From contig JAPKZO010000006.1 in NCBI GenBank assembly GCA_026393755.1, forward strand, positions 124,001 to 188,000: a DNA stretch of 64,000 nucleotides, written 5' to 3'. The notes beneath the pieces were generated by a model, which was given only the letters and a program-made list of their open reading frames with translations, had not been told where the DNA came from and did no database searches. Source of the DNA: Acidobacteriota bacterium. Lineage in GTDB: Bacteria > Acidobacteriota > Vicinamibacteria > Vicinamibacterales > JAKQTR01. Position numbers and translations under genes: made by a program. Positions within the stretch are counted from its first letter, which is position 1; each line of letters begins with the position of its first letter. Below, piece after piece: positions 1-64,000 of the stretch.

Positions 1-1
1 G

Positions 2-496
2 GTGACGATGATCCGGGTGGATCTTCTGGCGTTCGGCGGTGGCTTTGCGTCGGTGCCGTTGATGCAGCACGAAGTGGCGGAAGTCCGCGGCTGGATGCCC
101 GTGCGGACGTTCATGGACGGCATTGCGCTCGGACAGGTGACGCCTGGCCCGATCGTCATCACCGCGACCTTCGTGGGCTACCTCTGCCGCGGGATTCCCG
201 GGGCCGTTGTCGCGACGATGGGCATCTTCTCGCCGTCCTTTCTCATGGTGGCGCTCATCATGCCTCACTTCGACAGGCTCCAGCGCCTCGCCATTTTCCG
301 GGGCGCGACCCGTGGCGCGTTGTTGTCGTTTGTCGGATTGTTGGCCGCCGTGACGGTCCGATTCGGGCTCGCGACCTCGTGGACGATCAGGACCGCGATA
401 CTGGCATTGGTCGCGTTCGTCGCCCTCCGTCTCAGAATAGACGTCTTGTGGGTTGTCCTGGGCGGAGTCTTCGTGTCTCTGTTGCCTGCGTGGTAG
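2..496 (+). CDS. Chromate transporter (ChrA-type), 5'-truncated by window edge
   Basis: The 164 visible residues match a chromate-ion transporter domain. They contain the FGGG motif near residue 12, the PLM(Q)HEV stretch, a GW turn and the ITPGP-like segment VTPGPIVITATFVGY near residue 46, followed by hydrophobic membrane segments. These proteins are inner-membrane anion transporters linked to chromate efflux. The family normally has an amphipathic stretch before FGGG, and the reading frame is open to the first base, so the N-terminus probably lies upstream of the window. Whether it is a single-domain or two-domain ChrA cannot be seen. About 140 bases separate it from hemB on the same strand, with no clear functional link. 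Confidence 0.85.
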   Translation: MTMIRVDLLAFGGGFASVPLMQHEVAEVRGWMPVRTFMDGIALGQVTPGPIVITATFVGYLCRGIPGAVVATMGIFSPSFLMVALIMPHFDRLQRLAIFRGATRGALLSFVGLLAAVTVRFGLATSWTIRTAILALVAFVALRLRIDVLWVVLGGVFVSLLPAW

Positions 497-636
497 AGGC
501 TCGGGCCGATGATCCTCATCCTGTTCGACCACGGGTCCAGCCGAGAGACGATTTCACGAACCTGGCCCCCAACGCTGGTGCAGACATGCTCGGCGCGATG
601 TAGATTAGACTAGGTCAGTCTCCTCGATGGAGTGTC

Positions 637-1626
637 ATGATGAGCTTTCCGACGCAACGTCCCCGTCGCCTCCGCCGAACCGATACGATACGGCGGCTCG
701 TTCGCGAAACGCAACTGAGCCCCGCAAACCTGATTGAGCCTCTGTTTGTGTGCACCGGTGAAGGCGTACGGCGCCCGATCGCCGCGATGCCGGGTTGTTT
801 CCAGTTGAGCGTCGACGAACTGGTCGCCCAGTGCCGCGATCTCCAGGCCCTGGGGATCTCGGGCGTCATCCTGTTTGGTCTTCCTGATGCCAAGGATCCT
901 GATGGGGCGGCGGCCGCCGACCCTCAGGGGCCGGTGGCCACTGCGCTCAAGGCGCTGCGGTGTGAGTACCCCTCGCTGTCATTGTGGGCCGATGTCTGCT
1001 TGTGTGAGTACACGGACCACGGCCACTGCGGACCGCTCAGCGCCGGGCCGGACGGTAGAGTCGATGTGGACAACGATCGGGCCCTGCCGCGCCTGGCCGA
1101 TGCGGCCCTGGCCTATGCGACGGCGGGGGCCGATGTCGTGGCTCCGTCCGACATGATGGACGGCCGCGTGGGGGCGATTCGTGACGCCCTCGATCGAGTC
1201 GGCCGTACCGACATTATCATCGTCTCGTACGCCGCGAAGTACGCGTCGGGGTTCTACGGACCGTTTCGTGATGCGGCCGGATCGGCCCCCGCTTTTGGTG
1301 ACCGCCGGGGCTATCAGATGGATCCGGCCAACGGCCGTGAGGCTCTGCGGGAGGTTGCGTTCGATCTCGAAGAAGGGGCGGACATCGTCATGGTCAAACC
1401 TGCCCTCGCGTACCTGGACGTCGTATACCAGGTCAAGACGCGTTTCGAAGTTCCCGTTGCGGCGTACAACGTCTCGGGTGAATACGCGATGATCAAAGCG
1501 GCGGCAGCCAATGGCTGGCTCGACGAAAGCCGGATCATGCTCGAGACGCTGTTCTGCATTCGCCGGGCCGGGGCCGACATCATCCTGACCTATTTCGCCA
1601 AGGCCGCCGCACGGGCGCTGGCCTGA
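637..1626 (+). CDS. hemB: Delta-aminolevulinic acid dehydratase (porphobilinogen synthase)
   Basis: This 329-residue protein condenses two 5-aminolevulinate molecules to porphobilinogen in tetrapyrrole synthesis. The two Schiff-base lysines are visible: Lys201 in [14 protein letters not shown] and Lys254 in [10 protein letters not shown]. The segment [14 protein letters not shown] supplies Cys121, Cys123 and Cys131, the Zn-binding triad of the zinc-type enzymes. Length is normal for the family. GGAG at 629-632 precedes two adjacent ATG codons (637 and 640), and either could be used. hemL follows 26 bases downstream, so the pair probably forms a haem-synthesis operon. Haem supply fits the multihaem cytochrome encoded at 13.8-15.6 kb. 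Confidence 0.97.
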
Positions 1627-1652
1627 GCGGACCTCATCCGGAGGAGTGAAGC

Positions 1653-2963
1653 GTGGCAGACCTGCCGCAGACGGCCGGGGCAGAGAGCCGGGCCCTGTTC
1701 GACAGAGCGAGACAGTGCATCCCCGGCGGTGTCAACTCGCCCGTACGCGCTTTCCGCGGCGTAGGCGGCACACCCCTGTTCATTGCCAGCGCACATGGCG
1801 CCCGTGTCGAAGACGAGGATGGGCGGAGCTTCATCGACTACATCGGGTCGTGGGGTCCGATGATTCTCGGCCACGGGCATCCAGCCGTGGTGGACGCCGT
1901 CACGCATCAGATCACACGCGGTGCTTCATTCGGCTCGCCGTCCCGGCTTGAGGTGGAGATGGCGGAGCAGTTGACCAGTTGGGTGCCATCGCTCGAGCGC
2001 GTGAGGATGGTGAACTCTGGCACTGAAGCGACCATGTCTGCTGCGCGCCTGGCTCGGGGCGCGACCGGACGGCCGAAGATCGTGAAGTTCGAGGGGTGCT
2101 ACCACGGTCACGGCGACTCGTTCTTGATCAAGGCCGGTTCCGGTGCCGCCACGCTGGGCGTGCCCGACAGTCCCGGCGTGACTGAGGGAACGGCGCGTGA
2201 CACCCTGGCTGCCGCATTCAACGATCTCGACGGCGTGACGCGTGTCTTCGATGAATACCCTGGCAGCATCGCCGCGGTCATCGTGGAGCCAGTGGTGGGC
2301 AACATGGGGGTGGTCGCGCCGCGCCCCGGCTTCCTGGAGGGGTTGCGGGCGTTGTGCACCAGGCACGATGCCCTTCTGATCCTGGACGAAGTGATGACGG
2401 GGTTCCGCCTGGCCAGGGGCGGTGCCCAGGAACTGTACGGTGTGCGGCCTGACCTGACCACACTCGGCAAGATCATCGGTGGCGGGTTGCCCGTAGGGGC
2501 CTACGGAGGGCGGGCGGACCTGATGGCGCTGGTGGCGCCGGAGGGTCCCGTGTATCAGGCCGGTACGCTCTCTGGCAATCCGCTGGCGATGGCGGCGGGA
2601 CTCGCGACGTTGGGTCAGATCGACGCGACGCCCGGGTTCTACGGCCTGCTCGAGGCATTGGGCGCACGCCTCGAATCGGGGCTGCTGGCGCAGATTCAGC
2701 GGGGCGGTTATCGGTGCCGGGTCGCGCGTGCCGGGTCGATGTGGACGCTGTTTTTCACGGCGGACGACGTGGTCGACTGGGCGCGGGCGTCCCGGTGCGA
2801 CACCGCGCGCTATGGGCGTTTCTTCCACGAGATGCTGCGCCGCGGCGTGTCTTTGGCACCGTCGCAGTTCGAAGCCAACTTCATTTCAATCGCGCATACC
2901 GACGCGGATATCGACGACACGATTGCCGCCGCCGGCGCGGCGCTGGGTGTGGCCTGGGCGTGA
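1653..2963 (+). CDS. hemL: Glutamate-1-semialdehyde 2,1-aminomutase
   Basis: This PLP enzyme converts glutamate-1-semialdehyde to 5-aminolevulinate, the step before HemB in the C5 pathway. The 436-residue length fits the family. The N-terminal [13 protein letters not shown] motif, NSGTEA near 121, the PLP aspartate region LDEVMTGFR near 245 and the PLP lysine Lys273 in [13 protein letters not shown] are all present. Translation starts at GTG 1653 behind GGAGGAG at about 1640-1646. A short altered relic sharing its start region and its last codons occurs at 10424-10524 (separate entry). Downstream gene order is convergent with the response regulator at 3032; CTCACGTGAG at 2982-2991 is a perfect 10-base palindrome in the gap. 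Confidence 0.97.
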
Positions 2964-3031
2964 CGGATGCCAAGCCTTGAGCTCACGTGAGTCGAGGAGC
3001 GCCGTGTACAGCTGGCCTCGTCGCCGGCTGA

Positions 3032-3415
3032 TCAGATCGGCAGCAGCTTGGCGACAAGCGCCAGCAGTTCCCCGGTATCGACCGGCTTGCTGAGATAGCC
3101 GTCCGGAGGCGGCACGTGCCTGCGCGACGAGATGAACGTACGGAAGTCGTCGGACACGCCGGTGATGATGATCACGGGAATCGTGTGCCATGCCTCGGTC
3201 TCACGCAGATCGCGATAGCACCGAACGCCGGAGGTTTCCGGCATCGTGATATCCAATGTGATCAGGTCGGGGCGGTGCTTCTTGACCAGGTCGATGGCCT
3301 GTGCCCCGTTCCCGGCGGTGATGGTAGCGTACCCATTGTCTTCCAGCAGGCTGGAGAAATAGGTCACCGTGTCCGCGTCGTCATCGATGATCAGAATGGT
3401 CTTCTTGTCGGTCAT
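3032..3415 (-). CDS. Receiver-only response regulator
   Basis: A single CheY-like receiver domain of 127 residues, starting at the ATG at 3415, one base past the stop of the upstream kinase (3417). Acidic residues Asp11-13, phospho-acceptor Asp55 (LITLDITMP) and Lys110 (GYLSKPVD) are all present. There is no DNA-binding or enzymatic output. It carries a distinctive C-terminal stretch, an ITG...R..HVPPP.GY..KP pattern, shared with the receiver at 17986 and, more loosely, with the receiver fused to the CCG protein at 4944. It is the last gene of the minus-strand redox set. Its partner is most likely the adjacent kinase, and its target is probably a protein rather than DNA (inference). Confidence 0.9.
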   Translation of the reverse strand: MTDKKTILIIDDDADTVTYFSSLLEDNGYATITAGNGAQAIDLVKKHRPDLITLDITMPETSGVRCYRDLRETEAWHTIPVIIITGVSDDFRTFISSRRHVPPPDGYLSKPVDTGELLALVAKLLPI

Positions 3416-3416
3416 C

Positions 3417-4865
3417 TCAGTGTGTCCCAAGGGCGGTGACGGCGCCGGGTTCGGCGGCGCTTCCGGATCTGGAGTTCGGAATGGCGACCACAAAACGCGT
3501 GCCTGTGCCAGGTGTTGACTCAATCTGGATAGAGCCTCCATGCGCCGTTGCGATCTTGTTCGCCACGAACAGGCCGAGCCCCGTGCCTTCGGAGCCCTTC
3601 GAGGAGAAGAACAGGCTGAAGGCCTTCTCCCGGGTCTCCTGTTCCATCCCGATGCCGTTGTCTTCGATCTCGAATCCGGTTGAACGATCTGTCTGACCGG
3701 TCCGGAGCGTCACGCGGTGCACCGGCTTCTTCACGTCGAGGCGGCATGCGTCGAACGCGTTCTCCGTCAGGTTCACCAGCATCGCCCGCACGGCCTTCTC
3801 GTCCGCCTCGAACGTGCCTGTCTCCGGGGCGACCACCCGGGTGAACTCGATACCAAGCTCAGTGGCCTTGTCCCGCATGGCCTCGAACACTTCGTTGACG
3901 ACGGCCTCGGCCGACACCGGCTTCCAGTCAGGTTCGCGGTCCTTCGCGTAATAGAGAATATCCAGGACCATGTTGCGGACCCGCTCGATGTTCCGTTCGA
4001 CGATGCCCCATCCCTTGGCCACACGCGCTTGATCCCCTGCGGCGAGCCCCTTGTTGACCAGGTACACTCCGCCATTCAGCCCGTTGAGCAGGCCTTTGAT
4101 CCCGTGGGAGATGGACCCGATGAGCAGCCCGATGGAGGCGAGCTGGGATTGGAGCCGGCGGATCTGAGTGATGTCGGCGCTCATTTCCATGATCCGGTCG
4201 ACCTTGCCGTCGGCGCCAACGATTGGCGTCGTGTGGACGAGGACGTTGATCGGGCGACCGTCCCGCGACGTCACGACCTCCTCATGGACGTGCAACTGGC
4301 CGTCGTCGAAGGTCTCCCGGACGGTGCACGGGAAACACTCCTCGGTTCGATGCTTGTAGATCTCGTAGCACTTGCACCCGAGGAAGTCGCCGAACGTCTC
4401 GCGATGCAGGCGATTCGCGTCGACCATGTTCAGGTCACGATCCTGGATGGAGATGTAGCAGGGCACTTCCTCGAACAGCCTGCTGTAGTGCGCCTGGCTG
4501 TTGCGGAGCTGGTTCTGGAGGCGCTTCACATCGGTGATGTCGGTGGACATCTCCATCACGCCCGTGATGTGGCCCTCTTCGTTGCGGATGGGCTCGGTGT
4601 ACACGATCACCGATACCTCCGTCCGGTTGAGGCAGGTGACGCGTTCCTCGCCGCTGTGAACCTGGCCGTCGCGGAACGTCTGTTCAACCGGGCAGACCTC
4701 GCACTTCTCCGCGCGGTGTTTGTAGACCTGGTAGCAGTATCGCCCTCGGTAGTCACCGAAGGCTTCGCGAAACCGCCGGTTGGCCGCCATCACCTTAAAG
4801 TCACGGTCCTGCACGGTGACGTAGCAGGGCATCGCGTCGAAGTACTGCTCGTAGGGAAGATCCAT
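3417..4865 (-). CDS. Soluble double-PAS histidine kinase with cysteine-motif PAS domains
   Basis: This 482-residue kinase has no membrane segment. PAS1 covers about residues 8-115 and PAS2 about 125-235. The dimerisation region follows with phospho-acceptor His254 (GSISHGIKGLLN), then a HATPase domain with N-box NLTENAFDA, DNGIGM and GTGLGL motifs. Each PAS carries the same cysteine pattern: Cys44, Cys55, Cys58, and Cys166, Cys177, Cys180, i.e. C-x10-C-x2-C after a CY.(V/I)YKHR stretch. This could bind a metal cluster or form disulfides, making it a cytoplasmic redox sensor (inference). It lies between the CCG-receiver fusion and the receiver-only protein, and it is closely similar in layout to the broken kinase at 15629-17502. 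Confidence 0.92.
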   Translation of the reverse strand: MDLPYEQYFDAMPCYVTVQDRDFKVMAANRRFREAFGDYRGRYCYQVYKHRAEKCEVCPVEQTFRDGQVHSGEERVTCLNRTEVSVIVYTEPIRNEEGHITGVMEMSTDITDVKRLQNQLRNSQAHYSRLFEEVPCYISIQDRDLNMVDANRLHRETFGDFLGCKCYEIYKHRTEECFPCTVRETFDDGQLHVHEEVVTSRDGRPINVLVHTTPIVGADGKVDRIMEMSADITQIRRLQSQLASIGLLIGSISHGIKGLLNGLNGGVYLVNKGLAAGDQARVAKGWGIVERNIERVRNMVLDILYYAKDREPDWKPVSAEAVVNEVFEAMRDKATELGIEFTRVVAPETGTFEADEKAVRAMLVNLTENAFDACRLDVKKPVHRVTLRTGQTDRSTGFEIEDNGIGMEQETREKAFSLFFSSKGSEGTGLGLFVANKIATAHGGSIQIESTPGTGTRFVVAIPNSRSGSAAEPGAVTALGTH

Positions 4866-4943
4866 CGCTGCCTTTCGGCCTGTGGCTCGGTGTTCGTCTG
4901 CCCGGACGACGCTGCCTCTCGAACGGTCCCCGCGGGGGGCAGC

Positions 4944-6692
4944 CTAGTGCACCTCCAGGATCTTCCGCACGTTCAGGAGCAGGGTCTCGTCGTCCACGGG
5001 CTTGTCCAGGTACCCCTCGGGCGGAAAGACCCCGCGGTCGTAGATCAACCGGCGCAGTTCCGGCCGGCCGGTGATGATGCACACCCGGATGCCCGCCAGA
5101 TCGGGGTCCTTGCGCAGCGTCTCGAAGACCTTGCCGCCGTCGGTGCCAGGCATCGAGAGGTCCAGCGTGATCAAGTCCGGCTTCTCCCGGCGCGCGATCG
5201 CGATGGCGGAATCCCCGTCGCTGGCTTCGAACACGCTCGCGCCATTGTCCTGCAGCACCGCGCTGTAGAAGACCAGCACATCCGGCTCGTCGTCCACGAC
5301 CAGGATCCGTCGGCCCGCGAGGCTGAGCTGAGCCCGTGGTGCGACGGGCTCGGGTTCGACCACGGCGGGGAGCGCGACCTTCGTCGGTACGACGATGGCA
5401 TTGGCAACCAGGTTGACGAGCTGGGTGACCTGCATGCCGAGCTTGTAGTGGCGGATGCAGTCGGTCAGGCCGTCCACGCAGTTGTGACATGACGTCACCA
5501 CGACACTGGCTCCGGTCGCGGCCAACTGGTCGGCCTTGACCTTGGCCGACTTCAAACGTCGGGGCGTGTACTCACTCATCGACATGGCACCGCCGCCGCC
5601 GGTGCAGCAGTAGTTCTCGGACCGGTTCGGGTACATCTCGCGGAAGTCGGTGACGACCAGACTGAGCAGCTCGCGCGGTTCCTCGAACAAGCCGCAGCTT
5701 CTGGCGTTGTTGCACGAATCGTGGAAGGTGACCGGCGTCGTGTTGCGGGACTTGTCGACCTTGATGCGGCCTTCCTTGATGTACCGCAACATGGTGTTGA
5801 CCGAGCTCTCCATCACGAACGGGACATCCATGCCGGCCCAATTCGGGCCCTCGCACCGCGTCGACCGATACCCGTGGCCGCACTCGGAGATCACCAGCTT
5901 CCTGCCGCGCAACTCGGTGACCTTGTCGTACAGGCGCCGCGCCACGGCGCCGCCGAGGTCGTCGTCGCCGGAGAAGAGCCCGAAGTTCGTCATGTCCCAG
6001 CCCTCGCTCGGCATGGTCCACTTCTCACCGGCCAGGTGGAAGATCTTCGCCGCGTCGGCAATGGTCCGGGGGTCGTACTTGACCTCGCGCGGATTGATGG
6101 AATACACGACGTCGGCGTCCATGACGTCCACCGGGATCACCGCGGCCGGGTCGTTCAGTTCGCCGCTGAGTTCCTCCGACATCCACTCGAGCGTCTCGAG
6201 GTACTCCTCCTTCAGCACGCCCATCTGGTTGCCGATCTCCCATTGATCCTTGCTGACGACGGCGACGCCTTCCGGCATCACGCCGACCGACACCAGGAGG
6301 CCGCGCATCATGCGGTTGACAACGGCGAAGTCGACGCCCATCGGACAATTGATCGTGCATCGCCGGCAGTTCGTGCACTTACCGAAGGCGATGTCCTTCA
6401 GTTCTTCCAGTTCCTCGTCGGTCGAGACCGTCGACGCGCCCACCCACCAGGGGAAGACCCGGCCCGTCCAGTCGAAGTGCCGCTTGAAGATCTTCCGGAC
6501 GCGGTCAGCCTTGTAGGCGGGCGCATACGTCGGGTCGTCGGGATTGGTCAGCACGTAGTGACAGGAATCGGTGCACATGCCGCAATGCACGCAGGCCGTC
6601 AGGGAGCCCACCACCTGCCGGTTGAGCTTCTTCGCCATGCGCTCGAGGAGCTTGTCGGCCTTGTGCGAGCGGGGTTGGTAACTCGTGGACAC
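4944..6692 (-). CDS. HmcF/TmcB-like CCG iron-sulfur protein fused to a C-terminal receiver domain
   Basis: A 582-residue fusion. Residues 30-120 hold two [4Fe-4S] motifs (Cys34, 37, 40, 44 and Cys106, 109, 112, 116). Residues about 265-415 hold a CCG-type domain with Cys326, the Cys361-Cys362 pair and Cys401/Cys404, the pattern of the non-cubane cluster in HdrB/D, DsrK and HmcF proteins. After a Pro/Val-rich linker (about 438-458), residues 459-582 form a receiver domain with Asp510 (LITLDLSMP) and Lys563. The family part is a cytoplasmic subunit of quinone-linked redox complexes. The fused receiver suggests that phosphorylation acts directly on electron transfer (inference). The membrane partner is the next gene upstream (6761). 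Confidence 0.9.
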   Translation of the reverse strand: MSTSYQPRSHKADKLLERMAKKLNRQVVGSLTACVHCGMCTDSCHYVLTNPDDPTYAPAYKADRVRKIFKRHFDWTGRVFPWWVGASTVSTDEELEELKDIAFGKCTNCRRCTINCPMGVDFAVVNRMMRGLLVSVGVMPEGVAVVSKDQWEIGNQMGVLKEEYLETLEWMSEELSGELNDPAAVIPVDVMDADVVYSINPREVKYDPRTIADAAKIFHLAGEKWTMPSEGWDMTNFGLFSGDDDLGGAVARRLYDKVTELRGRKLVISECGHGYRSTRCEGPNWAGMDVPFVMESSVNTMLRYIKEGRIKVDKSRNTTPVTFHDSCNNARSCGLFEEPRELLSLVVTDFREMYPNRSENYCCTGGGGAMSMSEYTPRRLKSAKVKADQLAATGASVVVTSCHNCVDGLTDCIRHYKLGMQVTQLVNLVANAIVVPTKVALPAVVEPEPVAPRAQLSLAGRRILVVDDEPDVLVFYSAVLQDNGASVFEASDGDSAIAIARREKPDLITLDLSMPGTDGGKVFETLRKDPDLAGIRVCIITGRPELRRLIYDRGVFPPEGYLDKPVDDETLLLNVRKILEVH

Positions 6693-6760
6693 GCTGCTCT
6701 CCGGTCTATGCCGTTCGGGTGACGGTGCGTCGCATCGGCGGCGCAGTGGCGCGGTGCCGT

Positions 6761-7456
6761 CTACGGGGTCCTCACGGAACGAGGCCGGGGGCCTCGTTGG
6801 ATCGGAAAGACACCTCGGTGGGTCAGCGTCCGGCCCAGATAGAAACGCGTGAAGGGGTAGTAGAGGTAGTGCGAGATCTTGCTGAACGGCACGTACAACA
6901 GGAAGAAAGCCGTCAGGAAGAAGTAGACGAGCCGCACCGTCTCGAGGGCGTCCACGCGGTTCGGCACCGCCAGGACGGCGAACAGGAACCAGATCGCGAG
7001 CAGCGTCAGGGAGAAGTAGTCATCTGGCGTGCTGATCACCCGCATCGTCCTGTTGGACACGCGGCGGACCAATCGCGCGACCGACACGAGGAAGGCCGCG
7101 CCTATCATGATCTGGAGCGTGAGCACGAGCCATGAAGCGTCGAGCCAGTGCGGGCCGTAGGGAATGATGAACGACAGTGCAATGGCGGCCACCACGCCGA
7201 GATGGAAGACGACGAACTGCGCGTACAGCAGGATGTGCGTGCGCGTACTTTCCATGGCCAGCGGCATCGCGACGTTGAGCCACGAATAGAGGATGCCCCG
7301 TCGCATGGCTGGCGGTGTAGGGCCCGTGGGGGCCTGACGGTCCCGACCGGCCTTGAAGCGTAGCAGCCAGGCAATCCGGAGTGCGTAGACACACGCCATG
7401 ACCAGCAGGGCCGTTTCCTGGAGCCGGTGTTCGGCGAAATGGAGGAGATCACTCAT
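6761..7456 (-). CDS. HmcE/TmcC-like membrane cytochrome b subunit
   Basis: A polytopic membrane protein of about 231 residues with segments near MACVYALRIAWLL, FVVFHLGVVAAIALSFII, LVLTLQIMIGAAFLV, LTLLAIWFLFAVLAV and FFLTAFFLLYVPFSKISHYLYYPF. The final KISHYLYYPF stretch and overall layout resemble the NarI-like subunits of Hmc/Tmc/Dsr complexes, which pass electrons between a cytoplasmic HmcF/DsrK-type protein and quinone via b haems. The ATG at 7456 has AGG just upstream; a GTG at 7468 is an alternative giving 235 residues. It precedes the CCG-receiver fusion, forming a two-subunit Tmc-like module that lacks its own cytochrome and NrfD genes. Confidence 0.82.
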   Translation of the reverse strand: MSDLLHFAEHRLQETALLVMACVYALRIAWLLRFKAGRDRQAPTGPTPPAMRRGILYSWLNVAMPLAMESTRTHILLYAQFVVFHLGVVAAIALSFIIPYGPHWLDASWLVLTLQIMIGAAFLVSVARLVRRVSNRTMRVISTPDDYFSLTLLAIWFLFAVLAVPNRVDALETVRLVYFFLTAFFLLYVPFSKISHYLYYPFTRFYLGRTLTHRGVFPIQRGPRPRSVRTP

Positions 7457-7492
7457 ATCCTGTCTCACGCGCGGTTGGTGTCGGCGGCGTCG

Positions 7493-8065
7493 TCACGACG
7501 ACGCCGGTGTCATCGCCGCCAGCCTGGCTTCGAACGCCTTGTACTCTCGAGTGTCGTTTGCGCAGATGATCACTTCCCGAATGCCCGTGGTCGTTGAGAG
7601 GTATGCCGTCAGCGTCGACAGCATCACCTCCGCGCACACCGGAAGAGGAACACCGTAGAACCCGGCCCCCATCGGGGGAAACGCGATCTGAGCGATCCCC
7701 CGATCGTCCGCCAGCTTGAGGGCGTTCACCATCGTCGCGCGCAGCTTCTGCTCAAGGTCCGGCTCCTGGAACACCGGACCCACGGCATGGACGATGAACC
7801 TGGCGTTCAAGGTGCCGGCCGACGTGACCACGGCGCCGGTGACCTGAACCGATCCGATCTGGTCGAGTTCCTCCTTGATCGTTGCACCGCCCCTTCGGGC
7901 GATCGCATTGCCGAAGCCAGACCCGAGCGCGAGGTTGGGCCTGGCGTAGAAGACGATGGCTTCGGCGTCCAATGTCGTGATGTCGGCCTTGACAAGCCGC
8001 ACCACGCTCTTGTGAACGGGGATGACGCCCGTCGTGGGGCGATTGACGCTGCTGGTGTCAGCCAA
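7493..8065 (-). CDS. Macro-domain protein (ADP-ribose binding)
   Basis: A macro domain: ADITTLDAEAIV near the start, then a glycine-rich loop GSGFGNAIARRGG, HAVGPVF, and the phosphate loop PPMGAGFYGVPL, ending with VIICANDTREYKAFEARL. Such domains bind or hydrolyse ADP-ribose derivatives. The usual NAAN segment is replaced by FYARPNLALG, so the catalytic Asn of MacroD-type hydrolases is not evident. The frame extends upstream to 8209, but the likely start is TTG at 8065, overlapping the TGA (8058-8060) of the preceding small gene; this suggests coupled translation. Placing an ADP-ribose reader in a redox-complex operon is unusual. Confidence 0.78.
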   Translation of the reverse strand: MADTSSVNRPTTGVIPVHKSVVRLVKADITTLDAEAIVFYARPNLALGSGFGNAIARRGGATIKEELDQIGSVQVTGAVVTSAGTLNARFIVHAVGPVFQEPDLEQKLRATMVNALKLADDRGIAQIAFPPMGAGFYGVPLPVCAEVMLSTLTAYLSTTTGIREVIICANDTREYKAFEARLAAMTPASS

Positions 8066-8282
8066 CGTTCGGCTCCTTGGTGTCCCGGATACCGGCATTC
8101 CTGTGGACCTGCATCTCCTGCTCGGCAAGGTTGCGGAGCTTGTAGGCCGTGTCGCGGAGCGTTCCGAACAGGACACCGCACCCGGTATCCAGACGCGTCT
8201 GGTCGCCATGGTCGGCCAGGAGCATCATGTCTCGCGACAACCGGAGCACTTTGAGGATGTTCTGATTGCAGTCCCGTGCCAC
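8058..8282 (-). CDS. Small conserved-looking protein, first gene of the sigma-54 operon
   Basis: A 74-residue soluble, charged, mostly helical protein, with a GCGVLFGTLRDTAYKLRNLAEQE stretch split by a glycine turn and several Met/Leu heptads. No named family is recognised. GTG at 8282 is preceded by GGAG with six bases spacing, whereas the upstream TTG at 8303 lies inside the inverted repeat and has no ribosome site. The gene is first after the sigma-54 promoter at 8319-8334 and overlaps the macro-domain gene start, so both are probably translated together. Low-complexity features are absent and codon use matches the neighbours, which argues that it is real. Confidence 0.65.
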   Translation of the reverse strand: MARDCNQNILKVLRLSRDMMLLADHGDQTRLDTGCGVLFGTLRDTAYKLRNLAEQEMQVHRNAGIRDTKEPNVG

Positions 8283-8290
8283 TCGAGTCT

Positions 8291-8318
8291 CCAGTGTGTG
8301 CAACTACAACAACACTGG
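8291..8318 (-). promoter_or_regulatory. Inverted repeat in the 5' leader of the sigma-54 operon
   Basis: CCAGTGT (8291-8297) and ACACTGG (8312-8318) are perfect 7-base arms around 14 bases. The repeat begins at the base following the -12 element and ends nine bases before the GTG start. In RNA it would fold just ahead of, or overlapping, the ribosome site; as DNA it could be an operator at the transcription start. The sequence alone cannot separate the two. Confidence 0.5.
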
Positions 8319-8334
8319 AGCATGCGACGTGCCA
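8319..8334 (-). promoter_or_regulatory. Sigma-54 (RpoN) promoter
   Basis: On the minus strand the sequence reads TGGCACG, four bases, then ATGCT. The -24 element is a perfect match to TGGCACG and the -12 element keeps the essential GC, with GG and GC separated by exactly ten bases. It lies about 37 bases upstream of the first start codon and between the sigma-54 activator gene and the operon, the expected arrangement. Predicted transcription start is near 8307-8309. A possible upstream activator site is ACGACA (8488-8493) with TGTCGT (8513-8518). Confidence 0.75.
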
Positions 8335-8549
8335 GGCGCCCACCTTCTGCGCGCAGCTCGAAAGCACTGAAAACGCAGGATATTCCCGGGCGAATCGGAC
8401 TGGGCTGGTTCGGGAGGGGTCTGCTGATTTCGTGACGGATCGGTCCGCCGCAGAGAGTGGTCAGCGGCCGCCACCTGGTCTCAAGTTACGACAACATCGT
8501 GCTTTGCAGTCGTGTCGTTCAGGACGGGGCGTGTCCAGAATCTATTTCG

Positions 8550-10310
8550 TTACAGGTCTGTATTGTGGAACACCGGGTGACCATCAAGGAAGCGATACAG
8601 GGTAGTCCGACTGACGGCAAGCAGCCGGGCCGCGTGCGCCCGGCTGCCCCCCGCCCTGCTGAGCGCGTCCGCCACACGTTCGACGTCGAGCTTACCTGGA
8701 CGTCCCGCCTTCGTGGCGATCGGATTCTTCTGAAGCGGCACGATCTCCGGGGGAAGATGCTGGAGATCAAGCGCATCGCCGTGGCACTTGATCATGCCGA
8801 ACTGAACGGCGTTGCCGAGTTCTCGGACGTTGCCCGGCCACGCGTAACTTTCCAGGCGGGCGCGAGCCGCCGGCGTGACGTGGGTCACGCGTTTCGCGGT
8901 GTCACTGGAGAACTTGTCGAGGAAGTGTTCGACGAGCAGGGGAATGTCACTCGCGCGTTCGCGCAACGGCGGGACCGTCAGCGGTACCACGGCAAGACGG
9001 TAGTACAGGTCCTCGCGAAACAGACCCTGTTGGGTCAGGCGTTTCAAGTCCTTGTTGGTGGCGCAGATGACTCGCACGTCTGCCTTGAGGTTCCGTTCGC
9101 CGCCGACCGGCATGAACAGCTTGTCCTGCACCACTCGCAAGAGCTTGACCTGCATGGCCGAGGAGATCTCGCCGATCTCGTCGAGAAAGATGGTCCCGCC
9201 CTCGGAGAGCGCGAACCGTCCCTTCCGATCGTGGATCGCGCCGGTGAATGCGCCCTTGACGTGCCCGAACAGCTCGCTTTCCAACGTGCCCTCGGGCAGC
9301 GCGCCGCAGTTTACCGGGACGAACGGCCCTGCGCCGCGCCGGCTCAACTGGTGCAGGGCCGTGGCCACCAGCTCTTTGCCCGTGCCGCTCTCGCCCTGAA
9401 TCAGAATCGGCACGTTGATGTCGGTCAGCTCGCGGATCGAATCAAACACGCGCTGCATCAACGGGTGGCGCCCGACAATGCCGCAGAACCCCCGCGTATG
9501 CTCCAGCCGCTCACGCAGATGAACCACCTCGGTCACGTCGCGAAAGACCACCAGCGCACCGGTGACATGATGCTCAGGAGTCTCGGTGGTCACCACCGAC
9601 ATCTGGAGGTCGCGCCGTTCGCCGCGTTTGGTGATGAAGGTGCGGGGGTAGCCCAGCCTCGAGCGTGCGGCATGGCGCTGGTCGGTGCAGAACGAGCAGT
9701 CGCCGCCGCAGAACCGGTCGAGGAAGACATCGTGGCAGTCGCGGCCGATGACGTCGCCGTACTCGCGCTCCGTGATCTGTTGTGCCGCCCGGTTGAAGAA
9801 GTAGATCCGGCGATCCATATCGTGTGCCAGGACGCCGTCCGTCAGATTGTCGAGCAGCGATCCCAGCGTGATGCGGACCTGGCGGATCGATTCGAGAAAC
9901 CCGAACTGAAAGAGGCCTTCCACACGATGGCGGATATCGTCCCTGACCTGCCGGAACACCTCGTCAGCCGGGCCGGTCGTTGCCGGGTCCTGTGTGGCGG
10001 GATCGACAAGCGGCCAGTGCACACGTGCGGGCGAACCGGGCAACGTCGGGCACGATTCCCGGGAGTGGTTGCACAAGGTCACCACGACGTCGAATGGTTC
10101 ATATCGGATTTCGTCGAGTGCAAGGGCCACCCGGGGCGCAATCTCGATCCCGAGCTCCGCCATCACCCGAGAGGCGGATGGCGCCACATCCTGATGAACG
10201 TCTCCGGCGCAGGTGATTTCCATGTCTTTCGGCGAAATCCTGCGCGCAAACGCCACAGCCATCTGGCTGCGCCCCGCGTTGCCGCTGCATGCGAAGAGGA
10301 TGCGGAACAT
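8550..10310 (-). CDS. Sigma-54 activator with N-terminal arsenate-reductase-fold (LMW-PTP) domain and PAS domain
   Basis: A 586-residue regulator. Residues 1-135 form an ArsC/LMW-PTP fold with the P-loop ACSGNAGRSQ (Cys8, Arg14) plus Cys80 and Cys87. The spacings 72 and 7 equal those of Cys10/Cys82/Cys89 in thioredoxin-coupled ArsC of Staphylococcus, and RVHWPLVDP and VFRQVRDDI match the same family. Residues about 145-270 form a PAS with Cys192, Cys201, Cys205 and Cys208. An AAA+ domain follows with GESGTGKE, GAFTGA and the R-finger region, then a Fis-type HTH at the end (ARLLAVSRTTLYRFL). It probably activates the promoter at 8319-8334, and possibly the divergent operon at 10839. The signal, either an oxyanion or thiol redox state, is inferred. 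Confidence 0.9.
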   Translation of the reverse strand: MFRILFACSGNAGRSQMAVAFARRISPKDMEITCAGDVHQDVAPSASRVMAELGIEIAPRVALALDEIRYEPFDVVVTLCNHSRESCPTLPGSPARVHWPLVDPATQDPATTGPADEVFRQVRDDIRHRVEGLFQFGFLESIRQVRITLGSLLDNLTDGVLAHDMDRRIYFFNRAAQQITEREYGDVIGRDCHDVFLDRFCGGDCSFCTDQRHAARSRLGYPRTFITKRGERRDLQMSVVTTETPEHHVTGALVVFRDVTEVVHLRERLEHTRGFCGIVGRHPLMQRVFDSIRELTDINVPILIQGESGTGKELVATALHQLSRRGAGPFVPVNCGALPEGTLESELFGHVKGAFTGAIHDRKGRFALSEGGTIFLDEIGEISSAMQVKLLRVVQDKLFMPVGGERNLKADVRVICATNKDLKRLTQQGLFREDLYYRLAVVPLTVPPLRERASDIPLLVEHFLDKFSSDTAKRVTHVTPAARARLESYAWPGNVRELGNAVQFGMIKCHGDALDLQHLPPEIVPLQKNPIATKAGRPGKLDVERVADALSRAGGSRAHAARLLAVSRTTLYRFLDGHPVFHNTDL

Positions 10311-10423
10311 GCCAAGTCTCTCTGCCGAGCAACTATAGGGAACTTCGGGACGTGGGGCAAGTGCGCCGACGCGGTCTCACAGATCCGACGCCGGCGGCAT
10401 CCCGTCCCCCCCCGGGTCCTGCC

Positions 10424-10524
10424 TGAAGCGTGGCAGACGGGCGGTGGAGGGAGCCGGGCCTTGTTCGACCATCGACGAGACCGTCGTCGCGGCCGGCGCG
10501 GCGCTGGCCGGCGTGCGGAGATGA
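10424..10524 (+). pseudogene. Relic of a second hemL copy with the middle deleted
   Basis: TGAAGCGTGGCAGAC at 10424-10438 is identical to the hemL start region at 1647-1661. The following bases encode T-G-G-G-G-S-R-A-L-F-D, matching [11 protein letters not shown] of HemL. Almost immediately, in another frame, comes I-D-E-T-V-V-A-A-G-A-A-L-A-G-V and a TGA at 10522, matching the HemL C-terminus [14 protein letters not shown]. About 1.2 kb between these pieces is missing. It is non-functional. It may record an old duplication or an exchange that brought in the neighbouring redox genes. The rest of the 10311-10838 gap contains no credible gene. Confidence 0.75.
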
Positions 10525-10713
10525 CGTCAGAACCGATCCTGCCCTGACGCCCGCGCCGCTCGCCCCGAGTCCGCCACCGATCGCGTTCCTGCATCCGGCG
10601 TACAGGGGGACTCGACGACCGGGCTGGCCCGGTCCTTCCACCACCTGAGCGGCCGGGTGCGTTCCCCCTCGCGGGGACGATCAATTCCGATTGTCGACCA
10701 AGTAAGTGTAGTA

Positions 10714-10749
10714 TTCGTTTAGATGTGAAATACATCTATATGTGATATT
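10714..10749 (+). promoter_or_regulatory. AT-rich promoter/operator region of the Hmc-like operon
   Basis: An abrupt AT-rich island ahead of the operon. TTCGTT (10714-10719) and TATATG (10737-10742) are spaced 17 bases, a weak sigma-70 pair. Between them lies TAGATGT (10720-10726) with ACATCTA (10732-10738), a perfect 7-base inverted repeat, and ATGTGA recurs at 10723 and 10740. ATGT/ACAT half sites resemble PadR-family operators, though the 5-base spacing is shorter than the usual eight. A PadR gene ends this cluster at 18500. Site function is inferred. Confidence 0.4.
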
Positions 10750-10838
10750 CTCTCTCTGTCACGCCCCTACTGCCGGTCCCTGTTCCTCCCCAGGCGGCTG
10801 GCACGCGCATCCCGCCCAGACGGAGGACGAGCGACACC

Positions 10839-12254
10839 ATGCCGGGCGCACCACTCACCGAAGCCGAACGCGCACGCGCGTTCGCCCTGCCGAAAAAGCC
10901 GGCCGTCATCGAGCGCCAGCGCTTGGCCGTCCGATACCACGTTGAGGACTTCGACGTCCGAGACCGCCCCAGGCGGTTTCTCGAGGCCTTCGCCGCCATC
11001 CTGAAGCACACGAACTACCGGGTGGCCCTCGACCACTACGCGCGCATCAGCACGAAGTGCGCCCGGTGCGCCGTCAAGTGCCAGATCCATGAGGCCACCG
11101 GCGACGATCGCGACATTCCCTGCTGGCGCTCGGAGCTGCTGCTGGCGGTCTATCGCCGGCACTTCACCATCTCGGGCATCCTGCGCGGACGGATCCTCGG
11201 GGACCCCGGACTGACCGATGAGACCGTCGCCGAAATGGCGGACACCTTCTACGACTGCACGGCGTGCCGGCGCTGTCATTTCGAATGCCCGATGGGCGTC
11301 GATCATGGCCTGGTGACGCATCTCGGGCGCTATGTACTCTCGGAGATCGGCATCGTGCCGCGTGCGCTGGCGGTCAGCACCCGCGAACAGCTGCTCGGCG
11401 CGAGCGGGAACACGTCGGCGATCCCCGTGCCCGCCCTACTGGACAGTCTCGAATTCCTCAGCGAGGAGATGCAGGACGAGAAACACATCGCCATTCCGTT
11501 CCCGGTCGATCAGGAAGGCGCCGAGTACCTGTTCCTGCCGGCGGTCTCAGACTTCATCATGGAGGCCGACAGCCTGATGGGGATCGCGGCGGTGTTCCGC
11601 GCGACCGGCGACAGTTGGACGATCGGGACGGGCTATTTCGACGGGATCAACTACGGGCTGTTCTACAGCGACCAGGTCCTGGAGCACGTGCTGCGGAAGG
11701 TGCGGGCCGAAGCCGAGCGGCTCAAGGTCAAGAAGATCCTCATCGGCGAGTGTGGCCACGCCTCACGGTCGGCGAAGCACTTCTACCCGATGTTCTGCGG
11801 CGGCGCCGAAGCGCTCCCGGTGCTGAACATCATGGAATACACGCATCGGGCGTGGCGCGAGGGGCGGCTCCGGCTCAATCCGGACGTGGTGACCGAGCGC
11901 GTGACGTACCACGATCCGTGCAATGTCGCCCGGCCGGGATGGATCGTGGAGCAGCCACGCGAGCTGCTGAAGGCCTTCTGCCGCAACTATGTGGAGATGA
12001 CCCCGAATCGACGCGACAATATCTGCTGCGGCGGCGGGGGCGGCACGGTCTCGATCGACGAGATCCGGCCCTATCGCACCGCGATCGGCGGCCGGGTCAA
12101 GGCCGATCAGATTAGGACCACCGGAGCGGAGTACTGCGTGGCGCCCTGCGCCAACTGCAAGAAGCAGCTCCGGGAACTGATGGAGGATCAGGGGATGGAC
12201 TGCAAGATTGTGGGGCTCCACGACCTGATCTACAAGGCCCTCGTGCTCGACTGA
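10839..12254 (+). CDS. HmcF/TmcB-like CCG iron-sulfur protein
   Basis: A 471-residue cytoplasmic electron-transfer subunit. Cys74, Cys77 and Cys81, plus Cys95, suggest a first, slightly irregular [4Fe-4S] site; Cys140, 143, 146 and 150 form a regular second site. The C-terminal half carries a CCG domain: DPCNVARPG, then ICCGGGGGTVS, then CVAPCANCKKQ. It aligns along its length with the enzyme part of the fusion at 4944, including WTIGTGYFDGINYGLFYS against the equivalent GWDMTNFGLFS, but has no receiver. It is first in a plus-strand operon and is followed 20 bases later by the HmcE-like gene. The family role is exchange between a cytoplasmic redox partner and the membrane complex. Confidence 0.9.
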   Translation: MPGAPLTEAERARAFALPKKPAVIERQRLAVRYHVEDFDVRDRPRRFLEAFAAILKHTNYRVALDHYARISTKCARCAVKCQIHEATGDDRDIPCWRSELLLAVYRRHFTISGILRGRILGDPGLTDETVAEMADTFYDCTACRRCHFECPMGVDHGLVTHLGRYVLSEIGIVPRALAVSTREQLLGASGNTSAIPVPALLDSLEFLSEEMQDEKHIAIPFPVDQEGAEYLFLPAVSDFIMEADSLMGIAAVFRATGDSWTIGTGYFDGINYGLFYSDQVLEHVLRKVRAEAERLKVKKILIGECGHASRSAKHFYPMFCGGAEALPVLNIMEYTHRAWREGRLRLNPDVVTERVTYHDPCNVARPGWIVEQPRELLKAFCRNYVEMTPNRRDNICCGGGGGTVSIDEIRPYRTAIGGRVKADQIRTTGAEYCVAPCANCKKQLRELMEDQGMDCKIVGLHDLIYKALVLD

Positions 12255-12274
12255 CGCCCGCAGGAGGAACAAGC

Positions 12275-13015
12275 GTGGAAGCCTGGATCGTGTTCGCGCG
12301 TGGCCCGCTATTCCGGTTGTGTTTCTCGATCATGGTGCTCGGCCTCGCGCGCGTGCTGTGGCTGACGGGGATCGGCATCATTGAGGCCTACGGGCGGAGT
12401 GACGACCGCGCGCTGGCCTACCGCGAGATCTTCCGCCAGACGCTCGGATGGGCGTTGCCGGTGGGTCGGGCGGGGAGGGCGCGTCCGCTCTACAGCCTGA
12501 CCTCGGTCCTGTTCCATCTGGGGCTGCTGCTCGTGCCCCTGTTGCTCCAGGCGCATGTCCGGCTCTGGCAATCCGTGATCGGCATCGCGTGGCCGGTCCT
12601 GCCCGCCGCGGCCGCCGACGGCCTCACCCTCCTGATGCTGGTGACGGCAGTGGGCCTCTTCGCCGGGCGCCTCGCCGACCGGCGATCCCGCGCCATCAGC
12701 CGGCTGCAGGACTACGTGTGGCCGCTGCTGCTGGCCGTGCCCTTCGTGAGCGGCTTCGCGTGCGCGAACCTGACGCTCGCGCCCCTGACCTACCAGGCCG
12801 GCATGCTGCTGCACCTCCTGTCGGCCGACGCCGTTATGTTCCTGCTCCCGTTCACGAAGATCACCCACTGCGTGCTTCAGCCCTTGTCGCAACTGGTGAC
12901 CGCCGTCGCCTGGAAGTTCGTGCCCGAGGCCGGCGACCGCGTCGCCGCCACGCTCGGGTTCGCCGATCGGCCGAGCTGGGCTGAGAGATCCCGGCTCGGT
13001 GGGCCGCATTCCTGA
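12275..13015 (+). CDS. HmcE/TmcC-like membrane cytochrome b subunit
   Basis: A polytopic protein of 246 residues starting at GTG 12275 behind GGAGG. Hydrophobic segments occur near FSIMVLGLARVLWLTGIGII, SVLFHLGLLLVPLLL, GLTLLMLVTAVGLFA, VWPLLLAVPFVSGFA and MLLHLLSADAVMFLLPFTKITHCVL. The closing LLPFTKITHCVLQP stretch matches the corresponding stretch of the protein at 6761 and of NarI-like Hmc/Dsr subunits; conserved histidines would ligate b haems. It lies between the HmcF-like and ferredoxin-like genes, so it is the quinone-side anchor of the complex. Confidence 0.85.
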   Translation: MEAWIVFARGPLFRLCFSIMVLGLARVLWLTGIGIIEAYGRSDDRALAYREIFRQTLGWALPVGRAGRARPLYSLTSVLFHLGLLLVPLLLQAHVRLWQSVIGIAWPVLPAAAADGLTLLMLVTAVGLFAGRLADRRSRAISRLQDYVWPLLLAVPFVSGFACANLTLAPLTYQAGMLLHLLSADAVMFLLPFTKITHCVLQPLSQLVTAVAWKFVPEAGDRVAATLGFADRPSWAERSRLGGPHS

Positions 13016-13036
13016 TTCCGAGGAGACCCGAGTCCG

Positions 13037-13789
13037 ATGAACGCCGCCATCCTTACCGACACCACGCTGTGCATCGGCTGCAACGAGTGCGCATTGGCGT
13101 GCAAGAAGGTCAACAAGCTCGAGGCCGACGTGCCGCGTCGATGGGATCTCCAGGATGGGCTCTCGGCGCGAAACTGGACCTCGGTGGTGCGCGGCCCCGA
13201 CCAGTCGTTTGTGCGCAAGCAGTGCCGGCATTGCCTCGAGCCGGCGTGTGTGGCGGCGTGCCCCGTGGGAGCCCTGTCGAAGACCGAGACCGGCGCCGTG
13301 GTGTACGACGGCCAGAAGTGTCTGGGGTGCCGGTACTGCATGATGGCGTGCCCGTACAACATCCCACGGTACGACTGGGACCAGCGCGTGCCCTACGTCC
13401 GCAAGTGCGTGTTGTGCTACGACCGCATCAAGACGGGCGGTCAGCCTGGCTGCACGGAGGCCTGTCCGACGAAAGCCACAATCTTCGGCGACCGCGACGT
13501 CCTGCTGGCCGAGGCCCATCGTCGAATAGCCGAGCACCCGGAAAAGTACATCGACAGGGTCTGGGGAGAAGACGAGATCGGCGGCACCTCGGTCGTCTAC
13601 ATCTCGAACGTCGACCTGTCGTTCCTGGCCCACGGGATGGCGTTGGGGCGCGTGCCGATTCCCGAGCGGACGTCGATGGCCATGGAGGCCGTGCCGTTCG
13701 CGTTCACCGGGGTCGTGGCCGTGATGGCCGGCGTGCACTGGGTCGTCGAGCGGCGGATGAAACGGCAGTCGGAGGACCACGATGAGTAG
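13037..13789 (+). CDS. Four-cluster ferredoxin subunit (HmcB/DsrO-like) with C-terminal anchor
   Basis: A 250-residue polyferredoxin with four cysteine groups: CIGCNECALAC, CRHCLEPACVAACP, CLGCRYCMMACP, and CVLCYDR with GCTEACP. This is the layout of the NrfC/HybA/PhsB family that pairs with NrfD proteins. A single membrane helix lies near residues 218-238, followed by a basic and then acidic tail. Unlike many HybA/DsrO proteins it has no Tat signal at the N-terminus, so it either faces the cytoplasm or is exported with a partner. The stop overlaps the start of the NrfD-cytochrome gene by eight bases, which supports one complex. Confidence 0.92.
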   Translation: MNAAILTDTTLCIGCNECALACKKVNKLEADVPRRWDLQDGLSARNWTSVVRGPDQSFVRKQCRHCLEPACVAACPVGALSKTETGAVVYDGQKCLGCRYCMMACPYNIPRYDWDQRVPYVRKCVLCYDRIKTGGQPGCTEACPTKATIFGDRDVLLAEAHRRIAEHPEKYIDRVWGEDEIGGTSVVYISNVDLSFLAHGMALGRVPIPERTSMAMEAVPFAFTGVVAVMAGVHWVVERRMKRQSEDHDE

Positions 13790-15632
13790 GGCGCGCAGAC
13801 TGAAGTTCGTCCTGTGGGCGATCGTGGGGCTCGCCGCCGCCGTCGGGACGACCCGCATGCTGGTCGGGCTCGGCGCCACCAGCCACCTGTCGGACGCCAC
13901 GCCCTGGGGGCTCTGGATCGGATTCGACGTGATGGCCGGCGTCGCCCTGGCCGCTGGCGGCTTCATCATCACGGCGTCGGTCTACATCTTCAAGCTGGAG
14001 CGTTTCCATGACGTGGTCCGTCCCGCGGTCCTGACGGCGTTCCTCGGCTATCTCGCCGTGGTGGTGGGCCTGCTGTTCGACCTTGGTCTGCCGTGGAACA
14101 TCTGGCACATGATCGTGTTCTGGAACACGCGCTCGCCGCTTTTCGAGGTCGGCTGGTGCGTGATGTTGTACCTGACGGTGCTGGCCCTGGAGTTCTTCCC
14201 GGTGCCGGCCGAGCAGTTCAGTGCGCTCGCGAAGATCCGGCGCGTGCTCCTCAAGTGGCGGCTGCCGCTCGTGATCGCCGGCATCGGCCTGTCGACGCTG
14301 CACCAGTCGTCGCTCGGATCGCTGTTCCTGGCGATGCCGTACCACGTGCACCCGTTGTGGTACTCCCCGTGGCTGCCCGTGCTGTTCCTCGTCTCCGCGA
14401 TCGCCCTCGGCCTGCAGATGGTCATCGTCGAGAGCCACTTCACGGCGTACGTGTACCGGCGCAAGCCCGAAACCGGGGTACTGGAGGGGCTGACCACGCC
14501 CGCTCGCTGGATCCTGCTCGCCTACCTCGCGTTGCGCTTCGGCGACCTCGCCGCCCGCGGGAACCTCCGGCTGTTGACCGGAGGGGAGTGGCAGGTGAAG
14601 ATGTTCTGGTTCGAGGTGGCCGTGATGGCCGGGCTTCCGATCGTGCTCCTGTCGATTGGGCGCGTCCGCCGCTCGCGCGCAGGCCAGTTTGCGGCGGCCG
14701 GGCTCGGTGTCTTCGGCGTCGTTCTCAATCGGGTCGACGTCGGCGGACTGGTCCACACGGGCCGCGGCGAGGCGCTCTACGTCCCGGCCTGGACCGAGTT
14801 CGCCGTCAGCGCCGGCGTGGTGGCCGCGGCGGTGCTCGCCTTCCTGTTCGCCGTCGAGCGGTTTGCGGTCTGGCACGATCGTCCCGCCGATCCCGATGCG
14901 GATCCCCTCAAGCTTCCCGAGTTCGACAAGGTCGGCACGACCTGGCTCGGTGTGCCGGCCGTGGCAGATCGGACCGTGTATTCCCTCGTGTTCGTCGTCG
15001 CGGCCGCCGTCGGGTTTGCCCTGCTGCCGGCGTCGGCGGCGGCCGGCCGCGGTGTCGAGCCAGGGCCTGCCCACAGAGCGCGCGGCGGAGAGATTCTGTG
15101 GATCGACGGCAACCTGGACGGCAACGGTGTCGCCTTTCCCCACGACGCGCACGAACAGCGGGAGGGCGGCAAGGAGTCGTGCCCGCGGTGCCATCACATG
15201 AACCTGCCCCGCGACCGGGCATCCGGCTGCTTCGAATGTCACCGGGACATGTGGCAACCGACCGACGCGTTCGGCCACGAGCGGCACGCCTCCCCCACAG
15301 GTGGCCGCCTCTCCTGCGCGACCTGTCACCCTTCGGCCGAGCCCCGGAGTGCGTCCACCGCGAAGACCTGCGTGACGTGCCACAAGGACCTGATTCCAGC
15401 GGGGGCGTTCATCAAGGTGAACAACGGGTACCGCGCATCCGGATACGTGCGGGCCATGCACGCCCTCTGCATCGACTGCCACACGCATGTGATGGCGGCC
15501 CGCAAGAAGCCCAATCTCGGCCGGTGCACCAACTGCCACCGGGAGCGGCGCAGCTTCGTCGATGCGCCCGACCTCGCGGTCCGCGAGCGCATAGGGGCCA
15601 GTGTCGTGCTGCCCCAGGGTGTGGCGAGATGA
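13782..15632 (+). CDS. NrfD-type membrane protein fused to a hexaheme cytochrome c domain
   Basis: A 616-residue fusion. Residues 1-365 form an NrfD/HmcC/PsrC-type protein with about nine membrane helices, including the conserved PWGLWIGFDV entry and LHQSSLGSLF. A further helix at about 398-420 is followed by a domain with six CxxCH haem motifs: Cys467, 483, 512, 530, 563 and 582. FPHDAH near 452 could give distal ligands. In Hmc and Dsr complexes the cytochrome is usually a separate subunit (HmcA, TmcA, DsrJ); here it is covalently joined, giving a path from periplasmic haems to quinone. The ATGA at 15629-15632 couples it to the kinase gene. Confidence 0.92.
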   Translation: MSRARRLKFVLWAIVGLAAAVGTTRMLVGLGATSHLSDATPWGLWIGFDVMAGVALAAGGFIITASVYIFKLERFHDVVRPAVLTAFLGYLAVVVGLLFDLGLPWNIWHMIVFWNTRSPLFEVGWCVMLYLTVLALEFFPVPAEQFSALAKIRRVLLKWRLPLVIAGIGLSTLHQSSLGSLFLAMPYHVHPLWYSPWLPVLFLVSAIALGLQMVIVESHFTAYVYRRKPETGVLEGLTTPARWILLAYLALRFGDLAARGNLRLLTGGEWQVKMFWFEVAVMAGLPIVLLSIGRVRRSRAGQFAAAGLGVFGVVLNRVDVGGLVHTGRGEALYVPAWTEFAVSAGVVAAAVLAFLFAVERFAVWHDRPADPDADPLKLPEFDKVGTTWLGVPAVADRTVYSLVFVVAAAVGFALLPASAAAGRGVEPGPAHRARGGEILWIDGNLDGNGVAFPHDAHEQREGGKESCPRCHHMNLPRDRASGCFECHRDMWQPTDAFGHERHASPTGGRLSCATCHPSAEPRSASTAKTCVTCHKDLIPAGAFIKVNNGYRASGYVRAMHALCIDCHTHVMAARKKPNLGRCTNCHRERRSFVDAPDLAVRERIGASVVLPQGVAR

Positions 15633-16054
15633 CCAGTCGGGTCCGCGATCGGCTCGATGCGCTGCTGGGGCCAGGCCTGTTCGAACTGGTGCCCTTCAAC
15701 GTCGCCGTCATCGATCGGGACTTCCAGGTGGTGGCCGCCAACAGGAACTTCGAGGAGTACTTTGGCGAATGGCGCGGCGCCAGGTGCTACGAAGTCTGCA
15801 AGAACGCCAGCGGCGAATGCTCGTGCTGTCAGGCGCTGGCCACCTTCGAGGACGGCCGCGTCCGGGTATCGGACGAGACGGGCGTCGACCGGCACGGCCG
15901 CGCCTGTCACTACGTCGTGCACATCGCGCCGTTGAAGGATGAGCACGGTGTGGTCGAGTTCGTCATCGAGATGACGACGGACCTGACCGAGACACGGCAC
16001 TGGCGCGCGAATACGATCTGCTGTTCGACCGCGTCCCGTGCTCCGTCTCGGTGA
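15629..16054 (+). pseudogene. N-terminal PAS fragment of a frameshifted histidine kinase
   Basis: ATG at 15629 overlaps the NrfD-cytochrome stop (ATGA). The frame encodes a Cys-motif PAS: VPFNVAVIDRDFQVVAANRNF, then Cys53, Cys57, Cys64, Cys66 and Cys67, and ends with MTTDLTETR. After about 15990 it becomes nonsense (RANTICCSTAS) and stops at 16054. The correct continuation, AREYDLLFDRVPCSVSVIDRDF, is read in the next frame. The linker between the PAS domains is about eight residues shorter than in the sister kinase at 3417, consistent with a deletion of 3n+1 bases or a single-base error. Confidence 0.75.
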
Positions 16055-17502
16055 TCGACAGGGACTTCCGGGTCATCCGCGCCAACGAGCATCTGCGTGC
16101 GACGTTCGGCGAGACCGAAGGACGACGGTGTTACGAGGTCTACAAACGGCGCAAGACGCCCTGCGTCAGCTGTCCCGCCAGCCTGACCTTCGAGGACGGC
16201 GGCGATCACGTGGCCAGCCAGTTTGGCGTGCGCCGCGACGGATCACCCGCGCACTATGTGGTGACCACCTCACCGCTGTCGCGGGGCAGGAACGAGGTGG
16301 CCCACGTCATCGAGATCTCGACCGACGTGACCGACATCCGCCGGCTCGAGGATACACTCCATCGGACCCGGCACTTCTACGAGAGCCTCGTGCACAACTC
16401 CGCCACCGGCATCCTGGCGCTGGACGCGGCCGGCGGCACGCGATTGCTGAATCCGGCGGCGCGGGCGCTGCTCGGCCTCGCGGCAAACAGCAGCCCCTCT
16501 CCCCGACGCCTGCGCGAGATGTTGCCGCCGGAGTTCTTCGAGGGATCGCCAGCGGCCGAGTTCGAACTCACGCTCCCAGAAGTGCTCGTCCGGGCCGTCG
16601 GCGGGGAAGAGGTGCCGGTTCGGTTCTCGGCCGTCAATCTCAGGAGCCATCGGCAGGCACTCGGGCGCGCGGCGTTCATGCAGGACCTCCGGCCATTAAA
16701 ACAGCTGGAGAAGGAGAAGCTCGAGGCCGAGCGCCTGGGGGCAGTGGGGCAGACGGTCGCTGGGCTGGCCCACACGATCAAGAACCTGCTGATGGCGCTC
16801 GAAGGCGGGATGTACCTGCTCGAGAGCGGCCTGACCAAGGCGGACGTGCCTCGGATCACTGAAGGCTGGGAAATCCTCCACCGCAATCTCGGCAAGACCA
16901 CGGCGATGGTGCGCGACTTCCTCAGCTTCGCCAAAGGACGTCTTCCGGAGTTCCGGATGACCAATCCCAACGATGTCGCCCGCACGGTCGTCGACCTCTA
17001 CCGGGAGGCGGCCCGCCAGCAGGGTGTCGAGCTCGTCCTCGATGCGGCGGCCGACGTGGCGCCGGCGCCGCTCGATCCGGCCGGGATCGAGTCGTGCCTG
17101 ACCAATCTCGTGTCGAACGGCATTGATGCGGCCCTGCTGCGCCGGGAACCCGGGGGCCTGGTGACCGTCCGGACGCGCAGCCGTTCGTCCGACGTGGTCT
17201 ATGAAGTGGCCGACAACGGCTGCGGCATGGACTCGAAGCTCAAGGAACGGGTGTTCACGACGTTCTTCACCACCAAGGGAAACAAGGGGACCGGACTCGG
17301 CCTGCTCACCACACGCAGGATCGTCCAGGAACACGGGGGCCGGATCGAGACCGAGTCGACGGTGGACCAGGGGTCGGTGTTCCGCATTCTGCTGCCGCGT
17401 GCCCGCCTGGAGGCGCTGGCGAAAGCCGCCGGCACGGCGGAGGCGGAGGGCCTCGGAGGGAAATATGAACCAGGAAACCCCGATGCGCGTGCTGATCGTT
17501 GA
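16051..17502 (+). CDS. Double-PAS histidine kinase, downstream part of a frameshifted gene
   Basis: The open frame begins at GTG 16051, though homologous sequence (FDRVPCSVSV) extends before it in the same frame. It carries PAS2 with the cysteine pattern CYEVYKRRKTPCVSCP, PAS3 near residues 105-215, a dimerisation helix with the phospho-acceptor in VAGLAHTIKNLLMALEGG, and a HATPase with NLVSNGIDA, DNGCGM and GTGLGL. The kinase core closely resembles that of the gene at 3417. If the frameshift is real, re-initiation at 16051 could still make a kinase lacking PAS1. It overlaps the next receiver gene by 38 bases. No membrane segment is present. Confidence 0.85.
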   Translation: MIDRDFRVIRANEHLRATFGETEGRRCYEVYKRRKTPCVSCPASLTFEDGGDHVASQFGVRRDGSPAHYVVTTSPLSRGRNEVAHVIEISTDVTDIRRLEDTLHRTRHFYESLVHNSATGILALDAAGGTRLLNPAARALLGLAANSSPSPRRLREMLPPEFFEGSPAAEFELTLPEVLVRAVGGEEVPVRFSAVNLRSHRQALGRAAFMQDLRPLKQLEKEKLEAERLGAVGQTVAGLAHTIKNLLMALEGGMYLLESGLTKADVPRITEGWEILHRNLGKTTAMVRDFLSFAKGRLPEFRMTNPNDVARTVVDLYREAARQQGVELVLDAAADVAPAPLDPAGIESCLTNLVSNGIDAALLRREPGGLVTVRTRSRSSDVVYEVADNGCGMDSKLKERVFTTFFTTKGNKGTGLGLLTTRRIVQEHGGRIETESTVDQGSVFRILLPRARLEALAKAAGTAEAEGLGGKYEPGNPDARADR

Positions 17503-17989
17503 CGACGAACAGGATGTTCGCAACTACCTCCAGGGCGCTCTGGCAGATGCCGGGTTTGCCGTGGAGACGGCCACCGACGGTCTCGATGCGATGGCCAAGG
17601 TGCGTGCGCACGCGCCCGATGCCATCTCCCTCGATCTGGTGATGCCGCGCCACTCCGGAGCCAGGTTCTACCGGGACCTGCAGAAGGACCCGCGTCTGTC
17701 CAGAATCCCGGTTCTCATTGTCACCGGCCACGCGCGGGACGAGCTGGGCGGACCGGATTTCGAGGAAATGACCTTGCGCGGACCCGGCGTGTACATCGAG
17801 AAGCCCGTCAACCCCGGCACCTACGTGGCGGCGATCCGCGCGCTTCTGAAACTGGAGACCCCATCGCCGCCGGGACCCACTGACCTGCGTCGCACATTGG
17901 AAGACGCGCTCGCCAGCGCCGACCATGACGCCCTGCAGCGGGCGCTGGCCGCGCTGCAGAAACCGTCGAGACCGGAGGGACACGAATGA
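17465..17989 (+). CDS. Receiver-domain protein with C-terminal helical extension
   Basis: A 174-residue protein. The receiver domain (about 7-127) has an acidic pair in VLIVDDEQD, the phospho-acceptor in ISLDLVMPRHSG and the lysine in YIEKPVNP. After a Pro-rich linker (TPSPPGPTD) there is an Ala/Leu-rich helix of about 35 residues with no DNA-binding character. ATG 17465 has GGAGGG upstream, but the ATG at 17483 (MRVLIV) is also plausible. It overlaps the kinase gene by 38 bases and the next receiver gene by four, so all three are probably made together. Confidence 0.87.
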   Translation: MNQETPMRVLIVDDEQDVRNYLQGALADAGFAVETATDGLDAMAKVRAHAPDAISLDLVMPRHSGARFYRDLQKDPRLSRIPVLIVTGHARDELGGPDFEEMTLRGPGVYIEKPVNPGTYVAAIRALLKLETPSPPGPTDLRRTLEDALASADHDALQRALAALQKPSRPEGHE

Positions 17990-18381
17990 ACCCGCAGAAG
18001 ACGATTCTAGTGGTCGAGGACGAAACCGACGAAGTCGCCTACCTGTCCGCCCTGTTCAAGGACAACGGGTTCGGCGTGCTCTCAGCGAGCAACGGTCGCG
18101 AGGGCTTCCTGATGGCGAAGACACACCATCCCGACGCCATCACCCTCGACATCACGATGCCTGAGGAATCCGGCGTACGGATGTTCCGTGACCTTCAGGA
18201 GGACGCTTCGACCGCAAACATTCCGGTGGTGATCATCACGGGCGTGTCGCACGAGTTCAAGCGCTTTATCGAGACGAGGAAGCACGTGCCACCGCCGGCA
18301 GGCTACTTCGACAAACCGCCGGATCGCCAGCAACTCCTGGCCAAGATCCGCGAAGTGGTGGGCGCGGCCGACGCCGGATGA
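17986..18381 (+). CDS. Receiver-only response regulator
   Basis: A CheY-like protein of 131 residues with ILVVEDETDE, phospho-acceptor in ITLDITMPEESG and lysine in GYFDKPPD. It is the nearest relative in the window of the regulator at 3032: both share DITMPE.SGVR, PV.IITGVS..F..FI and R.HVPPP.GY. It has no output domain. Its ATGA overlap with the preceding gene (17986-17989) implies coupled translation. It closes the Hmc-like operon, mirroring the minus-strand set, which also ends kinase then receiver. Confidence 0.9.
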   Translation: MNPQKTILVVEDETDEVAYLSALFKDNGFGVLSASNGREGFLMAKTHHPDAITLDITMPEESGVRMFRDLQEDASTANIPVVIITGVSHEFKRFIETRKHVPPPAGYFDKPPDRQQLLAKIREVVGAADAG

Positions 18382-18499
18382 GCCCGGGCCGATCGCCCGT
18401 CCGACCCCAGGCACACCCAATTCGGGAGGCGGACGTGGTTGAGTGCGGCGCATGCTAGACTTCTGCGTCGGAACCCCGCCGGGTCCAGAGGAGGAGCAC

Positions 18500-18952
18500 G
18501 TGCCAAGCCGAGTGTGCACACGTCACGGGAAGGACTATCCGTGTACTTGCGCCATGGGCAACCTCTCCAGGTTCGTCGAACCGGTTGTGCTGCTCTTGCT
18601 CAGCAAGAAGGGGCATTCGTACGGATACGACCTGTCGGGCGAACTGCAGCAGCATACCCTCACCGACGCCGAAATCGAGCGAGCGGCCCTCTACAGGGTG
18701 CTGCGCCGGCTCGAAATGAACGGCAACGTCAAGTCCGAATGGGATGTCGCCCAGGTGGGACCGGCCCGGCGCGTCTACCGGCTGACGCCGAAGGGGCGCG
18801 AGCACCTCGATGAGTGGGCCACCGTTCTCGATCACGTGTCTCACTCGATGGCGCGATTCGTCCGCGACGTCCGGAGCCTTGGCGCCCCGGCCACCGGCCG
18901 GCCACCGGCGCGCACGCGCACACACCGCCCTGCGGCGCCGGGACGCAGGTAG
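18500..18952 (+). CDS. PadR-family transcriptional regulator with cysteine-rich N-terminus
   Basis: About 150 residues. The start is GTG 18500 behind GAGGAGGAG; an in-frame ATG at 18443 lacks such a site. A winged-helix PadR domain covers about 17-100, with VLLLLSKKGHSYGYDLSGEL, ALYRVLRRLEMNGNVKSEW and RRVYRLTPKGREHL. Before it, residues 1-18 contain CTRHGKDYPCTC, a small Cys/His cluster not usual in PadR proteins, which could sense metal or redox state. The C-terminus is an Arg/Pro-rich tail. It follows the Hmc-like operon by 118 bases and is a candidate repressor of it (inference). Confidence 0.85.
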   Translation: MPSRVCTRHGKDYPCTCAMGNLSRFVEPVVLLLLSKKGHSYGYDLSGELQQHTLTDAEIERAALYRVLRRLEMNGNVKSEWDVAQVGPARRVYRLTPKGREHLDEWATVLDHVSHSMARFVRDVRSLGAPATGRPPARTRTHRPAAPGRR

Positions 18953-19063
18953 GTCGCCGGAGACGCTGGCGACGTGCCGACCCCGGCGGCTATCAACCGA
19001 CCGTTGGGCGCGGCAATGACCCTGCCGGGCGATCACCGACCGGGCGGCGGTAGAGACGGCCGA

Positions 19064-19261
19064 TCAGGAAGATGGTTCAGCGGGAGAGCGGTACAGCGAC
19101 GCCGAGTACAGTCCACCACCGGTGTAGTCGAGGCAGACATGACCCAGCCTGTCGAGCCGCTCGTAGTCGGTCGCTCGCAAGGTGTCCAGTTTCGAGGTCG
19201 CCGAGTAACCGGGATAGTCCCGCAGGAACGCGCGGAAGGCCGCGTCAACGGCGGTGTCCAT
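19064..19261 (-). pseudogene. Truncated N-terminus of a class-V aminotransferase-like protein
   Basis: A 65-residue reading frame. Residues about 8-57, YPGYSATSKLDTLRATDYERL, then GHVCLDYTGGGLYSASL, look like the beginning of large PLP class-V (cysteine-desulfurase/MoCo-sulfurase-like) proteins, in which a Y(L/V)DYTGGG-like strand opens the fold. The frame then ends in RSPAEPSS and a stop, with no PLP-binding domain anywhere downstream. It lies between the PadR gene and the NifX-like gene. It is most likely a decayed remnant; a functional mini-protein is less likely. The rest of 18953-19328 holds nothing recognisable. Confidence 0.5.
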
Positions 19262-19328
19262 TTATCGTGCCCGTCCAGTCTGCTCGGAGCTGGCGTGCGT
19301 CGCGCGCGTCGGCGCGGGTTCGCTCATG

Positions 19329-19688
19329 CTAGCTCTTGCACTCGCAGCACGAGGCGGCATGTTCGTCAGTGATTGGCGCCGCAACGCTTAACTCTCCGGC
19401 GATGAACCGCCGGACGACGTCATCAACCTGGCCTGTGACGCCGAGTACAGGCTGGACGCCTTTTCCCGTCATCACAGACCGGGCCGTCGGTCCCATGGAA
19501 CCCGCGATGACGTACTTGATCGAGTTGCGCACGAACAAGTCGGCCCAGAAGGTGTGGCTGGCGCCCGGGTTCGGGATCAGCAGCGTTTCACGGATCCGGC
19601 CGTCTTCGACCTCGACAATGCTGCAGAACGGACAGCAGCCGAAGCCCGAGGCGACGAAGTCGTGATCAGTGGCGATAGCGATCTTCAT
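19329..19688 (-). CDS. NifX/NifB-type dinitrogenase iron-molybdenum cofactor domain protein
   Basis: A 119-residue protein of the FeMo-cofactor-binding fold family: MKIAIATD start, GASHTFWADLFVRNSIKYVIAGSMGP, then the G.T..VDDVVRRFIAGEL helix. Such proteins bind or carry metal-sulfur clusters and are often found outside nitrogen fixation. Unusual cysteines occur near the N-terminus (GFGCCPFCSIVEVE) and at the tail (ASCCECKS), enough for a metal site. It lies 15 bases downstream of the cysteine desulfurase, so it may accept sulfur or an Fe-S precursor from it (inference). Confidence 0.83.
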   Translation of the reverse strand: MKIAIATDHDFVASGFGCCPFCSIVEVEDGRIRETLLIPNPGASHTFWADLFVRNSIKYVIAGSMGPTARSVMTGKGVQPVLGVTGQVDDVVRRFIAGELSVAAPITDEHAASCCECKS

Positions 19689-19703
19689 CGTGTCTTCTCC
19701 TGT

Positions 19704-20873
19704 TCAGCGAACCTTTTTCGCACGGGCTGCCGCGATCTCCCGCACGGCGCCGATGGCCGTCGTAATCTGCTCTTCCGTGTTGAACGGGCCTAGTCCGAAC
19801 CGGACGGCGCCATACAGCTTGTCCAGCCCGAGTTGTTCGTGCACCCTGGGTGCACAATGGAGGCCGGTTCGGCACGCAATGTTGTAGTCGACGTCCAGCA
19901 TCGTCCCGGTATTGCCCGGCTCGAACCCGTCGACGTTGAAGCTCATCACGGCGATGTGGTTGGTCAGGTCGTCCTGACAGTAGAGGCTCACCCCAGGAAT
20001 GTCGCGGAGGCCCTCCACCAGCGAGCGCATCAGCCCCATCTCGTGCGCCTCAATGGCCGCCAGACCCGTCTTGTGAATCCACCGCAGACCGGCGTTCACG
20101 CCGGCGATGCCCATGATATTGGGTGTGCCGTACTCGAGACGCCACGGGTACTCGTCGAGGTGCGACCGTTGGGCCGATCGGACACCCGTGCCGCCGGCGC
20201 GTGTGTGCCGGATCTCAACCCCTTCCCGCACGTACATGCCACCGATACCGGTGGGCCCCATCAGCGACTTGTGGCCCGTAAAGGCCAGCACATCCACGTT
20301 CATCGCCTGGACATCGATCGGGATCTTCCCGGCCGTCTGCGACGCGTCCACGACCAGATGGATGCCGCGATCCCGGCACCGACGCCCAATCTCCTGAATG
20401 GGCTGGACCGTGCCAATGACATTCGACGCATGGTTGATCGCCACCACACGGGTCGTCGGTCTGAAGCGCGCAGCCACGGCGTCCGGATCAATGAAGCCCC
20501 GCTCGTCGAACGGCACATGATCGACCTCGACACCGTGGTGGGTTGCCAGGTGGTACAGGGGGCGCAGCACCGCGTTGTGTTCGATCGTCGTGGTGACCGC
20601 ATGATCGCCGGCCGAGAGCATCCCGAACAGCGCGAGATTCAACGCGTCGGTGGAGTTGTACGCGAAGATCAGGCGATCAGGATCGGAGCCGTTGAAGAAT
20701 TGCGTCAACAGCTTTCGCGTGTCATCCACCAACTGGCCCGTCTCCATGCACAGGTCGTAGCCCGAACGGCCCGGGTTGACACCGTGCGTCCGGTAGAACT
20801 CGTCCATGAAGACATACGTTTCTTCGGGCTTCGGAAACGACGTCGCGGCATTGTCGAGGTAGATCATGCTCAT
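19704..20873 (-). CDS. Cysteine desulfurase family PLP enzyme (class-V aminotransferase)
   Basis: A 389-residue protein starting at ATG 20873 or, two codons on, ATG 20867 (MIYLDNAATSFPKPE). It has the HNAVLRPL region, VDASQTAGKIP with the PLP aspartate, and FTGHKSLMGPTGIGG with the PLP lysine. The active-site cysteine is likely in CRTGLHCAPRVHEQLG. It resembles the cysteine-desulfurase subgroup with GTG.RS.QRS.LDEYP, which releases sulfur from cysteine for Fe-S or other sulfur chemistry. Neighbours are a NifX-type protein downstream and CGGC/NifX/DUF134 genes upstream on the same strand, so a metal-sulfur trafficking role is likely. Confidence 0.88.
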   Translation of the reverse strand: MSMIYLDNAATSFPKPEETYVFMDEFYRTHGVNPGRSGYDLCMETGQLVDDTRKLLTQFFNGSDPDRLIFAYNSTDALNLALFGMLSAGDHAVTTTIEHNAVLRPLYHLATHHGVEVDHVPFDERGFIDPDAVAARFRPTTRVVAINHASNVIGTVQPIQEIGRRCRDRGIHLVVDASQTAGKIPIDVQAMNVDVLAFTGHKSLMGPTGIGGMYVREGVEIRHTRAGGTGVRSAQRSHLDEYPWRLEYGTPNIMGIAGVNAGLRWIHKTGLAAIEAHEMGLMRSLVEGLRDIPGVSLYCQDDLTNHIAVMSFNVDGFEPGNTGTMLDVDYNIACRTGLHCAPRVHEQLGLDKLYGAVRFGLGPFNTEEQITTAIGAVREIAAARAKKVR

Positions 20874-20894
20874 AGGATCTCTAAAGGCAGTTCC

Positions 20895-20960
20895 GAGACC
20901 TGCGTACGCGGTTGTCGCTCGGGCCGCCAGAATGGGGGTCTTGAAACCGGTTCTAGCGTG
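20895..20960 (+). repeat. Dispersed repeat copy A
   Basis: This 66-base stretch aligns with 33345-33409 at roughly 70 percent by eye. Shared blocks are GACCTGCGT, GCGG, GGGCC and GGGTCTTGA(A/G)ACCGGTT. Both copies are intergenic and in the same orientation. The minus-strand reading frame through this copy would extend the cysteine desulfurase N-terminus and is not considered coding. Confidence 0.45.
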
Positions 20961-20989
20961 GGGCAGGTTCAAACCCAGCAGGCGATGCC

Positions 20990-20995
20990 ATTATA
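20990..20995 (-). promoter_or_regulatory. Possible -10 box (TATAAT) upstream of cysteine desulfurase
   Basis: On the minus strand TATAAT is exact. Upstream, TTGAAG (21010-21015) gives a 14-base spacing, short for sigma-70. It lies about 117 bases before the desulfurase start. The 20874-21210 gap otherwise contains the dispersed repeat and no gene. Confidence 0.35.
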
Positions 20996-21210
20996 GCCCA
21001 GCATCGGGCCTTCAAGTCGGTGCAGACGGCACGTGAGGACACGGCACGTCCGGACCGGCCGGTACGTCCGCTTCGGCTGTGCAGCGCCACCCGGGGAGCC
21101 GCGCCGGTCGCGTCGGCGGGGGGTATCCACAGGGGACGAGTCTGCTGTTGATACCCGTGTGTCTGGCCTTCATCCTGGTCTCCTGTGCGCGCGTGGATCG
21201 CCCCCGGCGG

Positions 21211-21657
21211 TCAGTCGTACGCGAGCCGTATGGCCTTGTCGCCCACTGTCGGGGAGAGACGGGCCGGCCACTCAGGTCCGGTCCACGTGCCACATGCCTG
21301 GTGGGTGAGGTAGTACTTCTCCGGGATCGGATGCGTGCCGATAACGACCGGAATGCCGTACTTCTCGGTGATGAACGTCTTGAAGTAGTCGATGTGCGGG
21401 CACGGAGGATACCCGACGACCAGGCCGGTCGCCAAGTGGATGACGTCGACTCCATTCTTCTTCATTTCCTCCGGCGCATGCTCGACGTTGCCGCCGGGAC
21501 ATCCGTCACAGGTCGTGAACGCAACGAGTTCGACGTCGCGTCCTTCATAGGCACTGAACGCGCCTTCGTGAGCCCTGAGCGCTCGCAGGCACTTCCCGCC
21601 AGCGCACGTCCGATACCTGTCGCAGATGATGATGCCAACGCGAATCGGATTCGACAC
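21211..21657 (-). CDS. CGGC-domain protein
   Basis: A 148-residue protein starting at GTG 21657 behind a strong GGAGGGGG ribosome site. The CGGC domain pattern is visible: VGIIICDRYRTCAGGKCLRAL at the N-terminus, TTCDGCPGGN near 48-57 and LATGLVVGYPPCPHIDYF near 75-90, then a THPIPEKYY end. CGGC proteins are presumed metal-binding because of their conserved Cys and His, but their function is unknown. It lies between NifX-type and cysteine desulfurase genes. The long upstream in-frame extension is a shadow of the overlapping NifX gene region. Confidence 0.87.
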   Translation of the reverse strand: MSNPIRVGIIICDRYRTCAGGKCLRALRAHEGAFSAYEGRDVELVAFTTCDGCPGGNVEHAPEEMKKNGVDVIHLATGLVVGYPPCPHIDYFKTFITEKYGIPVVIGTHPIPEKYYLTHQACGTWTGPEWPARLSPTVGDKAIRLAYD

Positions 21658-21782
21658 GTTTCCCCCTCCTATCAAGGGACAGGCGCGCCTCAGCGCACCC
21701 GTCGATCTGCGAACGTCCCGCGCGGCGGGCTCCGGTGTTGCCGCCACCGTGATCTCCCATCCTTCACCCTCTATCCGCCTCC

Positions 21783-22178
21783 TCAGCCGCGACCGTGCGC
21801 GTGACCGTGTTGATGGCCTTGCCCGTGGCCTCCGCAGGCCGCGTCGGCCGTCATCGCCCGGAGTTTGCCCGCCTTGAACGCGGCCATGGTCATCTCCACG
21901 GTCGGGTGCTCGGCACGATAGACCTGGAGCCCGGACGCCAGCAGCTTGCTCAACGCGCCCATTCCGATGCCGCCTACGACGATGCCGCCGAGATCTTCGC
22001 CCTGGATGGCCATCAGCGGTTGGCACATGCCATGCGCGTGGTGCTGGTTCCGATTTGGGAGTGCGCGACAGGTTCCGAGCTCGGTGTCGACAATCATGAA
22101 GAAGGGCGCCGAGCCGAAGTGGGCGCAAACCGGGCTGGCGATGCCCTCATCCGAGTTGACAGGAATGCAGATGTTCAC
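21783..22178 (-). CDS. NifX-type dinitrogenase iron-molybdenum cofactor domain protein with His-rich tail
   Basis: A 131-residue protein starting at GTG 22178, whose first bases overlap the DUF134 stop. N-terminal VNICIPVNSDEGIASPVCAHFGSAPFFMIVD is typical; then C(R)ALPNRNQHHAHGMC, EDLGGIVVGGIGMGAL and the VEMTMAAFKAGKL helix. The end is CGGHGQGHQHGHAHGRG, a metal-binding His/Gly tail. DUF134 plus NifX-type proteins is a recurrent pair. The function is probably metal-sulfur cluster handling, not nitrogen fixation, since no nif genes are seen here. Confidence 0.87.
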   Translation of the reverse strand: MNICIPVNSDEGIASPVCAHFGSAPFFMIVDTELGTCRALPNRNQHHAHGMCQPLMAIQGEDLGGIVVGGIGMGALSKLLASGLQVYRAEHPTVEMTMAAFKAGKLRAMTADAACGGHGQGHQHGHAHGRG

Positions 22179-22573
22179 AGAAGTTCCTCTTCCCGGGGGC
22201 ATGGTTTCCTGCACTGTGGGTCCCGCCGCTGCGGCTTCTCGCCGAGTGCGTCGTGCAGGCGGCAGCAGCGCCGTCGACCCGTGTGCACCTGTATAGGGCC
22301 GCCCTCCATTCTGAGGGCCTTTCCGTGTACCAGCGCGTCAGCGATCTTGGTGCGCGCCGAGTCGATGATGCGCGAGAACGTCGGCCTGGACACCTGCATC
22401 TGTTCGGCGGCGCCGTCGTGGTAGAGCTTCTCCAGGTCGACGAGCCGGAGCGCTTCGAACTCGTCGAGGGTCATGACGACATCATCGAGCAGCATCCGGG
22501 GAACGCCGGCCGGCACAAAGACGGGGGCGACCGGTCGGCCGGCGATACGGCGGGAGCAGAACGGACGTGGCAC
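22175..22573 (-). CDS. DUF134 family putative DNA-binding protein
   Basis: A 132-residue protein starting at GTG 22573 with GGAG about ten bases upstream. It contains MPRPFCSRRIAGRP, LDEFEALRLVDLEKLYHDGAAEQMQVSRPTFSRII (a sigma-70 region 4-like HTH) and a Cys/Arg-rich tail with RRCCRL and CRKPCP. DUF134 proteins are thought to regulate the NifX-type genes beside them. Its own start lies 21 bases from a palindrome at 22594-22615, likely its autoregulatory operator (inference). Confidence 0.88.
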   Translation of the reverse strand: MPRPFCSRRIAGRPVAPVFVPAGVPRMLLDDVVMTLDEFEALRLVDLEKLYHDGAAEQMQVSRPTFSRIIDSARTKIADALVHGKALRMEGGPIQVHTGRRRCCRLHDALGEKPQRRDPQCRKPCPREEELL

Positions 22574-22593
22574 TGATCAACGACTCCGGTATC

Positions 22594-22615
22594 ATTATGA
22601 GCATATGTCCATAAT
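22594..22615. promoter_or_regulatory. 22-base imperfect palindrome, probable DUF134 operator
   Basis: ATTATG and CATAAT flank a central CATATG, and 18 of 22 positions are symmetric. It is strikingly AT-rich within GC-rich surroundings and sits just upstream of the DUF134 start. Position and symmetry suit a dimeric HTH repressor. The surrounding gap 22574-22891 also holds the promoter of the divergent Rrf2 gene; nothing else is visible in it. Confidence 0.6.
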
Positions 22616-22835
22616 TGTCAAGAACGCACTCGAGAACTCGGAGTCCTGGGCAAGAGAAGGGTGGTGGCGGTGGGGGGGCCGTGGCGACGAGGAATGCCGG
22701 TTTGGTCCAGCCTGGGATCGACCGGGTCGAAGCCTACGTACGACATGGGAGTAGCCGGACTGACTTCGCTTGGTCGGGTATTGGTAAATCGACGCCGCAT
22801 CGTTCGCTGGCCCGTCGGATTGCGCCACTATTCCC

Positions 22836-22864
22836 TTGACAGAATCCGAGCGACGACGTAGGAA
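22836..22864 (+). promoter_or_regulatory. Sigma-70-type promoter of the Rrf2 regulator
   Basis: TTGACA at 22836-22841 is a perfect -35 box; TAGGAA at 22859-22864 is a fair -10 box at exactly 17 bases. The Rrf2 start is 28 bases further, after GGAGG at 22881-22885. Confidence 0.5.
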
Positions 22865-22891
22865 TTAACAATCGCCTGACGGAGGTTTTTG

Positions 22892-23416
22892 GTGCGCCTG
22901 AATACTCGCGGTCGATACGGCTTGCAGTTGCTCACTCAACTGGCCTGCCACGTGAAGGACCCCAAGCCGGTCGGCCTGAAGCAGGTCGCCGCCGCGACGG
23001 GTCTGCCCTGGCGCTATCTTGAACAGATTGCCGGGCCCTTGCGGAAGGCGGCGCTCATCAAAGGGCGGCCCGGGCGCACGGGTGGGTACGTGCTCGGACG
23101 CCTGCCCGACCGCATCAGCCTCCGCGAGGTCATCGAATCGGGCGTCGGCCCACTCTGTCTGATGGACTGCGTCGATCTGCCGTCGATGTGCGACCAAAGC
23201 CCGGGCTGCTCGTCTCGCCAGGTGTGGGTCAAGGTGACCCGTGAACTGCGCGACGTTCTTGACCGGTTCACGCTGGCCGATCTGGCGAATCGCCCCTGCT
23301 CGGGACTGCGGGATGCCGCCAAACGCGCGCGCGGCGCCAGGAAGACGGCGGCAAAGCCGCCTGCGCGAGGCGGCAGGTCGGCCAAGAAGTGGCGTTTCGT
23401 CAGGTCGTACGAGTAG
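22892..23416 (+). CDS. Rrf2-family transcriptional regulator
   Basis: About 174 residues; GTG 22892 is preferred over TTG 22889 because of its spacing to GGAGG. The winged helix opens RLNTRGRYGLQLLTQLACH and continues GLKQVAAATGLPWRYLEQIAGPLRKAALIKGRPGRTGGYVLGR. The cluster region CLMDC, SMCDQSPGC has at least four cysteines, suggesting an Fe-S-sensing protein like IscR/NsrR. The C-terminus is Lys/Arg/Ala-rich. It diverges from the DUF134-NifX-CGGC-desulfurase set and could tune it to Fe-S status (inference). Its stop codon lies inside a palindromic repeat (23415-23446). Confidence 0.9.
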   Translation: MRLNTRGRYGLQLLTQLACHVKDPKPVGLKQVAAATGLPWRYLEQIAGPLRKAALIKGRPGRTGGYVLGRLPDRISLREVIESGVGPLCLMDCVDLPSMCDQSPGCSSRQVWVKVTRELRDVLDRFTLADLANRPCSGLRDAAKRARGARKTAAKPPARGGRSAKKWRFVRSYE

Positions 23417-23446
23417 CCGCCTTCGCTGCCTTCGGCAGCTTCTGCG
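23415..23446 (+). repeat. 32-base palindromic dispersed repeat, copy 1
   Basis: It begins AGCCGCCTTCGCTGCC and contains the hairpin GCTGCC-TTC-GGCAGC. It matches 62463-62494 at 28 of 32 positions, with differences mainly in the loop. The hairpin directly follows the Rrf2 stop and lies between convergent genes, so it may also end transcription. Confidence 0.6.
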
Positions 23447-23485
23447 TGCCAAGGGCCGTAAGGGCGTGACGGGTCGCGCCTCCTG

Positions 23486-24130
23486 CTACGCCGGCGGGCC
23501 CAATCCGATGGCGCCGAACATGCGCGATTTCACCGTGTCGACCGAGCCGACGCCGTCTATTCTCCGCAGCAGGCCGGCTTGCTCATAGTATGGAATCAGC
23601 GGCTGGGTCTTGCTGTGGTATTCCTGCAGACGCCTGATCAGGACGTCGGCGGTGTCGTCCTGTCGAATCAGCACCCGCGCCGCGATCTCCGCTGTCGGCG
23701 GCGGATCGAATTTCAGGTGGTAGATGTGCCCGGTGATCGGGTCGGTTGCCCGGCCCACGATGCGCTCCAGAATCGCGGCATCTTCGACTTCAATCAACAG
23801 GACGTGGGAGAGAGACCGGCTGTAGCGGTGGAGCATCTGATCCAGCCACTGGGCCTGGACGACCGTCCGCGGAAACCCGTCGAGCAGGAATCCGGGCTGG
23901 CAGTCCGGCTGCGTCAGCCGGTGCTCGACCAGCGCGTGCACGAGCGCGTCGGGCACGAGCGCGCCGGCCTCCGCGTACTTCTTGAACTCGAGGCCTTGAG
24001 GCGTCTGGCTCTTGATGGCGGTCCGGATGATGTCCCCGGTTGAGACCTGAAGGATGCCCAGTGCGCGGGTCAGGGCATCAGCCTGCGTTCCCTTTCCCGC
24101 CCCGGGCGGGCCGAGCAGCACGATATTCAT
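23486..24130 (-). CDS. adk: Adenylate kinase
   Basis: A 214-residue enzyme interconverting ATP + AMP and 2 ADP. It has the P-loop GPPGAGKGTQA, the AMP-binding STGDIIR and DGFPRTV..A motifs, a LID with GR.TDPITGHIYHLKFDPPP (no zinc cysteines) and the RQDDTADVLIRRL segment. ATG 24130 overlaps the HAD stop by one base (TGATG). It is last in a minus-strand chain after a HAD hydrolase and LutCBA, not in the usual secY-adk context, so it may be a second copy (cannot be tested here). Confidence 0.95.
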   Translation of the reverse strand: MNIVLLGPPGAGKGTQADALTRALGILQVSTGDIIRTAIKSQTPQGLEFKKYAEAGALVPDALVHALVEHRLTQPDCQPGFLLDGFPRTVVQAQWLDQMLHRYSRSLSHVLLIEVEDAAILERIVGRATDPITGHIYHLKFDPPPTAEIAARVLIRQDDTADVLIRRLQEYHSKTQPLIPYYEQAGLLRRIDGVGSVDTVKSRMFGAIGLGPPA

Positions 24131-25131
24131 CAAGCGGCCTCCGAACTTCGAATGACGGTCAGCACGTCGGCGAGCGAGTCGCAGTAGTGCTCGCAGAGCG
24201 GACGCGTTCCGCTCTGAATGATATTGCCCCCTGCGATCCCGATAGTGGGGAAGCCGGCCAGCCGAATCGCACAGACGCCGGCGCCGCTATCCTCGATTCC
24301 GAGCACATGGTTGCGCTGGTCGAACTCGATCCCGAGCCCGATTCTGGAGATCTCGGCGTAGAGCCACGGGTGCGGCTTGGGAGACAGTTCGCCGAGGGTG
24401 CCGGCGCGGCCGTGGCCGACCGGATACCCCGCGGTGATGATGGCATCGTAGAACGCGGCCGGGTCGCCCAGATCCATCGTCCTGAACGCGGCGACCAGTT
24501 CGGGCCAGGCCTTCTCGTGCAAGCCTGACGTGACCACGCCAATCCTGATGCCGTCGGCCTTGAGCGCCAGCAGAAAATCCCTAAGGCCAGGCGTCGGCAC
24601 GAAGACGTCGGTGCGGCCGCGCCCTTCGAGAATCTCGCGCATCTCGCGGCGCGTGTGCTCAAAGTAGTACCGGCGAGCCTGCTCGACGGTCTTGTCCGGG
24701 CAGTACTTGGTGATGCAGTACTGCAGATGCTCCGACACGCTGAAGCCGGATACGAACGGGAGGTCGGACGTCTCGAGCGAAAACGACGGCCGCCCGAGCA
24801 GGCTGGCGGTGGCCTGCTCGATCATCCACACCCAGAACGGTTCGCTGCGCACGGTGGTGCCGTCCAGATCCATCAGCACCGCGCGAACGGGCCGCTCGAT
24901 CTGCACGGGGTGCACCGGGTAGTACGCGGCATATCCCAGCGCCGATTTGACGTAGGCCAGTGTGCGGTCAGCAAACACGACAAACTCGACGCGGCCGTCC
25001 GCGGGCGTCAGGATCCGCTCCACGCCGTCGCGGCCGACGCGGAACGTGCCGTCGCTGCAGGCATCGAGCGAGAGCAGGCCCGTCTGGTCGGCCAGCGTTC
25101 CGAGTCCGGGGATGCTCAGCGGTTTGCTCAT
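24130..25131 (-). CDS. HAD-superfamily phosphatase-like hydrolase with N-terminal extension
   Basis: A 333-residue protein. The HAD core starts near residue 84 with LMDLDGTTVRSEPFW, followed by the helical cap, VVTSGLHEK (motif II), SPKPHPWLY (motif III lysine) and GIEDSGAGVCAI (motif IV). The first 80 residues form an extra domain without a recognised family. Substrate is unknown; the beta-phosphoglucomutase-like subgroup is the closest general match. It overlaps lutC by four bases (ATGA) and adk by one base, so it is co-translated with both. Confidence 0.85.
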   Translation of the reverse strand: MSKPLSIPGLGTLADQTGLLSLDACSDGTFRVGRDGVERILTPADGRVEFVVFADRTLAYVKSALGYAAYYPVHPVQIERPVRAVLMDLDGTTVRSEPFWVWMIEQATASLLGRPSFSLETSDLPFVSGFSVSEHLQYCITKYCPDKTVEQARRYYFEHTRREMREILEGRGRTDVFVPTPGLRDFLLALKADGIRIGVVTSGLHEKAWPELVAAFRTMDLGDPAAFYDAIITAGYPVGHGRAGTLGELSPKPHPWLYAEISRIGLGIEFDQRNHVLGIEDSGAGVCAIRLAGFPTIGIAGGNIIQSGTRPLCEHYCDSLADVLTVIRSSEAA

Positions 25132-25811
25132 GGGATCAGGATCACGTGCACGTGTTTCGGGCCGTGCACGCCGTGGGTCAACGTCATTTCAATATCGGCC
25201 GTCCGACTCGGGCCCGCGATCGCGACCAGGTTGCTTCCAGCCCCCACCAGATCCGGCCGCGCGACCAGGAGCGCCGGTAGCGACGGGAATATCCGGTCCC
25301 GCTTCACCACCGCGATGTGCACTGGCGGCAGCAGCGAGGCGAGCCGTCCGCGTCCGGGCCCGCTTGCCAGCACGATCGCCCCGCTGTCGGCCAGCGCCGC
25401 GTCAGCGCCGGTCACGCCGATTCCGACCTGCGCCAACACGCGAATACGCTCGTCGCGGCCGTGCTGATCGAATGGGAGATCATATGCCATGCGATGCAGT
25501 CCGCGCGACGTCAGCGTGTCGACCAGTCCGGCGCATTCGATAGCGTCCTCGTTCCAGCTCAGATATGACGAGGCTCCAGAGGCGCGGGCGATGCCGATGA
25601 TCGTGTCGCTGATCGTCGCGAGCGAATGCGCATGATGCACCTCGCCGGCAAGCGCGACAAGCGCCTGCGCGAATTGTTCGATCGGATCTTCCGCGCCCGT
25701 TGCCTCTGGCGGGACGGCATAGAACGGACGATCTGCCGACGAATGCGGAAGCTCCGCCCGAAGCAGCGCGTCGCGGACAGCCCCGAGCACCCGATCGCGT
25801 GAGTTCGTCAT
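25128..25811 (-). CDS. lutC: LUD-domain protein, lactate utilization subunit LutC-like
   Basis: A 227-residue LUD-domain protein with VTGADAALADSGAIVLASGPGRGRLASLLPPVHI and a C-terminal HGVHGPKHVHVILI motif typical of LutC/YkgG. It works with LutA and LutB in oxidising L-lactate to pyruvate. The ATG at 25811 overlaps the lutB stop (ATGA). The longer upstream reading frame is an antisense-frame artefact of lutB. Confidence 0.9.
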   Translation of the reverse strand: MTNSRDRVLGAVRDALLRAELPHSSADRPFYAVPPEATGAEDPIEQFAQALVALAGEVHHAHSLATISDTIIGIARASGASSYLSWNEDAIECAGLVDTLTSRGLHRMAYDLPFDQHGRDERIRVLAQVGIGVTGADAALADSGAIVLASGPGRGRLASLLPPVHIAVVKRDRIFPSLPALLVARPDLVGAGSNLVAIAGPSRTADIEMTLTHGVHGPKHVHVILIP

Positions 25812-27307
25812 CGGCGGGTCCGTTCCGCCCCGCGCTTCGGGCGCCACGACTGCGTAAACGACTTGGCAGCCGGGGCAGGGAAATCTCGCGACTGGGTCCA
25901 GGCCGCGAGCGGTCCGGGGAGCCTCGTCAACCACCCGTCTGGGGCGACGGCCGCGCCGATTCGGCCCACCAGATTGCCCACGTGGCGATACACGGCCGGG
26001 CGCGTCGCCACGGCCGCGAAGATCCGCATGCCAAGTCTGAGCCACGCCGGCCCGAGCGATTGGCGAACCGCCTGCGCGCGCAGCTTCAGGAGCAATCGCG
26101 GCAGGTCGATGCGGACAGGGCAGACGTCGCGGCATGCGCCGCAGAGGCTGCTGGCCTGCGGAAGCTCCGACCAGGCACCAAGTCCCTCGAGGCCGGGCAT
26201 CACTACCGATCCAACTGGCCCCGGGTAGACGCCACCGTACGCGTGGCCGCCAATCTGGCGGTAGACTGGGCAGACGTTCAGGCAGGCGCCGCAGCGGACG
26301 CAATAGAGGATTTCCGCCAGTTCGGAACCCAGCAGTCTCGTGCGGCCGTTGTCCACGATGACGATGTGGAGCTGGTCGGGGCCGTCCGGTTCGCCGCCGC
26401 CAGCATCGGCGGCGCTGCCACGACGCCGTGGCCCCGTCAGCACGTTTGTGTAGACCGGCATCGCCTGGCCCGTTGCGCTTCGTGCGAGCAGCTGCAGCAC
26501 GACGCTCAGATCGGCCGAGGTCGGGACGAGCCGCTCCAATCCCAGCAGCGCGACGTGGACCCGTGGCAAGGTCGTCGTCAGCCGGCCGTTTCCCTCGTTG
26601 GTCACGAGGCAGAGGCTGCCGGTGTCGGCGACGGCGAGGTTGACGCCGCTGACGCCCATGCCGGCACCGACGAACTGGTCGCGCAGCGTCTTCCTGGCGA
26701 ATGCCGTCATCGCGGGGATGGTCGCCACCTCTTCGTCGGTGGCCCCGAGCTTCTCGCGGAACAGCGCCGCCACGTCCTCGCGGCGACGATGCACGATGGG
26801 CGCGATGATGTGCGACGGCCTGTCCCCCGCCAGCTGGACGACGAACTCGCCGAGGTCCGTTTCGACGACGCGGATGCCAGCCGATTCCAGGGCGCTGTTG
26901 AGTTCGATCTCCTCGCTCAACATCGACTTCGACTTGACGGCGAGAGAGACTCCGCTGGCCCGGGCAATCTCCACGACCATGCGTGCGGCGTCGGCTGCCG
27001 TCTCTGCCCAATGGATGCGGCATCCGGCGCGCTCGGCATTCGTGGTGAACTCGACGAGGTAGCGATCGAGGTGTGCGATTGTGTGGGCGCGAATCCGCTG
27101 CGCCGCGACTCGCAGGGCCTCGGCGTACGGCAGCGCGGCAAAGGCGGTGGCGCGGCCCGTGGCGAGCCGGCCCGTGGTCATCGACAGCGCCTGGCGCAGC
27201 TTTCCGTCTCCAAGCGCCGTGTCGATGCGCGTGTGGAACGCGGCGCCGGCGACATCGGCCTCGGCGTGGGCCTTCGCAGCCGCTCCGCGGGAGGTCGACT
27301 CACTCAT
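25808..27307 (-). CDS. lutB: Iron-sulfur LUD protein, lactate utilization subunit LutB-like
   Basis: A 499-residue protein with a LUD domain in the N-terminal half (SKSMLSEEIELN, ETDLGEFVVQLAGDRPSHI, GVSGVNLAVADTGSLCLVTNEGNGRL) and two [4Fe-4S] motifs further on: CVRCGACLNVCPVY and CGACRDVCPVRIDL. The C-terminus has the LLLKLRAQAV and W..SRDFP..A..SF..W elements of LutB. It overlaps lutA by eight bases. Family role: the membrane-linked electron-transfer core of L-lactate oxidation. Confidence 0.93.
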   Translation of the reverse strand: MSESTSRGAAAKAHAEADVAGAAFHTRIDTALGDGKLRQALSMTTGRLATGRATAFAALPYAEALRVAAQRIRAHTIAHLDRYLVEFTTNAERAGCRIHWAETAADAARMVVEIARASGVSLAVKSKSMLSEEIELNSALESAGIRVVETDLGEFVVQLAGDRPSHIIAPIVHRRREDVAALFREKLGATDEEVATIPAMTAFARKTLRDQFVGAGMGVSGVNLAVADTGSLCLVTNEGNGRLTTTLPRVHVALLGLERLVPTSADLSVVLQLLARSATGQAMPVYTNVLTGPRRRGSAADAGGGEPDGPDQLHIVIVDNGRTRLLGSELAEILYCVRCGACLNVCPVYRQIGGHAYGGVYPGPVGSVVMPGLEGLGAWSELPQASSLCGACRDVCPVRIDLPRLLLKLRAQAVRQSLGPAWLRLGMRIFAAVATRPAVYRHVGNLVGRIGAAVAPDGWLTRLPGPLAAWTQSRDFPAPAAKSFTQSWRPKRGAERTRR

Positions 27308-28091
27308 GGTCGGATCCCGCGAGGACTTCGGCGATGTGCATGATCCGGACGGGACTGCGCCGCCTGCGGAGCCCGCCGCCGATGTGCATCAGGCAGCTGA
27401 CGTCGGTCGCCACCACGGCCTCGGCGCCGCTGCTCTCGATTGATGCGATCTTCGCTTCGAGCATCGCCGCCGAGACGGGAGCCATCTTGATCGCGAACAA
27501 GCCGCCAAACCCGCAACACGTTTCAGCGTCCGGCAGGTCCGCGCATCGCCCGCCCGTCGCCGCCCCGAGCAACTGACGCGGCGCCTCGCGAAGATCGAGC
27601 CCGCGCAGGCCGTGGCACGATGCGTGATAGGCGAGCCGGGTGTTCGTGCGGGATCCGGGATCGCTCTGGCCCAGCACATCGACAATGAACTGCGACAGCT
27701 CCCAGGTTCGCGACGCGAGTTCGCGGGCCTTCGGACCGTAGACCGCATCCTGCGCGAGCAGCTCCGGATAGTGGTTCACGATCATGTCGGCGCACGAACC
27801 CGACGGCACGACGACCGGGTCGGGGCTGGCCGACAGGACGTCGATCGTATGCCGCGCCATCGCCCGGGCATGATCGGTGAAGCCGCCATTAAGAGCCGGT
27901 TGGCCGCAGCATGTCTGGTCGGCTGGCACATCGACGGCGACGCCGGCCCGTTCGAGTACCGCGACAGTCGCGTGGCCCACACCGGGGAAGAACCGGTCGA
28001 CCAGGCACGTCGCAAACAGCTGCACCCGCGACGGGCGCGCGGTTGGCGGTTGCGGCGGCGGTGCGTCTGTGCTCGTGTCGGTCTTCATCAA
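27300..28091 (-). CDS. lutA: CCG-domain protein, lactate utilization subunit LutA-like
   Basis: A 263-residue protein with two cysteine-rich CCG domains: ATCLVDRFFPGVG...TCCGQPALN..G and YHASCHGLRGL...ETCCGFGGLFAIK, plus VATDVSCLMHIGG. This is the LutA/YkgE arrangement, related to GlpC/HdrD. Residues 1-20 are Pro/Thr-rich. It is the first of the LutABC chain, 77 bases after the Old Yellow Enzyme gene; shared transcription is plausible. A lactate permease is encoded at 53843. Confidence 0.93.
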   Translation of the reverse strand: MMKTDTSTDAPPPQPPTARPSRVQLFATCLVDRFFPGVGHATVAVLERAGVAVDVPADQTCCGQPALNGGFTDHARAMARHTIDVLSASPDPVVVPSGSCADMIVNHYPELLAQDAVYGPKARELASRTWELSQFIVDVLGQSDPGSRTNTRLAYHASCHGLRGLDLREAPRQLLGAATGGRCADLPDAETCCGFGGLFAIKMAPVSAAMLEAKIASIESSGAEAVVATDVSCLMHIGGGLRRRRSPVRIMHIAEVLAGSDHE

Positions 28092-28168
28092 TGACTCGGC
28101 GATGCAGACGGTACCATGGGGCCAATGTCAAAAGCGAGTCAAGGGCACGCCTCCGCGCGATTTCCCAG

Positions 28169-29254
<1,086 letters not shown>

Positions 29255-29280
29255 TTAGGATATCGCAGCCGGAGGTCAGG

Positions 29281-30039
29281 ATGATCCCAACGCTCGTCGC
29301 GGAAGGGCTGGTCAAACGATTCGGGGCCGTGTCCGCCGTTCAGCAGGTCAGCGTTTCGGTTGCGTCGGGTGAGGTCGTGGGCCTGCTTGGACCGAATGGC
29401 GCCGGCAAGACCACGACGCTGCGGATGCTGGCCGGCATCCTGACGCCCGACGAAGGCCACGTGCGGATTGGCGGCACCGACATTCACGAGTACCCGCTCG
29501 AGGCCAAGCGCCGGCTGGGATTCCTTTCCGGCGATACCCAGTTGTATCAACGGCTGTCGACCATTGAAGTGTTGCGCTATTTCGGCCGTCTTTACAGCGT
29601 CGCGCCGGCGGCGCTCGAGGCGCGGATTCGGCAACTGGTCGACGAACTCGAGATGAATGATTTCGCCGGCCGGCCGTGCTCGACGCTGTCGACCGGGCAG
29701 CGGCAGCGGGCCAATATCGCGCGCGCATTCCTGCACGACCCCGACCTGCTGATTCTCGACGAGCCGACCGCGGCCCTCGACGTGGTCTCGGGGCAGTTCA
29801 TCGTCGAATCGATCCGTCGGCAGCGCGCCGCCGGGCGCGCCGTGCTGTTCTCGACGCACATCATGAGCGAAGCCGAGTACCTCTGCGACCGGATTGTGCT
29901 CCTGCATGAAGGCCGCATCATCGACCAGGGGACCCTGGAGATGCTGCTTGAGCGATCGGGGAGCCGGAACCTGACCGACGCGTTCCTTCACCAGATCGGC
30001 CGCGAGGCGGTGACGTCGGGGATGGCGGCGACGTCATGA
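29281..30039 (+). CDS. ABC transporter ATP-binding protein (NatA/CcmA-like)
   Basis: A 252-residue ATPase with Walker A GPNGAGKTTTLRM, signature LSTGQRQRANIARAF, Walker B LLILDEPTAALDV and the H-loop STHIMSEAEYL. RBS GGAGG ends seven bases before the ATG. Its stop overlaps the permease start (ATGA at 30036-30039), so the pair forms one exporter. Closest class: NatA of Na+/drug exporters. Confidence 0.95.
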   Translation: MIPTLVAEGLVKRFGAVSAVQQVSVSVASGEVVGLLGPNGAGKTTTLRMLAGILTPDEGHVRIGGTDIHEYPLEAKRRLGFLSGDTQLYQRLSTIEVLRYFGRLYSVAPAALEARIRQLVDELEMNDFAGRPCSTLSTGQRQRANIARAFLHDPDLLILDEPTAALDVVSGQFIVESIRRQRAAGRAVLFSTHIMSEAEYLCDRIVLLHEGRIIDQGTLEMLLERSGSRNLTDAFLHQIGREAVTSGMAATS

Positions 30040-32180
30040 GGCTTCACCTGGTTCGCACCATCGTCTTCAAGGAACTTACCGAGACGCTGCGTGATCGCCG
30101 CACGCTGTTGATGATGGTCGCGCTTCCCGTGCTGCTGTATCCGATCATCATCATGGGGTTCGGCAAGCTCCAGGAATCCACCCGGGAAGCGACCGAGGGG
30201 CGGGAATCCCGCGTGGCCGTCTGGGGCAGCGGGCTCTCCGGACTGGAGAACGCGCTGAAGCGTGAGGGCAAGCTCCAGGTGGAAGCCTGGGCCCATGCGC
30301 CGCGCGATGTGAAGGAGGGGCTCGAGCAAGGCACGTTGAAGAGGCCGGCGCTCTCGGCCAAGACCGAGAAGGACGCGGCCGGAGCGCGCGATCGCTCGGG
30401 CGATCCCGTCCGCGGGACAACCGAATCGGCCTCGCCCGTGCTGGACGCGGCGCGGGCGGCCATTGTCGATCGCCGTGTGGACGCGGTGCTGGTCGTCTGG
30501 CCGGACGTCGCATCGGCTGTGGCCGAGGGGCGGGCCGGCGGCGTGTCGATCTACTTCGATTCGGTTCGCGAGGATTCCGCCGAGGCCGAGCGCCGGGTGT
30601 TCGAAGGGCTCACCGAACTCCGCCAGTCGCTGGTGCGCGAACGGCAGCGCCAGCGCGGTCTCGACGAGGGCTTCGCGATCGGGCTCGACCTGCGTTCGAC
30701 CAATGTCGCGCCCGAGAGCCGACGAACCGGGCAGCTGCTTGGCCTCGTCCTGCCGTTCATGCTGGTGACGATGTCGCTGCTTGGCGGGTTCTACCCGGCG
30801 ATCGATCTGACGGCGGGAGAAAAGGAGCGGGGCACGATGCAGACGCTGCTTTGCGCGCCCCTCCGGTCGGTCGAGATCATTGCGGGCAAGTTTCTGGCCG
30901 TGTGGATCGTGAGTCTGATCGCGGCGCTCGCCAACGTGGCGTCGCTCGGTGCGACGCTGATGCGCATCCTGCCGGGCGAGCAGATGAGTGTCGCGCCTTC
31001 CACTTTCGTGCTGACGTTCGTCATGCTGCTGCCCGTGACGTTCTTCATCACGGCGATCTTTCTGGCGGTCGCGGCCTTTGCGAAGGACTTCAAGGACGGA
31101 CAGAACTTCCTCACGCCAGTGTACATGCTGCTCGCGCTGCCGGCCGGCGTCACGATGCTGCGCGGCGTCGAGCTGAACGGCTGGACGGCCTTCGTGCCGG
31201 TGGTCAACATCGCCTTGCTGATCAAGGCGCTGCTCGTTTCCGAGGCCGCCGCCGATCTCGTGTTTCTCGTGCTCATCTCGTCGACGGCGTACGCCCTGCT
31301 GGCACTGTTGCTGGCGGCGCGGGTGTTCGAACGTGAACAGGTGCTGCTTGGAGGGCACGAATCGGTTCGCAGCCTGCTTGGCTTCGAGCGGACGAGAGGG
31401 AGCCGGCCTGGTCCGACGTTCGTGCTGACTGCGTTTGCCGTCGTGCTCGTGCTGACCTTCTATGGAAGCCTTCTACTCGAGCGTGCAGGCACCGTCACCA
31501 CCCTCCTCGTCACTGAATATGGGTTCTTCCTGCTGCCGACGCTGCTCCTGATGGCGGCGTTCGGCTTCCCGGCGAGGACCACCTTGTCACTCCGGCGCCC
31601 GCCCGTACTTGGCGTGCTGGCAGCCGTGCTCATCGGGTGTTCCGCGTGGGCGTTTGTCGGCGGCGTCCTCATCCGGCTCCTGCCTCCCCCCGAGTCGCTC
31701 GTGCATGCCCTCGAGAAGGTCCTGCTGCTCGATGGTCAGCCGACCTCGCTCTGGGTGGTGTGGCTGCTGATTGCCGTCACGCCTGCGCTGTGCGAGGAGT
31801 TCTTCTTCCGCGGACTCGTGCTGTCGGGCCTGCGCACACTCGGCATGGTGCCCGCCATTTTCGTGTGTGCGCTGCTGTTCGGACTCGCACACAGCTCCAT
31901 CTACCGCCTGCTGCCGACGATGTTCATCGGGGGGCTGCTGACCTGGCTCGTCTGGCGGACCGGATCGATCTGGTGCGGCATCATCGGCCATGCGCTCAAC
32001 AACGGCATCGCGGCGACTCTCGTCTTCGACAAGGGCCTGGGCGACTGGTTCGGCGCGAGTACGCAGGCGTTCCTTGGCTGGCCGCTTACGCTGGCCGGCA
32101 CGCTCGTCCTGGGCCTTGGCGTGCTGATGCTGAAGATGGTCCCGCCCGCGCGGGACGGACGCTCTTCTACGCGATCGTAA
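30036..32180 (+). CDS. ABC-2-type permease fused to a CPBP intramembrane protease domain
   Basis: A 714-residue fusion. The first ~450 residues are a NatB-like ABC-2 permease with one N-terminal helix, a large extracytoplasmic domain and a C-terminal helix bundle (LLGGFYPAIDLTAGEKERGTMQTLL). From about 470 a second helix bundle carries CPBP/CAAX-protease motifs: CEEFFFRGLVLSGLR, FGLAHSSIYRLLP and GIIGHALNN. The EE..R, H and H..N residues needed for CPBP activity are all visible. The domain may process an exported peptide or the permease partner (inference). It overlaps the 3' end of the convergent oxidoreductase gene by 14 bases. Confidence 0.9.
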   Translation: MRLHLVRTIVFKELTETLRDRRTLLMMVALPVLLYPIIIMGFGKLQESTREATEGRESRVAVWGSGLSGLENALKREGKLQVEAWAHAPRDVKEGLEQGTLKRPALSAKTEKDAAGARDRSGDPVRGTTESASPVLDAARAAIVDRRVDAVLVVWPDVASAVAEGRAGGVSIYFDSVREDSAEAERRVFEGLTELRQSLVRERQRQRGLDEGFAIGLDLRSTNVAPESRRTGQLLGLVLPFMLVTMSLLGGFYPAIDLTAGEKERGTMQTLLCAPLRSVEIIAGKFLAVWIVSLIAALANVASLGATLMRILPGEQMSVAPSTFVLTFVMLLPVTFFITAIFLAVAAFAKDFKDGQNFLTPVYMLLALPAGVTMLRGVELNGWTAFVPVVNIALLIKALLVSEAAADLVFLVLISSTAYALLALLLAARVFEREQVLLGGHESVRSLLGFERTRGSRPGPTFVLTAFAVVLVLTFYGSLLLERAGTVTTLLVTEYGFFLLPTLLLMAAFGFPARTTLSLRRPPVLGVLAAVLIGCSAWAFVGGVLIRLLPPPESLVHALEKVLLLDGQPTSLWVVWLLIAVTPALCEEFFFRGLVLSGLRTLGMVPAIFVCALLFGLAHSSIYRLLPTMFIGGLLTWLVWRTGSIWCGIIGHALNNGIAATLVFDKGLGDWFGASTQAFLGWPLTLAGTLVLGLGVLMLKMVPPARDGRSSTRS

Positions 32181-33171
32181 GCACGATCTTGCCGAACTGA
32201 TCGGCCTGGTCCATCCGTCGGTGGGCGGCGGCGCAATCCGCCAGCGCAAATACGCGGTCCACGACGGGCTTGAGACCGCCCTCAAACAACGCCAGCATGC
32301 TCGCGAACTCGCGCGGCGTGCCCATCGTGCTGCCAAGAATCGAGATCTGTTTCCAGAAGATCTTGCGCACTTCAATCGTGGAGAGCGACCCGGTAGTAGT
32401 CCCGAACGTGACGATGCGGCCGCCCGGTCTGATGATGTCAATCAGCGTGGGAAAGACGTCTTTGCCCGCGCTGTCGATGATGACATCCGGGCCGCCGCCC
32501 GCCAGTTGCTGTACCAGTTTGCCCCAGGCCTCGGCGCGGTAGTTCACACCTCCCACCGCCCCGAGGTCGCGGGCGCGGGCGAGCTTGTCGTCGCTGCCTG
32601 AGGTGACCAGGACGCGCGCGCCGGCGTGGTGCGCAAAGAGCAGCGCCAGCGTCGCGACGCCGCCGCCGACCCCGGTGACGAGAACCGTCTCTCCCGCTTT
32701 CACCTGGGCGCGCGTGAACACCGCACGATAGGCCGTCAGTCCGGCGAGCGGGATGGCGGCGGCTTCCGTCCACGTGAGCGCCGCCGGCCTGGGAAACAGG
32801 TTGCTGACGGGAACCGCGACCAGATCGGCGTATGTGCCGTTGTCGGGGAGGCCGAGGATGCGGTACCCCGATCCCTGCGCGCGATCGTCAGCGCCCCAGT
32901 CGAGGCTCGGATTGATGACGACCTCTGATCCGATCAATGAGCGATCGACGCCCTCGCCCACGCCCACGACCTCGCCCGCGCCGTCGGAGCCGAGGATGAC
33001 GGGCAGGGTGATGCCCGCGTAGAGCCCTCTTCGAATCCAGGCGTCCCGATGGTTGAGCGCGGCCGCGCGCACCCGCACCAGCGCCTGCCGCGGCCCTGGC
33101 GTCGGATCCGAGACCTGTTCAAGGACGAGTGTGTCGGGGCCTCCGAGCTCACGCAATACTACGGCTTTCAT
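32167..33171 (-). CDS. Zinc-type alcohol dehydrogenase-like / quinone oxidoreductase-like protein
   Basis: A 334-residue medium-chain dehydrogenase/reductase: MKAVVLRELGG start at ATG 33171, ALNHRDAWIRRG, LPVILGSDGAGEVVGVG, VNPSLDWG, and the NAD(P)-binding GVGGGVATLAL. The structural-zinc cysteines are absent and the catalytic cysteine position carries Asp/His, so it may be a zinc-free, quinone-oxidoreductase-like member. Substrate unknown. The upstream in-frame residues are encoded by a palindromic repeat and are not counted. Confidence 0.9.
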   Translation of the reverse strand: MKAVVLRELGGPDTLVLEQVSDPTPGPRQALVRVRAAALNHRDAWIRRGLYAGITLPVILGSDGAGEVVGVGEGVDRSLIGSEVVINPSLDWGADDRAQGSGYRILGLPDNGTYADLVAVPVSNLFPRPAALTWTEAAAIPLAGLTAYRAVFTRAQVKAGETVLVTGVGGGVATLALLFAHHAGARVLVTSGSDDKLARARDLGAVGGVNYRAEAWGKLVQQLAGGGPDVIIDSAGKDVFPTLIDIIRPGGRIVTFGTTTGSLSTIEVRKIFWKQISILGSTMGTPREFASMLALFEGGLKPVVDRVFALADCAAAHRRMDQADQFGKIVLTIA

Positions 33172-33197
33172 GGTGGTGGTTCTTCCGGCTCCTCGGC

Positions 33198-33221
33198 GGG
33201 CACGGCATGCCGTGCCCCTAC
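33198..33221 (-). repeat. GTAGGGGC-type palindromic repeat, copy 1
   Basis: On the minus strand GTAG is followed by the perfect 20-base palindrome GGGCACGGCATGCCGTGCCC. It lies just upstream of the oxidoreductase start. A second element with the same GTAGGGGC head but a different stem lies at 37489-37512. The shared head and changing stem suggest a mobile or spreading family rather than terminators. Confidence 0.6.
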
Positions 33222-33245
33222 GCATCCATTCTGGCCTTCCTGCTC

Positions 33246-33340
33246 CGTGTGTTCACGGTCCTCGGGAACGGCGGCCAACCTCGGGACACGTTACACCCAT
33301 TGATCAATCCCTGCCAACCGAAGTACTTTAATGGGGACGG
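33246..33340 (+). repeat. Dispersed repeat, weak match to 55695-55795
   Basis: Blocks GTGT-TTCAC, CTCGG, ACA(C/G)GTT.CACCC and a CTGCCAACC-like segment recur in the same order at 55695-55795. It is non-coding and sits between two genes, directly before repeat copy B (33345-33409). Similarity was judged by eye and is modest. Confidence 0.35.
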
Positions 33341-33344
33341 CTTC

Positions 33345-33409
33345 AAGACCTGCGTGAGCGGTGTGCATTGGGCCCGCAAGCACGGGTCTTGAGACCGGTT
33401 GCCTGCGTG
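33345..33409 (+). repeat. Dispersed repeat copy B
   Basis: It aligns with 20895-20960 (see that entry). TCAAGACC near 33346 and GGTCTTGA near 33388 form an inverted pair within the copy, so it could fold. It ends about 48 bases before the acyl-CoA dehydrogenase start and may contribute its leader. Confidence 0.45.
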
Positions 33410-33456
33410 TCTCCGCCGTTCGGCCGCCTGCGCTCTTCATCGGAAGGACTCTACTT

Positions 33457-35601
33457 ATGCTTCGCACGTTGCCCGACGACGATGTTCGGGCCATTTTATG
33501 GCGGTATGCCGATCGATACGACCTGCAGATGCTGGTGCAGTCGGCGCGGGGTGTGGCCCGCGGCCCCGTGGCCAGGCTGGTGGCCGCCGGGGGGCGTAAT
33601 TCGCACGAATGGACGCCCGAGAAGGACGAACTGCTCAAGGCGTGCGACGAAGCGGGATTGAGCGCGGTCGGTCTCGACGTCGAACACGGCGGGTTCATCG
33701 AAGGCCCGAAGAACCTTGCGCTCGCCATTGTCGCGTTTGAACTGGCCTGGGTCGATGCCGGGGCTGCGACGTCCAATCTCGCCAACTTCCTGGCGCTGGG
33801 GCCCATCCACGAGCGCGGCACGGAACAGCAGCGCGCGTTCTACATGTCCGCTGCGGCGCCAGTGCCGGGCGGAGAGCGCGAGCCCTGGCGCGGCGCGTTC
33901 GCGTTGACCGAGCCGATTCCGTACGTCGGCGTCGAGACGGGACTGCTCGGCGGGAAGGCGCGCGTGGCCGTCTGGGAGGAGGGCCAGGAGCCGATCCTCC
34001 AGATCGACAAGCGAGGCAGGTTCATCACGGGCATGGGATTCGCCGATTTCGTTTCGGCCGCGGTGGATTCGGCCGACGAGCGAATCAAAGGCAGCTGCAT
34101 GGTGATCCTGGAGAAGACCGATCCCGGGATCTTCGACCGCGGCGTCCCCGCGCGCAAACTCGTGCATCAGCTTTCGTCGACACGCGATCCCGTTTTCAGT
34201 CTTCGCGTTCCGGCCAGCAGAATTGTCGGCGGCTACACCGTCATCAATGGCGTCATCATTCCGAACTTCTCGCACGGCGAAGTGATCGAAGCCGTGTTCC
34301 GGCGCACGCGCGTGACCGTCGGGCTGATGACCGCGGCCAAGCTGCTGTCGGCCATCGAGCCGGTGATCCGCTATCATCGCGGCCGGTTCCGCGGCGGCGA
34401 GGGCATAGTGCCCGGGTCGCCGCGCTACGAATTCGGGCTTCAGCAGAAGGAGGACGTGCTCCATCGCCTCGTGGACATCTGGGCGACCGGCGAGGCGGCG
34501 GCGGCGCTTGGTTTCGAAGCGGCGCGCGTATTCGACGAGCTCGATCCGATCGAACGCCAGAAGGATGCCTTCTTCGCCGAACGAGGCATCGACCGCGGCC
34601 GCGCTCAGATGAAGGCGCTCGCGAAGATCTCGAAGGACGCGCTCGAGTACCTCGCCCAATCCCATCGCCGGCCCGACCAGCGCAACACCGAGCGGTACGA
34701 CGCACTCGCCGCCGATCCGATGGTGCGTTTCGTGCTGCTGGATGCCGTGGCCAACGTGATTTGTCCGGCCGTCAAGCTGTGGAATACCGGCCACGGCGCC
34801 AACGTGATGCGCGAGGCCGTCAGCCTGGTCGGCGGGTACGGCATCACGGAAGATTGCCCGGGATTCCTGGGTTACAAGTGGATGGACTCGCAGCTCGAAG
34901 CCACGTACGAGGGGCCTGAGGCCGTGCAGCGTCGCCAGCTCTCGATCACGATGACCAACGAGCTGTTCCTGGCCCAATTCGGACACTGGACGACCGAGAT
35001 GCGGCAGGTCGCATCAGAGCATCCGGGCACCGGTGCCTGCACGCTGGCCACCGCGATGCAATTGTGGCTCTGGACGCTCGTGACGTTCCCCCTGGCCGAT
35101 GCCCTGGCCTGGCTGTTGGCGACGCGTCAGCAGGTACTCGATGTCCTCAACCTGATGACGCGGGGCTGGGAGAACCCGGTGGTGGCGGAGCAACTGCCCA
35201 CGCTGGCGCCATTCCTGATGGATCTCTGTCACGTGCAGACGGCGCGGGCCGCCGGCGAGGTCGGCCGCATCTCGGCCGAGCTCATCTTCGGCTATCGTCG
35301 CCAACCGGCGCCGGACGGACACGGGCTATCCGCGTGCGACCCGGCCGACGGATTCAAGTCGTCCGAGGACGTCATCACCGGGATCGCGGCGACGGCCCAT
35401 ATCGACGGCCACGTCATCGAGGCCGATGGGTCGCATCCGGTGAAAGCCGGCCCGTGTGCCGGCACCGAAGGGCTGGAGCCGTTCTTGCGGATGCGGACGA
35501 AGCTGGACAGCTGCCTGGCTGGCGCGCGGCTCGCGAAGGATCGCGCCGCCGAAGGGCTGATGCGCGTGATGATTCCGGAGGCGCTGGGGTACCCGCTGTA
35601 G
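33457..35601 (+). CDS. Acyl-CoA dehydrogenase, long form
   Basis: A 714-residue FAD enzyme; ATG 33457 follows GGAAGGA at a good distance. The acyl-CoA dehydrogenase core spans about 60-520: FALTEPIPYVG (substrate/FAD loop), TGMGFADF..., VSLVGGYGITEDCPG and the catalytic glutamate region LEATYEGPEAVQRR with Glu485. A C-terminal extension of about 220 mostly helical residues follows, as in long (VLCAD/FadE-like) members. It starts a cluster with ETF-QO and both ETF subunits, so electrons from acyl-CoA oxidation should flow acyl-CoA dehydrogenase to ETF to ETF-QO to quinone. Confidence 0.9.
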   Translation: MLRTLPDDDVRAILWRYADRYDLQMLVQSARGVARGPVARLVAAGGRNSHEWTPEKDELLKACDEAGLSAVGLDVEHGGFIEGPKNLALAIVAFELAWVDAGAATSNLANFLALGPIHERGTEQQRAFYMSAAAPVPGGEREPWRGAFALTEPIPYVGVETGLLGGKARVAVWEEGQEPILQIDKRGRFITGMGFADFVSAAVDSADERIKGSCMVILEKTDPGIFDRGVPARKLVHQLSSTRDPVFSLRVPASRIVGGYTVINGVIIPNFSHGEVIEAVFRRTRVTVGLMTAAKLLSAIEPVIRYHRGRFRGGEGIVPGSPRYEFGLQQKEDVLHRLVDIWATGEAAAALGFEAARVFDELDPIERQKDAFFAERGIDRGRAQMKALAKISKDALEYLAQSHRRPDQRNTERYDALAADPMVRFVLLDAVANVICPAVKLWNTGHGANVMREAVSLVGGYGITEDCPGFLGYKWMDSQLEATYEGPEAVQRRQLSITMTNELFLAQFGHWTTEMRQVASEHPGTGACTLATAMQLWLWTLVTFPLADALAWLLATRQQVLDVLNLMTRGWENPVVAEQLPTLAPFLMDLCHVQTARAAGEVGRISAELIFGYRRQPAPDGHGLSACDPADGFKSSEDVITGIAATAHIDGHVIEADGSHPVKAGPCAGTEGLEPFLRMRTKLDSCLAGARLAKDRAAEGLMRVMIPEALGYPL

Positions 35602-35615
35602 ATTGCTTCTTGCCT

Positions 35616-37478
35616 ATGTCCGACTCCGAAGATCCCACCCCGCGCCAGTCGATGGACGTGGATATCGTCTGCGTCGGGTTCGGCCCCGCGGCAGCCGGGT
35701 TCCTCAGCACGCTGTCGCGAGCGATCGTCAGAGAGGACGGCACGACGGCCATCGAGAGCCGCGTCGCCCCCGGAATGCCGCTGCAGGTTACGTGTTTTGA
35801 GCGTGCCGACGATCTTGGCACGGCAGTGTCTGGCGTCGTGACCCGCGCACGCGCGATCCGGGAAACATTTCCGGACTTCGATCCCGCGCAGGTCCCGATG
35901 GCGGCGGCCGTCCGCCACGAGCGTGTAGCCTACCTGCTCGATCCGATTGGCGCCAGCCGCCGGTCGCTCGCCCTGCAGGTTGGTGATCGCGTCATTCGCG
36001 GGCTGAGCGCCGTGTTGCCCTATCGTCATCACGCACTCGAACTGCCGTACATCCCCGATTTCCTTCGGAAAGATGACGGACTCATCCTGTCGCTCGGTCA
36101 GTTCATGCAGTGGGTCGGAGGCCAGGTGATGGGGTCGGGTACCATCCAGTTGTGGCCGGGCACGCCAGTCGCCGAGGCGCTCATCGAAGGCGACGCGGTC
36201 GCTGGAGTGCGCCTGGTCGATCAGGGGACGACCCGTACCGGCGAGCCCGATGCAGGGTACATGCCGGGCATGGACGTTCGCGCCGCGCTCACCGTGGTCG
36301 CCGACGGCCCGGTCGGCCCGGTCGGGCGGCAGCTTGACGATCACTTCGGCCTTCCGCCCGGTCACCACGTGCGCGATTGGGCCCTCGGCATGAAGATGGT
36401 CGTGGACCTGCGCGAGGACTCAGGACTCGAACCTGGGACGGTCGTGCATACCTTCGGCTATCCGGAGCCAGAGATCTTCGGATTCCTGTACGTCAACGAC
36501 GCGCGCACCGCGTCGCTGGGCATCTTTGTCCCGTCCTGGTTCGACAGCCCGGTCCGAACGGCTTATCGCTACCTGCAACACTGGATGATGCACCCATACT
36601 TGTGGCGGCATCTGCAAGGCGGCCGGATGCGATCGTGGGGAGCCAAGTCGCTGCAGGAATCGGGCAAACGCGGAGAGCCGTACCTGGCGGGCAATGGCTA
36701 CGCACGGATCGGCGAAGGCTCGGGCAGCACGAACGTCCTGACCGGATCGGGCGTCGACGAGGCCTGGATGACCGGCGCGCTGCTCGCCCACGCCGTCACC
36801 GACCTGCTGGCTGCCGGCAAGCCGTTCACGCGAGAGGCGCTCGACGAGGCGTACGTCGCGAGGCGCCGCCGCAGCTGGGTCGAGCACGAAGGGGTGGTGG
36901 CCGAGCGGGCTCGTGACGGATTCCACATCGGCGTAGTGACCGGACTTGTCGGCATGGCGCTCTCCGGGCTCTCCGGCGGCAGACTGTTCGTGCCGGTCGA
37001 GCCGAAGCGGCCGCACGAACGCGTGCGCACGCTCATGCAGTACTTCGGCCATCGCATCCCGGCCGCCGAGATCGATCGGATCACGCGCGAGTGCGCGCAG
37101 TCGGGCCAGCCGCTGCACATGGCGATGTTGGATCGCGCGGGCTGGCCCGCCATCCCGTACGACGGCGCGTTGCTGGTCTCCCATCAGGACGCACTGCTGG
37201 TCGGCGGCAAGGTGCAGGCGGCTGCCGGGTACGCCGACCATGTGGTCTTCCACGATCCCGCCCTCTGCAGGGACTGCCAGACAAAGCTCTGCATCGAGAT
37301 CTGTTCGGGGCAGGCGCTGATGCCGGGCTCCGGCAACGTGCCGGCGTTCGATCGGGAGAAGTGCATTCACTGCGGCGCGTGCTACTGGAGCTGCACCCGG
37401 CCGCTTCCTGGGAATCCGGATCGGCCCAATCTCCAGTTCCGCGCCGGCTCAGGTGGGCTGCATTCGACGGAGAATTGA
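35616..37478 (+). CDS. Electron-transfer-flavoprotein:quinone oxidoreductase-like flavoprotein
   Basis: A 620-residue flavoprotein from ATG 35616. The FAD-binding DIVCVGFGPAAAGFLSTLSR is near residue 14; the middle contains DWALGMKMVVDL and a GEGSGSTNVLTGSGVDEA segment close to the second FAD contact. The end carries a ferredoxin-like cluster domain with CRDCQTKLCIEIC and CIHCGACYWSC. This matches the ETF-QO layout, which passes electrons from ETF to membrane quinone. It is slightly longer than typical forms. It sits 14 bases after the acyl-CoA dehydrogenase and before etfBA. Confidence 0.9.
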   Translation: MSDSEDPTPRQSMDVDIVCVGFGPAAAGFLSTLSRAIVREDGTTAIESRVAPGMPLQVTCFERADDLGTAVSGVVTRARAIRETFPDFDPAQVPMAAAVRHERVAYLLDPIGASRRSLALQVGDRVIRGLSAVLPYRHHALELPYIPDFLRKDDGLILSLGQFMQWVGGQVMGSGTIQLWPGTPVAEALIEGDAVAGVRLVDQGTTRTGEPDAGYMPGMDVRAALTVVADGPVGPVGRQLDDHFGLPPGHHVRDWALGMKMVVDLREDSGLEPGTVVHTFGYPEPEIFGFLYVNDARTASLGIFVPSWFDSPVRTAYRYLQHWMMHPYLWRHLQGGRMRSWGAKSLQESGKRGEPYLAGNGYARIGEGSGSTNVLTGSGVDEAWMTGALLAHAVTDLLAAGKPFTREALDEAYVARRRRSWVEHEGVVAERARDGFHIGVVTGLVGMALSGLSGGRLFVPVEPKRPHERVRTLMQYFGHRIPAAEIDRITRECAQSGQPLHMAMLDRAGWPAIPYDGALLVSHQDALLVGGKVQAAAGYADHVVFHDPALCRDCQTKLCIEICSGQALMPGSGNVPAFDREKCIHCGACYWSCTRPLPGNPDRPNLQFRAGSGGLHSTEN

Positions 37479-37488
37479 GAAGCGGTTC

Positions 37489-37512
37489 GTAGGGGCGCGA
37501 TTCATCGCGCCC
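37489..37512 (+). repeat. GTAGGGGC-type palindromic repeat, copy 2
   Basis: GTAG followed by GGGCGCGA-TTCA-TCGCGCCC, a perfect 8-base stem. It is placed between the ETF-QO stop (37478) and etfB, inside a probable operon, so it would form an mRNA hairpin that could separate expression of the two halves. Confidence 0.6.
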
Positions 37513-37532
37513 GTGTGCAAGGAGAATACGTC

Positions 37533-38345
37533 GTGAGCCATCCGTTTCACATCGTCGTGTGCGGCAGCGTCGCACCCGACCCGCTGCAGACGCTCGAGCC
37601 GGTGATCCTTCCAGGCGGCCCCGGGCTGAAGAACGAAATGCTGCTGCCCAACGTACTCGATCCGTGGGCCGCGCACGCGCTGTACGAGGCGGCCAATCTC
37701 GCAAAGAGCGCGCCCGGCAGCAGGGTCTGGCTTGTCAGCCTCGGGCCGAAGGCCAAACTGCAACAGGTGATGATGACGATCGCCCAGAAGGTGCCGTTCG
37801 AACTGGTAGCGCTCGACGGTCCGGCGGGCGGATTCGTGGATGCGCACGCGACGGCCGCGGTGCTGGCCGACGCCATCAACGGAATCGCGGGCCTCGACAA
37901 GACCAGGCTGCTGGTGTTCGGGGGATGGGAATCGGCGACCCGGTGCTCCGGTGTCACGATGCAGCTGGTCGGCGAGCGGCTCGGCATTTTCGATCAATTC
38001 CAGGGAGTCGATCGGCTGACGGTGGAAGACGACGGGTCGCTGCGGGTGCTCGAGCGAATCGAGGGAGGCCGTCACCAGGTGTCGAGCGTGCAGGGTCCGC
38101 CCGCGGTGATCGGGTGGGCGACCGGCCATCTCGCCGAGCCCCCGAACAACCCGCAGGTGGGGATGGCCAACATGCGGGGCGTCATGCCGGCGCTCCAGAA
38201 GGCCAAGGCCACGCCTGTGGCCGGAGGCGGCCTGAGCTTCGTGCGTGTCGAGCAGCCAAAACAGTTGCGCGACACGCGCATCGTCAAAGACGTGTCGCCA
38301 GACGAGATTGCGCGCGAGATCGTCGCGTGGGTGCGGGGGGCGTAA
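37533..38345 (+). CDS. etfB: Electron transfer flavoprotein subunit beta
   Basis: A 270-residue protein; GTG 37533 is preferred since AAGGAG ends eight bases before it, whereas GTG 37515 has none. It has the ETF-beta VVCGSVAPDPLQTLEP opening, LDPWAAHALYEAANLAK, a VDAHATAAVLADAI segment near the AMP/FAD site, and a C-terminal IVKDVSPDEIAREIVAWVR. With EtfA it forms the soluble carrier between acyl-CoA dehydrogenase and ETF-QO. Stop and etfA start share a base (TAATG). Confidence 0.92.
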   Translation: MSHPFHIVVCGSVAPDPLQTLEPVILPGGPGLKNEMLLPNVLDPWAAHALYEAANLAKSAPGSRVWLVSLGPKAKLQQVMMTIAQKVPFELVALDGPAGGFVDAHATAAVLADAINGIAGLDKTRLLVFGGWESATRCSGVTMQLVGERLGIFDQFQGVDRLTVEDDGSLRVLERIEGGRHQVSSVQGPPAVIGWATGHLAEPPNNPQVGMANMRGVMPALQKAKATPVAGGGLSFVRVEQPKQLRDTRIVKDVSPDEIAREIVAWVRGA

Positions 38346-39382
38346 TGGAAACGATTCTGGTACTGCTGCACAACGACGCGGACGGCGCGCTGCCGAAAGC
38401 GGCACTCGAGGCCGTCGCGGTGGGCGCGCGCATCAGCGGCGAACTTGGCGCTGCAGGGTTCACCGTCGGCCTCATCGGTCATGGGTTGCAGCCATCGATT
38501 GACCGCCTGGCCACGTGCGGGGCGGAGAAGTTCGTGGCCGCCGACGCGCCGGAATTCGGACAGTCGCGTTACGCGACCGACGCGGCCGCCGCCGAAGCGG
38601 TCGCCCGTCACGTGGGAGCCAGCGTCATCGTTGCCCCCATGACGTCGCGGTTTGCGCGTGTGCTGCCGGGGGTGGCGCACCGTCTGGGTGGCCGCGTCGA
38701 CACGCACGCGACCGGATTGGGCGTCGCCGATGGCGCGCTTGGGGCGACGCGGTGGTTCTACCGGCAGCGCATGGAGGGCACGCTGCGGCGCACCGAGCGC
38801 CCATGGATGGTGCTGATCGATCCGGGCGCGTGCCCCGCGTGGTCAGGGGCTGCGGGCCACGCCTCGGCCGAAGCCATCACCGTCCCGCCCGATCCGTCGC
38901 TGGCGCGGACGACCGTCACCGGCATCGCCGCACCGGCGGCGGAACAGCAGACGATCCGACCGGATGCGGACTTGCTGTTTGTGGCCGGCGCTGGCTGGAC
39001 CAAGAAGCAGGCTGATGGGCTGCCGCACCCGGCCGACGCTGAGGCCTACATCCTGGATTTCCTCAAGAAGAGCCGTGCCTCGCTCGGCGGCAGCAAGTCG
39101 CTCGTCGACCTGAGCGGGGAAGGGCAGCTCATCCTGCGCTTCATGACGCACCTCAACCAGATTGGCCAGACCGGTGCGAGCCCCCGCCATCCGAAAGGGC
39201 TCGCCACGTGCTGTCACGGCGAAGAGCCACACGTGGTAGGCTGGAGGTTCGTCACCGAGCGTCGGGCTGTCAATCTCGATCCGAACTGCGGATGGGGGCG
39301 CGGCAAGGCCGACGTGCTGTATGTCGCCGACGCGTTTGCGGTGATGAAGAAGGTCAACGAACTGCTCGCCGATCAACTATAG
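38345..39382 (+). CDS. etfA: Electron transfer flavoprotein subunit alpha
   Basis: A 345-residue protein with the N-terminal ETF domain (ETILVLLHNDADGALPKAALEAVAVG) and a C-terminal FAD domain containing VAGAGWTKKQ and HLNQIGQTGASPRHPKGLATCCHGEEPHVVG. The terminal DPNCGWGRGKADVLYVADAFAVMKKVNELL replaces the usual GTI.AINTDP.APIF..ADYG signature in a variant form. A hairpin (39521-39551) follows about 140 bases later. Confidence 0.9.
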   Translation: METILVLLHNDADGALPKAALEAVAVGARISGELGAAGFTVGLIGHGLQPSIDRLATCGAEKFVAADAPEFGQSRYATDAAAAEAVARHVGASVIVAPMTSRFARVLPGVAHRLGGRVDTHATGLGVADGALGATRWFYRQRMEGTLRRTERPWMVLIDPGACPAWSGAAGHASAEAITVPPDPSLARTTVTGIAAPAAEQQTIRPDADLLFVAGAGWTKKQADGLPHPADAEAYILDFLKKSRASLGGSKSLVDLSGEGQLILRFMTHLNQIGQTGASPRHPKGLATCCHGEEPHVVGWRFVTERRAVNLDPNCGWGRGKADVLYVADAFAVMKKVNELLADQL

Positions 39383-39520
39383 CTGCTCCAGAGAGTCCAG
39401 ATGTCAGAGGCCAGGTTCATCTACACGTGGACGCCGAGCCGCCTGTGCGCGCTCAGCGCCGGCCTCTGACGACACCTCCCCACGGACGTGTGATCGCGGC
39501 CCCCGGGTTTCCGCCCCCCC

Positions 39521-39551
39521 GGGGCGCGACCGCGTTGAGCGGTCTCGCCCC
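39521..39551. repeat. Strong GC hairpin after the ETF operon
   Basis: GGGGCG, C, GACCGC, loop GTTGA, GCGGTC, T, CGCCCC: two perfect 6-base stems separated by one mismatch. No T-run follows, so a classical terminator is unlikely; a dispersed palindrome or a Rho-linked/mRNA-stabilising hairpin fits better. Confidence 0.55.
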
Positions 39552-39585
39552 GACGTCCTGAGATCATTTCCACGCAGGAGGAATC

Positions 39586-40761
39586 ATGTCTTACGCATAC
39601 GCAGTTATCGGTGCGGGCCGGCAGGGTGTCGCCGCGGCCTACGACCTCGGAAAGTTCGGAGACGCGTCGCGCGTGCTGCTGGTCGATGCCAACCTGGAGA
39701 TCGCGACCGCGGCCGCTGCAACGGTCAATCGTCTGCTCGATCGTTCGATCGCGCAGGCCGCACAGTGTGACGCCACGAATCTGGCGATGCTTCGATCAGT
39801 GCTGCACGGCACTGATGCGATCCTGAGCGCGGCTCACTACAACCTCAACCTCGGCCTCACCGAACTGGCTGTGTCGATCAAGGCGCATCTATGCGATCTC
39901 GGCGGCCACACTGGCGTGGTGCGCCAGCAGCACGCCTTCGACGGCGAGGCAAAACGGGCGGGCATCACCGTCGCGCCCGACTGCGGGATGGGGCCCGGCC
40001 TCAACGTGTCACTCGCGGCCTACGTGATGGAGAAGCTCGATCGTCCCCGCGAGGTGCTGATCTGGGATGGAGGGCTCCCGCAGGATCCGCAGCCGCCGTG
40101 GAACTATGTCTGCACGTTCGCGATGAGCGGCCTCACGAATGAATACGCCGGGTCGGCCTACTTTCTTCGCCATGGCGAGGTGACCGAAGTGCCGTGCCTG
40201 ACCGACCGCGAGGAACTGGAGTTTGCGCCACCGGTCGGACGACTTGAAGCCTTCGTCACGTCGGGCGGGCTGTCCACCGCGCCGTGGACCTGGAAAGGCA
40301 CGCTCGACCGGCTCGAGAACAAGACCATGCGGTACGTGGGCCACTGCGCGCTCTTGAGGGCCTATGACCAACTGGGCCTCTTCAGCCTCAATCCGATCGA
40401 GGCCGGCGGCGTGACCGTCGTGCCCCGGGAAGTTCTGCACGCCCTGCTGGAGCCGCGCATTGGCGCGCGTGGCGCGGCCGTTCGCGATATCTGCGTGATG
40501 CGGGTCACCGGGCGCGGCGATCTCGCCGGTCAGCCCTCCGAGGTCACCGTGGAGTTGATCGATCGCTACGACGAAGCGACCGGCTTCACCGCCATGCAGC
40601 GGCTGACCGGCTGGCACGCCGCGATCGTCCTCGGCCTGGCGGTACGAGGTCAGCTCACGCCTGGCGTCCGATCCGTGGAAAGTATTCCGGGCTCGCTCAT
40701 CGTCTCGGAGGGACGGAGGCGCGGCTGGGTGTTCAACGAATCGATCCGCCCGGCTATGTAG
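39586..40761 (+). CDS. Saccharopine dehydrogenase-like oxidoreductase
   Basis: A 391-residue protein with a Rossmann GAGRQGVAAAYDL at the N-terminus, then VLLVDANLEIATAAAATVNRLL, DAILSAAHYNLNLGLTELAVS, HLCDLGGHTGVVRQQHAFD and PDCGMGPGLNVSLAAYVMEK, the order seen in saccharopine dehydrogenase and lysine 6-dehydrogenase-like proteins. The substrate cannot be read from sequence. A GGAGGA site is immediately upstream. It is alone between the ETF operon and the hybrid kinase. Confidence 0.87.
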   Translation: MSYAYAVIGAGRQGVAAAYDLGKFGDASRVLLVDANLEIATAAAATVNRLLDRSIAQAAQCDATNLAMLRSVLHGTDAILSAAHYNLNLGLTELAVSIKAHLCDLGGHTGVVRQQHAFDGEAKRAGITVAPDCGMGPGLNVSLAAYVMEKLDRPREVLIWDGGLPQDPQPPWNYVCTFAMSGLTNEYAGSAYFLRHGEVTEVPCLTDREELEFAPPVGRLEAFVTSGGLSTAPWTWKGTLDRLENKTMRYVGHCALLRAYDQLGLFSLNPIEAGGVTVVPREVLHALLEPRIGARGAAVRDICVMRVTGRGDLAGQPSEVTVELIDRYDEATGFTAMQRLTGWHAAIVLGLAVRGQLTPGVRSVESIPGSLIVSEGRRRGWVFNESIRPAM

Positions 40762-40782
40762 GGGAAATATAGCGGAATCGGC

Positions 40783-40811
40783 TTGCGTTAGAGGGTCACG
40801 GGTCCCATACT
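40783..40811 (+). promoter_or_regulatory. Possible sigma-70 promoter before the hybrid kinase
   Basis: TTGCGT (40783-40788) and CATACT (40806-40811) lie 17 bases apart; three and four of six positions match the consensus boxes. It is about 96 bases before the kinase start. Confidence 0.35.
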
Positions 40812-40907
40812 CTGGCATACGGGTCGGCGATTTCTCTAAAGTCGTGGGCGTCCTGTGTCGGCGCGACTCAGGGCGACAGCGGGAGCGCGTGCGTCCAGAC
40901 ACTTAGC

Positions 40908-43481
<2,574 letters not shown>

Positions 43482-43536
43482 CCACGGGGCAGGACCACAA
43501 CCGGGTCGCCCGTGTGACGTGCCGCCCGGCGGCGCG

Positions 43537-44112
43537 ATGACCGCCCAGAATCGCTGTCCGTGGGCTGGTACCGATCCGCTCTACGTTCAGTATCACGATC
43601 ACGAGTGGGGCGTGCCCCTGCACGACGAGCACCGCCTGTTCGAAATGCTCGTGCTCGAGGGCGCGCAGGCCGGGCTGAGCTGGATCACCGTGTTGCGAAA
43701 GCGCGATCACTACCGGGAGGCCTTCGACGGATTTGATCCGGTCAGAGTCGCTCGATACAGCAAGACTCGTGTCGAACGGCTGCTTCGCAACCCTGGCATC
43801 ATCCGCAACCGGCTCAAAGTGGAATCGGCGGTTTCCAATGCGCGCGCGTTTCTGGCGGTGCAGGACGCGTTCGGCAGCTTCGACGAGTACATCTGGCGAC
43901 GGGTTGACGGACGGCCGATGGTCAACGCGTGGACGTCGACGCGGCAGATTCCCGCACGCACGCCGGAATCGGATGCGATGAGCCGGGACCTGCGGCAGCG
44001 CGGCTTCAGGTTTGTAGGTCCGACGATCTGTTATGCCCACATGCAGGCCACCGGGATGGTGAACGACCACCTGGTCTCCTGTTTTCGCTATGTCGCCTGT
44101 AGTGGAGAATAG
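43537..44112 (+). CDS. tag: DNA-3-methyladenine glycosylase I
   Basis: A 191-residue base-excision enzyme removing 3-methyladenine. The start MTAQNRCPWAG, then YHDHEWGVPLHDE, FEMLVLEGAQAGLSWITVLRKR and KVESAVSNARAFL are the Tag family blocks. The zinc ligands are probably Cys7, His20 and, near the end, the His and Cys of MVNDHLVSCF. ATG 43537 was chosen because the conserved region begins there; the longer frame overlaps the kinase gene. It converges on the Pgs genes, with a hairpin between. Confidence 0.94.
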   Translation: MTAQNRCPWAGTDPLYVQYHDHEWGVPLHDEHRLFEMLVLEGAQAGLSWITVLRKRDHYREAFDGFDPVRVARYSKTRVERLLRNPGIIRNRLKVESAVSNARAFLAVQDAFGSFDEYIWRRVDGRPMVNAWTSTRQIPARTPESDAMSRDLRQRGFRFVGPTICYAHMQATGMVNDHLVSCFRYVACSGE

Positions 44113-44137
44113 CCCGAGCTGCGCCGGTCCAGGCCGC

Positions 44138-44157
44138 GGCACCCGCGTTGGGGTGCC
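44138..44157. terminator. Hairpin between convergent tag and pgs genes
   Basis: GGCACCC (44138-44144), loop of six, GGGTGCC (44151-44157): a perfect 7-base stem in a 68-base gap between gene ends. No clear T-run on either side, so the stem may act with Rho or as a two-way terminator. Confidence 0.45.
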
Positions 44158-44180
44158 AAGCCCGGGTGATGAACTTCGAG

Positions 44181-45170
44181 TCAGGTCACGATCCCCCATC
44201 GCACGGCGAGATCGCGGATGTTCAGCAGGTGAAGCACGCTGACCCCGCGTCTGGCCATCTGCGCCATGACTCCGGCGTCGGGTCCGTCGTCGAACGACTC
44301 GCGCCCAAGCCATCCGCTCTTGAGCTTGAGCACCGTCATCGAACGGCCGATGCTGGCCTGTGATCCGCCGATGTTGATGTAGACCGCGATGGGCCGGCGG
44401 CCGGCGGCGCGGTCGAACAACTCGAGCCGCAACGCCACCGCCTGCGAGTAGTGTGACGGTCGCAGCCTGACGGCCTGAAGCGCCGCCGCGGCGCGGTCAG
44501 CGATCTGGTCGGCGAGCATCCGTCGGTCGGGTTCCAGGTCAGCCGCGCGGTCGTCCTCACCCCCGGTCGAGACCCCGATCGACACCGCCTCGATGAAACC
44601 GGCACCGACGAGGCGCGCCTCCATCTCCGGCCACGTGAAGCCCGGTTGGTTGGCGCCCCAGGTTGAACTGGTGACAGAGGACGCCGCAACCAGTCGCGCG
44701 CCCAGGGCGCGACATGCGCACGTGACGGCGAGGTTCAGCCCAGGAAACGATCCCGAAAACGACGCGGCGACGATCGACCCACGGGTGACGCCGGCTCCCG
44801 CCAGTTGAGCCACCAGCACGCGAGCCCAGGCCGGCGACGTCGACACCTGCTTCGATTCCAGGCTCCCAAGCGTCGTGACCAGCGGCGTCATTTCGGCGCC
44901 CACCAGTCCCGATGGATCATCAGCCCCGCTCTCATCGAGTGGGATGCCGGCCCCTTCCTTTGCGCTTCGGATGAGTCGCGACGCCTGTCTCATCATGGAC
45001 TCGGCCTGATCGGCGAGTCGGGCATCGGCCACGGGATGGCGGGGGGAGGCCAGCGCCGGCCAGCGCGGTTGCGGCAGGAGGCCGGATGCCACACCCAGCA
45101 GCGCAGCCGTCAGCGTCACTCCCAGCGTCACGGGCAACCACGCCGGCAGTCGAATCATCTCTCGTCGCAT
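44181..45170 (-). CDS. Poly-gamma-glutamate system protein (PgsW-like)
   Basis: A 329-residue protein with one N-terminal membrane helix (LPVTLGVTLTAALLGVASGLL) and a soluble outer domain with GVTRGSIVAASFSGSFPGLNLAV, SVTSSTWGANQPGFTWPEME and IGVSTGGEDDR. It matches the poly-gamma-glutamate system protein family found beside PgsB and PgsC. Role in the complex is not established. It is last in the minus-strand set, 16 bases after pgsC. Confidence 0.82.
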   Translation of the reverse strand: MRREMIRLPAWLPVTLGVTLTAALLGVASGLLPQPRWPALASPRHPVADARLADQAESMMRQASRLIRSAKEGAGIPLDESGADDPSGLVGAEMTPLVTTLGSLESKQVSTSPAWARVLVAQLAGAGVTRGSIVAASFSGSFPGLNLAVTCACRALGARLVAASSVTSSTWGANQPGFTWPEMEARLVGAGFIEAVSIGVSTGGEDDRAADLEPDRRMLADQIADRAAAALQAVRLRPSHYSQAVALRLELFDRAAGRRPIAVYINIGGSQASIGRSMTVLKLKSGWLGRESFDDGPDAGVMAQMARRGVSVLHLLNIRDLAVRWGIVT

Positions 45171-45186
45171 CGATCGGCGTTGCTTG

Positions 45187-45630
45187 TCATCCCATCCAGC
45201 CGGCAGCGAGGCCCATCAGCAACCGGACGATCACGGTGATGACGAGTGTCATCCCGACGGTCGACCAGAGCCCTTGCGACAGCGCGCTGTTGGCGATCAG
45301 CCCGGGCACCAGATAACCGACGACGCGGAGGTCGGCGGGCAGAGGTCCGGCGGAACCGATCCACGCGGTGGCCAGGCCGTGGAACACGAACCCGGTGAGC
45401 ACCGTGACGCCGAATCGCCGCCGGCCGTACAGGATGACCAGCCGCATCCATCCGTAACGCACCACTCCCCAGGTGACCGCGGCGACCGCGAGCGTCGACG
45501 CGATGCGCGCGGGCTCGTTGAGGTGCAGCGCGAGGTAGCCCGGCACGATCAACCCACCCGACGCGAGGCCGAACAGCTCCGTGCAGATCAGGTTGATGGC
45601 GATGCCCAGCGCCAGGGCCAGTTCGACCAT
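45187..45630 (-). CDS. pgsC: Poly-gamma-glutamate biosynthesis protein PgsC-like
   Basis: A 147-residue protein with four to five membrane helices: ELALALGIAINLICTELFGLASGGLIVPGYLALHL, then STLAVAAVTWGVVRYG, LTGFVFHGLATAWI and a C-terminal TLVITVIVRLLMGLAAGWMG. The SGGLIVPGY motif is characteristic of PgsC/CapC. It acts with PgsB at the membrane in gamma-linked polyglutamate synthesis or export. It starts three bases after the pgsB stop. Confidence 0.88.
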   Translation of the reverse strand: MVELALALGIAINLICTELFGLASGGLIVPGYLALHLNEPARIASTLAVAAVTWGVVRYGWMRLVILYGRRRFGVTVLTGFVFHGLATAWIGSAGPLPADLRVVGYLVPGLIANSALSQGLWSTVGMTLVITVIVRLLMGLAAGWMG

Positions 45631-45633
45631 GCC

Positions 45634-46776
45634 TCAAGCCTCCCCAACTGTTGCGCGGAATCGATCGATGTCAAATCCTCTGGTGTTGCCGCAACAGACA
45701 ACCGCCGACGCCGCCGGAAGAGTGACCAGCATGCGGCGGACAGTTTCGGCCAGCCGGCGGGTTGGAATGATCGAGGCGCGCCGCGATCCGAGGCCCCGCT
45801 TCACGCGCCGCCATGTCTGCCAGTCCGGGCGATCGCCTGTCAGCAGCACCACGTCCTCCGGATGGCGCCAGGGGACCGCATCGGCGAATTGCCGCAGCCG
45901 AAACGGACGGTCGGCTCGGTGCTGGAACACGAAGAGATGAGGGGTCGTACGCCGCCCAAGGATGGCGTCGAGCGAATCGGGGTCGTTGGCCGCCGTCGCA
46001 TCAACGACGGTCCTGTCGCGTGTCCCGACGTGCACCAGCGCGGTCGTCACTGCTCCCGGATCGGGGCGGGCCCGTTTCATCCCGCGCAGCGCCACCTCGT
46101 CGCTGATGCCGAGCTCGCGCGTCACGGCGATTGCGGTTGACACATTTGCGCGCATCCAGCCGGGTTCAGCCGACGAGTCCGGCTGGGGGACGCTCTGCCA
46201 CGCTCGCACCACGCGGGCGCCGTTGCTGGCGGCGATCCGTTCGAGGATGTCCGCGCCGGCCGGGTCCCCAATCACGAGCACCCCGCGGCGGGGGACGGTG
46301 CCGCCGAGCGCGGACGCGACGTCCTCGATCGTTGTGCCCATCACGTTGCCGTGATCGTGACGGACGTTGGTGATCACCCCAATCGAGGAACGGACCATCT
46401 CGTGCTCGGAGACGCGTTGGAGCTCCGGGTCGATCGCCATGCACTCGACCGCAACGGCCTGGGCCCCGATTCTCGAGGCGCGCCGCAGCACCCAGAGTTG
46501 CTCGCGAATGCTGGGCGGTGACCGGCGCTCGATGGGTTCTTCGGTCCCGTCGGGGAGGATGAGCCGCGCCTCGGTCCCCGTGGTCTTGGCCAGCGTCGCG
46601 ATGCCGGCCTCCCGCAGGGCAGCTGCCACAAGGCGCGTCACGGCGGACTTACCGCGTGTGCCGTTGACGTGAATCCTGAGAGGCACCCGCGTGTGGGCGC
46701 GATCCCGTCGCCAGCGCTCGACGGCGCCGAGCACCAACAGCGACGTCAGCAGCGCCGCCGCCCAGATCGTCACCAT
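45634..46776 (-). CDS. pgsB: Poly-gamma-glutamate synthase PgsB/CapB-like
   Basis: A 380-residue amide ligase. After one membrane helix (TIWAAALLTSLLVLGAV) comes the Mur-ligase-like nucleotide motif HVNGTRGKSAVTR (Gly39-Lys43-Ser44). VAVECMAIDPELQ, GVITNVRHDHGNVMGTT and VVDATAANDPDSL are further ligase-core blocks. It polymerises glutamate through gamma bonds in an ATP-dependent way. ATG 46776 was chosen; no strong ribosome site is visible. PgsA, the usual third export component, is not in this cluster. An SDR gene lies 49 bases upstream. Confidence 0.9.
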   Translation of the reverse strand: MVTIWAAALLTSLLVLGAVERWRRDRAHTRVPLRIHVNGTRGKSAVTRLVAAALREAGIATLAKTTGTEARLILPDGTEEPIERRSPPSIREQLWVLRRASRIGAQAVAVECMAIDPELQRVSEHEMVRSSIGVITNVRHDHGNVMGTTIEDVASALGGTVPRRGVLVIGDPAGADILERIAASNGARVVRAWQSVPQPDSSAEPGWMRANVSTAIAVTRELGISDEVALRGMKRARPDPGAVTTALVHVGTRDRTVVDATAANDPDSLDAILGRRTTPHLFVFQHRADRPFRLRQFADAVPWRHPEDVVLLTGDRPDWQTWRRVKRGLGSRRASIIPTRRLAETVRRMLVTLPAASAVVCCGNTRGFDIDRFRATVGEA

Positions 46777-46825
46777 CGGTACCAGAATCCTGGACGCACG
46801 GCGTGGCCAGCCCGAGCGTTCATCG

Positions 46826-47635
46826 TCACGTCCGTCTGAACTTCCTGGCCACGCGTTTGAGCACACGCATGGTGATCCACCGCGGCATGATGCGCGTGAT
46901 GACCGCGATCGACCGGTTCACGCGGCCGGTGATGCAGACGATGTCGCCGCGCATGACTGCGGCATATCCCTGTCGCGCCACCGTATCGGCGTCCATCCAC
47001 ATGAAGGCGGGAAGCTGGCTGACCTGCGGGCGCATGCCGTTGACGTCGTGGAACTCGCTGTAGGTGAATCCCGGGCACAGCGCCGTCACGTGCACGTCGT
47101 AGCGGATCGCTTCGAGCGCCAGCGACTGCGAGAACGCGATCAGCATCGCTTTCGATGCGGCGTAGAGCGTGTGGCCGGCCGAAGCCGGCACCAGGCCCGC
47201 GAGCGAAGCCACGTTGATGATGCGTCCGTACCGTCTGGCCATCATGCCGGGCAGAAAGCGGTGCGTCAGGTCGGCGACGGCCGTTACCATGACCTGCAGA
47301 AAATCGCGATGCTGGTCCCAGGTGGAGTCGAGAAAGCTGCCGGCCAGCCCGTAGCCGGCGTTGTTCACGAGTATATCGATCGTGATGCCGGCGTTGGCGA
47401 TCTCTCGTTCGATGGCCGCCGGCGCCGACGGGTCGGCGAGATCAGCCGCCACGACGTGCACACGCCTCCCGTACTTGGCGGAGATGGTTCCGGCAAGCTC
47501 AGCGAGCCGGTCGCCTCGGCGGGCGGTCAGCACCAGATCACAGCCATGTTCCGCAAACACGTGGGCAAAGGCCATCCCGATGCCGGCCGATGCGCCGGTG
47601 ATCAGGGCGGTCCGCCGGACCGGAGAATCATCCAT
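46826..47635 (-). CDS. Short-chain dehydrogenase/reductase
   Basis: A 269-residue SDR with cofactor motif TGASAGIGMAF, NNAGYG, catalytic SLAGLVPASAGHTLYAASKA (Ser, Tyr and Lys) and CPGFTYSEFH. The C-terminal 60 residues are basic. Arg in the TARRGDRL stretch suggests NADP(H). The minus-strand TATACT box ends six bases before its ATG, so the transcript may have no leader. It may head the Pgs operon. Confidence 0.93.
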   Translation of the reverse strand: MDDSPVRRTALITGASAGIGMAFAHVFAEHGCDLVLTARRGDRLAELAGTISAKYGRRVHVVAADLADPSAPAAIEREIANAGITIDILVNNAGYGLAGSFLDSTWDQHRDFLQVMVTAVADLTHRFLPGMMARRYGRIINVASLAGLVPASAGHTLYAASKAMLIAFSQSLALEAIRYDVHVTALCPGFTYSEFHDVNGMRPQVSQLPAFMWMDADTVARQGYAAVMRGDIVCITGRVNRSIAVITRIMPRWITMRVLKRVARKFRRT

Positions 47636-47641
47636 CCCCTC

Positions 47642-47742
47642 AGTATACAGACGGGGTCGGGCCGATTTTCACGTTCTGCCACACAAGAGGAGTCAATGGA
47701 TGAACGTGAAAATAGGTCCGACCCCATTTCGCGGCGTATACT
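47642..47742. promoter_or_regulatory. Bidirectional promoter region built on a long inverted repeat
   Basis: Twenty-four-base arms at 47653-47676 and 47702-47725 are inverted copies with two differences (GGGGTCGG.CC.ATTTTCACGTTC), separated by 25 bases. Outside them lie AGTATAC (47642-47648) and GTATACT (47736-47742). Each outer box reads TATACT toward its own gene and ends exactly six bases before the ATG of SDR (47635) or typA (47749), the spacing of a leaderless transcript. No good -35 boxes are seen. The inner arms look like a mobile palindromic element. Confidence 0.5.
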
Positions 47743-47748
47743 GGAGAG

Positions 47749-49587
47749 ATGCCCAATCCCGAAACAGCGCGTCCGACGGTCGCCAATCCCAGCCGGCGCA
47801 ACGTCGCCATCATCGCGCACGTCGATCACGGCAAGACCACGCTGGTGGACGCGCTGCTGTTCCAGAGCGGAACGTTCCGCGCCAACGAGCGCGTGGCTGA
47901 ACGTGCGATGGACAACACCGACATCGAGCGCGAGCGCGGGATTACGATCCTCGCCAAGAACACCGCGCTCCACTACGCCGACATTCTGGTGAACATCGTC
48001 GACACGCCGGGTCACGCCGATTTCGGGGGGGAGGTCGAGCGGACGCTTTCGATGGTGGACGGCGTGCTCCTGCTCGTCGATGCGTCGGAAGGGCCGTTGC
48101 CGCAGACGCGGTACGTGCTGCGCAAGGCGCTCGAGCGGCGGCTGACGCCCATCGTCGTCATCAACAAGATCGATCGTCAGGACGCGCGCTCTCAGGAAGT
48201 GCTGAACGAGGTCTACGACCTGTTCATCGATCTGGATGCGACCGAGGCGCAGCTGGACTTTCCCGTCTTGTACACGAACGCCAGAACCGGCACCGCGACG
48301 GCCGACATCGCAACACCCGGCACCGACCTCCGGCCGCTGTTCGACGCCATCGTGGCGCACGTGCCGCCGCCGGTCGGCGACGCGGACGCGCCGCTGCAGC
48401 TGTTTGTCGCCAATCTCGATGCCAGCGATTACATCGGCCGCATTGCCATCGGGCGGATCTTCAACGGTCGCGTGACGATCGGCGACACCGTGGCGGTCAG
48501 CAAGTTGAACGGCGTCCTGCAACTGACGAAGGTGACCAAGCTGTACGCCTTCGACGGACTGAAACGCGTCGAGATCCAGACAGCCGCCGCCGGCGACATC
48601 GTCTGTCTTGCGGGCATCGCCGACATCACCATCGGCGAGACCATCACCGATGCGGAGCGGCCCGACCCGCTTCCGCCGCTGGCGATCGACGAACCGACGG
48701 TCTCGATGGTCTTCGGCGTCAATACGTCGCCGATGGCCGGACGCGACGGGCAGTTCGTCACGTCGCGCCAGGTCCGTGATCGTCTGAACAAGGAACTGCT
48801 GGGCAACGTGTCGATCCGCGTCGAGGATGCCGAATCGCCGGAGCAGGCGAAAGTCATCGGGCGCGGTGAACTGCAGTTGTCGATTCTGATTGAGATGATG
48901 CGGCGCGAAGGCTACGAGTTGCAGGTGTCGCGCCCGGAGATCGTGACCAAGGAAGAGAACGGCAAGGTCGTCGAGCCGGTCGAAGACCTCATCATCGACG
49001 TGCCGGAAGAGTACCAGGGCGTGGTCATTGCCCAACTCGGCGGCCGCCGAGGCACGATGACCAGGATGGTGAATCACGGGAGCGGCCGCGTCCGCATGGA
49101 CTTCGAGATTCCCACCCGCGGCCTGATTGGATTCCGCTCGCAGTTCATGACCGATACGCGCGGCACGGGCATCCTGAACCACCTGTTCCACGGCTGGCGG
49201 CCGTGGTATGGCCCCATCCCTGCGCGGCAGACCGGCGCGCTGGTGTCCGATCGGGCCGGCCAGGCCACCTCCTACGCCATCTACAATCTGCAGCAACGCG
49301 GCGAGATCTTCATCGAGCCGGCGACCCCGGTCTACGAAGGCATGGTGATCGGCGAAAACGCCCGCTCCAACGATCTCGACGTCAATGTCACCAAAGAAAA
49401 GAAGCAGACCAACATGCGGGCGTCAACCGCGGACGAGGCCATCCGGCTGGTGCCGCCCCGCGTCCTCGGCCTGGAGCAGGCCATCGAGTTCATCAACGAC
49501 GACGAACTGGTTGAAGTGACGCCGAAGTCCATCCGCGTGCGCAAGCGGATCCTGGCGGCCAACATGCGTCCCAAGATCAGGTCTTGA
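47749..49587 (+). CDS. typA: Ribosome-associated GTPase TypA/BipA
   Basis: A 612-residue translational GTPase with G1 [11 protein letters not shown]2 region ERERGITI, G3 [12 protein letters not shown]4 NKIDR, then EF-G-like domains: [28 protein letters not shown] and [23 protein letters not shown]. The C-terminus carries [10 protein letters not shown] and the basic tail. It aids ribosome assembly or function under stress. The first 16 residues are an extra extension compared with common TypA. GGAGAG abuts the ATG, again suggesting unusual initiation. Its last 11 bases overlap the convergent glycosyltransferase gene. Confidence 0.96.
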
Positions 49588-50803
49588 CGACCAGGAACGG
49601 GCCAACGGAGCTCGCGAAGAGAATCGACAGCCAGGGAATCCACCACAGCTGGTAGTTTCCATGGTCGACCGGGCCAAGCAGCGTGGTCCCCATCGTGACG
49701 ACGACGATGAGCAGGGCTCGCCCGCGAAGATCCGGCTTCGCCCCCCACCTGACCAACGCGACCGAGCTGAACAACGCGGCCAGTCCGACCGTGGCGGCCG
49801 TCCGCCACCAGTTCGGATGTTCGAAGAGCCAGCTGGTGGAATCCGCCGGACGCGAGAGGTTGAAGAGCAGCACATTACTGATCAGATCGCCGGGCGCCCA
49901 CAGCAGGTACGCCAGCGACGGCAGACAGCCGCAGATGAACCCCGACCAGTAGCGGCGTCCCGGGCCCGGGCGCCAGGGAGGCGCGGCCGGGGCGATGATT
50001 GCCGCAACCGCCGCCGCCGGGACGAGTTTGGCGGACAACGACAGGCCGACCAGCAACCCCGCCAGCCAGGCTCGCCGGTCCGTCACAAGAAATGCCACAA
50101 GGAGCGGCACGACGGCCGCGTAGTCGGTCACGCCGGGAGTGAACATCTGCCGTGGCACCAGTGACAGCCACAGATAGAGGATCAGGCCGAACGACGCCGC
50201 CAGCGAACCTGCCAGGATGCGAGCCGCCGCGAAGATCAGGACGGCCGTCGCAATGTGCAGGCAGGCGTTGATGACAATCACCCCCCGCGCGCTGTCCAGC
50301 AACGCCGCGGGCGCGAACGCCACCGCCATCATCGGCAGGTACTTGAAACCGTCGTAGTTCCTGCCCTGTTCGGCGCTCTCCGCGCGCGGATCCACCGGAG
50401 TCGAATACGGATTGCGGCCGGACGCCATCACCCGCGCGGCGGCCATGGTCGTCAGCGGAATGTCATTCAAGTGCGGGGCTTTGAACCGCGTGACGCCGAG
50501 TTCCACCTGGGTTCGCAGCGCGGGCAGACACGCGGCGCCCACGAGGATCGCCGCAACGAGGCCGATCGCCGGTCGGGTCGATCCTGTTCGCCGGCGTGTG
50601 CGTCCCGCGATCGCGGCAAAGGTCATCGTGAGGACCAGGAGCGCCACGGTCACGAGCGCGCGACGGTCGCCGGCGCCCCAGCTGGCATCCTCGATGACGG
50701 AGATGAGGAACCAGGTTCCAACGAGCATCGCGATCGCGAACACCCAGGAGGCGACTCTGACGGCACGCCTCGCCACAACAGCTTGTCCAACTCCTGGTCC
50801 CAT
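49577..50803 (-). CDS. Polytopic glycosyltransferase, GT87/DUF2029-like
   Basis: A 408-residue membrane protein with about ten helices. [12 protein letters not shown] and [21 protein letters not shown] correspond to the NPY and Y.P motifs of DUF2029/GT87 mannosyltransferases, which use polyprenyl-linked sugar donors. Other segments: [36 protein letters not shown] and [21 protein letters not shown] 50803 starts just before the first helix. The longer upstream frame overlaps the divergent gene's promoter. Its donor and product are unknown. Confidence 0.8.
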
Positions 50804-50835
50804 CGGCGGCCATTGTGTGGTGAACGTCCCCGCCC

Positions 50836-50866
50836 TTGTCAAGCCGCACCGACAGCAAGCTATACT
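50836..50866 (+). promoter_or_regulatory. Probable sigma-70 promoter for the PIG-V-like gene
   Basis: TTGTCA (50836-50841) and TATACT (50861-50866) match -35 and -10 boxes well, but the spacing is 19 bases, longer than the optimum. About 55 bases precede the start at 50922. Confidence 0.45.
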
Positions 50867-50921
50867 CTGTAAGCTTCGCGACAGCTCGCGTGGCCACCAC
50901 TGAAAGGCGCATCGTTCGAGC

Positions 50922-52448
50922 ATGAGGGCCGTAGCCGAAGACCGCATAAACGCACCCGTGCCGTGGTGGGCCACGTGTCTGGACCTGCTCACCGTCGCGC
51001 TGTGCGTGGTCGGCGTCATGTTGGCGACCAGCGGCGGCCTCCGCTTCCGGCTGGGCCCCGCGATCGTGTCGATACGATCGCCATGGCGCCTCTTCTTGTG
51101 GGCCGCCGGCGTCGCGGTGCTTCGCCACCTGTTGTTTCGCAAACAGCCGTTGCCAGTCCTGATCTGGACGGCGATTCGCCGCGCCGCGCACTCGGCTTTC
51201 CAATGGCGGCCTCCGAACCCGCGGACTCTGTGGGTTCGGTTCGTCGGTCTCAGCCGTTCATCCGCGGTGAGGGGAGCCGTTTTCCCCTTCGTCGCGAGCC
51301 GGGGCGCCGTCCTGCTGGCCGGCTACCTGGCGGTGGTTGCCATCGGCTATCCAATCGATCGCGAACGGCCGCGCCTCGCGTCGAACGAGGCCGTCAACGT
51401 GATGGCGAAATGGGACGCCGAGTGGTACCTCGGAATCGCGTCCGAAGGGTATCAGTGGGATGGAACGCTGCGTCATCAAATGCGGTTCGCGTTCTTTCCG
51501 GGATACCCGATGGCGTCTCGGGCGGTCGGCTGGGCGGTCGGCGACGTCGCGACCGGTGCCGCGCTCGTCTCGCTGGCATCGTTCTTCGGCGCGCTCGTCT
51601 ACCTGTTCCGCCTGGCCCGCGAGGAACTCGGCGCCGAGCAGGCTGAAACTGCGCTGCTGCTGCTGGCCTTCTCGCCCTTCGCCGTGTTCTACAGCGCCAT
51701 CTACACCGAGTCGCTGTACCTGCTTGCGACGGTCGGCGCGTTCTATCACTTCCGCCGATCTGAGTGGGCCAAATCGTCGGCGTGGGGTCTGGTGGCAGGG
51801 CTGACGAGGCCAAACGGGTTTCTGCTGACGGCGATCCTCCTGACTTCTGCGGCCCTCAGTGCATTCAAAGCGCGGCGCGCGTCCCGCGCTTTGGGCGCCG
51901 CCCCGGCACCACCGGCGCGTCTGGAACTCCAGCCTCGCGCGTGGGCGCCACCCGCAGCCGGCGTGCTCGCGGCATTGATGCCCCTTGCCGGGATGGGCGC
52001 GTACTCGGCGTTCGCGTACTCCCTGACCGGAGATCCATTGACGTGGCTTCGGCTCCACGAGATGTGGGGACGGGGAAAGACGGGCGTGTGGGACCTATTG
52101 GTGACGCACTATGACTGGGTCACCCAGTTCGGCCTGCAGGGGTACGTGACGTCCATGCCGATCGACTTCATCAACACCGTCGCCGCGCTCCTCGCGCTGG
52201 CGGCGGTCTGGCCCGTCGCCCGGAAGCTGGGAGTGGTCTACGGCGTATTCATTCTCGTCAACGTTGCCGCGCCACTGTCGTCGGGCACGACGTTATCGCT
52301 GGCGCGACTGACCTCGACCTTGTTTCCGGTGTTCCTCTGGCTCGCCACCCTGATCCCCGCGAAGCATCGATCGTCGTGGATTGCGGCATTCGCCGTGCTT
52401 CAGGGTTTTTCGGCGGTGATGTTCTACACGTGGCGCCGGCTCTATTGA
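50922..52448 (+). CDS. PIG-V-like membrane mannosyltransferase family protein
   Basis: A 508-residue protein with about nine to ten helices. KWDAEWYLGIASEGYQWDG near 165 and FFPGYPMASRAVG match the WD/WY..IA..GY and FPLYP-like motifs of PIG-V/GPI-mannosyltransferase-2-like glycosyltransferases. LAFSPFAVFYSAIYTESLYL and GLTRPNGFLL are further typical blocks. A proline/alanine-rich loop occurs near 325. It begins a set of two glycosyltransferase-like genes on this strand. Lipid-linked sugar transfer outside the membrane is inferred. Confidence 0.8.
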   Translation: MRAVAEDRINAPVPWWATCLDLLTVALCVVGVMLATSGGLRFRLGPAIVSIRSPWRLFLWAAGVAVLRHLLFRKQPLPVLIWTAIRRAAHSAFQWRPPNPRTLWVRFVGLSRSSAVRGAVFPFVASRGAVLLAGYLAVVAIGYPIDRERPRLASNEAVNVMAKWDAEWYLGIASEGYQWDGTLRHQMRFAFFPGYPMASRAVGWAVGDVATGAALVSLASFFGALVYLFRLAREELGAEQAETALLLLAFSPFAVFYSAIYTESLYLLATVGAFYHFRRSEWAKSSAWGLVAGLTRPNGFLLTAILLTSAALSAFKARRASRALGAAPAPPARLELQPRAWAPPAAGVLAALMPLAGMGAYSAFAYSLTGDPLTWLRLHEMWGRGKTGVWDLLVTHYDWVTQFGLQGYVTSMPIDFINTVAALLALAAVWPVARKLGVVYGVFILVNVAAPLSSGTTLSLARLTSTLFPVFLWLATLIPAKHRSSWIAAFAVLQGFSAVMFYTWRRLY

Positions 52449-52518
52449 AGGGGCAGCACAGATTACCCATCAGGTCTCCGCGCTTCGGCGCTGGCTCGGA
52501 TCTTCGGCAGGCCTCACG

Positions 52519-53820
52519 GTGGCCGCAGCCTTTGCCGTTTCCCGGGCCGGACTCCTGTTCTGGTATGCTCCGCATCCCAGCGATATTCGCATCTACTTCG
52601 GCTGGATCGTGCAGGCGGCTGCCGGGCGGACGGCGTTCGTGGACTTTCCGATCGAGTACCCGCCGTTGGCCTGGTGGGTGATGCAGGTGCCGGGGACCGT
52701 TGATCGGCTGGCCTATTACTTCCGCTTTCGTGCGCTCATGGCGACAGCCGACATCGTGTCGTTTGCGCTCCTCGCCTGGATCGTGTCGAGAAGGCGGCCA
52801 TCGCTTCTGACGCCCTTCGCGTGCCTCTACATCGGCGTCACACTGATCCTCGCACATGAGCTGTACGACAGGCTGGATATGGGCGTGCTGCTCTTCGCGG
52901 CGACGGCGCTGGCGGCCTGGCTCGTGGCCCGTCCCGGGAACGAGGTCGTCGGCACGTCCGAGGTGGCACGGGCTCAGGGTGCGGCGGACACCTCGAACCA
53001 CGAAGGTCTGAATGTTCGGAAGGCCACGAGTCCGGACGCGAGCTGGTGGCTTGCGGGTGCGTACGTGGCCATCGGACTGGGAACCGCCTACAAGCTGTTC
53101 CCGGCAGTCGTGGCGCCCCTCTTCGTGATGAGCGAACTGCTCACGCGCACCCGATTCCGATCGGTCGTCCTGCGCGTCGCACTGTTCCTGGCCGTGGCCG
53201 TTGGGCCGGCGGCCCTGGTCTACTGGCGCGTCGGCAGCCCCGCATTCACGTTCCTCGGCTACCACGGCGCCCGGGGCCTCGAGATTGGGTCGACATGGGC
53301 AAGCGTCATGTGGCTGCTCTCGCTGGCGGGTTACCCAGCCGGCGTCGTGATCCGTTTCGGCTCGTGGGAGCTTGCCGGTGAGGCGGAAGCCGCGGTCATG
53401 GGGGCGGCATCGCTGTCCATGGTTCTCGTGCCGTTCCTGTTCGCCGCGTGGGCGCTCGTGCTCCGCGGGCGCTTCGATGGAGAACGATCGTATGCACAGG
53501 CGACCCTGGCGCTGGCCGGCGTCGTGGTCGTGTCCAAGGTCTTCTCGCCTCAGTTCCTGCTCTGGGCCATTCCAGTGATGGCGCTCGCCGCGGTGGAAGC
53601 CTGCGCCACGACGCGCCGCTTCTTCGCCGTGGGTGCGTGGCTCCTGGTCTGTGCGGCTCTGACGCTGCTGGTCTACGAGGGAGGCGGGAGTGCGGAGCTC
53701 AACATCATGAGCACGTGGGTCATGGTTGCGTTGCTCGCGCGAAACGTGATGTACGTCTCGCTGTGGGTCTGCCTGGTGGGCGCGCTCGTCAAGCGTGACT
53801 GGGGCCGGCGCCCCGCGTAA
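52519..53820 (+). CDS. Polytopic glycosyltransferase-like protein (DUF2029/GT87-type)
   Basis: A 433-residue multi-helix protein starting at GTG 52519. SDIRIYFGWIVQAAAGRTAFVDFPIEYPPLAWWVM shows the D...Y and EYPPL motifs of GT-C glycosyltransferases. GLGTAYKLFPAVVAPLFV and SPQFLLWAIPV are also typical. A non-membrane loop near 135-175 is charged. It follows the PIG-V-like gene by 70 bases. The substrate is unknown, and the start could lie a little further upstream. Confidence 0.75.
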   Translation: MAAAFAVSRAGLLFWYAPHPSDIRIYFGWIVQAAAGRTAFVDFPIEYPPLAWWVMQVPGTVDRLAYYFRFRALMATADIVSFALLAWIVSRRRPSLLTPFACLYIGVTLILAHELYDRLDMGVLLFAATALAAWLVARPGNEVVGTSEVARAQGAADTSNHEGLNVRKATSPDASWWLAGAYVAIGLGTAYKLFPAVVAPLFVMSELLTRTRFRSVVLRVALFLAVAVGPAALVYWRVGSPAFTFLGYHGARGLEIGSTWASVMWLLSLAGYPAGVVIRFGSWELAGEAEAAVMGAASLSMVLVPFLFAAWALVLRGRFDGERSYAQATLALAGVVVVSKVFSPQFLLWAIPVMALAAVEACATTRRFFAVGAWLLVCAALTLLVYEGGGSAELNIMSTWVMVALLARNVMYVSLWVCLVGALVKRDWGRRPA

Positions 53821-53842
53821 TCGTGCCGGTCACCCGCGTCAC

Positions 53843-55549
53843 CTATGGCTTCGGGATCATCCAGGGAAACAGGTACGCCTGAGCCAGCACGATCAACCCC
53901 ATGATCACGGCCAGCGCCAGGCTGTGCCAGAACACGGCGCGCAACAAGGTGCCCTCCTGTCCGGGCTGCCCGGTGGCCGCCCCAGCGACGACAATTGTCT
54001 GCGCGTCGATCATCTTGCCCATCACACCGCCTGTGCTGTTGGCCGTGGCGATCAAGACGGGATTCAGGCCGAGTTGTTCGGCCGTGATTCGCTGCAGGCT
54101 GCCGAACAGCACGTTCGAGCTCGTATCGGAACCGGTGAGCGCCACTCCCAGCCAGCCGAGCATCGCGGCGAAGAACGGGTACATCACGCCGGTCCCCGTA
54201 AACGACAGCCCGAGCGTTGCGTCGGTGCCTCCGTACCTCGTCACGAAACCAAGGGCCATCATCAGGCTGATCGTGAGCAACGACCGCCGCATCTGCTTGA
54301 TCGTGTCGCGAGCGACCTTGACGACGGTCCGTCTCGGAATGCGCAGCAGCCATGCGGTCGCCAGCGCCGCCAGTGCGATGCCGCTGCCAGTGGCCGACAG
54401 CCAGTTACCCGTGAACACCGCCGGTTCGGCGTGGCGTTGCTGGTATGCGGCGTCGTTGATTCGCGCGGTCTCGACTGGGGACGGCACGACCGGGTATTCC
54501 CTGAAGACACGCCTGTGCAATCCAGGCACATCGAGTTGGGGCGCGAGCCATCGCGACACCGAAACAGCCGCTCGATCTCCCGGCGACCAGGATCCGGTGG
54601 TAAGCATCCGTTTGACGGGGGTCAAGCCCCAGATCGTGACGAATACACTCAGCAGGATCCACGGCAGCCACGCGCGAACCAGCAGACGACGGGGAATGGG
54701 CTCGACGCGACTCGCGTCGGCGGCCCCTGCGTGATCACGTGGTTGCCATTTCACGCACAAGAGACCCACGCAGGCGATCGAGACCAGCCCGCCGGCGATG
54801 TCCACCAGTTCGGGGCCGACGCAGTTGCTCCAGACAAACTGCACGACCGCGAAACTGCCGCCGCACACCAGGACAGCGGGCCACACGCTGCGTAGCCCGC
54901 GCCACCCGCTCATTACAACGACCAGCCACGCCGGAATCAGCACCGAGACAAGCGGAAGCTGGCGGCCGGCCATCGCGCCGAGTGTGAACGCCGGCAGTCC
55001 AGTGACCGACGCCAGCGTGAGGATCGGCGTGCCGATGGCGCCAAATGCTACGGGCGCGGTATTGGCGATCAGCGAGAGCGTGGCGGCGTGGTACGGCGTG
55101 AACCCCAGGCCCATCAACAATGCCGCCGAGATGGCCACCGGCGTGCCGAATCCGGACGCGCCTTCGATGAACGCACCAAACGAGAAAGCCACCAGCAGCG
55201 CCTGGATGCGACGATCAGACGATAACCGGGCGACCGACTGTTTCACGACGGCAAACGTCCCTGACGTCACCGACAGGTTGTAGAGGAAGATGGCGGCGAC
55301 AACGATCCAGCCGATCGGGAACAGTCCGTAGGCCGCCCCGTAAAGCGTCGTCTCGACGGCGATGCGGACCGGCATCCCGAACAGGCCCACCGAGACGACG
55401 AGCGCCGATCCGAGCCCCAGCAACGCCGCGCGATGGGCCGGCCATTTCATCAGCCCAAGCGTCGCCAGCAGCAAGACGATGGGCAGGGCCGCGGCGATTG
55501 TGCTGAGCCATGCCTGTCCGAACGGGTCGTACACCTGAACCCAGGCCAT
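53843..55549 (-). CDS. lctP: L-lactate permease (LctP family)
   Basis: A 568-residue transporter with about 13 helices; ATG 55549 begins MAWVQVYDPFG. Family blocks: LFPIGWIVVAAIFLYNLSVTSGTF, FSFGAFIEGASGFGTPVAISAALLMGLGF, ANTAPVAFGAIGTPI and TGSDTSSNVLFGSLQ...IATANSTGGVMGKMI. It imports lactate or glycolate with protons. LutABC at 25-28 kb would oxidise the lactate, though the two loci are 25 kb apart. The 17-residue upstream extension is basic and unlikely to be used. Confidence 0.94.
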   Translation of the reverse strand: MAWVQVYDPFGQAWLSTIAAALPIVLLLATLGLMKWPAHRAALLGLGSALVVSVGLFGMPVRIAVETTLYGAAYGLFPIGWIVVAAIFLYNLSVTSGTFAVVKQSVARLSSDRRIQALLVAFSFGAFIEGASGFGTPVAISAALLMGLGFTPYHAATLSLIANTAPVAFGAIGTPILTLASVTGLPAFTLGAMAGRQLPLVSVLIPAWLVVVMSGWRGLRSVWPAVLVCGGSFAVVQFVWSNCVGPELVDIAGGLVSIACVGLLCVKWQPRDHAGAADASRVEPIPRRLLVRAWLPWILLSVFVTIWGLTPVKRMLTTGSWSPGDRAAVSVSRWLAPQLDVPGLHRRVFREYPVVPSPVETARINDAAYQQRHAEPAVFTGNWLSATGSGIALAALATAWLLRIPRRTVVKVARDTIKQMRRSLLTISLMMALGFVTRYGGTDATLGLSFTGTGVMYPFFAAMLGWLGVALTGSDTSSNVLFGSLQRITAEQLGLNPVLIATANSTGGVMGKMIDAQTIVVAGAATGQPGQEGTLLRAVFWHSLALAVIMGLIVLAQAYLFPWMIPKP

Positions 55550-55865
55550 GCCGGTTGTCCTCCCTCGCCGCGATCGGCGGCGGGTATGCCGCGCGGCCAA
55601 GACGATACCTCATTGGCGGGCGGGTTGCTCCCCTCGTTTCTCCTTGACAGGATCCGAGGTCTGCGGGATGCTGCGAATTGGCCCCTGCAGCGGGCGAGTG
55701 TCTTCACCGCTGTCGGCGGTTCGGCCCCTCGGTCCGGTTTCAAGGACAGGTTTCACCCTACACGCGTGCCGTCGACTTCCCGGGTGCGGTTTTAGAGGAC
55801 CAGGGTCAGGCGAGGCTTACAGTCCGTCAGGAATGGGACCACTTCTTCGATGACAGGCGTGACTT
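55550..55865. other. Intergenic region with a dispersed repeat and no gene
   Basis: This 316-base gap holds the repeat at about 55695-55795 that weakly matches 33246-33340. TTGACA at 55642-55647 lacks a -10 box at a useful distance. No protein-like frame was found. Confidence 0.45.
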
Positions 55866-56327
55866 ATGCCAATACATGGACATCTTCCCAAGGCCATTCC
55901 GGCCGACCAACTCCTCGCCAGCGCGCGGGCTGCGATGGCGGCTGTCGAACCACCACCGGGGTGTGACATGGACGCCGTGCGCCCCGCGCCGGCATCCCTG
56001 GTCAGTCACTGGCCCGCGTGGGTGACACGCGCCGGAGCCCTCGTCGGCGACGGTGTGTACTGCCTGTGGTGTCAGCCGCATCCCGATCCGCGTGAGACGT
56101 TTCCCTCGCAGTTGATCTTGAATGTGCCCGCCGGGCGGTACATGGTGGACGTGCTGGACGTGTCGCGAGCGGCGTGGACATCGAGCGAATCGGCCGCCGG
56201 CAAGCCGCTCGTGGCTGGTTTGCCGTACACTGCCGGCGACCTGCTTGTGTGGATTCGGCTGGTTGAGCGGGCCGCCCAGACCGAGCACGCCGTGATCGTC
56301 GAACCGGAACCCGTCGCGACGGGTTGA
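55866..56327 (+). CDS. Hypothetical protein
   Basis: A 153-residue soluble frame with no recognised family. Features: PPGCDMDAVRP near 30, GDGVYCLWCQPHP near 62-74, LILNVPAGRYMVDVLDVSRAAWTSSESAAGKPLVAGLPYTAGDLLVWIRL, and a TEHAVIVEPEP end. The last 80 residues look like an all-beta sandwich, similar in feel to C-terminal domains of glycoside hydrolases, but without a catalytic domain. No signal peptide. ATG 55866 has no clear ribosome site, so the start is uncertain. Codon use matches its neighbours. Confidence 0.6.
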   Translation: MPIHGHLPKAIPADQLLASARAAMAAVEPPPGCDMDAVRPAPASLVSHWPAWVTRAGALVGDGVYCLWCQPHPDPRETFPSQLILNVPAGRYMVDVLDVSRAAWTSSESAAGKPLVAGLPYTAGDLLVWIRLVERAAQTEHAVIVEPEPVATG

Positions 56328-56460
56328 TCGCAGGCCGAACGCGGTAATCGCGTCGTTCGCCGTCCCCGTACCGCTTCAGCCACAACCGAGACCGCGGGGC
56401 TGCGTGTATGCTGGTGGCCGACACTTGGTCCAGCGATCAACGTTGTGGAGGCGCCTCGCG

Positions 56461-57060
56461 ATGGACACCAATATTTGGAACGACATCGTTGTCCCGGGCA
56501 TTCCCATTGTCGACAAGATTCTGCGCCCGATCATCGTGTACCTGTTTCTCATCGTCGGGCTTCGGCTGGCGGGCAAGCGCGAGCTGGCGCAACTGAATCC
56601 GTTCGACCTGGTCGTGCTCCTGACCATCTCGAACACCGTCCAGAACGCCATCATCGGCGCCGACAACAGCGTGGTCGGCGGCCTGATCGGCGCGTCGACG
56701 CTGCTGGTGGTGAACTATCTGGTCGTCCGGTGGACGTTCCGTCATCCGCGACTTGAGCGCCTGGTCGAAGGCACTCCGACTGCGCTCATCCAGGATGGGG
56801 TGGTGGACACGCAGGCGATGGAACGGGAACTCATCACGGTGGATGAACTCACGTCCGCCGCCCACAAGCAGGGCTACCTGTCGCTCGAAGACGTGGATCG
56901 GGGCGTGCTTGAGCCCGGCGGGTCGGTCACCTTCTCGCCCCGGACAGCCACGACGCGGGTTCGCCGTCACGATGAACTCCTGGCCAAGCTCGATACACTG
57001 CACCGCCTCGTCGAAGACCTGCGCCGCGAGATCGCGGCGAGGCCCGCTACGGCGCCGTAA
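56461..57060 (+). CDS. DUF421 (YetF-like) membrane protein
   Basis: A 199-residue protein: three membrane helices (IIVYLFLIVGLRLAG, LVVLLTISNTVQNAIIG, GLIGASTLLVVNYLVV) followed by the cytoplasmic DUF421/YetF domain with EGTPTALIQDGVVDTQAMERELITVDELTSAAHKQGYLSLEDVDRGVLEPGGSVTF. The C-terminus is a short helix. The function of the family is not known. ATG 56461 follows GGAGG; the stop overlaps the peptidase gene by 14 bases. Confidence 0.9.
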   Translation: MDTNIWNDIVVPGIPIVDKILRPIIVYLFLIVGLRLAGKRELAQLNPFDLVVLLTISNTVQNAIIGADNSVVGGLIGASTLLVVNYLVVRWTFRHPRLERLVEGTPTALIQDGVVDTQAMERELITVDELTSAAHKQGYLSLEDVDRGVLEPGGSVTFSPRTATTRVRRHDELLAKLDTLHRLVEDLRREIAARPATAP

Positions 57061-58483
57061 GCAGATCGATGACGCGGCTGATGGCCCGCCGGCACACGCG
57101 GCAGAATCCGACCTTGTCCCGCGTGAACATGATGCAGTCCGCCTCGGGCCGGTACAGGCCCTTCGGCTCGTAGGCGGCGCCTTCGAACGCCCCGACCTTG
57201 CCCGAGAACTTCATCGACGACAGGAACTTCGTGTCCCACGTTTCCAGCGCGAGAAAGAGCGTGTCCATCTCGGTCTCTGGCGCACTCGTCGCGCGCAGCC
57301 GGCGCCGCTCGGCCTGGTACTCGATCTCGTGCTTCTCGTAGGCACCTTTTTCCCATGGCGTCGGCAGCGGCGTGCCCGCCTCGACCAGGTCCTTCCACTT
57401 CAGCGCGGCGGGATTGTGCAGGGCCGTGATGTTTGGTTCCCACGGCTCGATCTTCTCGGCGGACCCCGTTTCGAATGCCACGTCAGACGTGTAGTACTCG
57501 TCGCCGAGGCCGGCAAAGTGGTGGCCGAACTCGTGCACGAAGATGTAGTCCGCCGAGCCCGAGTCGACCGCCACCGTCGCGTGATCGTTGAAGATGCCGC
57601 CGCCCCCGTAGTAGCGGTTGTTGATGAGGATCTCCACCGCATCGTACGGCGCCGCCGACGCGATGTCGCGCCACGCCCGGTTGTCCATGGTCAACGCGTA
57701 CCGTTCGCTGTCGAAGATGTTGTAGGACGTGCCAAGCGGCGTGCGCCGCGCCGTCCCCGTGCGCGGGTTATGGATGCCGCTCTCGGTCGTCGGCACCGCC
57801 AGCGCGCGCACGTTGAAGTCGCTGCGACGGCTCTTGTACGGTTCGACGGTGAACATCGTCTCGGCCAGACGCCGGGCGTCGGCAATGAACTTCGGCATCT
57901 CGGCTTCCGTGTAGCCGTCGCCGAGCAGCAGCAGGTCAACTTTCGTGGCGGCGGGGCCGTTTTCCCACAACGTCACGACCTTGCCCATCGGCGCGAGGCG
58001 CGCCCTGTTGACGAGTCGCGAGTCCGGATCGACCAGCGTCGACCACAACTCGTGGAACGCGTTCAGGCGATCCCGCTTCTTCAGCACGACCTGCACTGGG
58101 TGTTTCGGCCACGGGAACCGCAGGGATTCCTGAAACGTCCCGTAGCTGTCTTTGGCATCGCCGGTGGTTTCCCACTCGCCGAAGATCGAGGCGAATCCCC
58201 GCGAGTAGATCACCTGGTTGGTGTCGCGGTCGATGACCTCGAAGAGGTAGTTGCCGAGGTTGGTGTCGTCGACGAGCCGCGTCCGGTTTCCGGGCCAGGC
58301 GCCGTCATTCAATATGCGGTCGAGCGCCACAATCTCGGTGCCGCGCCCGCCGCTGTGGAAGTAGTCCAGGCGCATCGTGTCGACCGTGAACCACGCGTCG
58401 AACGGGGAGGCCGACTGCACGCGCCCGGCCGGGGCGAGCGTGATGAAGACGCAGGCGGCAAGAGCGACGGCGATGCGGCGCAT
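57047..58483 (-). CDS. Secreted M64-family (IgA-peptidase-like) metallopeptidase
   Basis: A 478-residue protein starting at ATG 58483. Residues 1-24 are a signal peptide (MRRIAVALAACVFITLAPAG, then VQSA). The zinc motif HEFGHHFAGLGDEYY starts at His317, with His321 and downstream Asp/Glu. Preceding blocks VDLLLLGDGYTEAEMPKFIADARRLAETMF and NNRYYGGGGIFNDHATV match the M64 family. In this family such enzymes are secreted or periplasmic. Substrate unknown. The region before 58483 in frame is non-coding. Confidence 0.93.
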   Translation of the reverse strand: MRRIAVALAACVFITLAPAGRVQSASPFDAWFTVDTMRLDYFHSGGRGTEIVALDRILNDGAWPGNRTRLVDDTNLGNYLFEVIDRDTNQVIYSRGFASIFGEWETTGDAKDSYGTFQESLRFPWPKHPVQVVLKKRDRLNAFHELWSTLVDPDSRLVNRARLAPMGKVVTLWENGPAATKVDLLLLGDGYTEAEMPKFIADARRLAETMFTVEPYKSRRSDFNVRALAVPTTESGIHNPRTGTARRTPLGTSYNIFDSERYALTMDNRAWRDIASAAPYDAVEILINNRYYGGGGIFNDHATVAVDSGSADYIFVHEFGHHFAGLGDEYYTSDVAFETGSAEKIEPWEPNITALHNPAALKWKDLVEAGTPLPTPWEKGAYEKHEIEYQAERRRLRATSAPETEMDTLFLALETWDTKFLSSMKFSGKVGAFEGAAYEPKGLYRPEADCIMFTRDKVGFCRVCRRAISRVIDLLTAP

Positions 58484-58638
58484 AATAGGCTCCTTACGCG
58501 GGGCGGGAACCGAACCGACGAACCGCAGTATACCGCCCGCCCCGTCGAATGTCTGGCGACAGACCAAACCGAAAGCGGTGCGCCGGTGTCTAAAGCCCGA
58601 GTAGCGCGTAGTGTGTCTCAGCCTCCGCGAGGATCCGA

Positions 58639-59961
58639 ATGACCCGAGCCGCCCTGTGTGCGCTGTCGCTATGGCTGCTATTTTGCATGACGCTCCTTCC
58701 GTCCAGCGCTGAGGCCCAGGTTCCGCCCCCCGGATCTCCGCCTCCCGCGGCGCCGCCTGCGGTGCGAGACGTCGATGGCCGCGTCAAGGTGTTCATCGAC
58801 TGCAGCGGGTTCTGGGATTGCGACTCCGAGTACTTCCGGACGAACCTGACCTACATCGATCACGTTCGTGACCGAACGGTCGCCGACGTGCACATCCTGA
58901 TCACTGGCCAGAGCACCGGCTCGGGCGGCAACCAGGTGACGCTGGCCTTCATTGGCCTTGGTCCCTTTGCGCGGGTGGACGATCGTCTCCGTTATGTGTC
59001 GCCGCCGGACAGCACGAGCGACGCGATTCGATCGGGCCTGGTCCAGAAGATCAAGCTCGGCCTGATGCGATACGTGGCCCACTCGTCGGCCGCCGATTCG
59101 CTGACCGTCGGCGCGACCGCATCCGCGAAGGGCGGCCTGGCGAAGAAGCCCACCGACGACGCCTGGAACTTCTGGGTGATGCGGGTATCGTTCAACGGGA
59201 GCGTGTACGGCGAGGAATCGTCGAACAGCCAGTCGTACTCGGGCAGCGCTTCGGCCAATCGCACGACCGAGGCCTGGAAGGTGAGTCTCTCGTCCAGCGC
59301 CTCGTACCGGCAAAGCAGCTACGACCTCGATGAAGGGGAGACCTACAAGAGTGTGACGCGCAGTTCCAACATCGGCGCTCTCGTGGTGAAAAGCCTCGGA
59401 CCGCGTTGGTCGGCTGGCGGACGGGCGTCGCTGCAATCGTCGACGTACACCAACCAGAAGCGGGTCGTCAGCGCGGCGCCTGCGATTGAGTACAACTTCT
59501 TCCCGTATGCCGAATCGACCCGGCGCATCATGACGCTGCAGTACTCGCTCGGGGTGACGTCGTTCGCCTACGAGGAGATCACCCTCTACGACAAAGTGTC
59601 GGAGACACTGCCCAATCACAAGCTCAGCCTGAACATCGAGGCACGCCAGCCGTGGGGGCAGGTGAGCTTTCAGCTGGACGGATCACAGTACTTGTCACAG
59701 CTGGACAAGTACCGGCTCGAAGCGTATGGCGGTGTGTCCCTGCGGCTGGGCAAGGGTCTGTCGTTCAATATCAACAGCTGGTCGTCGTTTCTTCGGGACC
59801 AGCTCTACCTGCCCAAAGGTGAGGCAACAACCGAGGAGATTCTGGTGCGCCAACGCCAGCTGGCGACGTCGTTCCAATACTCGGTGTACTTCGGGATTTC
59901 CTACACCTTCGGATCGATCTACAACAACGTCGTCAATCCACGCTTTGGCGGCAACTACTGA
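58639..59961 (+). CDS. Exported beta-barrel-like outer-membrane protein
   Basis: A 440-residue protein with a signal peptide (ALCALSLWLLFCMTLLPSSAEAQ) and a Pro-rich linker (VPPPGSPPPAAPPA). Residues about 45-165 form a soluble domain with CSGFWDCDSEYF and VHILITGQSTGSGGNQ. The rest has alternating polar/hydrophobic strands rich in Ser, Tyr and Asn, ending in NPRFGGNY with aromatic last residue, like outer-membrane barrels. No named family is recognised. Upstream 58484-58638 contains a GAGG ribosome site but no clear promoter. Confidence 0.75.
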   Translation: MTRAALCALSLWLLFCMTLLPSSAEAQVPPPGSPPPAAPPAVRDVDGRVKVFIDCSGFWDCDSEYFRTNLTYIDHVRDRTVADVHILITGQSTGSGGNQVTLAFIGLGPFARVDDRLRYVSPPDSTSDAIRSGLVQKIKLGLMRYVAHSSAADSLTVGATASAKGGLAKKPTDDAWNFWVMRVSFNGSVYGEESSNSQSYSGSASANRTTEAWKVSLSSSASYRQSSYDLDEGETYKSVTRSSNIGALVVKSLGPRWSAGGRASLQSSTYTNQKRVVSAAPAIEYNFFPYAESTRRIMTLQYSLGVTSFAYEEITLYDKVSETLPNHKLSLNIEARQPWGQVSFQLDGSQYLSQLDKYRLEAYGGVSLRLGKGLSFNINSWSSFLRDQLYLPKGEATTEEILVRQRQLATSFQYSVYFGISYTFGSIYNNVVNPRFGGNY

Positions 59962-60021
59962 CGGGCGCGCCGCCTGCGGGGAACCGGGCCTTCACAGGGT
60001 ATGATCTCCAGGAGAGGGGAC

Positions 60022-60882
60022 ATGCTCGGACGAAAGACCAGCGGCTCGGTCGTGTGTACATCGTGCGGCAACCTGGTGGGCGTCAGCGACGCGGTTTGCT
60101 ACAACTGCGGACGCCGGAACCCCGGATTGTGGGGCTACGCGCCGCTACTGAGGCGGCTGGGCAACGATCTCGGATTCGTGCCGCTCGTCATCTGGGGATC
60201 GAGCGGCCTCTACGTCGCGATGCTGCTCATGTCGGGGCCGAACATCCGGATGGGCGGGCTGTTCTCGTTCCTCTCGCCGAGTTCCACGGCGCTCTTCCTG
60301 TTCGGGGAGAGTGGCGGCCTTCCGGTGTTCGGAGCGGGACGCTGGTGGACCGTGCTCAGCGCCGGGTGGCTCCACGCCGGCCTCCTCCACATCCTGTTCA
60401 ACATGCTATGGGTGAGGCAGCTCGGACCCGCGTGCGCCGAGATGTACGGCGCGGGCCGCATGGTAATCATCTACACGATCGCAGGCGCTGTTGGTTTTGC
60501 CGCGAGTTCCTGCGCGTGGGTCGTGCTCGGAGGCATCCCGATCCTGGGCGGCGCGGGATTTACCGTCGGAGCCTCAGCACCCATCTTTGGCCTGCTCGGT
60601 GCGCTCATGTACTACGGCCGCCGATCGGGCAGCAGCCTGATCCACGGCGAGGCGCTGCGGTACGCGTTGATGCTCGGGGTGTTTGGATTCATCATGCCCG
60701 GCATCGACAACTGGGCGCATGCCGGCGGGTTTGCCGGCGGCTACCTGATGGGGAAGATCCTCGACCCTCTCAAGCCGGAGCGTCTCGACCACATGCTCAT
60801 CGCCGTCGGCTGTGTCCTGGCCACCCTCGCGGCGATCATCGCCTCGATCCTGCACGGGCTGCCGCCCTTCGGGGGAGGGTAG
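60022..60882 (+). CDS. Rhomboid-family intramembrane serine protease with zinc ribbon
   Basis: A 286-residue protein. ATG 60022 is preferred because GGAGAGGGG lies just upstream; ATG 60001 is possible. Residues 10-35 hold a two-Cys-pair ribbon, CTSCGNLVGVSDAVCYNCGRRNPG. Then about six helices: WLHAGLLHILFNMLWVRQLGP, the nucleophile region FTVGASAPIFGLLGALMYYG (GAS serine, followed by Ala instead of the common Gly) and the catalytic His of NWAHAGGFAGGYLMG. Rhomboids cleave membrane substrates. The His-Ser pair is intact. Confidence 0.9.
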   Translation: MLGRKTSGSVVCTSCGNLVGVSDAVCYNCGRRNPGLWGYAPLLRRLGNDLGFVPLVIWGSSGLYVAMLLMSGPNIRMGGLFSFLSPSSTALFLFGESGGLPVFGAGRWWTVLSAGWLHAGLLHILFNMLWVRQLGPACAEMYGAGRMVIIYTIAGAVGFAASSCAWVVLGGIPILGGAGFTVGASAPIFGLLGALMYYGRRSGSSLIHGEALRYALMLGVFGFIMPGIDNWAHAGGFAGGYLMGKILDPLKPERLDHMLIAVGCVLATLAAIIASILHGLPPFGGG

Positions 60883-60969
60883 CAGAGCATGGTGATGTCG
60901 TCGGCGGAACGACGGTTTCCTCCGCGGCCCCGCGCAGCCGGCTTCGGCAAACGCCTCCCGAACCTCGCT

Positions 60970-62421
60970 CTACTTCACGTTCCCCAGAATCGCCAGCAGG
61001 AAGTTCCAGTACTTCTCCACCGTATCGATGTAGATCTTCTCGTCGGGCGAGTGCACGCCTTCGAGCGTCGGCCCGAACGACACCATGTCCATACCCGGGT
61101 ACTTCTCGCCGATGATGCCGCACTCGAGCCCGGCGTGGATGGCCTTGACGGCCGGCTCCTTGCCGGAGAGCTGCTTGTAGGTGGCGATGGCGGTCTTGAG
61201 GATGGCCGAGTCCAGATTCGGCTTCCAGCCCGGATAACCGTCCGACCCTGAGACCGTCGCGCCTCCCATTTCGAAGACCGCCCGGACGCTGTCGGCGATC
61301 TCGACAATCTCCGATGCCACGGAGCTGCGCTGGCTGGTCGCCAGCGTGACAGTCTTCTTGCCGGTCGTGATGACGGCGACGTTGGTCGAGGTCTCCACCA
61401 GCCCGGGGATATCGGCGCTCATCTTGATCACGCCGTGCGGCAGGCCCGCGATGACCTGCGTCAGCTTCTTCTGGAGACTCTTCTTGAACACCTTGCCGCG
61501 GGCCTTGATCACGGCGGCCGTGATCTCGAGACCCGGCTCAACCGTCGCCAGTTCGGCGCGGCACGTCGCGTTCAACTCCGCGACGATGGCGTTGGCGTCG
61601 GCAAGCCTGGCTTTCGGCACGAACAGCAGCGCGACCGCATCACGCGGAATCGCATTGCGCTTGTTACCGCCGTCGATGCGCGCCAGGCGGCCGCCGACCG
61701 CACCGAGCCTCATGACGACCCGGTTCAGGATCTTGAGCGCATTGCCGCGGCCCTTGTCGATCTCGAGGCCGGAGTGGCCTCCGCGCAGACCGCCGATCTT
61801 CACTTCGAGCGCCACCGACCCGGCCGGCGCCGCGTCGGTCTCGAGCGTCCATGTGCCGGCGGAATCCTTGCCGCCCGAGCACCCGACGTAGACCGCCCCC
61901 TCCTCTTCGGAGTCGAGGTTCATCAGCGTCTTGCTCTTCAGGAATCCGGGCTGGAGGTTGTTCGCGCCATTGAGGCCCATTTCCTCATCGATCGTGAAGA
62001 GGAACTCGAGCGGGCCGTGCACCAGCGTCTTGTCTTCCATGATCGCCAGGTTCGTGGCGACGGCGACCCCGTTGTCTGCGCCGAGCGTGGTGCCATCGGC
62101 CATCATCGTGTTGCCCTTGCGCACGAGCGTGATGGGATCCTTCGCGAAGTCGTGGACCTTGTCGGGCCGCTTCTCGCCCACCATGTCGAGATGGCCCTGC
62201 AGGCAGATCATCGGCACGCCAGCCCGTCCTGCCGATGCCGACTTGCGGACGACGACGTTGCCGACGCTGTCCTGCTGACAGTCGAGCCCGAGCTTCTTGG
62301 CCGTATTGAACACAAATGCCGCCGCCGCCGCTTCATCTGTGGAACAACGGGGGATCTTCGCGAGTTCAGCAAACCACTTCCAGAGGCCGGCCGGTTTCAG
62401 TCCATCGATAGCATTAGACAT
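60970..62421 (-). CDS. pepD: Aminoacyl-histidine dipeptidase (PepD, M20 family)
   Basis: A 483-residue dinuclear-zinc dipeptidase with FAELAKIPRCSTDEAAAAAF, LQGHLDMVGEK (His/Asp metal ligands), GTTLGADNGVAVA (bridging Asp), FTIDEEMGLNGA (catalytic Glu) and MNLDSEEEG. Later GGLRGGHSGLEIDKGRGNA and IHAGLECGIIGEKYPGMDMVSFGP fit PepD/carnosinase-like M20 enzymes, which split Xaa-His dipeptides. ATG 62421 opens the protein. Confidence 0.96.
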   Translation of the reverse strand: MSNAIDGLKPAGLWKWFAELAKIPRCSTDEAAAAAFVFNTAKKLGLDCQQDSVGNVVVRKSASAGRAGVPMICLQGHLDMVGEKRPDKVHDFAKDPITLVRKGNTMMADGTTLGADNGVAVATNLAIMEDKTLVHGPLEFLFTIDEEMGLNGANNLQPGFLKSKTLMNLDSEEEGAVYVGCSGGKDSAGTWTLETDAAPAGSVALEVKIGGLRGGHSGLEIDKGRGNALKILNRVVMRLGAVGGRLARIDGGNKRNAIPRDAVALLFVPKARLADANAIVAELNATCRAELATVEPGLEITAAVIKARGKVFKKSLQKKLTQVIAGLPHGVIKMSADIPGLVETSTNVAVITTGKKTVTLATSQRSSVASEIVEIADSVRAVFEMGGATVSGSDGYPGWKPNLDSAILKTAIATYKQLSGKEPAVKAIHAGLECGIIGEKYPGMDMVSFGPTLEGVHSPDEKIYIDTVEKYWNFLLAILGNVK

Positions 62422-62462
62422 CTGAGGCTCCTTTGCCTGCGGGGCTTTGGAAACTGTAGCAC

Positions 62463-62494
62463 AGCCGCCTTCGCTGCCGCTGGCAGCTTCGGCG
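62463..62494 (+). repeat. 32-base palindromic dispersed repeat, copy 2
   Basis: Partner of 23415-23446 with 28 of 32 identical positions; the hairpin GCTGCC-GCT-GGCAGC is kept while the loop has changed. It lies in the 116-base gap between divergent pepD and the aminopeptidase gene. Compensated or preserved stems with a variable loop point to structure-level selection or repeated mobility. Confidence 0.6.
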
Positions 62495-62537
62495 CCCCAG
62501 GGGCGTCCTCGCGTCTGTCATCGAGTAGAATCCGCCT

Positions 62538-63500
62538 ATGATCATCTCGTCCGCGCTTCATTCCGCTGCCCTCATCGCCGTCCGTGACTGCATGGGCGTT
62601 CGCTCAGGCGAGCGCGTCCTGGTCGTCACCGACGCCCCGCTCAGGACTATTGGCTACGCCATGTTCGAGGCTGCCCGGGAGCTCACCAGCGAGGTGCTCC
62701 TCATCGAGATGACGCCGCGCCAGAGCAACGGCGCCGAACCGCCCGCGGAAGTGGCGGCCCTGATGACGCAGGTGGACGTCGTGCTCTGTCCGACCTCCAA
62801 GTCGCTGACGCACACCGATTCGCGCCGCGCCGCCAGCGCAAAGGGTGTGCGCGTCGCGACACTCCCGGGCGTCACCGAAGAGGTGATGGTCCGCTGCATG
62901 AACGCGGACTACAAGGAGATTGCCGCCCGCACGATTCGCATCTGCGATCTGATGCGCCAGACAAAGGTCGTCCGCGTGACCGCGCCGGCCGGAACCGACG
63001 TGACGCTGCCGATCGAGGGCCGTGAGGCCCACGCCAGCTCGGGCCTGTTCCGCGAGAAGGGCCTCTGGGGGAACCTGCCGACCGGCGAGGCCTACCTTGC
63101 GCCCGTCGAAGGCCTCTCACGCGGCATCGTCGTGGTGGACGGGTCGATGGCGAGCGTCGGCATGGTTGACGAGCCCATCCGCATCACGGTGAAGGATGGA
63201 TTCGCCACCGACATCACCGGAGGCGCCTCGGCGCGGCGGCTGGTCGAGTTGCTCGAGCCGCACGGAAAGGATGCCCGCACAGTGGCCGAATTCGGCGTCG
63301 GCACAAACGACCGCGCGATCCTCACGGGCGTGATTCTCGAAGACGAGAAGGTGATGGGCACGATCCACATCGCCTTTGGCGACAACAAATCGATGGGGGG
63401 GAGCGTCCGCGTCGCGAGCCACCTCGATGGATTGATCAAGCAGCCGACCGTCTGGTTCGACGATCACAAGGTGATGGAGGGGGGACGGCTGTTGGTGTGA
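62538..63500 (+). CDS. M29-like aminopeptidase family protein
   Basis: A 320-residue protein with SGERVLVVTDAPLRTIGYAMFEAARE near 22, CPTSKSLTHTDSRRAASAKG, LPGVTEEVMVRCMNADY, and a C-terminal metal-binding region EFGVGTNDRAILTGVILEDEKVMGTIHIAFGDNKSMGG...HLDGLI, where Glu, His and Asp ligands of thermophilic aminopeptidases appear. It is shorter than classic M29 enzymes (about 400) but matches the 320-residue subgroup. It likely trims peptides in the cytoplasm. It stands opposite pepD. Confidence 0.87.
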   Translation: MIISSALHSAALIAVRDCMGVRSGERVLVVTDAPLRTIGYAMFEAARELTSEVLLIEMTPRQSNGAEPPAEVAALMTQVDVVLCPTSKSLTHTDSRRAASAKGVRVATLPGVTEEVMVRCMNADYKEIAARTIRICDLMRQTKVVRVTAPAGTDVTLPIEGREAHASSGLFREKGLWGNLPTGEAYLAPVEGLSRGIVVVDGSMASVGMVDEPIRITVKDGFATDITGGASARRLVELLEPHGKDARTVAEFGVGTNDRAILTGVILEDEKVMGTIHIAFGDNKSMGGSVRVASHLDGLIKQPTVWFDDHKVMEGGRLLV

Positions 63501-63505
63501 GGAAA

Positions 63506-63543
63506 GTAGACCGTAGACAGTAGTCGGTAGACGGTCGGTAGAC
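63506..63543 (+). repeat. Short GTAGAC heptamer tandem repeat
   Basis: GTAGAC or GTAGTC starts at 63506, 63513, 63520 and 63527 in strict 7-base phase, then again at 63538. It lies in the gap between the aminopeptidase stop and the last gene. Four in-phase copies are unlikely by chance; slipped replication is a simple origin. Confidence 0.6.
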
Positions 63544-63604
63544 AGGATTCGAGGGGATCTGCGGGGACGCGGAGGAACCGTCGTTCTGACGGAACCACGG
63601 AGGA

Positions 63605-63610
63605 TATAAT
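63605..63610 (+). promoter_or_regulatory. Probable -10 box of the Tat [2Fe-2S] gene
   Basis: TATAAT is exact, 38 bases before the ATG at 63649. No TTGACA-like box is seen at 16-18 bases. Between the box and the start lies a 6-base GC hairpin (63616-63621 with 63628-63633) and GGAGG at 63639-63643. Confidence 0.5.
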
Positions 63611-63648
63611 TCCCCCGCCCCTCACGCGGGGCGTGTTTGGAGGTCTGC

Positions 63649-64000
63649 ATGAATCACGACGAGAAGGACAAGGAGGCGTCGCCGACAACCGGCGTCAGCC
63701 GTCGCGGCTTCATCGCGTCGGTGGGAACCGGTGCTATCGGTGCCGCCGCCGCCGTCACGATCGCCTCGGCTGCGCCGGCCGAGCCGCCCCCGATAACCGA
63801 GATCCCCGCTGGTGAGGTCAGCACGATCGCCCTCACCGTCAACGGTCGCCGCCACAAGATGCTGGTCGAGCCGCGATGGTCGCTGCTGTTCGTGCTGCGC
63901 GACCAACTCGGCCTCACTGGCACAAAGGTGGGCTGCGAGCGCGGCGAATGCGGCGCGTGCACGGTGCTGATCGACGGCAAGGCCCGGTACGCCTGCATGA
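63649..64000 (+). CDS. Tat-exported [2Fe-2S] subunit of a xanthine-dehydrogenase-type molybdoenzyme, 3'-truncated
   Basis: 117 codons are visible before the window ends. The N-terminus has a twin-arginine signal (SRRGFIASVGTGAIGAAAA). Then TIALTVNGRRHKMLVEPRWSLLFVLRDQLGLTGTKVGCERGECGACTVLIDGKARYACM, the plant-type [2Fe-2S] fold with the C....C..C pattern and a further Cys in the YACM stretch. In the xanthine oxidase family this small subunit passes electrons from the molybdenum site; IorA-type and aldehyde-oxidoreductase-type enzymes have exported versions. The catalytic subunit is probably downstream, outside the window. Confidence 0.88.
   Translation, partial: MNHDEKDKEASPTTGVSRRGFIASVGTGAIGAAAAVTIASAAPAEPPPITEIPAGEVSTIALTVNGRRHKMLVEPRWSLLFVLRDQLGLTGTKVGCERGECGACTVLIDGKARYACM

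Follow-up and report, generated by a model that had tools for sequence, protein, structure and literature searches.

A conserved fusion of a receiver domain to a CCG-type electron-transfer subunit suggests direct phosphorylation control of sulfur respiration

The control of dissimilatory sulfate reduction has been studied mainly at the level of transcription. In PleD, CheB and similar response regulators with enzymatic outputs, the receiver controls an enzyme and not DNA binding, and we know of no response regulator with a redox-enzyme output of the kind described here. The fusion considered below differs from PleD/CheB-type regulators in that its receiver is C-terminal and its partner is an iron-sulfur electron-transfer subunit. 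Among the related redox systems, DsrMK is held to reduce the DsrC trisulfide, and Tmc may feed DsrC, according to two publications (PMC6018796; PMC4215793).

The protein encoded at 4944–6692 on the minus strand of the window (the whole stretch of 64,000 nucleotides analysed) resembles TmcB and HmcF in having two [4Fe-4S] clusters and a CCG domain, in being encoded next to a NarI-like membrane partner and in belonging to the same larger branch of the tree; HmcF (350 bits) and TmcB (316 bits) are its best NCBIfam matches. Unlike these proteins, it carries a C-terminal receiver, its module lacks a multihaem cytochrome, and a macro-domain protein and a kinase are its constant partners. With DsrK of DsrMKJOP it shares the cofactor architecture, the dsr operon context and a NarI-type partner, but DsrK stands outside the fusion clade, and the fusion scores 238 bits against the DsrK cut-off of 400. 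The nearest receiver family is that of the DVU0259/DivK-type single-domain regulators, from which the fused receiver differs by its covalent link to the electron-transfer subunit.

Based on the open frame, Pfam, alignment and a structural model, the gene encodes a CCG-receiver fusion protein of 582 aa with a GTG start. The plus strand of 4944–6692 contains an internal stop. The ferredoxin region (Fer4_8, residues 31–120, E 5e-11) includes two [4Fe-4S] motifs, Cys34/37/40/44 and Cys106/109/112/116. It is accompanied by a CCG domain (residues 321–405, E 1e-10; PF02754, 42 bits), the cysteines of which are Cys271, 327, 333, 362, 363, 402 and 405. The original prediction had recognized both elements with their expected cysteines, and the Pfam matches and the invariance of these residues bear it out. 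A linker of about 20 residues (~437–458) leads from the CCG domain to the receiver (~459–580), where Response_reg matches residues 463–574 (PF00072, E 2.3e-18; 66.8 bits against a gathering score of 30.2). The receiver-coding DNA (residues 459–582) lies at 4947–5318 on the minus strand. The receiver contains a phosphorylatable Asp511, Lys564, the acidic pair Asp467/468, Thr541 and Tyr561. A full receiver at the C-terminus had been predicted and is confirmed by the Response_reg match and the fold, but its key residues, given as Asp510 and Lys563, are each one position higher.

An AlphaFold model was built from 55 sequences (mean pLDDT 82.5, pTM 0.60). In this model, residues 462–580 form a regular five-stranded alternating beta/alpha receiver with blocks mostly at 88–98 pLDDT, and the linker at 441–453 is disordered (pLDDT about 41). 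Because of this pTM and the low linker pLDDT, the relative placement of the domains is uncertain, and therefore docking of the receiver on the CCG core is not visible in the model. According to Foldseek, the redox half matches EtfD, a CCG protein, and the receiver half matches DivK, RpaA and RR468.

Assignment of the protein to a described equivalog was rejected since every curated cut-off was missed: TmcB (NF045724, 315.8 bits, cut-off 735), HmcF (NF045711, 349.8 bits, cut-off 750), DsrK (NF045796, 238.4 bits, cut-off 400) and, for the receiver part, DVU0259 (NF045717, 75.7 bits, cut-off 160), the latter being the best among the receiver families. In a check for plasmid origin, no plasmid record covered 80% of the sequence.

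To find homologues, 84,980 species were scanned, each represented by a single genome. As a result, 129 related stretches were obtained, and the best 80 were kept. In these best 80 of 129, the match extends into the receiver with 65–85% identity to the window fusion, although a few are interrupted by a contig end or an assembly frame break. The carriers are largely metagenome-assembled genomes from about a dozen phyla, including Acidobacteriota, Zixibacteria, Planctomycetota, Calditrichota, Gemmatimonadota, Ignavibacteriota, Elusimicrobiota, Poribacteria and others; further carriers are records named Deltaproteobacteria or Syntrophaceae. Two orthologues from the same order, but from other families, carry complete fusions (86% and 76% identity), and a divergent fusion with 59% identity (L159) was found beyond the best 80. 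The joining of two genes by a sequencing error, which the original prediction had named as a danger, is excluded because the fusion recurs in 80 loci of separate genomes and in the same-order orthologues.

Across 81 sequences, the redox part is 80–83% identical to that of the window fusion, compared with 65% for the receiver and 28% for the linker. All 15 cluster cysteines are essentially invariant: the eight of the ferredoxin motifs (two CxxCxxC..C) are present in every sequence covering them, and those of the CCG motif are kept in 81 of 81. The receiver site is equally well preserved, with D467 found in 79/80 sequences, D468, D511 and T/S541 in 80/80, and K564 in all 79 without a gap at that position.

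In the maximum-likelihood tree of the redox part, the fusions, L159 among them, all fall into a single clade (SH-aLRT 96). Outside this clade lie DsrK, its paralogue K2, the protein encoded at 10839 in the window, and the HmcF-type and related unfused proteins. Given this single clade, the fusion most likely arose once in the sequences compared and has been retained since. The closest unfused CCG relatives show 42% identity, and two of them stand in operons of dsrC-like, TmcC-like and CCG genes. The HmcF-like neighbour at 10839–12254 (471 aa) indeed lacks a receiver, as had been stated; however, it is only 32% identical to the fusion and outside the clade, and at such a distance it cannot prove that a domain was added. 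The addition is real because the orthologues carry the fusion.

The HmcF-like gene belongs to a second operon (10839–18381, plus strand) with HmcF-, HmcE-, HmcB- and HmcC-like genes, the HmcC-like protein being fused to a multihaem cytochrome part. Downstream of it lie a Cys-PAS kinase gene of its own and genes for two free receivers. The kinase, a PAS-PAS histidine kinase at 15629–17502 (plus strand), is split into two frames (15629–16054 and 16051–17502); from about 15,985 onwards the homologous sequence is read in the other frame, which indicates an assembly frameshift or a broken gene.

In almost all loci, the genes around the fusion stand in the following order: macro-domain protein, NarI/TmcC-like cytochrome b, fusion, PAS-PAS histidine kinase and free receiver, with median intergenic gaps of 11–34 bp in the conserved module. 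Neighbours were counted only in loci long enough to judge. The membrane cytochrome b (6761–7468, minus strand) matches TmcC (NF045723, 3e-12, under the curated cut-off) and has two invariant histidines, 85 and 196, in the 231-aa form starting at 7456; its TmcC-like counterparts occur in 71/76 testable loci. The macro-domain gene (7493–8065, minus strand; PF01661, 5e-25) lies upstream of cytochrome b in all 73 testable loci. A gene for a periplasmic, TmcA-like multihaem cytochrome was found neither among the genes at 3032–8282 nor in the conserved module. Macro-domain hydrolases usually carry NAAN. The consensus from 73 related loci retains the ligand-loop glycines and GxGFYG and has YAR.DL at the NAAN position, so its ligand, ADP-ribose-like or another nucleotide, may be bound but not cleaved.

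Downstream of the fusion, a soluble PAS-PAS histidine kinase is encoded at 3417–4865 (minus strand), for which Pfam, alignment and gene adjacency point to a candidate cognate kinase. The original prediction had singled out this gene, rightly, as a kinase of one type directly adjoins the fusion in 66/69 testable loci. His254 is invariant, and each PAS domain bears a C-x10-C-x2-C triad (Cys44/55/58 and Cys166/177/180), all six cysteines being invariant in 67 sequences. Motifs of this type, unnamed in Pfam, are common to the PAS domains of the window kinases at 3417, 15629 and 16051 and represent a candidate Fe-S, Zn or thiol redox site. The last gene of the module (3032–3415, minus strand) encodes a free DVU0259/DivK-like single-domain receiver that, based on Pfam, NCBIfam and alignment, has an intact phosphorylation site; it scores 104.2 bits against NF045717, under the curated cut-off of 160. 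A free receiver is present in 58/69 testable loci, and in the other 11 the fusion persists without a same-strand copy. Extra receivers, 50–59% identical to the fused one, were seen beside the module in two loci, L091 (7898-8803, minus strand), where two stand in tandem within one 301-aa protein, and L092 (6344-7332, minus strand).

Free DVU0259-type receivers are likewise encoded in or near some unfused TmcB/HmcF loci in the phylum of L040 (directly in L149, nearby in L142, L156 and L158). The dsrK paralogue K2 has an adjacent free receiver in L030, L083 and L086. This gene-neighbour evidence ties DVU0259-type receivers to CCG subunits.

Just upstream of the window lies a dissimilatory sulfite/sulfate reduction island (locus L018, G000:C6:105000-119800) containing dsrB, a dsrD-like gene, a DsrL-like NAD(P)-binding oxidoreductase gene, dsrC, dsrM, dsrK and the genes following it, sat and a dsrMK-like pair; hem genes come after the island. 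The dsrB, dsrC, dsrM, dsrK and sat genes all score above the model cut-offs, and the genome has its own true DsrK (733 bits). Among the 80 carrier genomes, 69 have dsrB (67 above the cut-off). In six of the 11 carriers without it, aprA is present, and five have neither gene; some of these 11 genomes may be incomplete. Within the own order, dsrB occurs in 10/162 genomes but in 3/3 fusion carriers, for which a hand calculation gives a random-draw chance of about 2 in 10,000. The fusion is not essential to the pathway since seven of the ten dsrB genomes of this order lack it. Furthermore, in L040, L043 and L063 (Syntrophaceae) and L046 (Zixibacterium), the module forms part of the dsr operon, with dsrC immediately in front of it and dsrM/dsrK behind; the L046 operon also has a dsrD-like gene. 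The fusion family is widespread, tied to the Dsr pathway and much larger than one gene.

The alpha4-beta5-alpha5 surface is the classical dimer and partner face of receivers, and alpha1 is their usual kinase-recognition helix. In 60 loci having both a fused and a free receiver, conservation was compared position by position. The fused receiver was more conserved (mean +0.42 bits), with the excess reaching +1.21 bits in alpha4, +0.78 in beta5 and +0.84 in alpha5. Alpha4 was the top window of its length, and the alpha4-beta5-alpha5 excess gave a permutation p<1e-4, which serves as a guide only because receiver positions are not independent. Alpha1 was the element in which fused and free receivers were most alike relative to other receivers (50% vs 35%), a contrast weakened because some of the control receivers, taken from the loci analysed, are close to the same subfamily. 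From alpha2 to alpha5, the fused receivers resemble the free ones no more than they resemble other receivers. The PPEGYL.KP region, before and at the lysine, is common to both. The simplest reading of these alignments would be one kinase, two receivers and two outputs. The output of the fused receiver is most likely a fixed surface, on its own redox core or complex, but conservation of the alpha4 face could equally reflect homodimerization or another protein.

It had also been proposed that control would proceed with no DNA-binding step. This is half right, because the operon contains a free receiver as well, and a sigma-54 activator is encoded in 13 loci and in the window. The latter gene (8550–10310, minus strand; Pfam LMWPc-PAS-AAA) lies upstream of the module, a position conserved in the 13 loci and kept in several phyla. 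Its input is unusual: an N-terminal low-molecular-weight phosphatase-like (LMWPc) domain followed by PAS. Where the activator is present, the operon begins with a small conserved ORF of 74 aa (8058–8282, minus strand), which has no Pfam or NCBIfam match and has homologues at a like position in most activator-bearing loci. A sigma-54 (-24/-12) promoter-like site, TGGCACGTCGCATGCT, is located 37 bp before this ORF (8319–8334, minus strand). It is the only one-mismatch site among 17 sigma-54-type sites in the window; as the whole-window total of sites with up to two mismatches is below chance expectation, the case for TGGCACGTCGCATGCT lies in its position and recurrence. Sites with at most one mismatch were found in 4/13 activator loci (5/14 with the window), compared with 0.6% of random 300-base pieces, and similar sites stand at a like distance in several relatives. 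A scan for sigma-70 promoters and terminators gave none above chance. Considering the free receiver and the sigma-54 activator and promoter-like matches, transcriptional control of the module probably exists as well.

The invariant receiver residues, the neighbouring kinase and the constrained output face favour a functional phosphorylation site with an effect on the redox subunit. The explanation that we consider best, and hold with modest confidence, is a direct gate: a DsrMK/TmcBC-like electron-transfer subunit linked to DsrC would be switched by phosphorylation of its receiver. Together with the NarI/TmcC-like cytochrome b, the fusion would form a two-subunit membrane module, of which it would be the catalytic CCG component (HdrD/DsrK/TmcB-like) on the cytoplasmic side. 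In dissimilatory sulfite/sulfate reduction, this module would transfer electrons between the quinone pool and a disulfide or trisulfide on a sulfur carrier. Gene context and homology to DsrMK and Tmc make DsrC the most likely carrier; by analogy, the role in DsrC reduction would extend from DsrMK and Tmc to the fusion module. The adjacent PAS-PAS kinase would phosphorylate Asp511 of the fusion, perhaps in response to a redox or metal signal, as its cysteine triads suggest. Phosphorylation would then alter the alpha4-beta5-alpha5 face, presumably docked on the CCG core or on a fixed partner, and through it either electron transfer or the assembly of the complex would be raised or lowered. The kinase would also serve the free receiver of the operon, whose output would differ.

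The module could have a substrate other than the DsrC trisulfide, working in reverse (sulfide oxidation) or on a persulfide carrier linked to the macro-domain protein, with the switch selecting direction or route. This proposal shares the switch with the gating explanation but assumes another substrate. The macro-domain partner is constant, and the genome has a full dsrMK and a paralogous pair besides, so the fusion module would be an additional, switchable route; moreover, both pathway directions are weighed for dsr-carrying Acidobacteria in PMC6018796. We nevertheless regard it as unlikely, given that the module adjoins dsrC in dsr operons, one of them (L046) with a dsrD-like gene.

A different possibility is that sensing lies with the CCG subunit, whose redox or turnover state would set the rate of phosphate uptake or loss by the fused receiver; the latter would be a redox-dependent sink tuning phosphorylation of the free one by the common kinase. 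The single kinase locus serving two receivers with similar kinase-facing alpha1 helices fits this, as do the intact phosphorylation site of the free receiver and the transcriptional arm indicated by the sigma-54 activator and promoter-like site. However, a pure sink needs no specially conserved alpha4-beta5-alpha5 face, and the free receiver lacks a DNA-binding output and is absent from the same strand in 11/69 loci that keep the fusion, which makes this improbable. That same constrained face, being the classical dimer/partner surface, together with a flexible linker, would suit a docking or assembly module which dimerizes the subunit or tethers the kinase or membrane partner, phosphorylation serving localization or stoichiometry and not catalytic gating. 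A purely structural role, however, does not call for invariant phosphorylation residues, yet essentially all 80 sequences retain them, and we give this reading a similarly low probability. As for an artefact of sequencing or assembly, or an inert remnant of a domain, the only point in favour is that the window genome and most of its relatives are metagenome assemblies. Against it are the 80 loci from separate assemblies, a mean receiver identity of 65% and the essentially invariant active site. This reading was rejected on the recurrence and active-site conservation, its probability being negligible.

We found no published description of a receiver-CCG fusion in the open-access literature on dsr, Tmc/DVU0259, Acidobacteria and Desulfovibrio, and searchable surveys of dsr gene clusters do not mention a module with a constant macro-domain protein. 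The locus is a new, conserved combination of known parts. Sequence comparison establishes the fusion and its apparent single origin, shows the sites to be intact, and documents the operon, the link to Dsr and a distinct constraint on the putative output face. More broadly, we tentatively propose a widespread module of sulfate/sulfite reducers, in which a Cys-PAS kinase phosphorylates the receiver within a DsrC-reducing CCG subunit, so that the last electron step of sulfate reduction could be turned on and off, or change direction, quickly. In classical Desulfovibrio-type reducers, the free DVU0259-type receivers encoded close to Tmc/Hmc genes might act likewise in trans. The findings suggest that this part of sulfur respiration is controlled directly by phosphorylation in these bacteria, beyond gene expression alone. 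If this is true, a receiver covalently attached to an electron-transfer subunit would constitute a direct signalling input into a respiratory chain, and the fusion suggests a testable role for the orphan single-domain receivers encoded near Tmc and Hmc genes.
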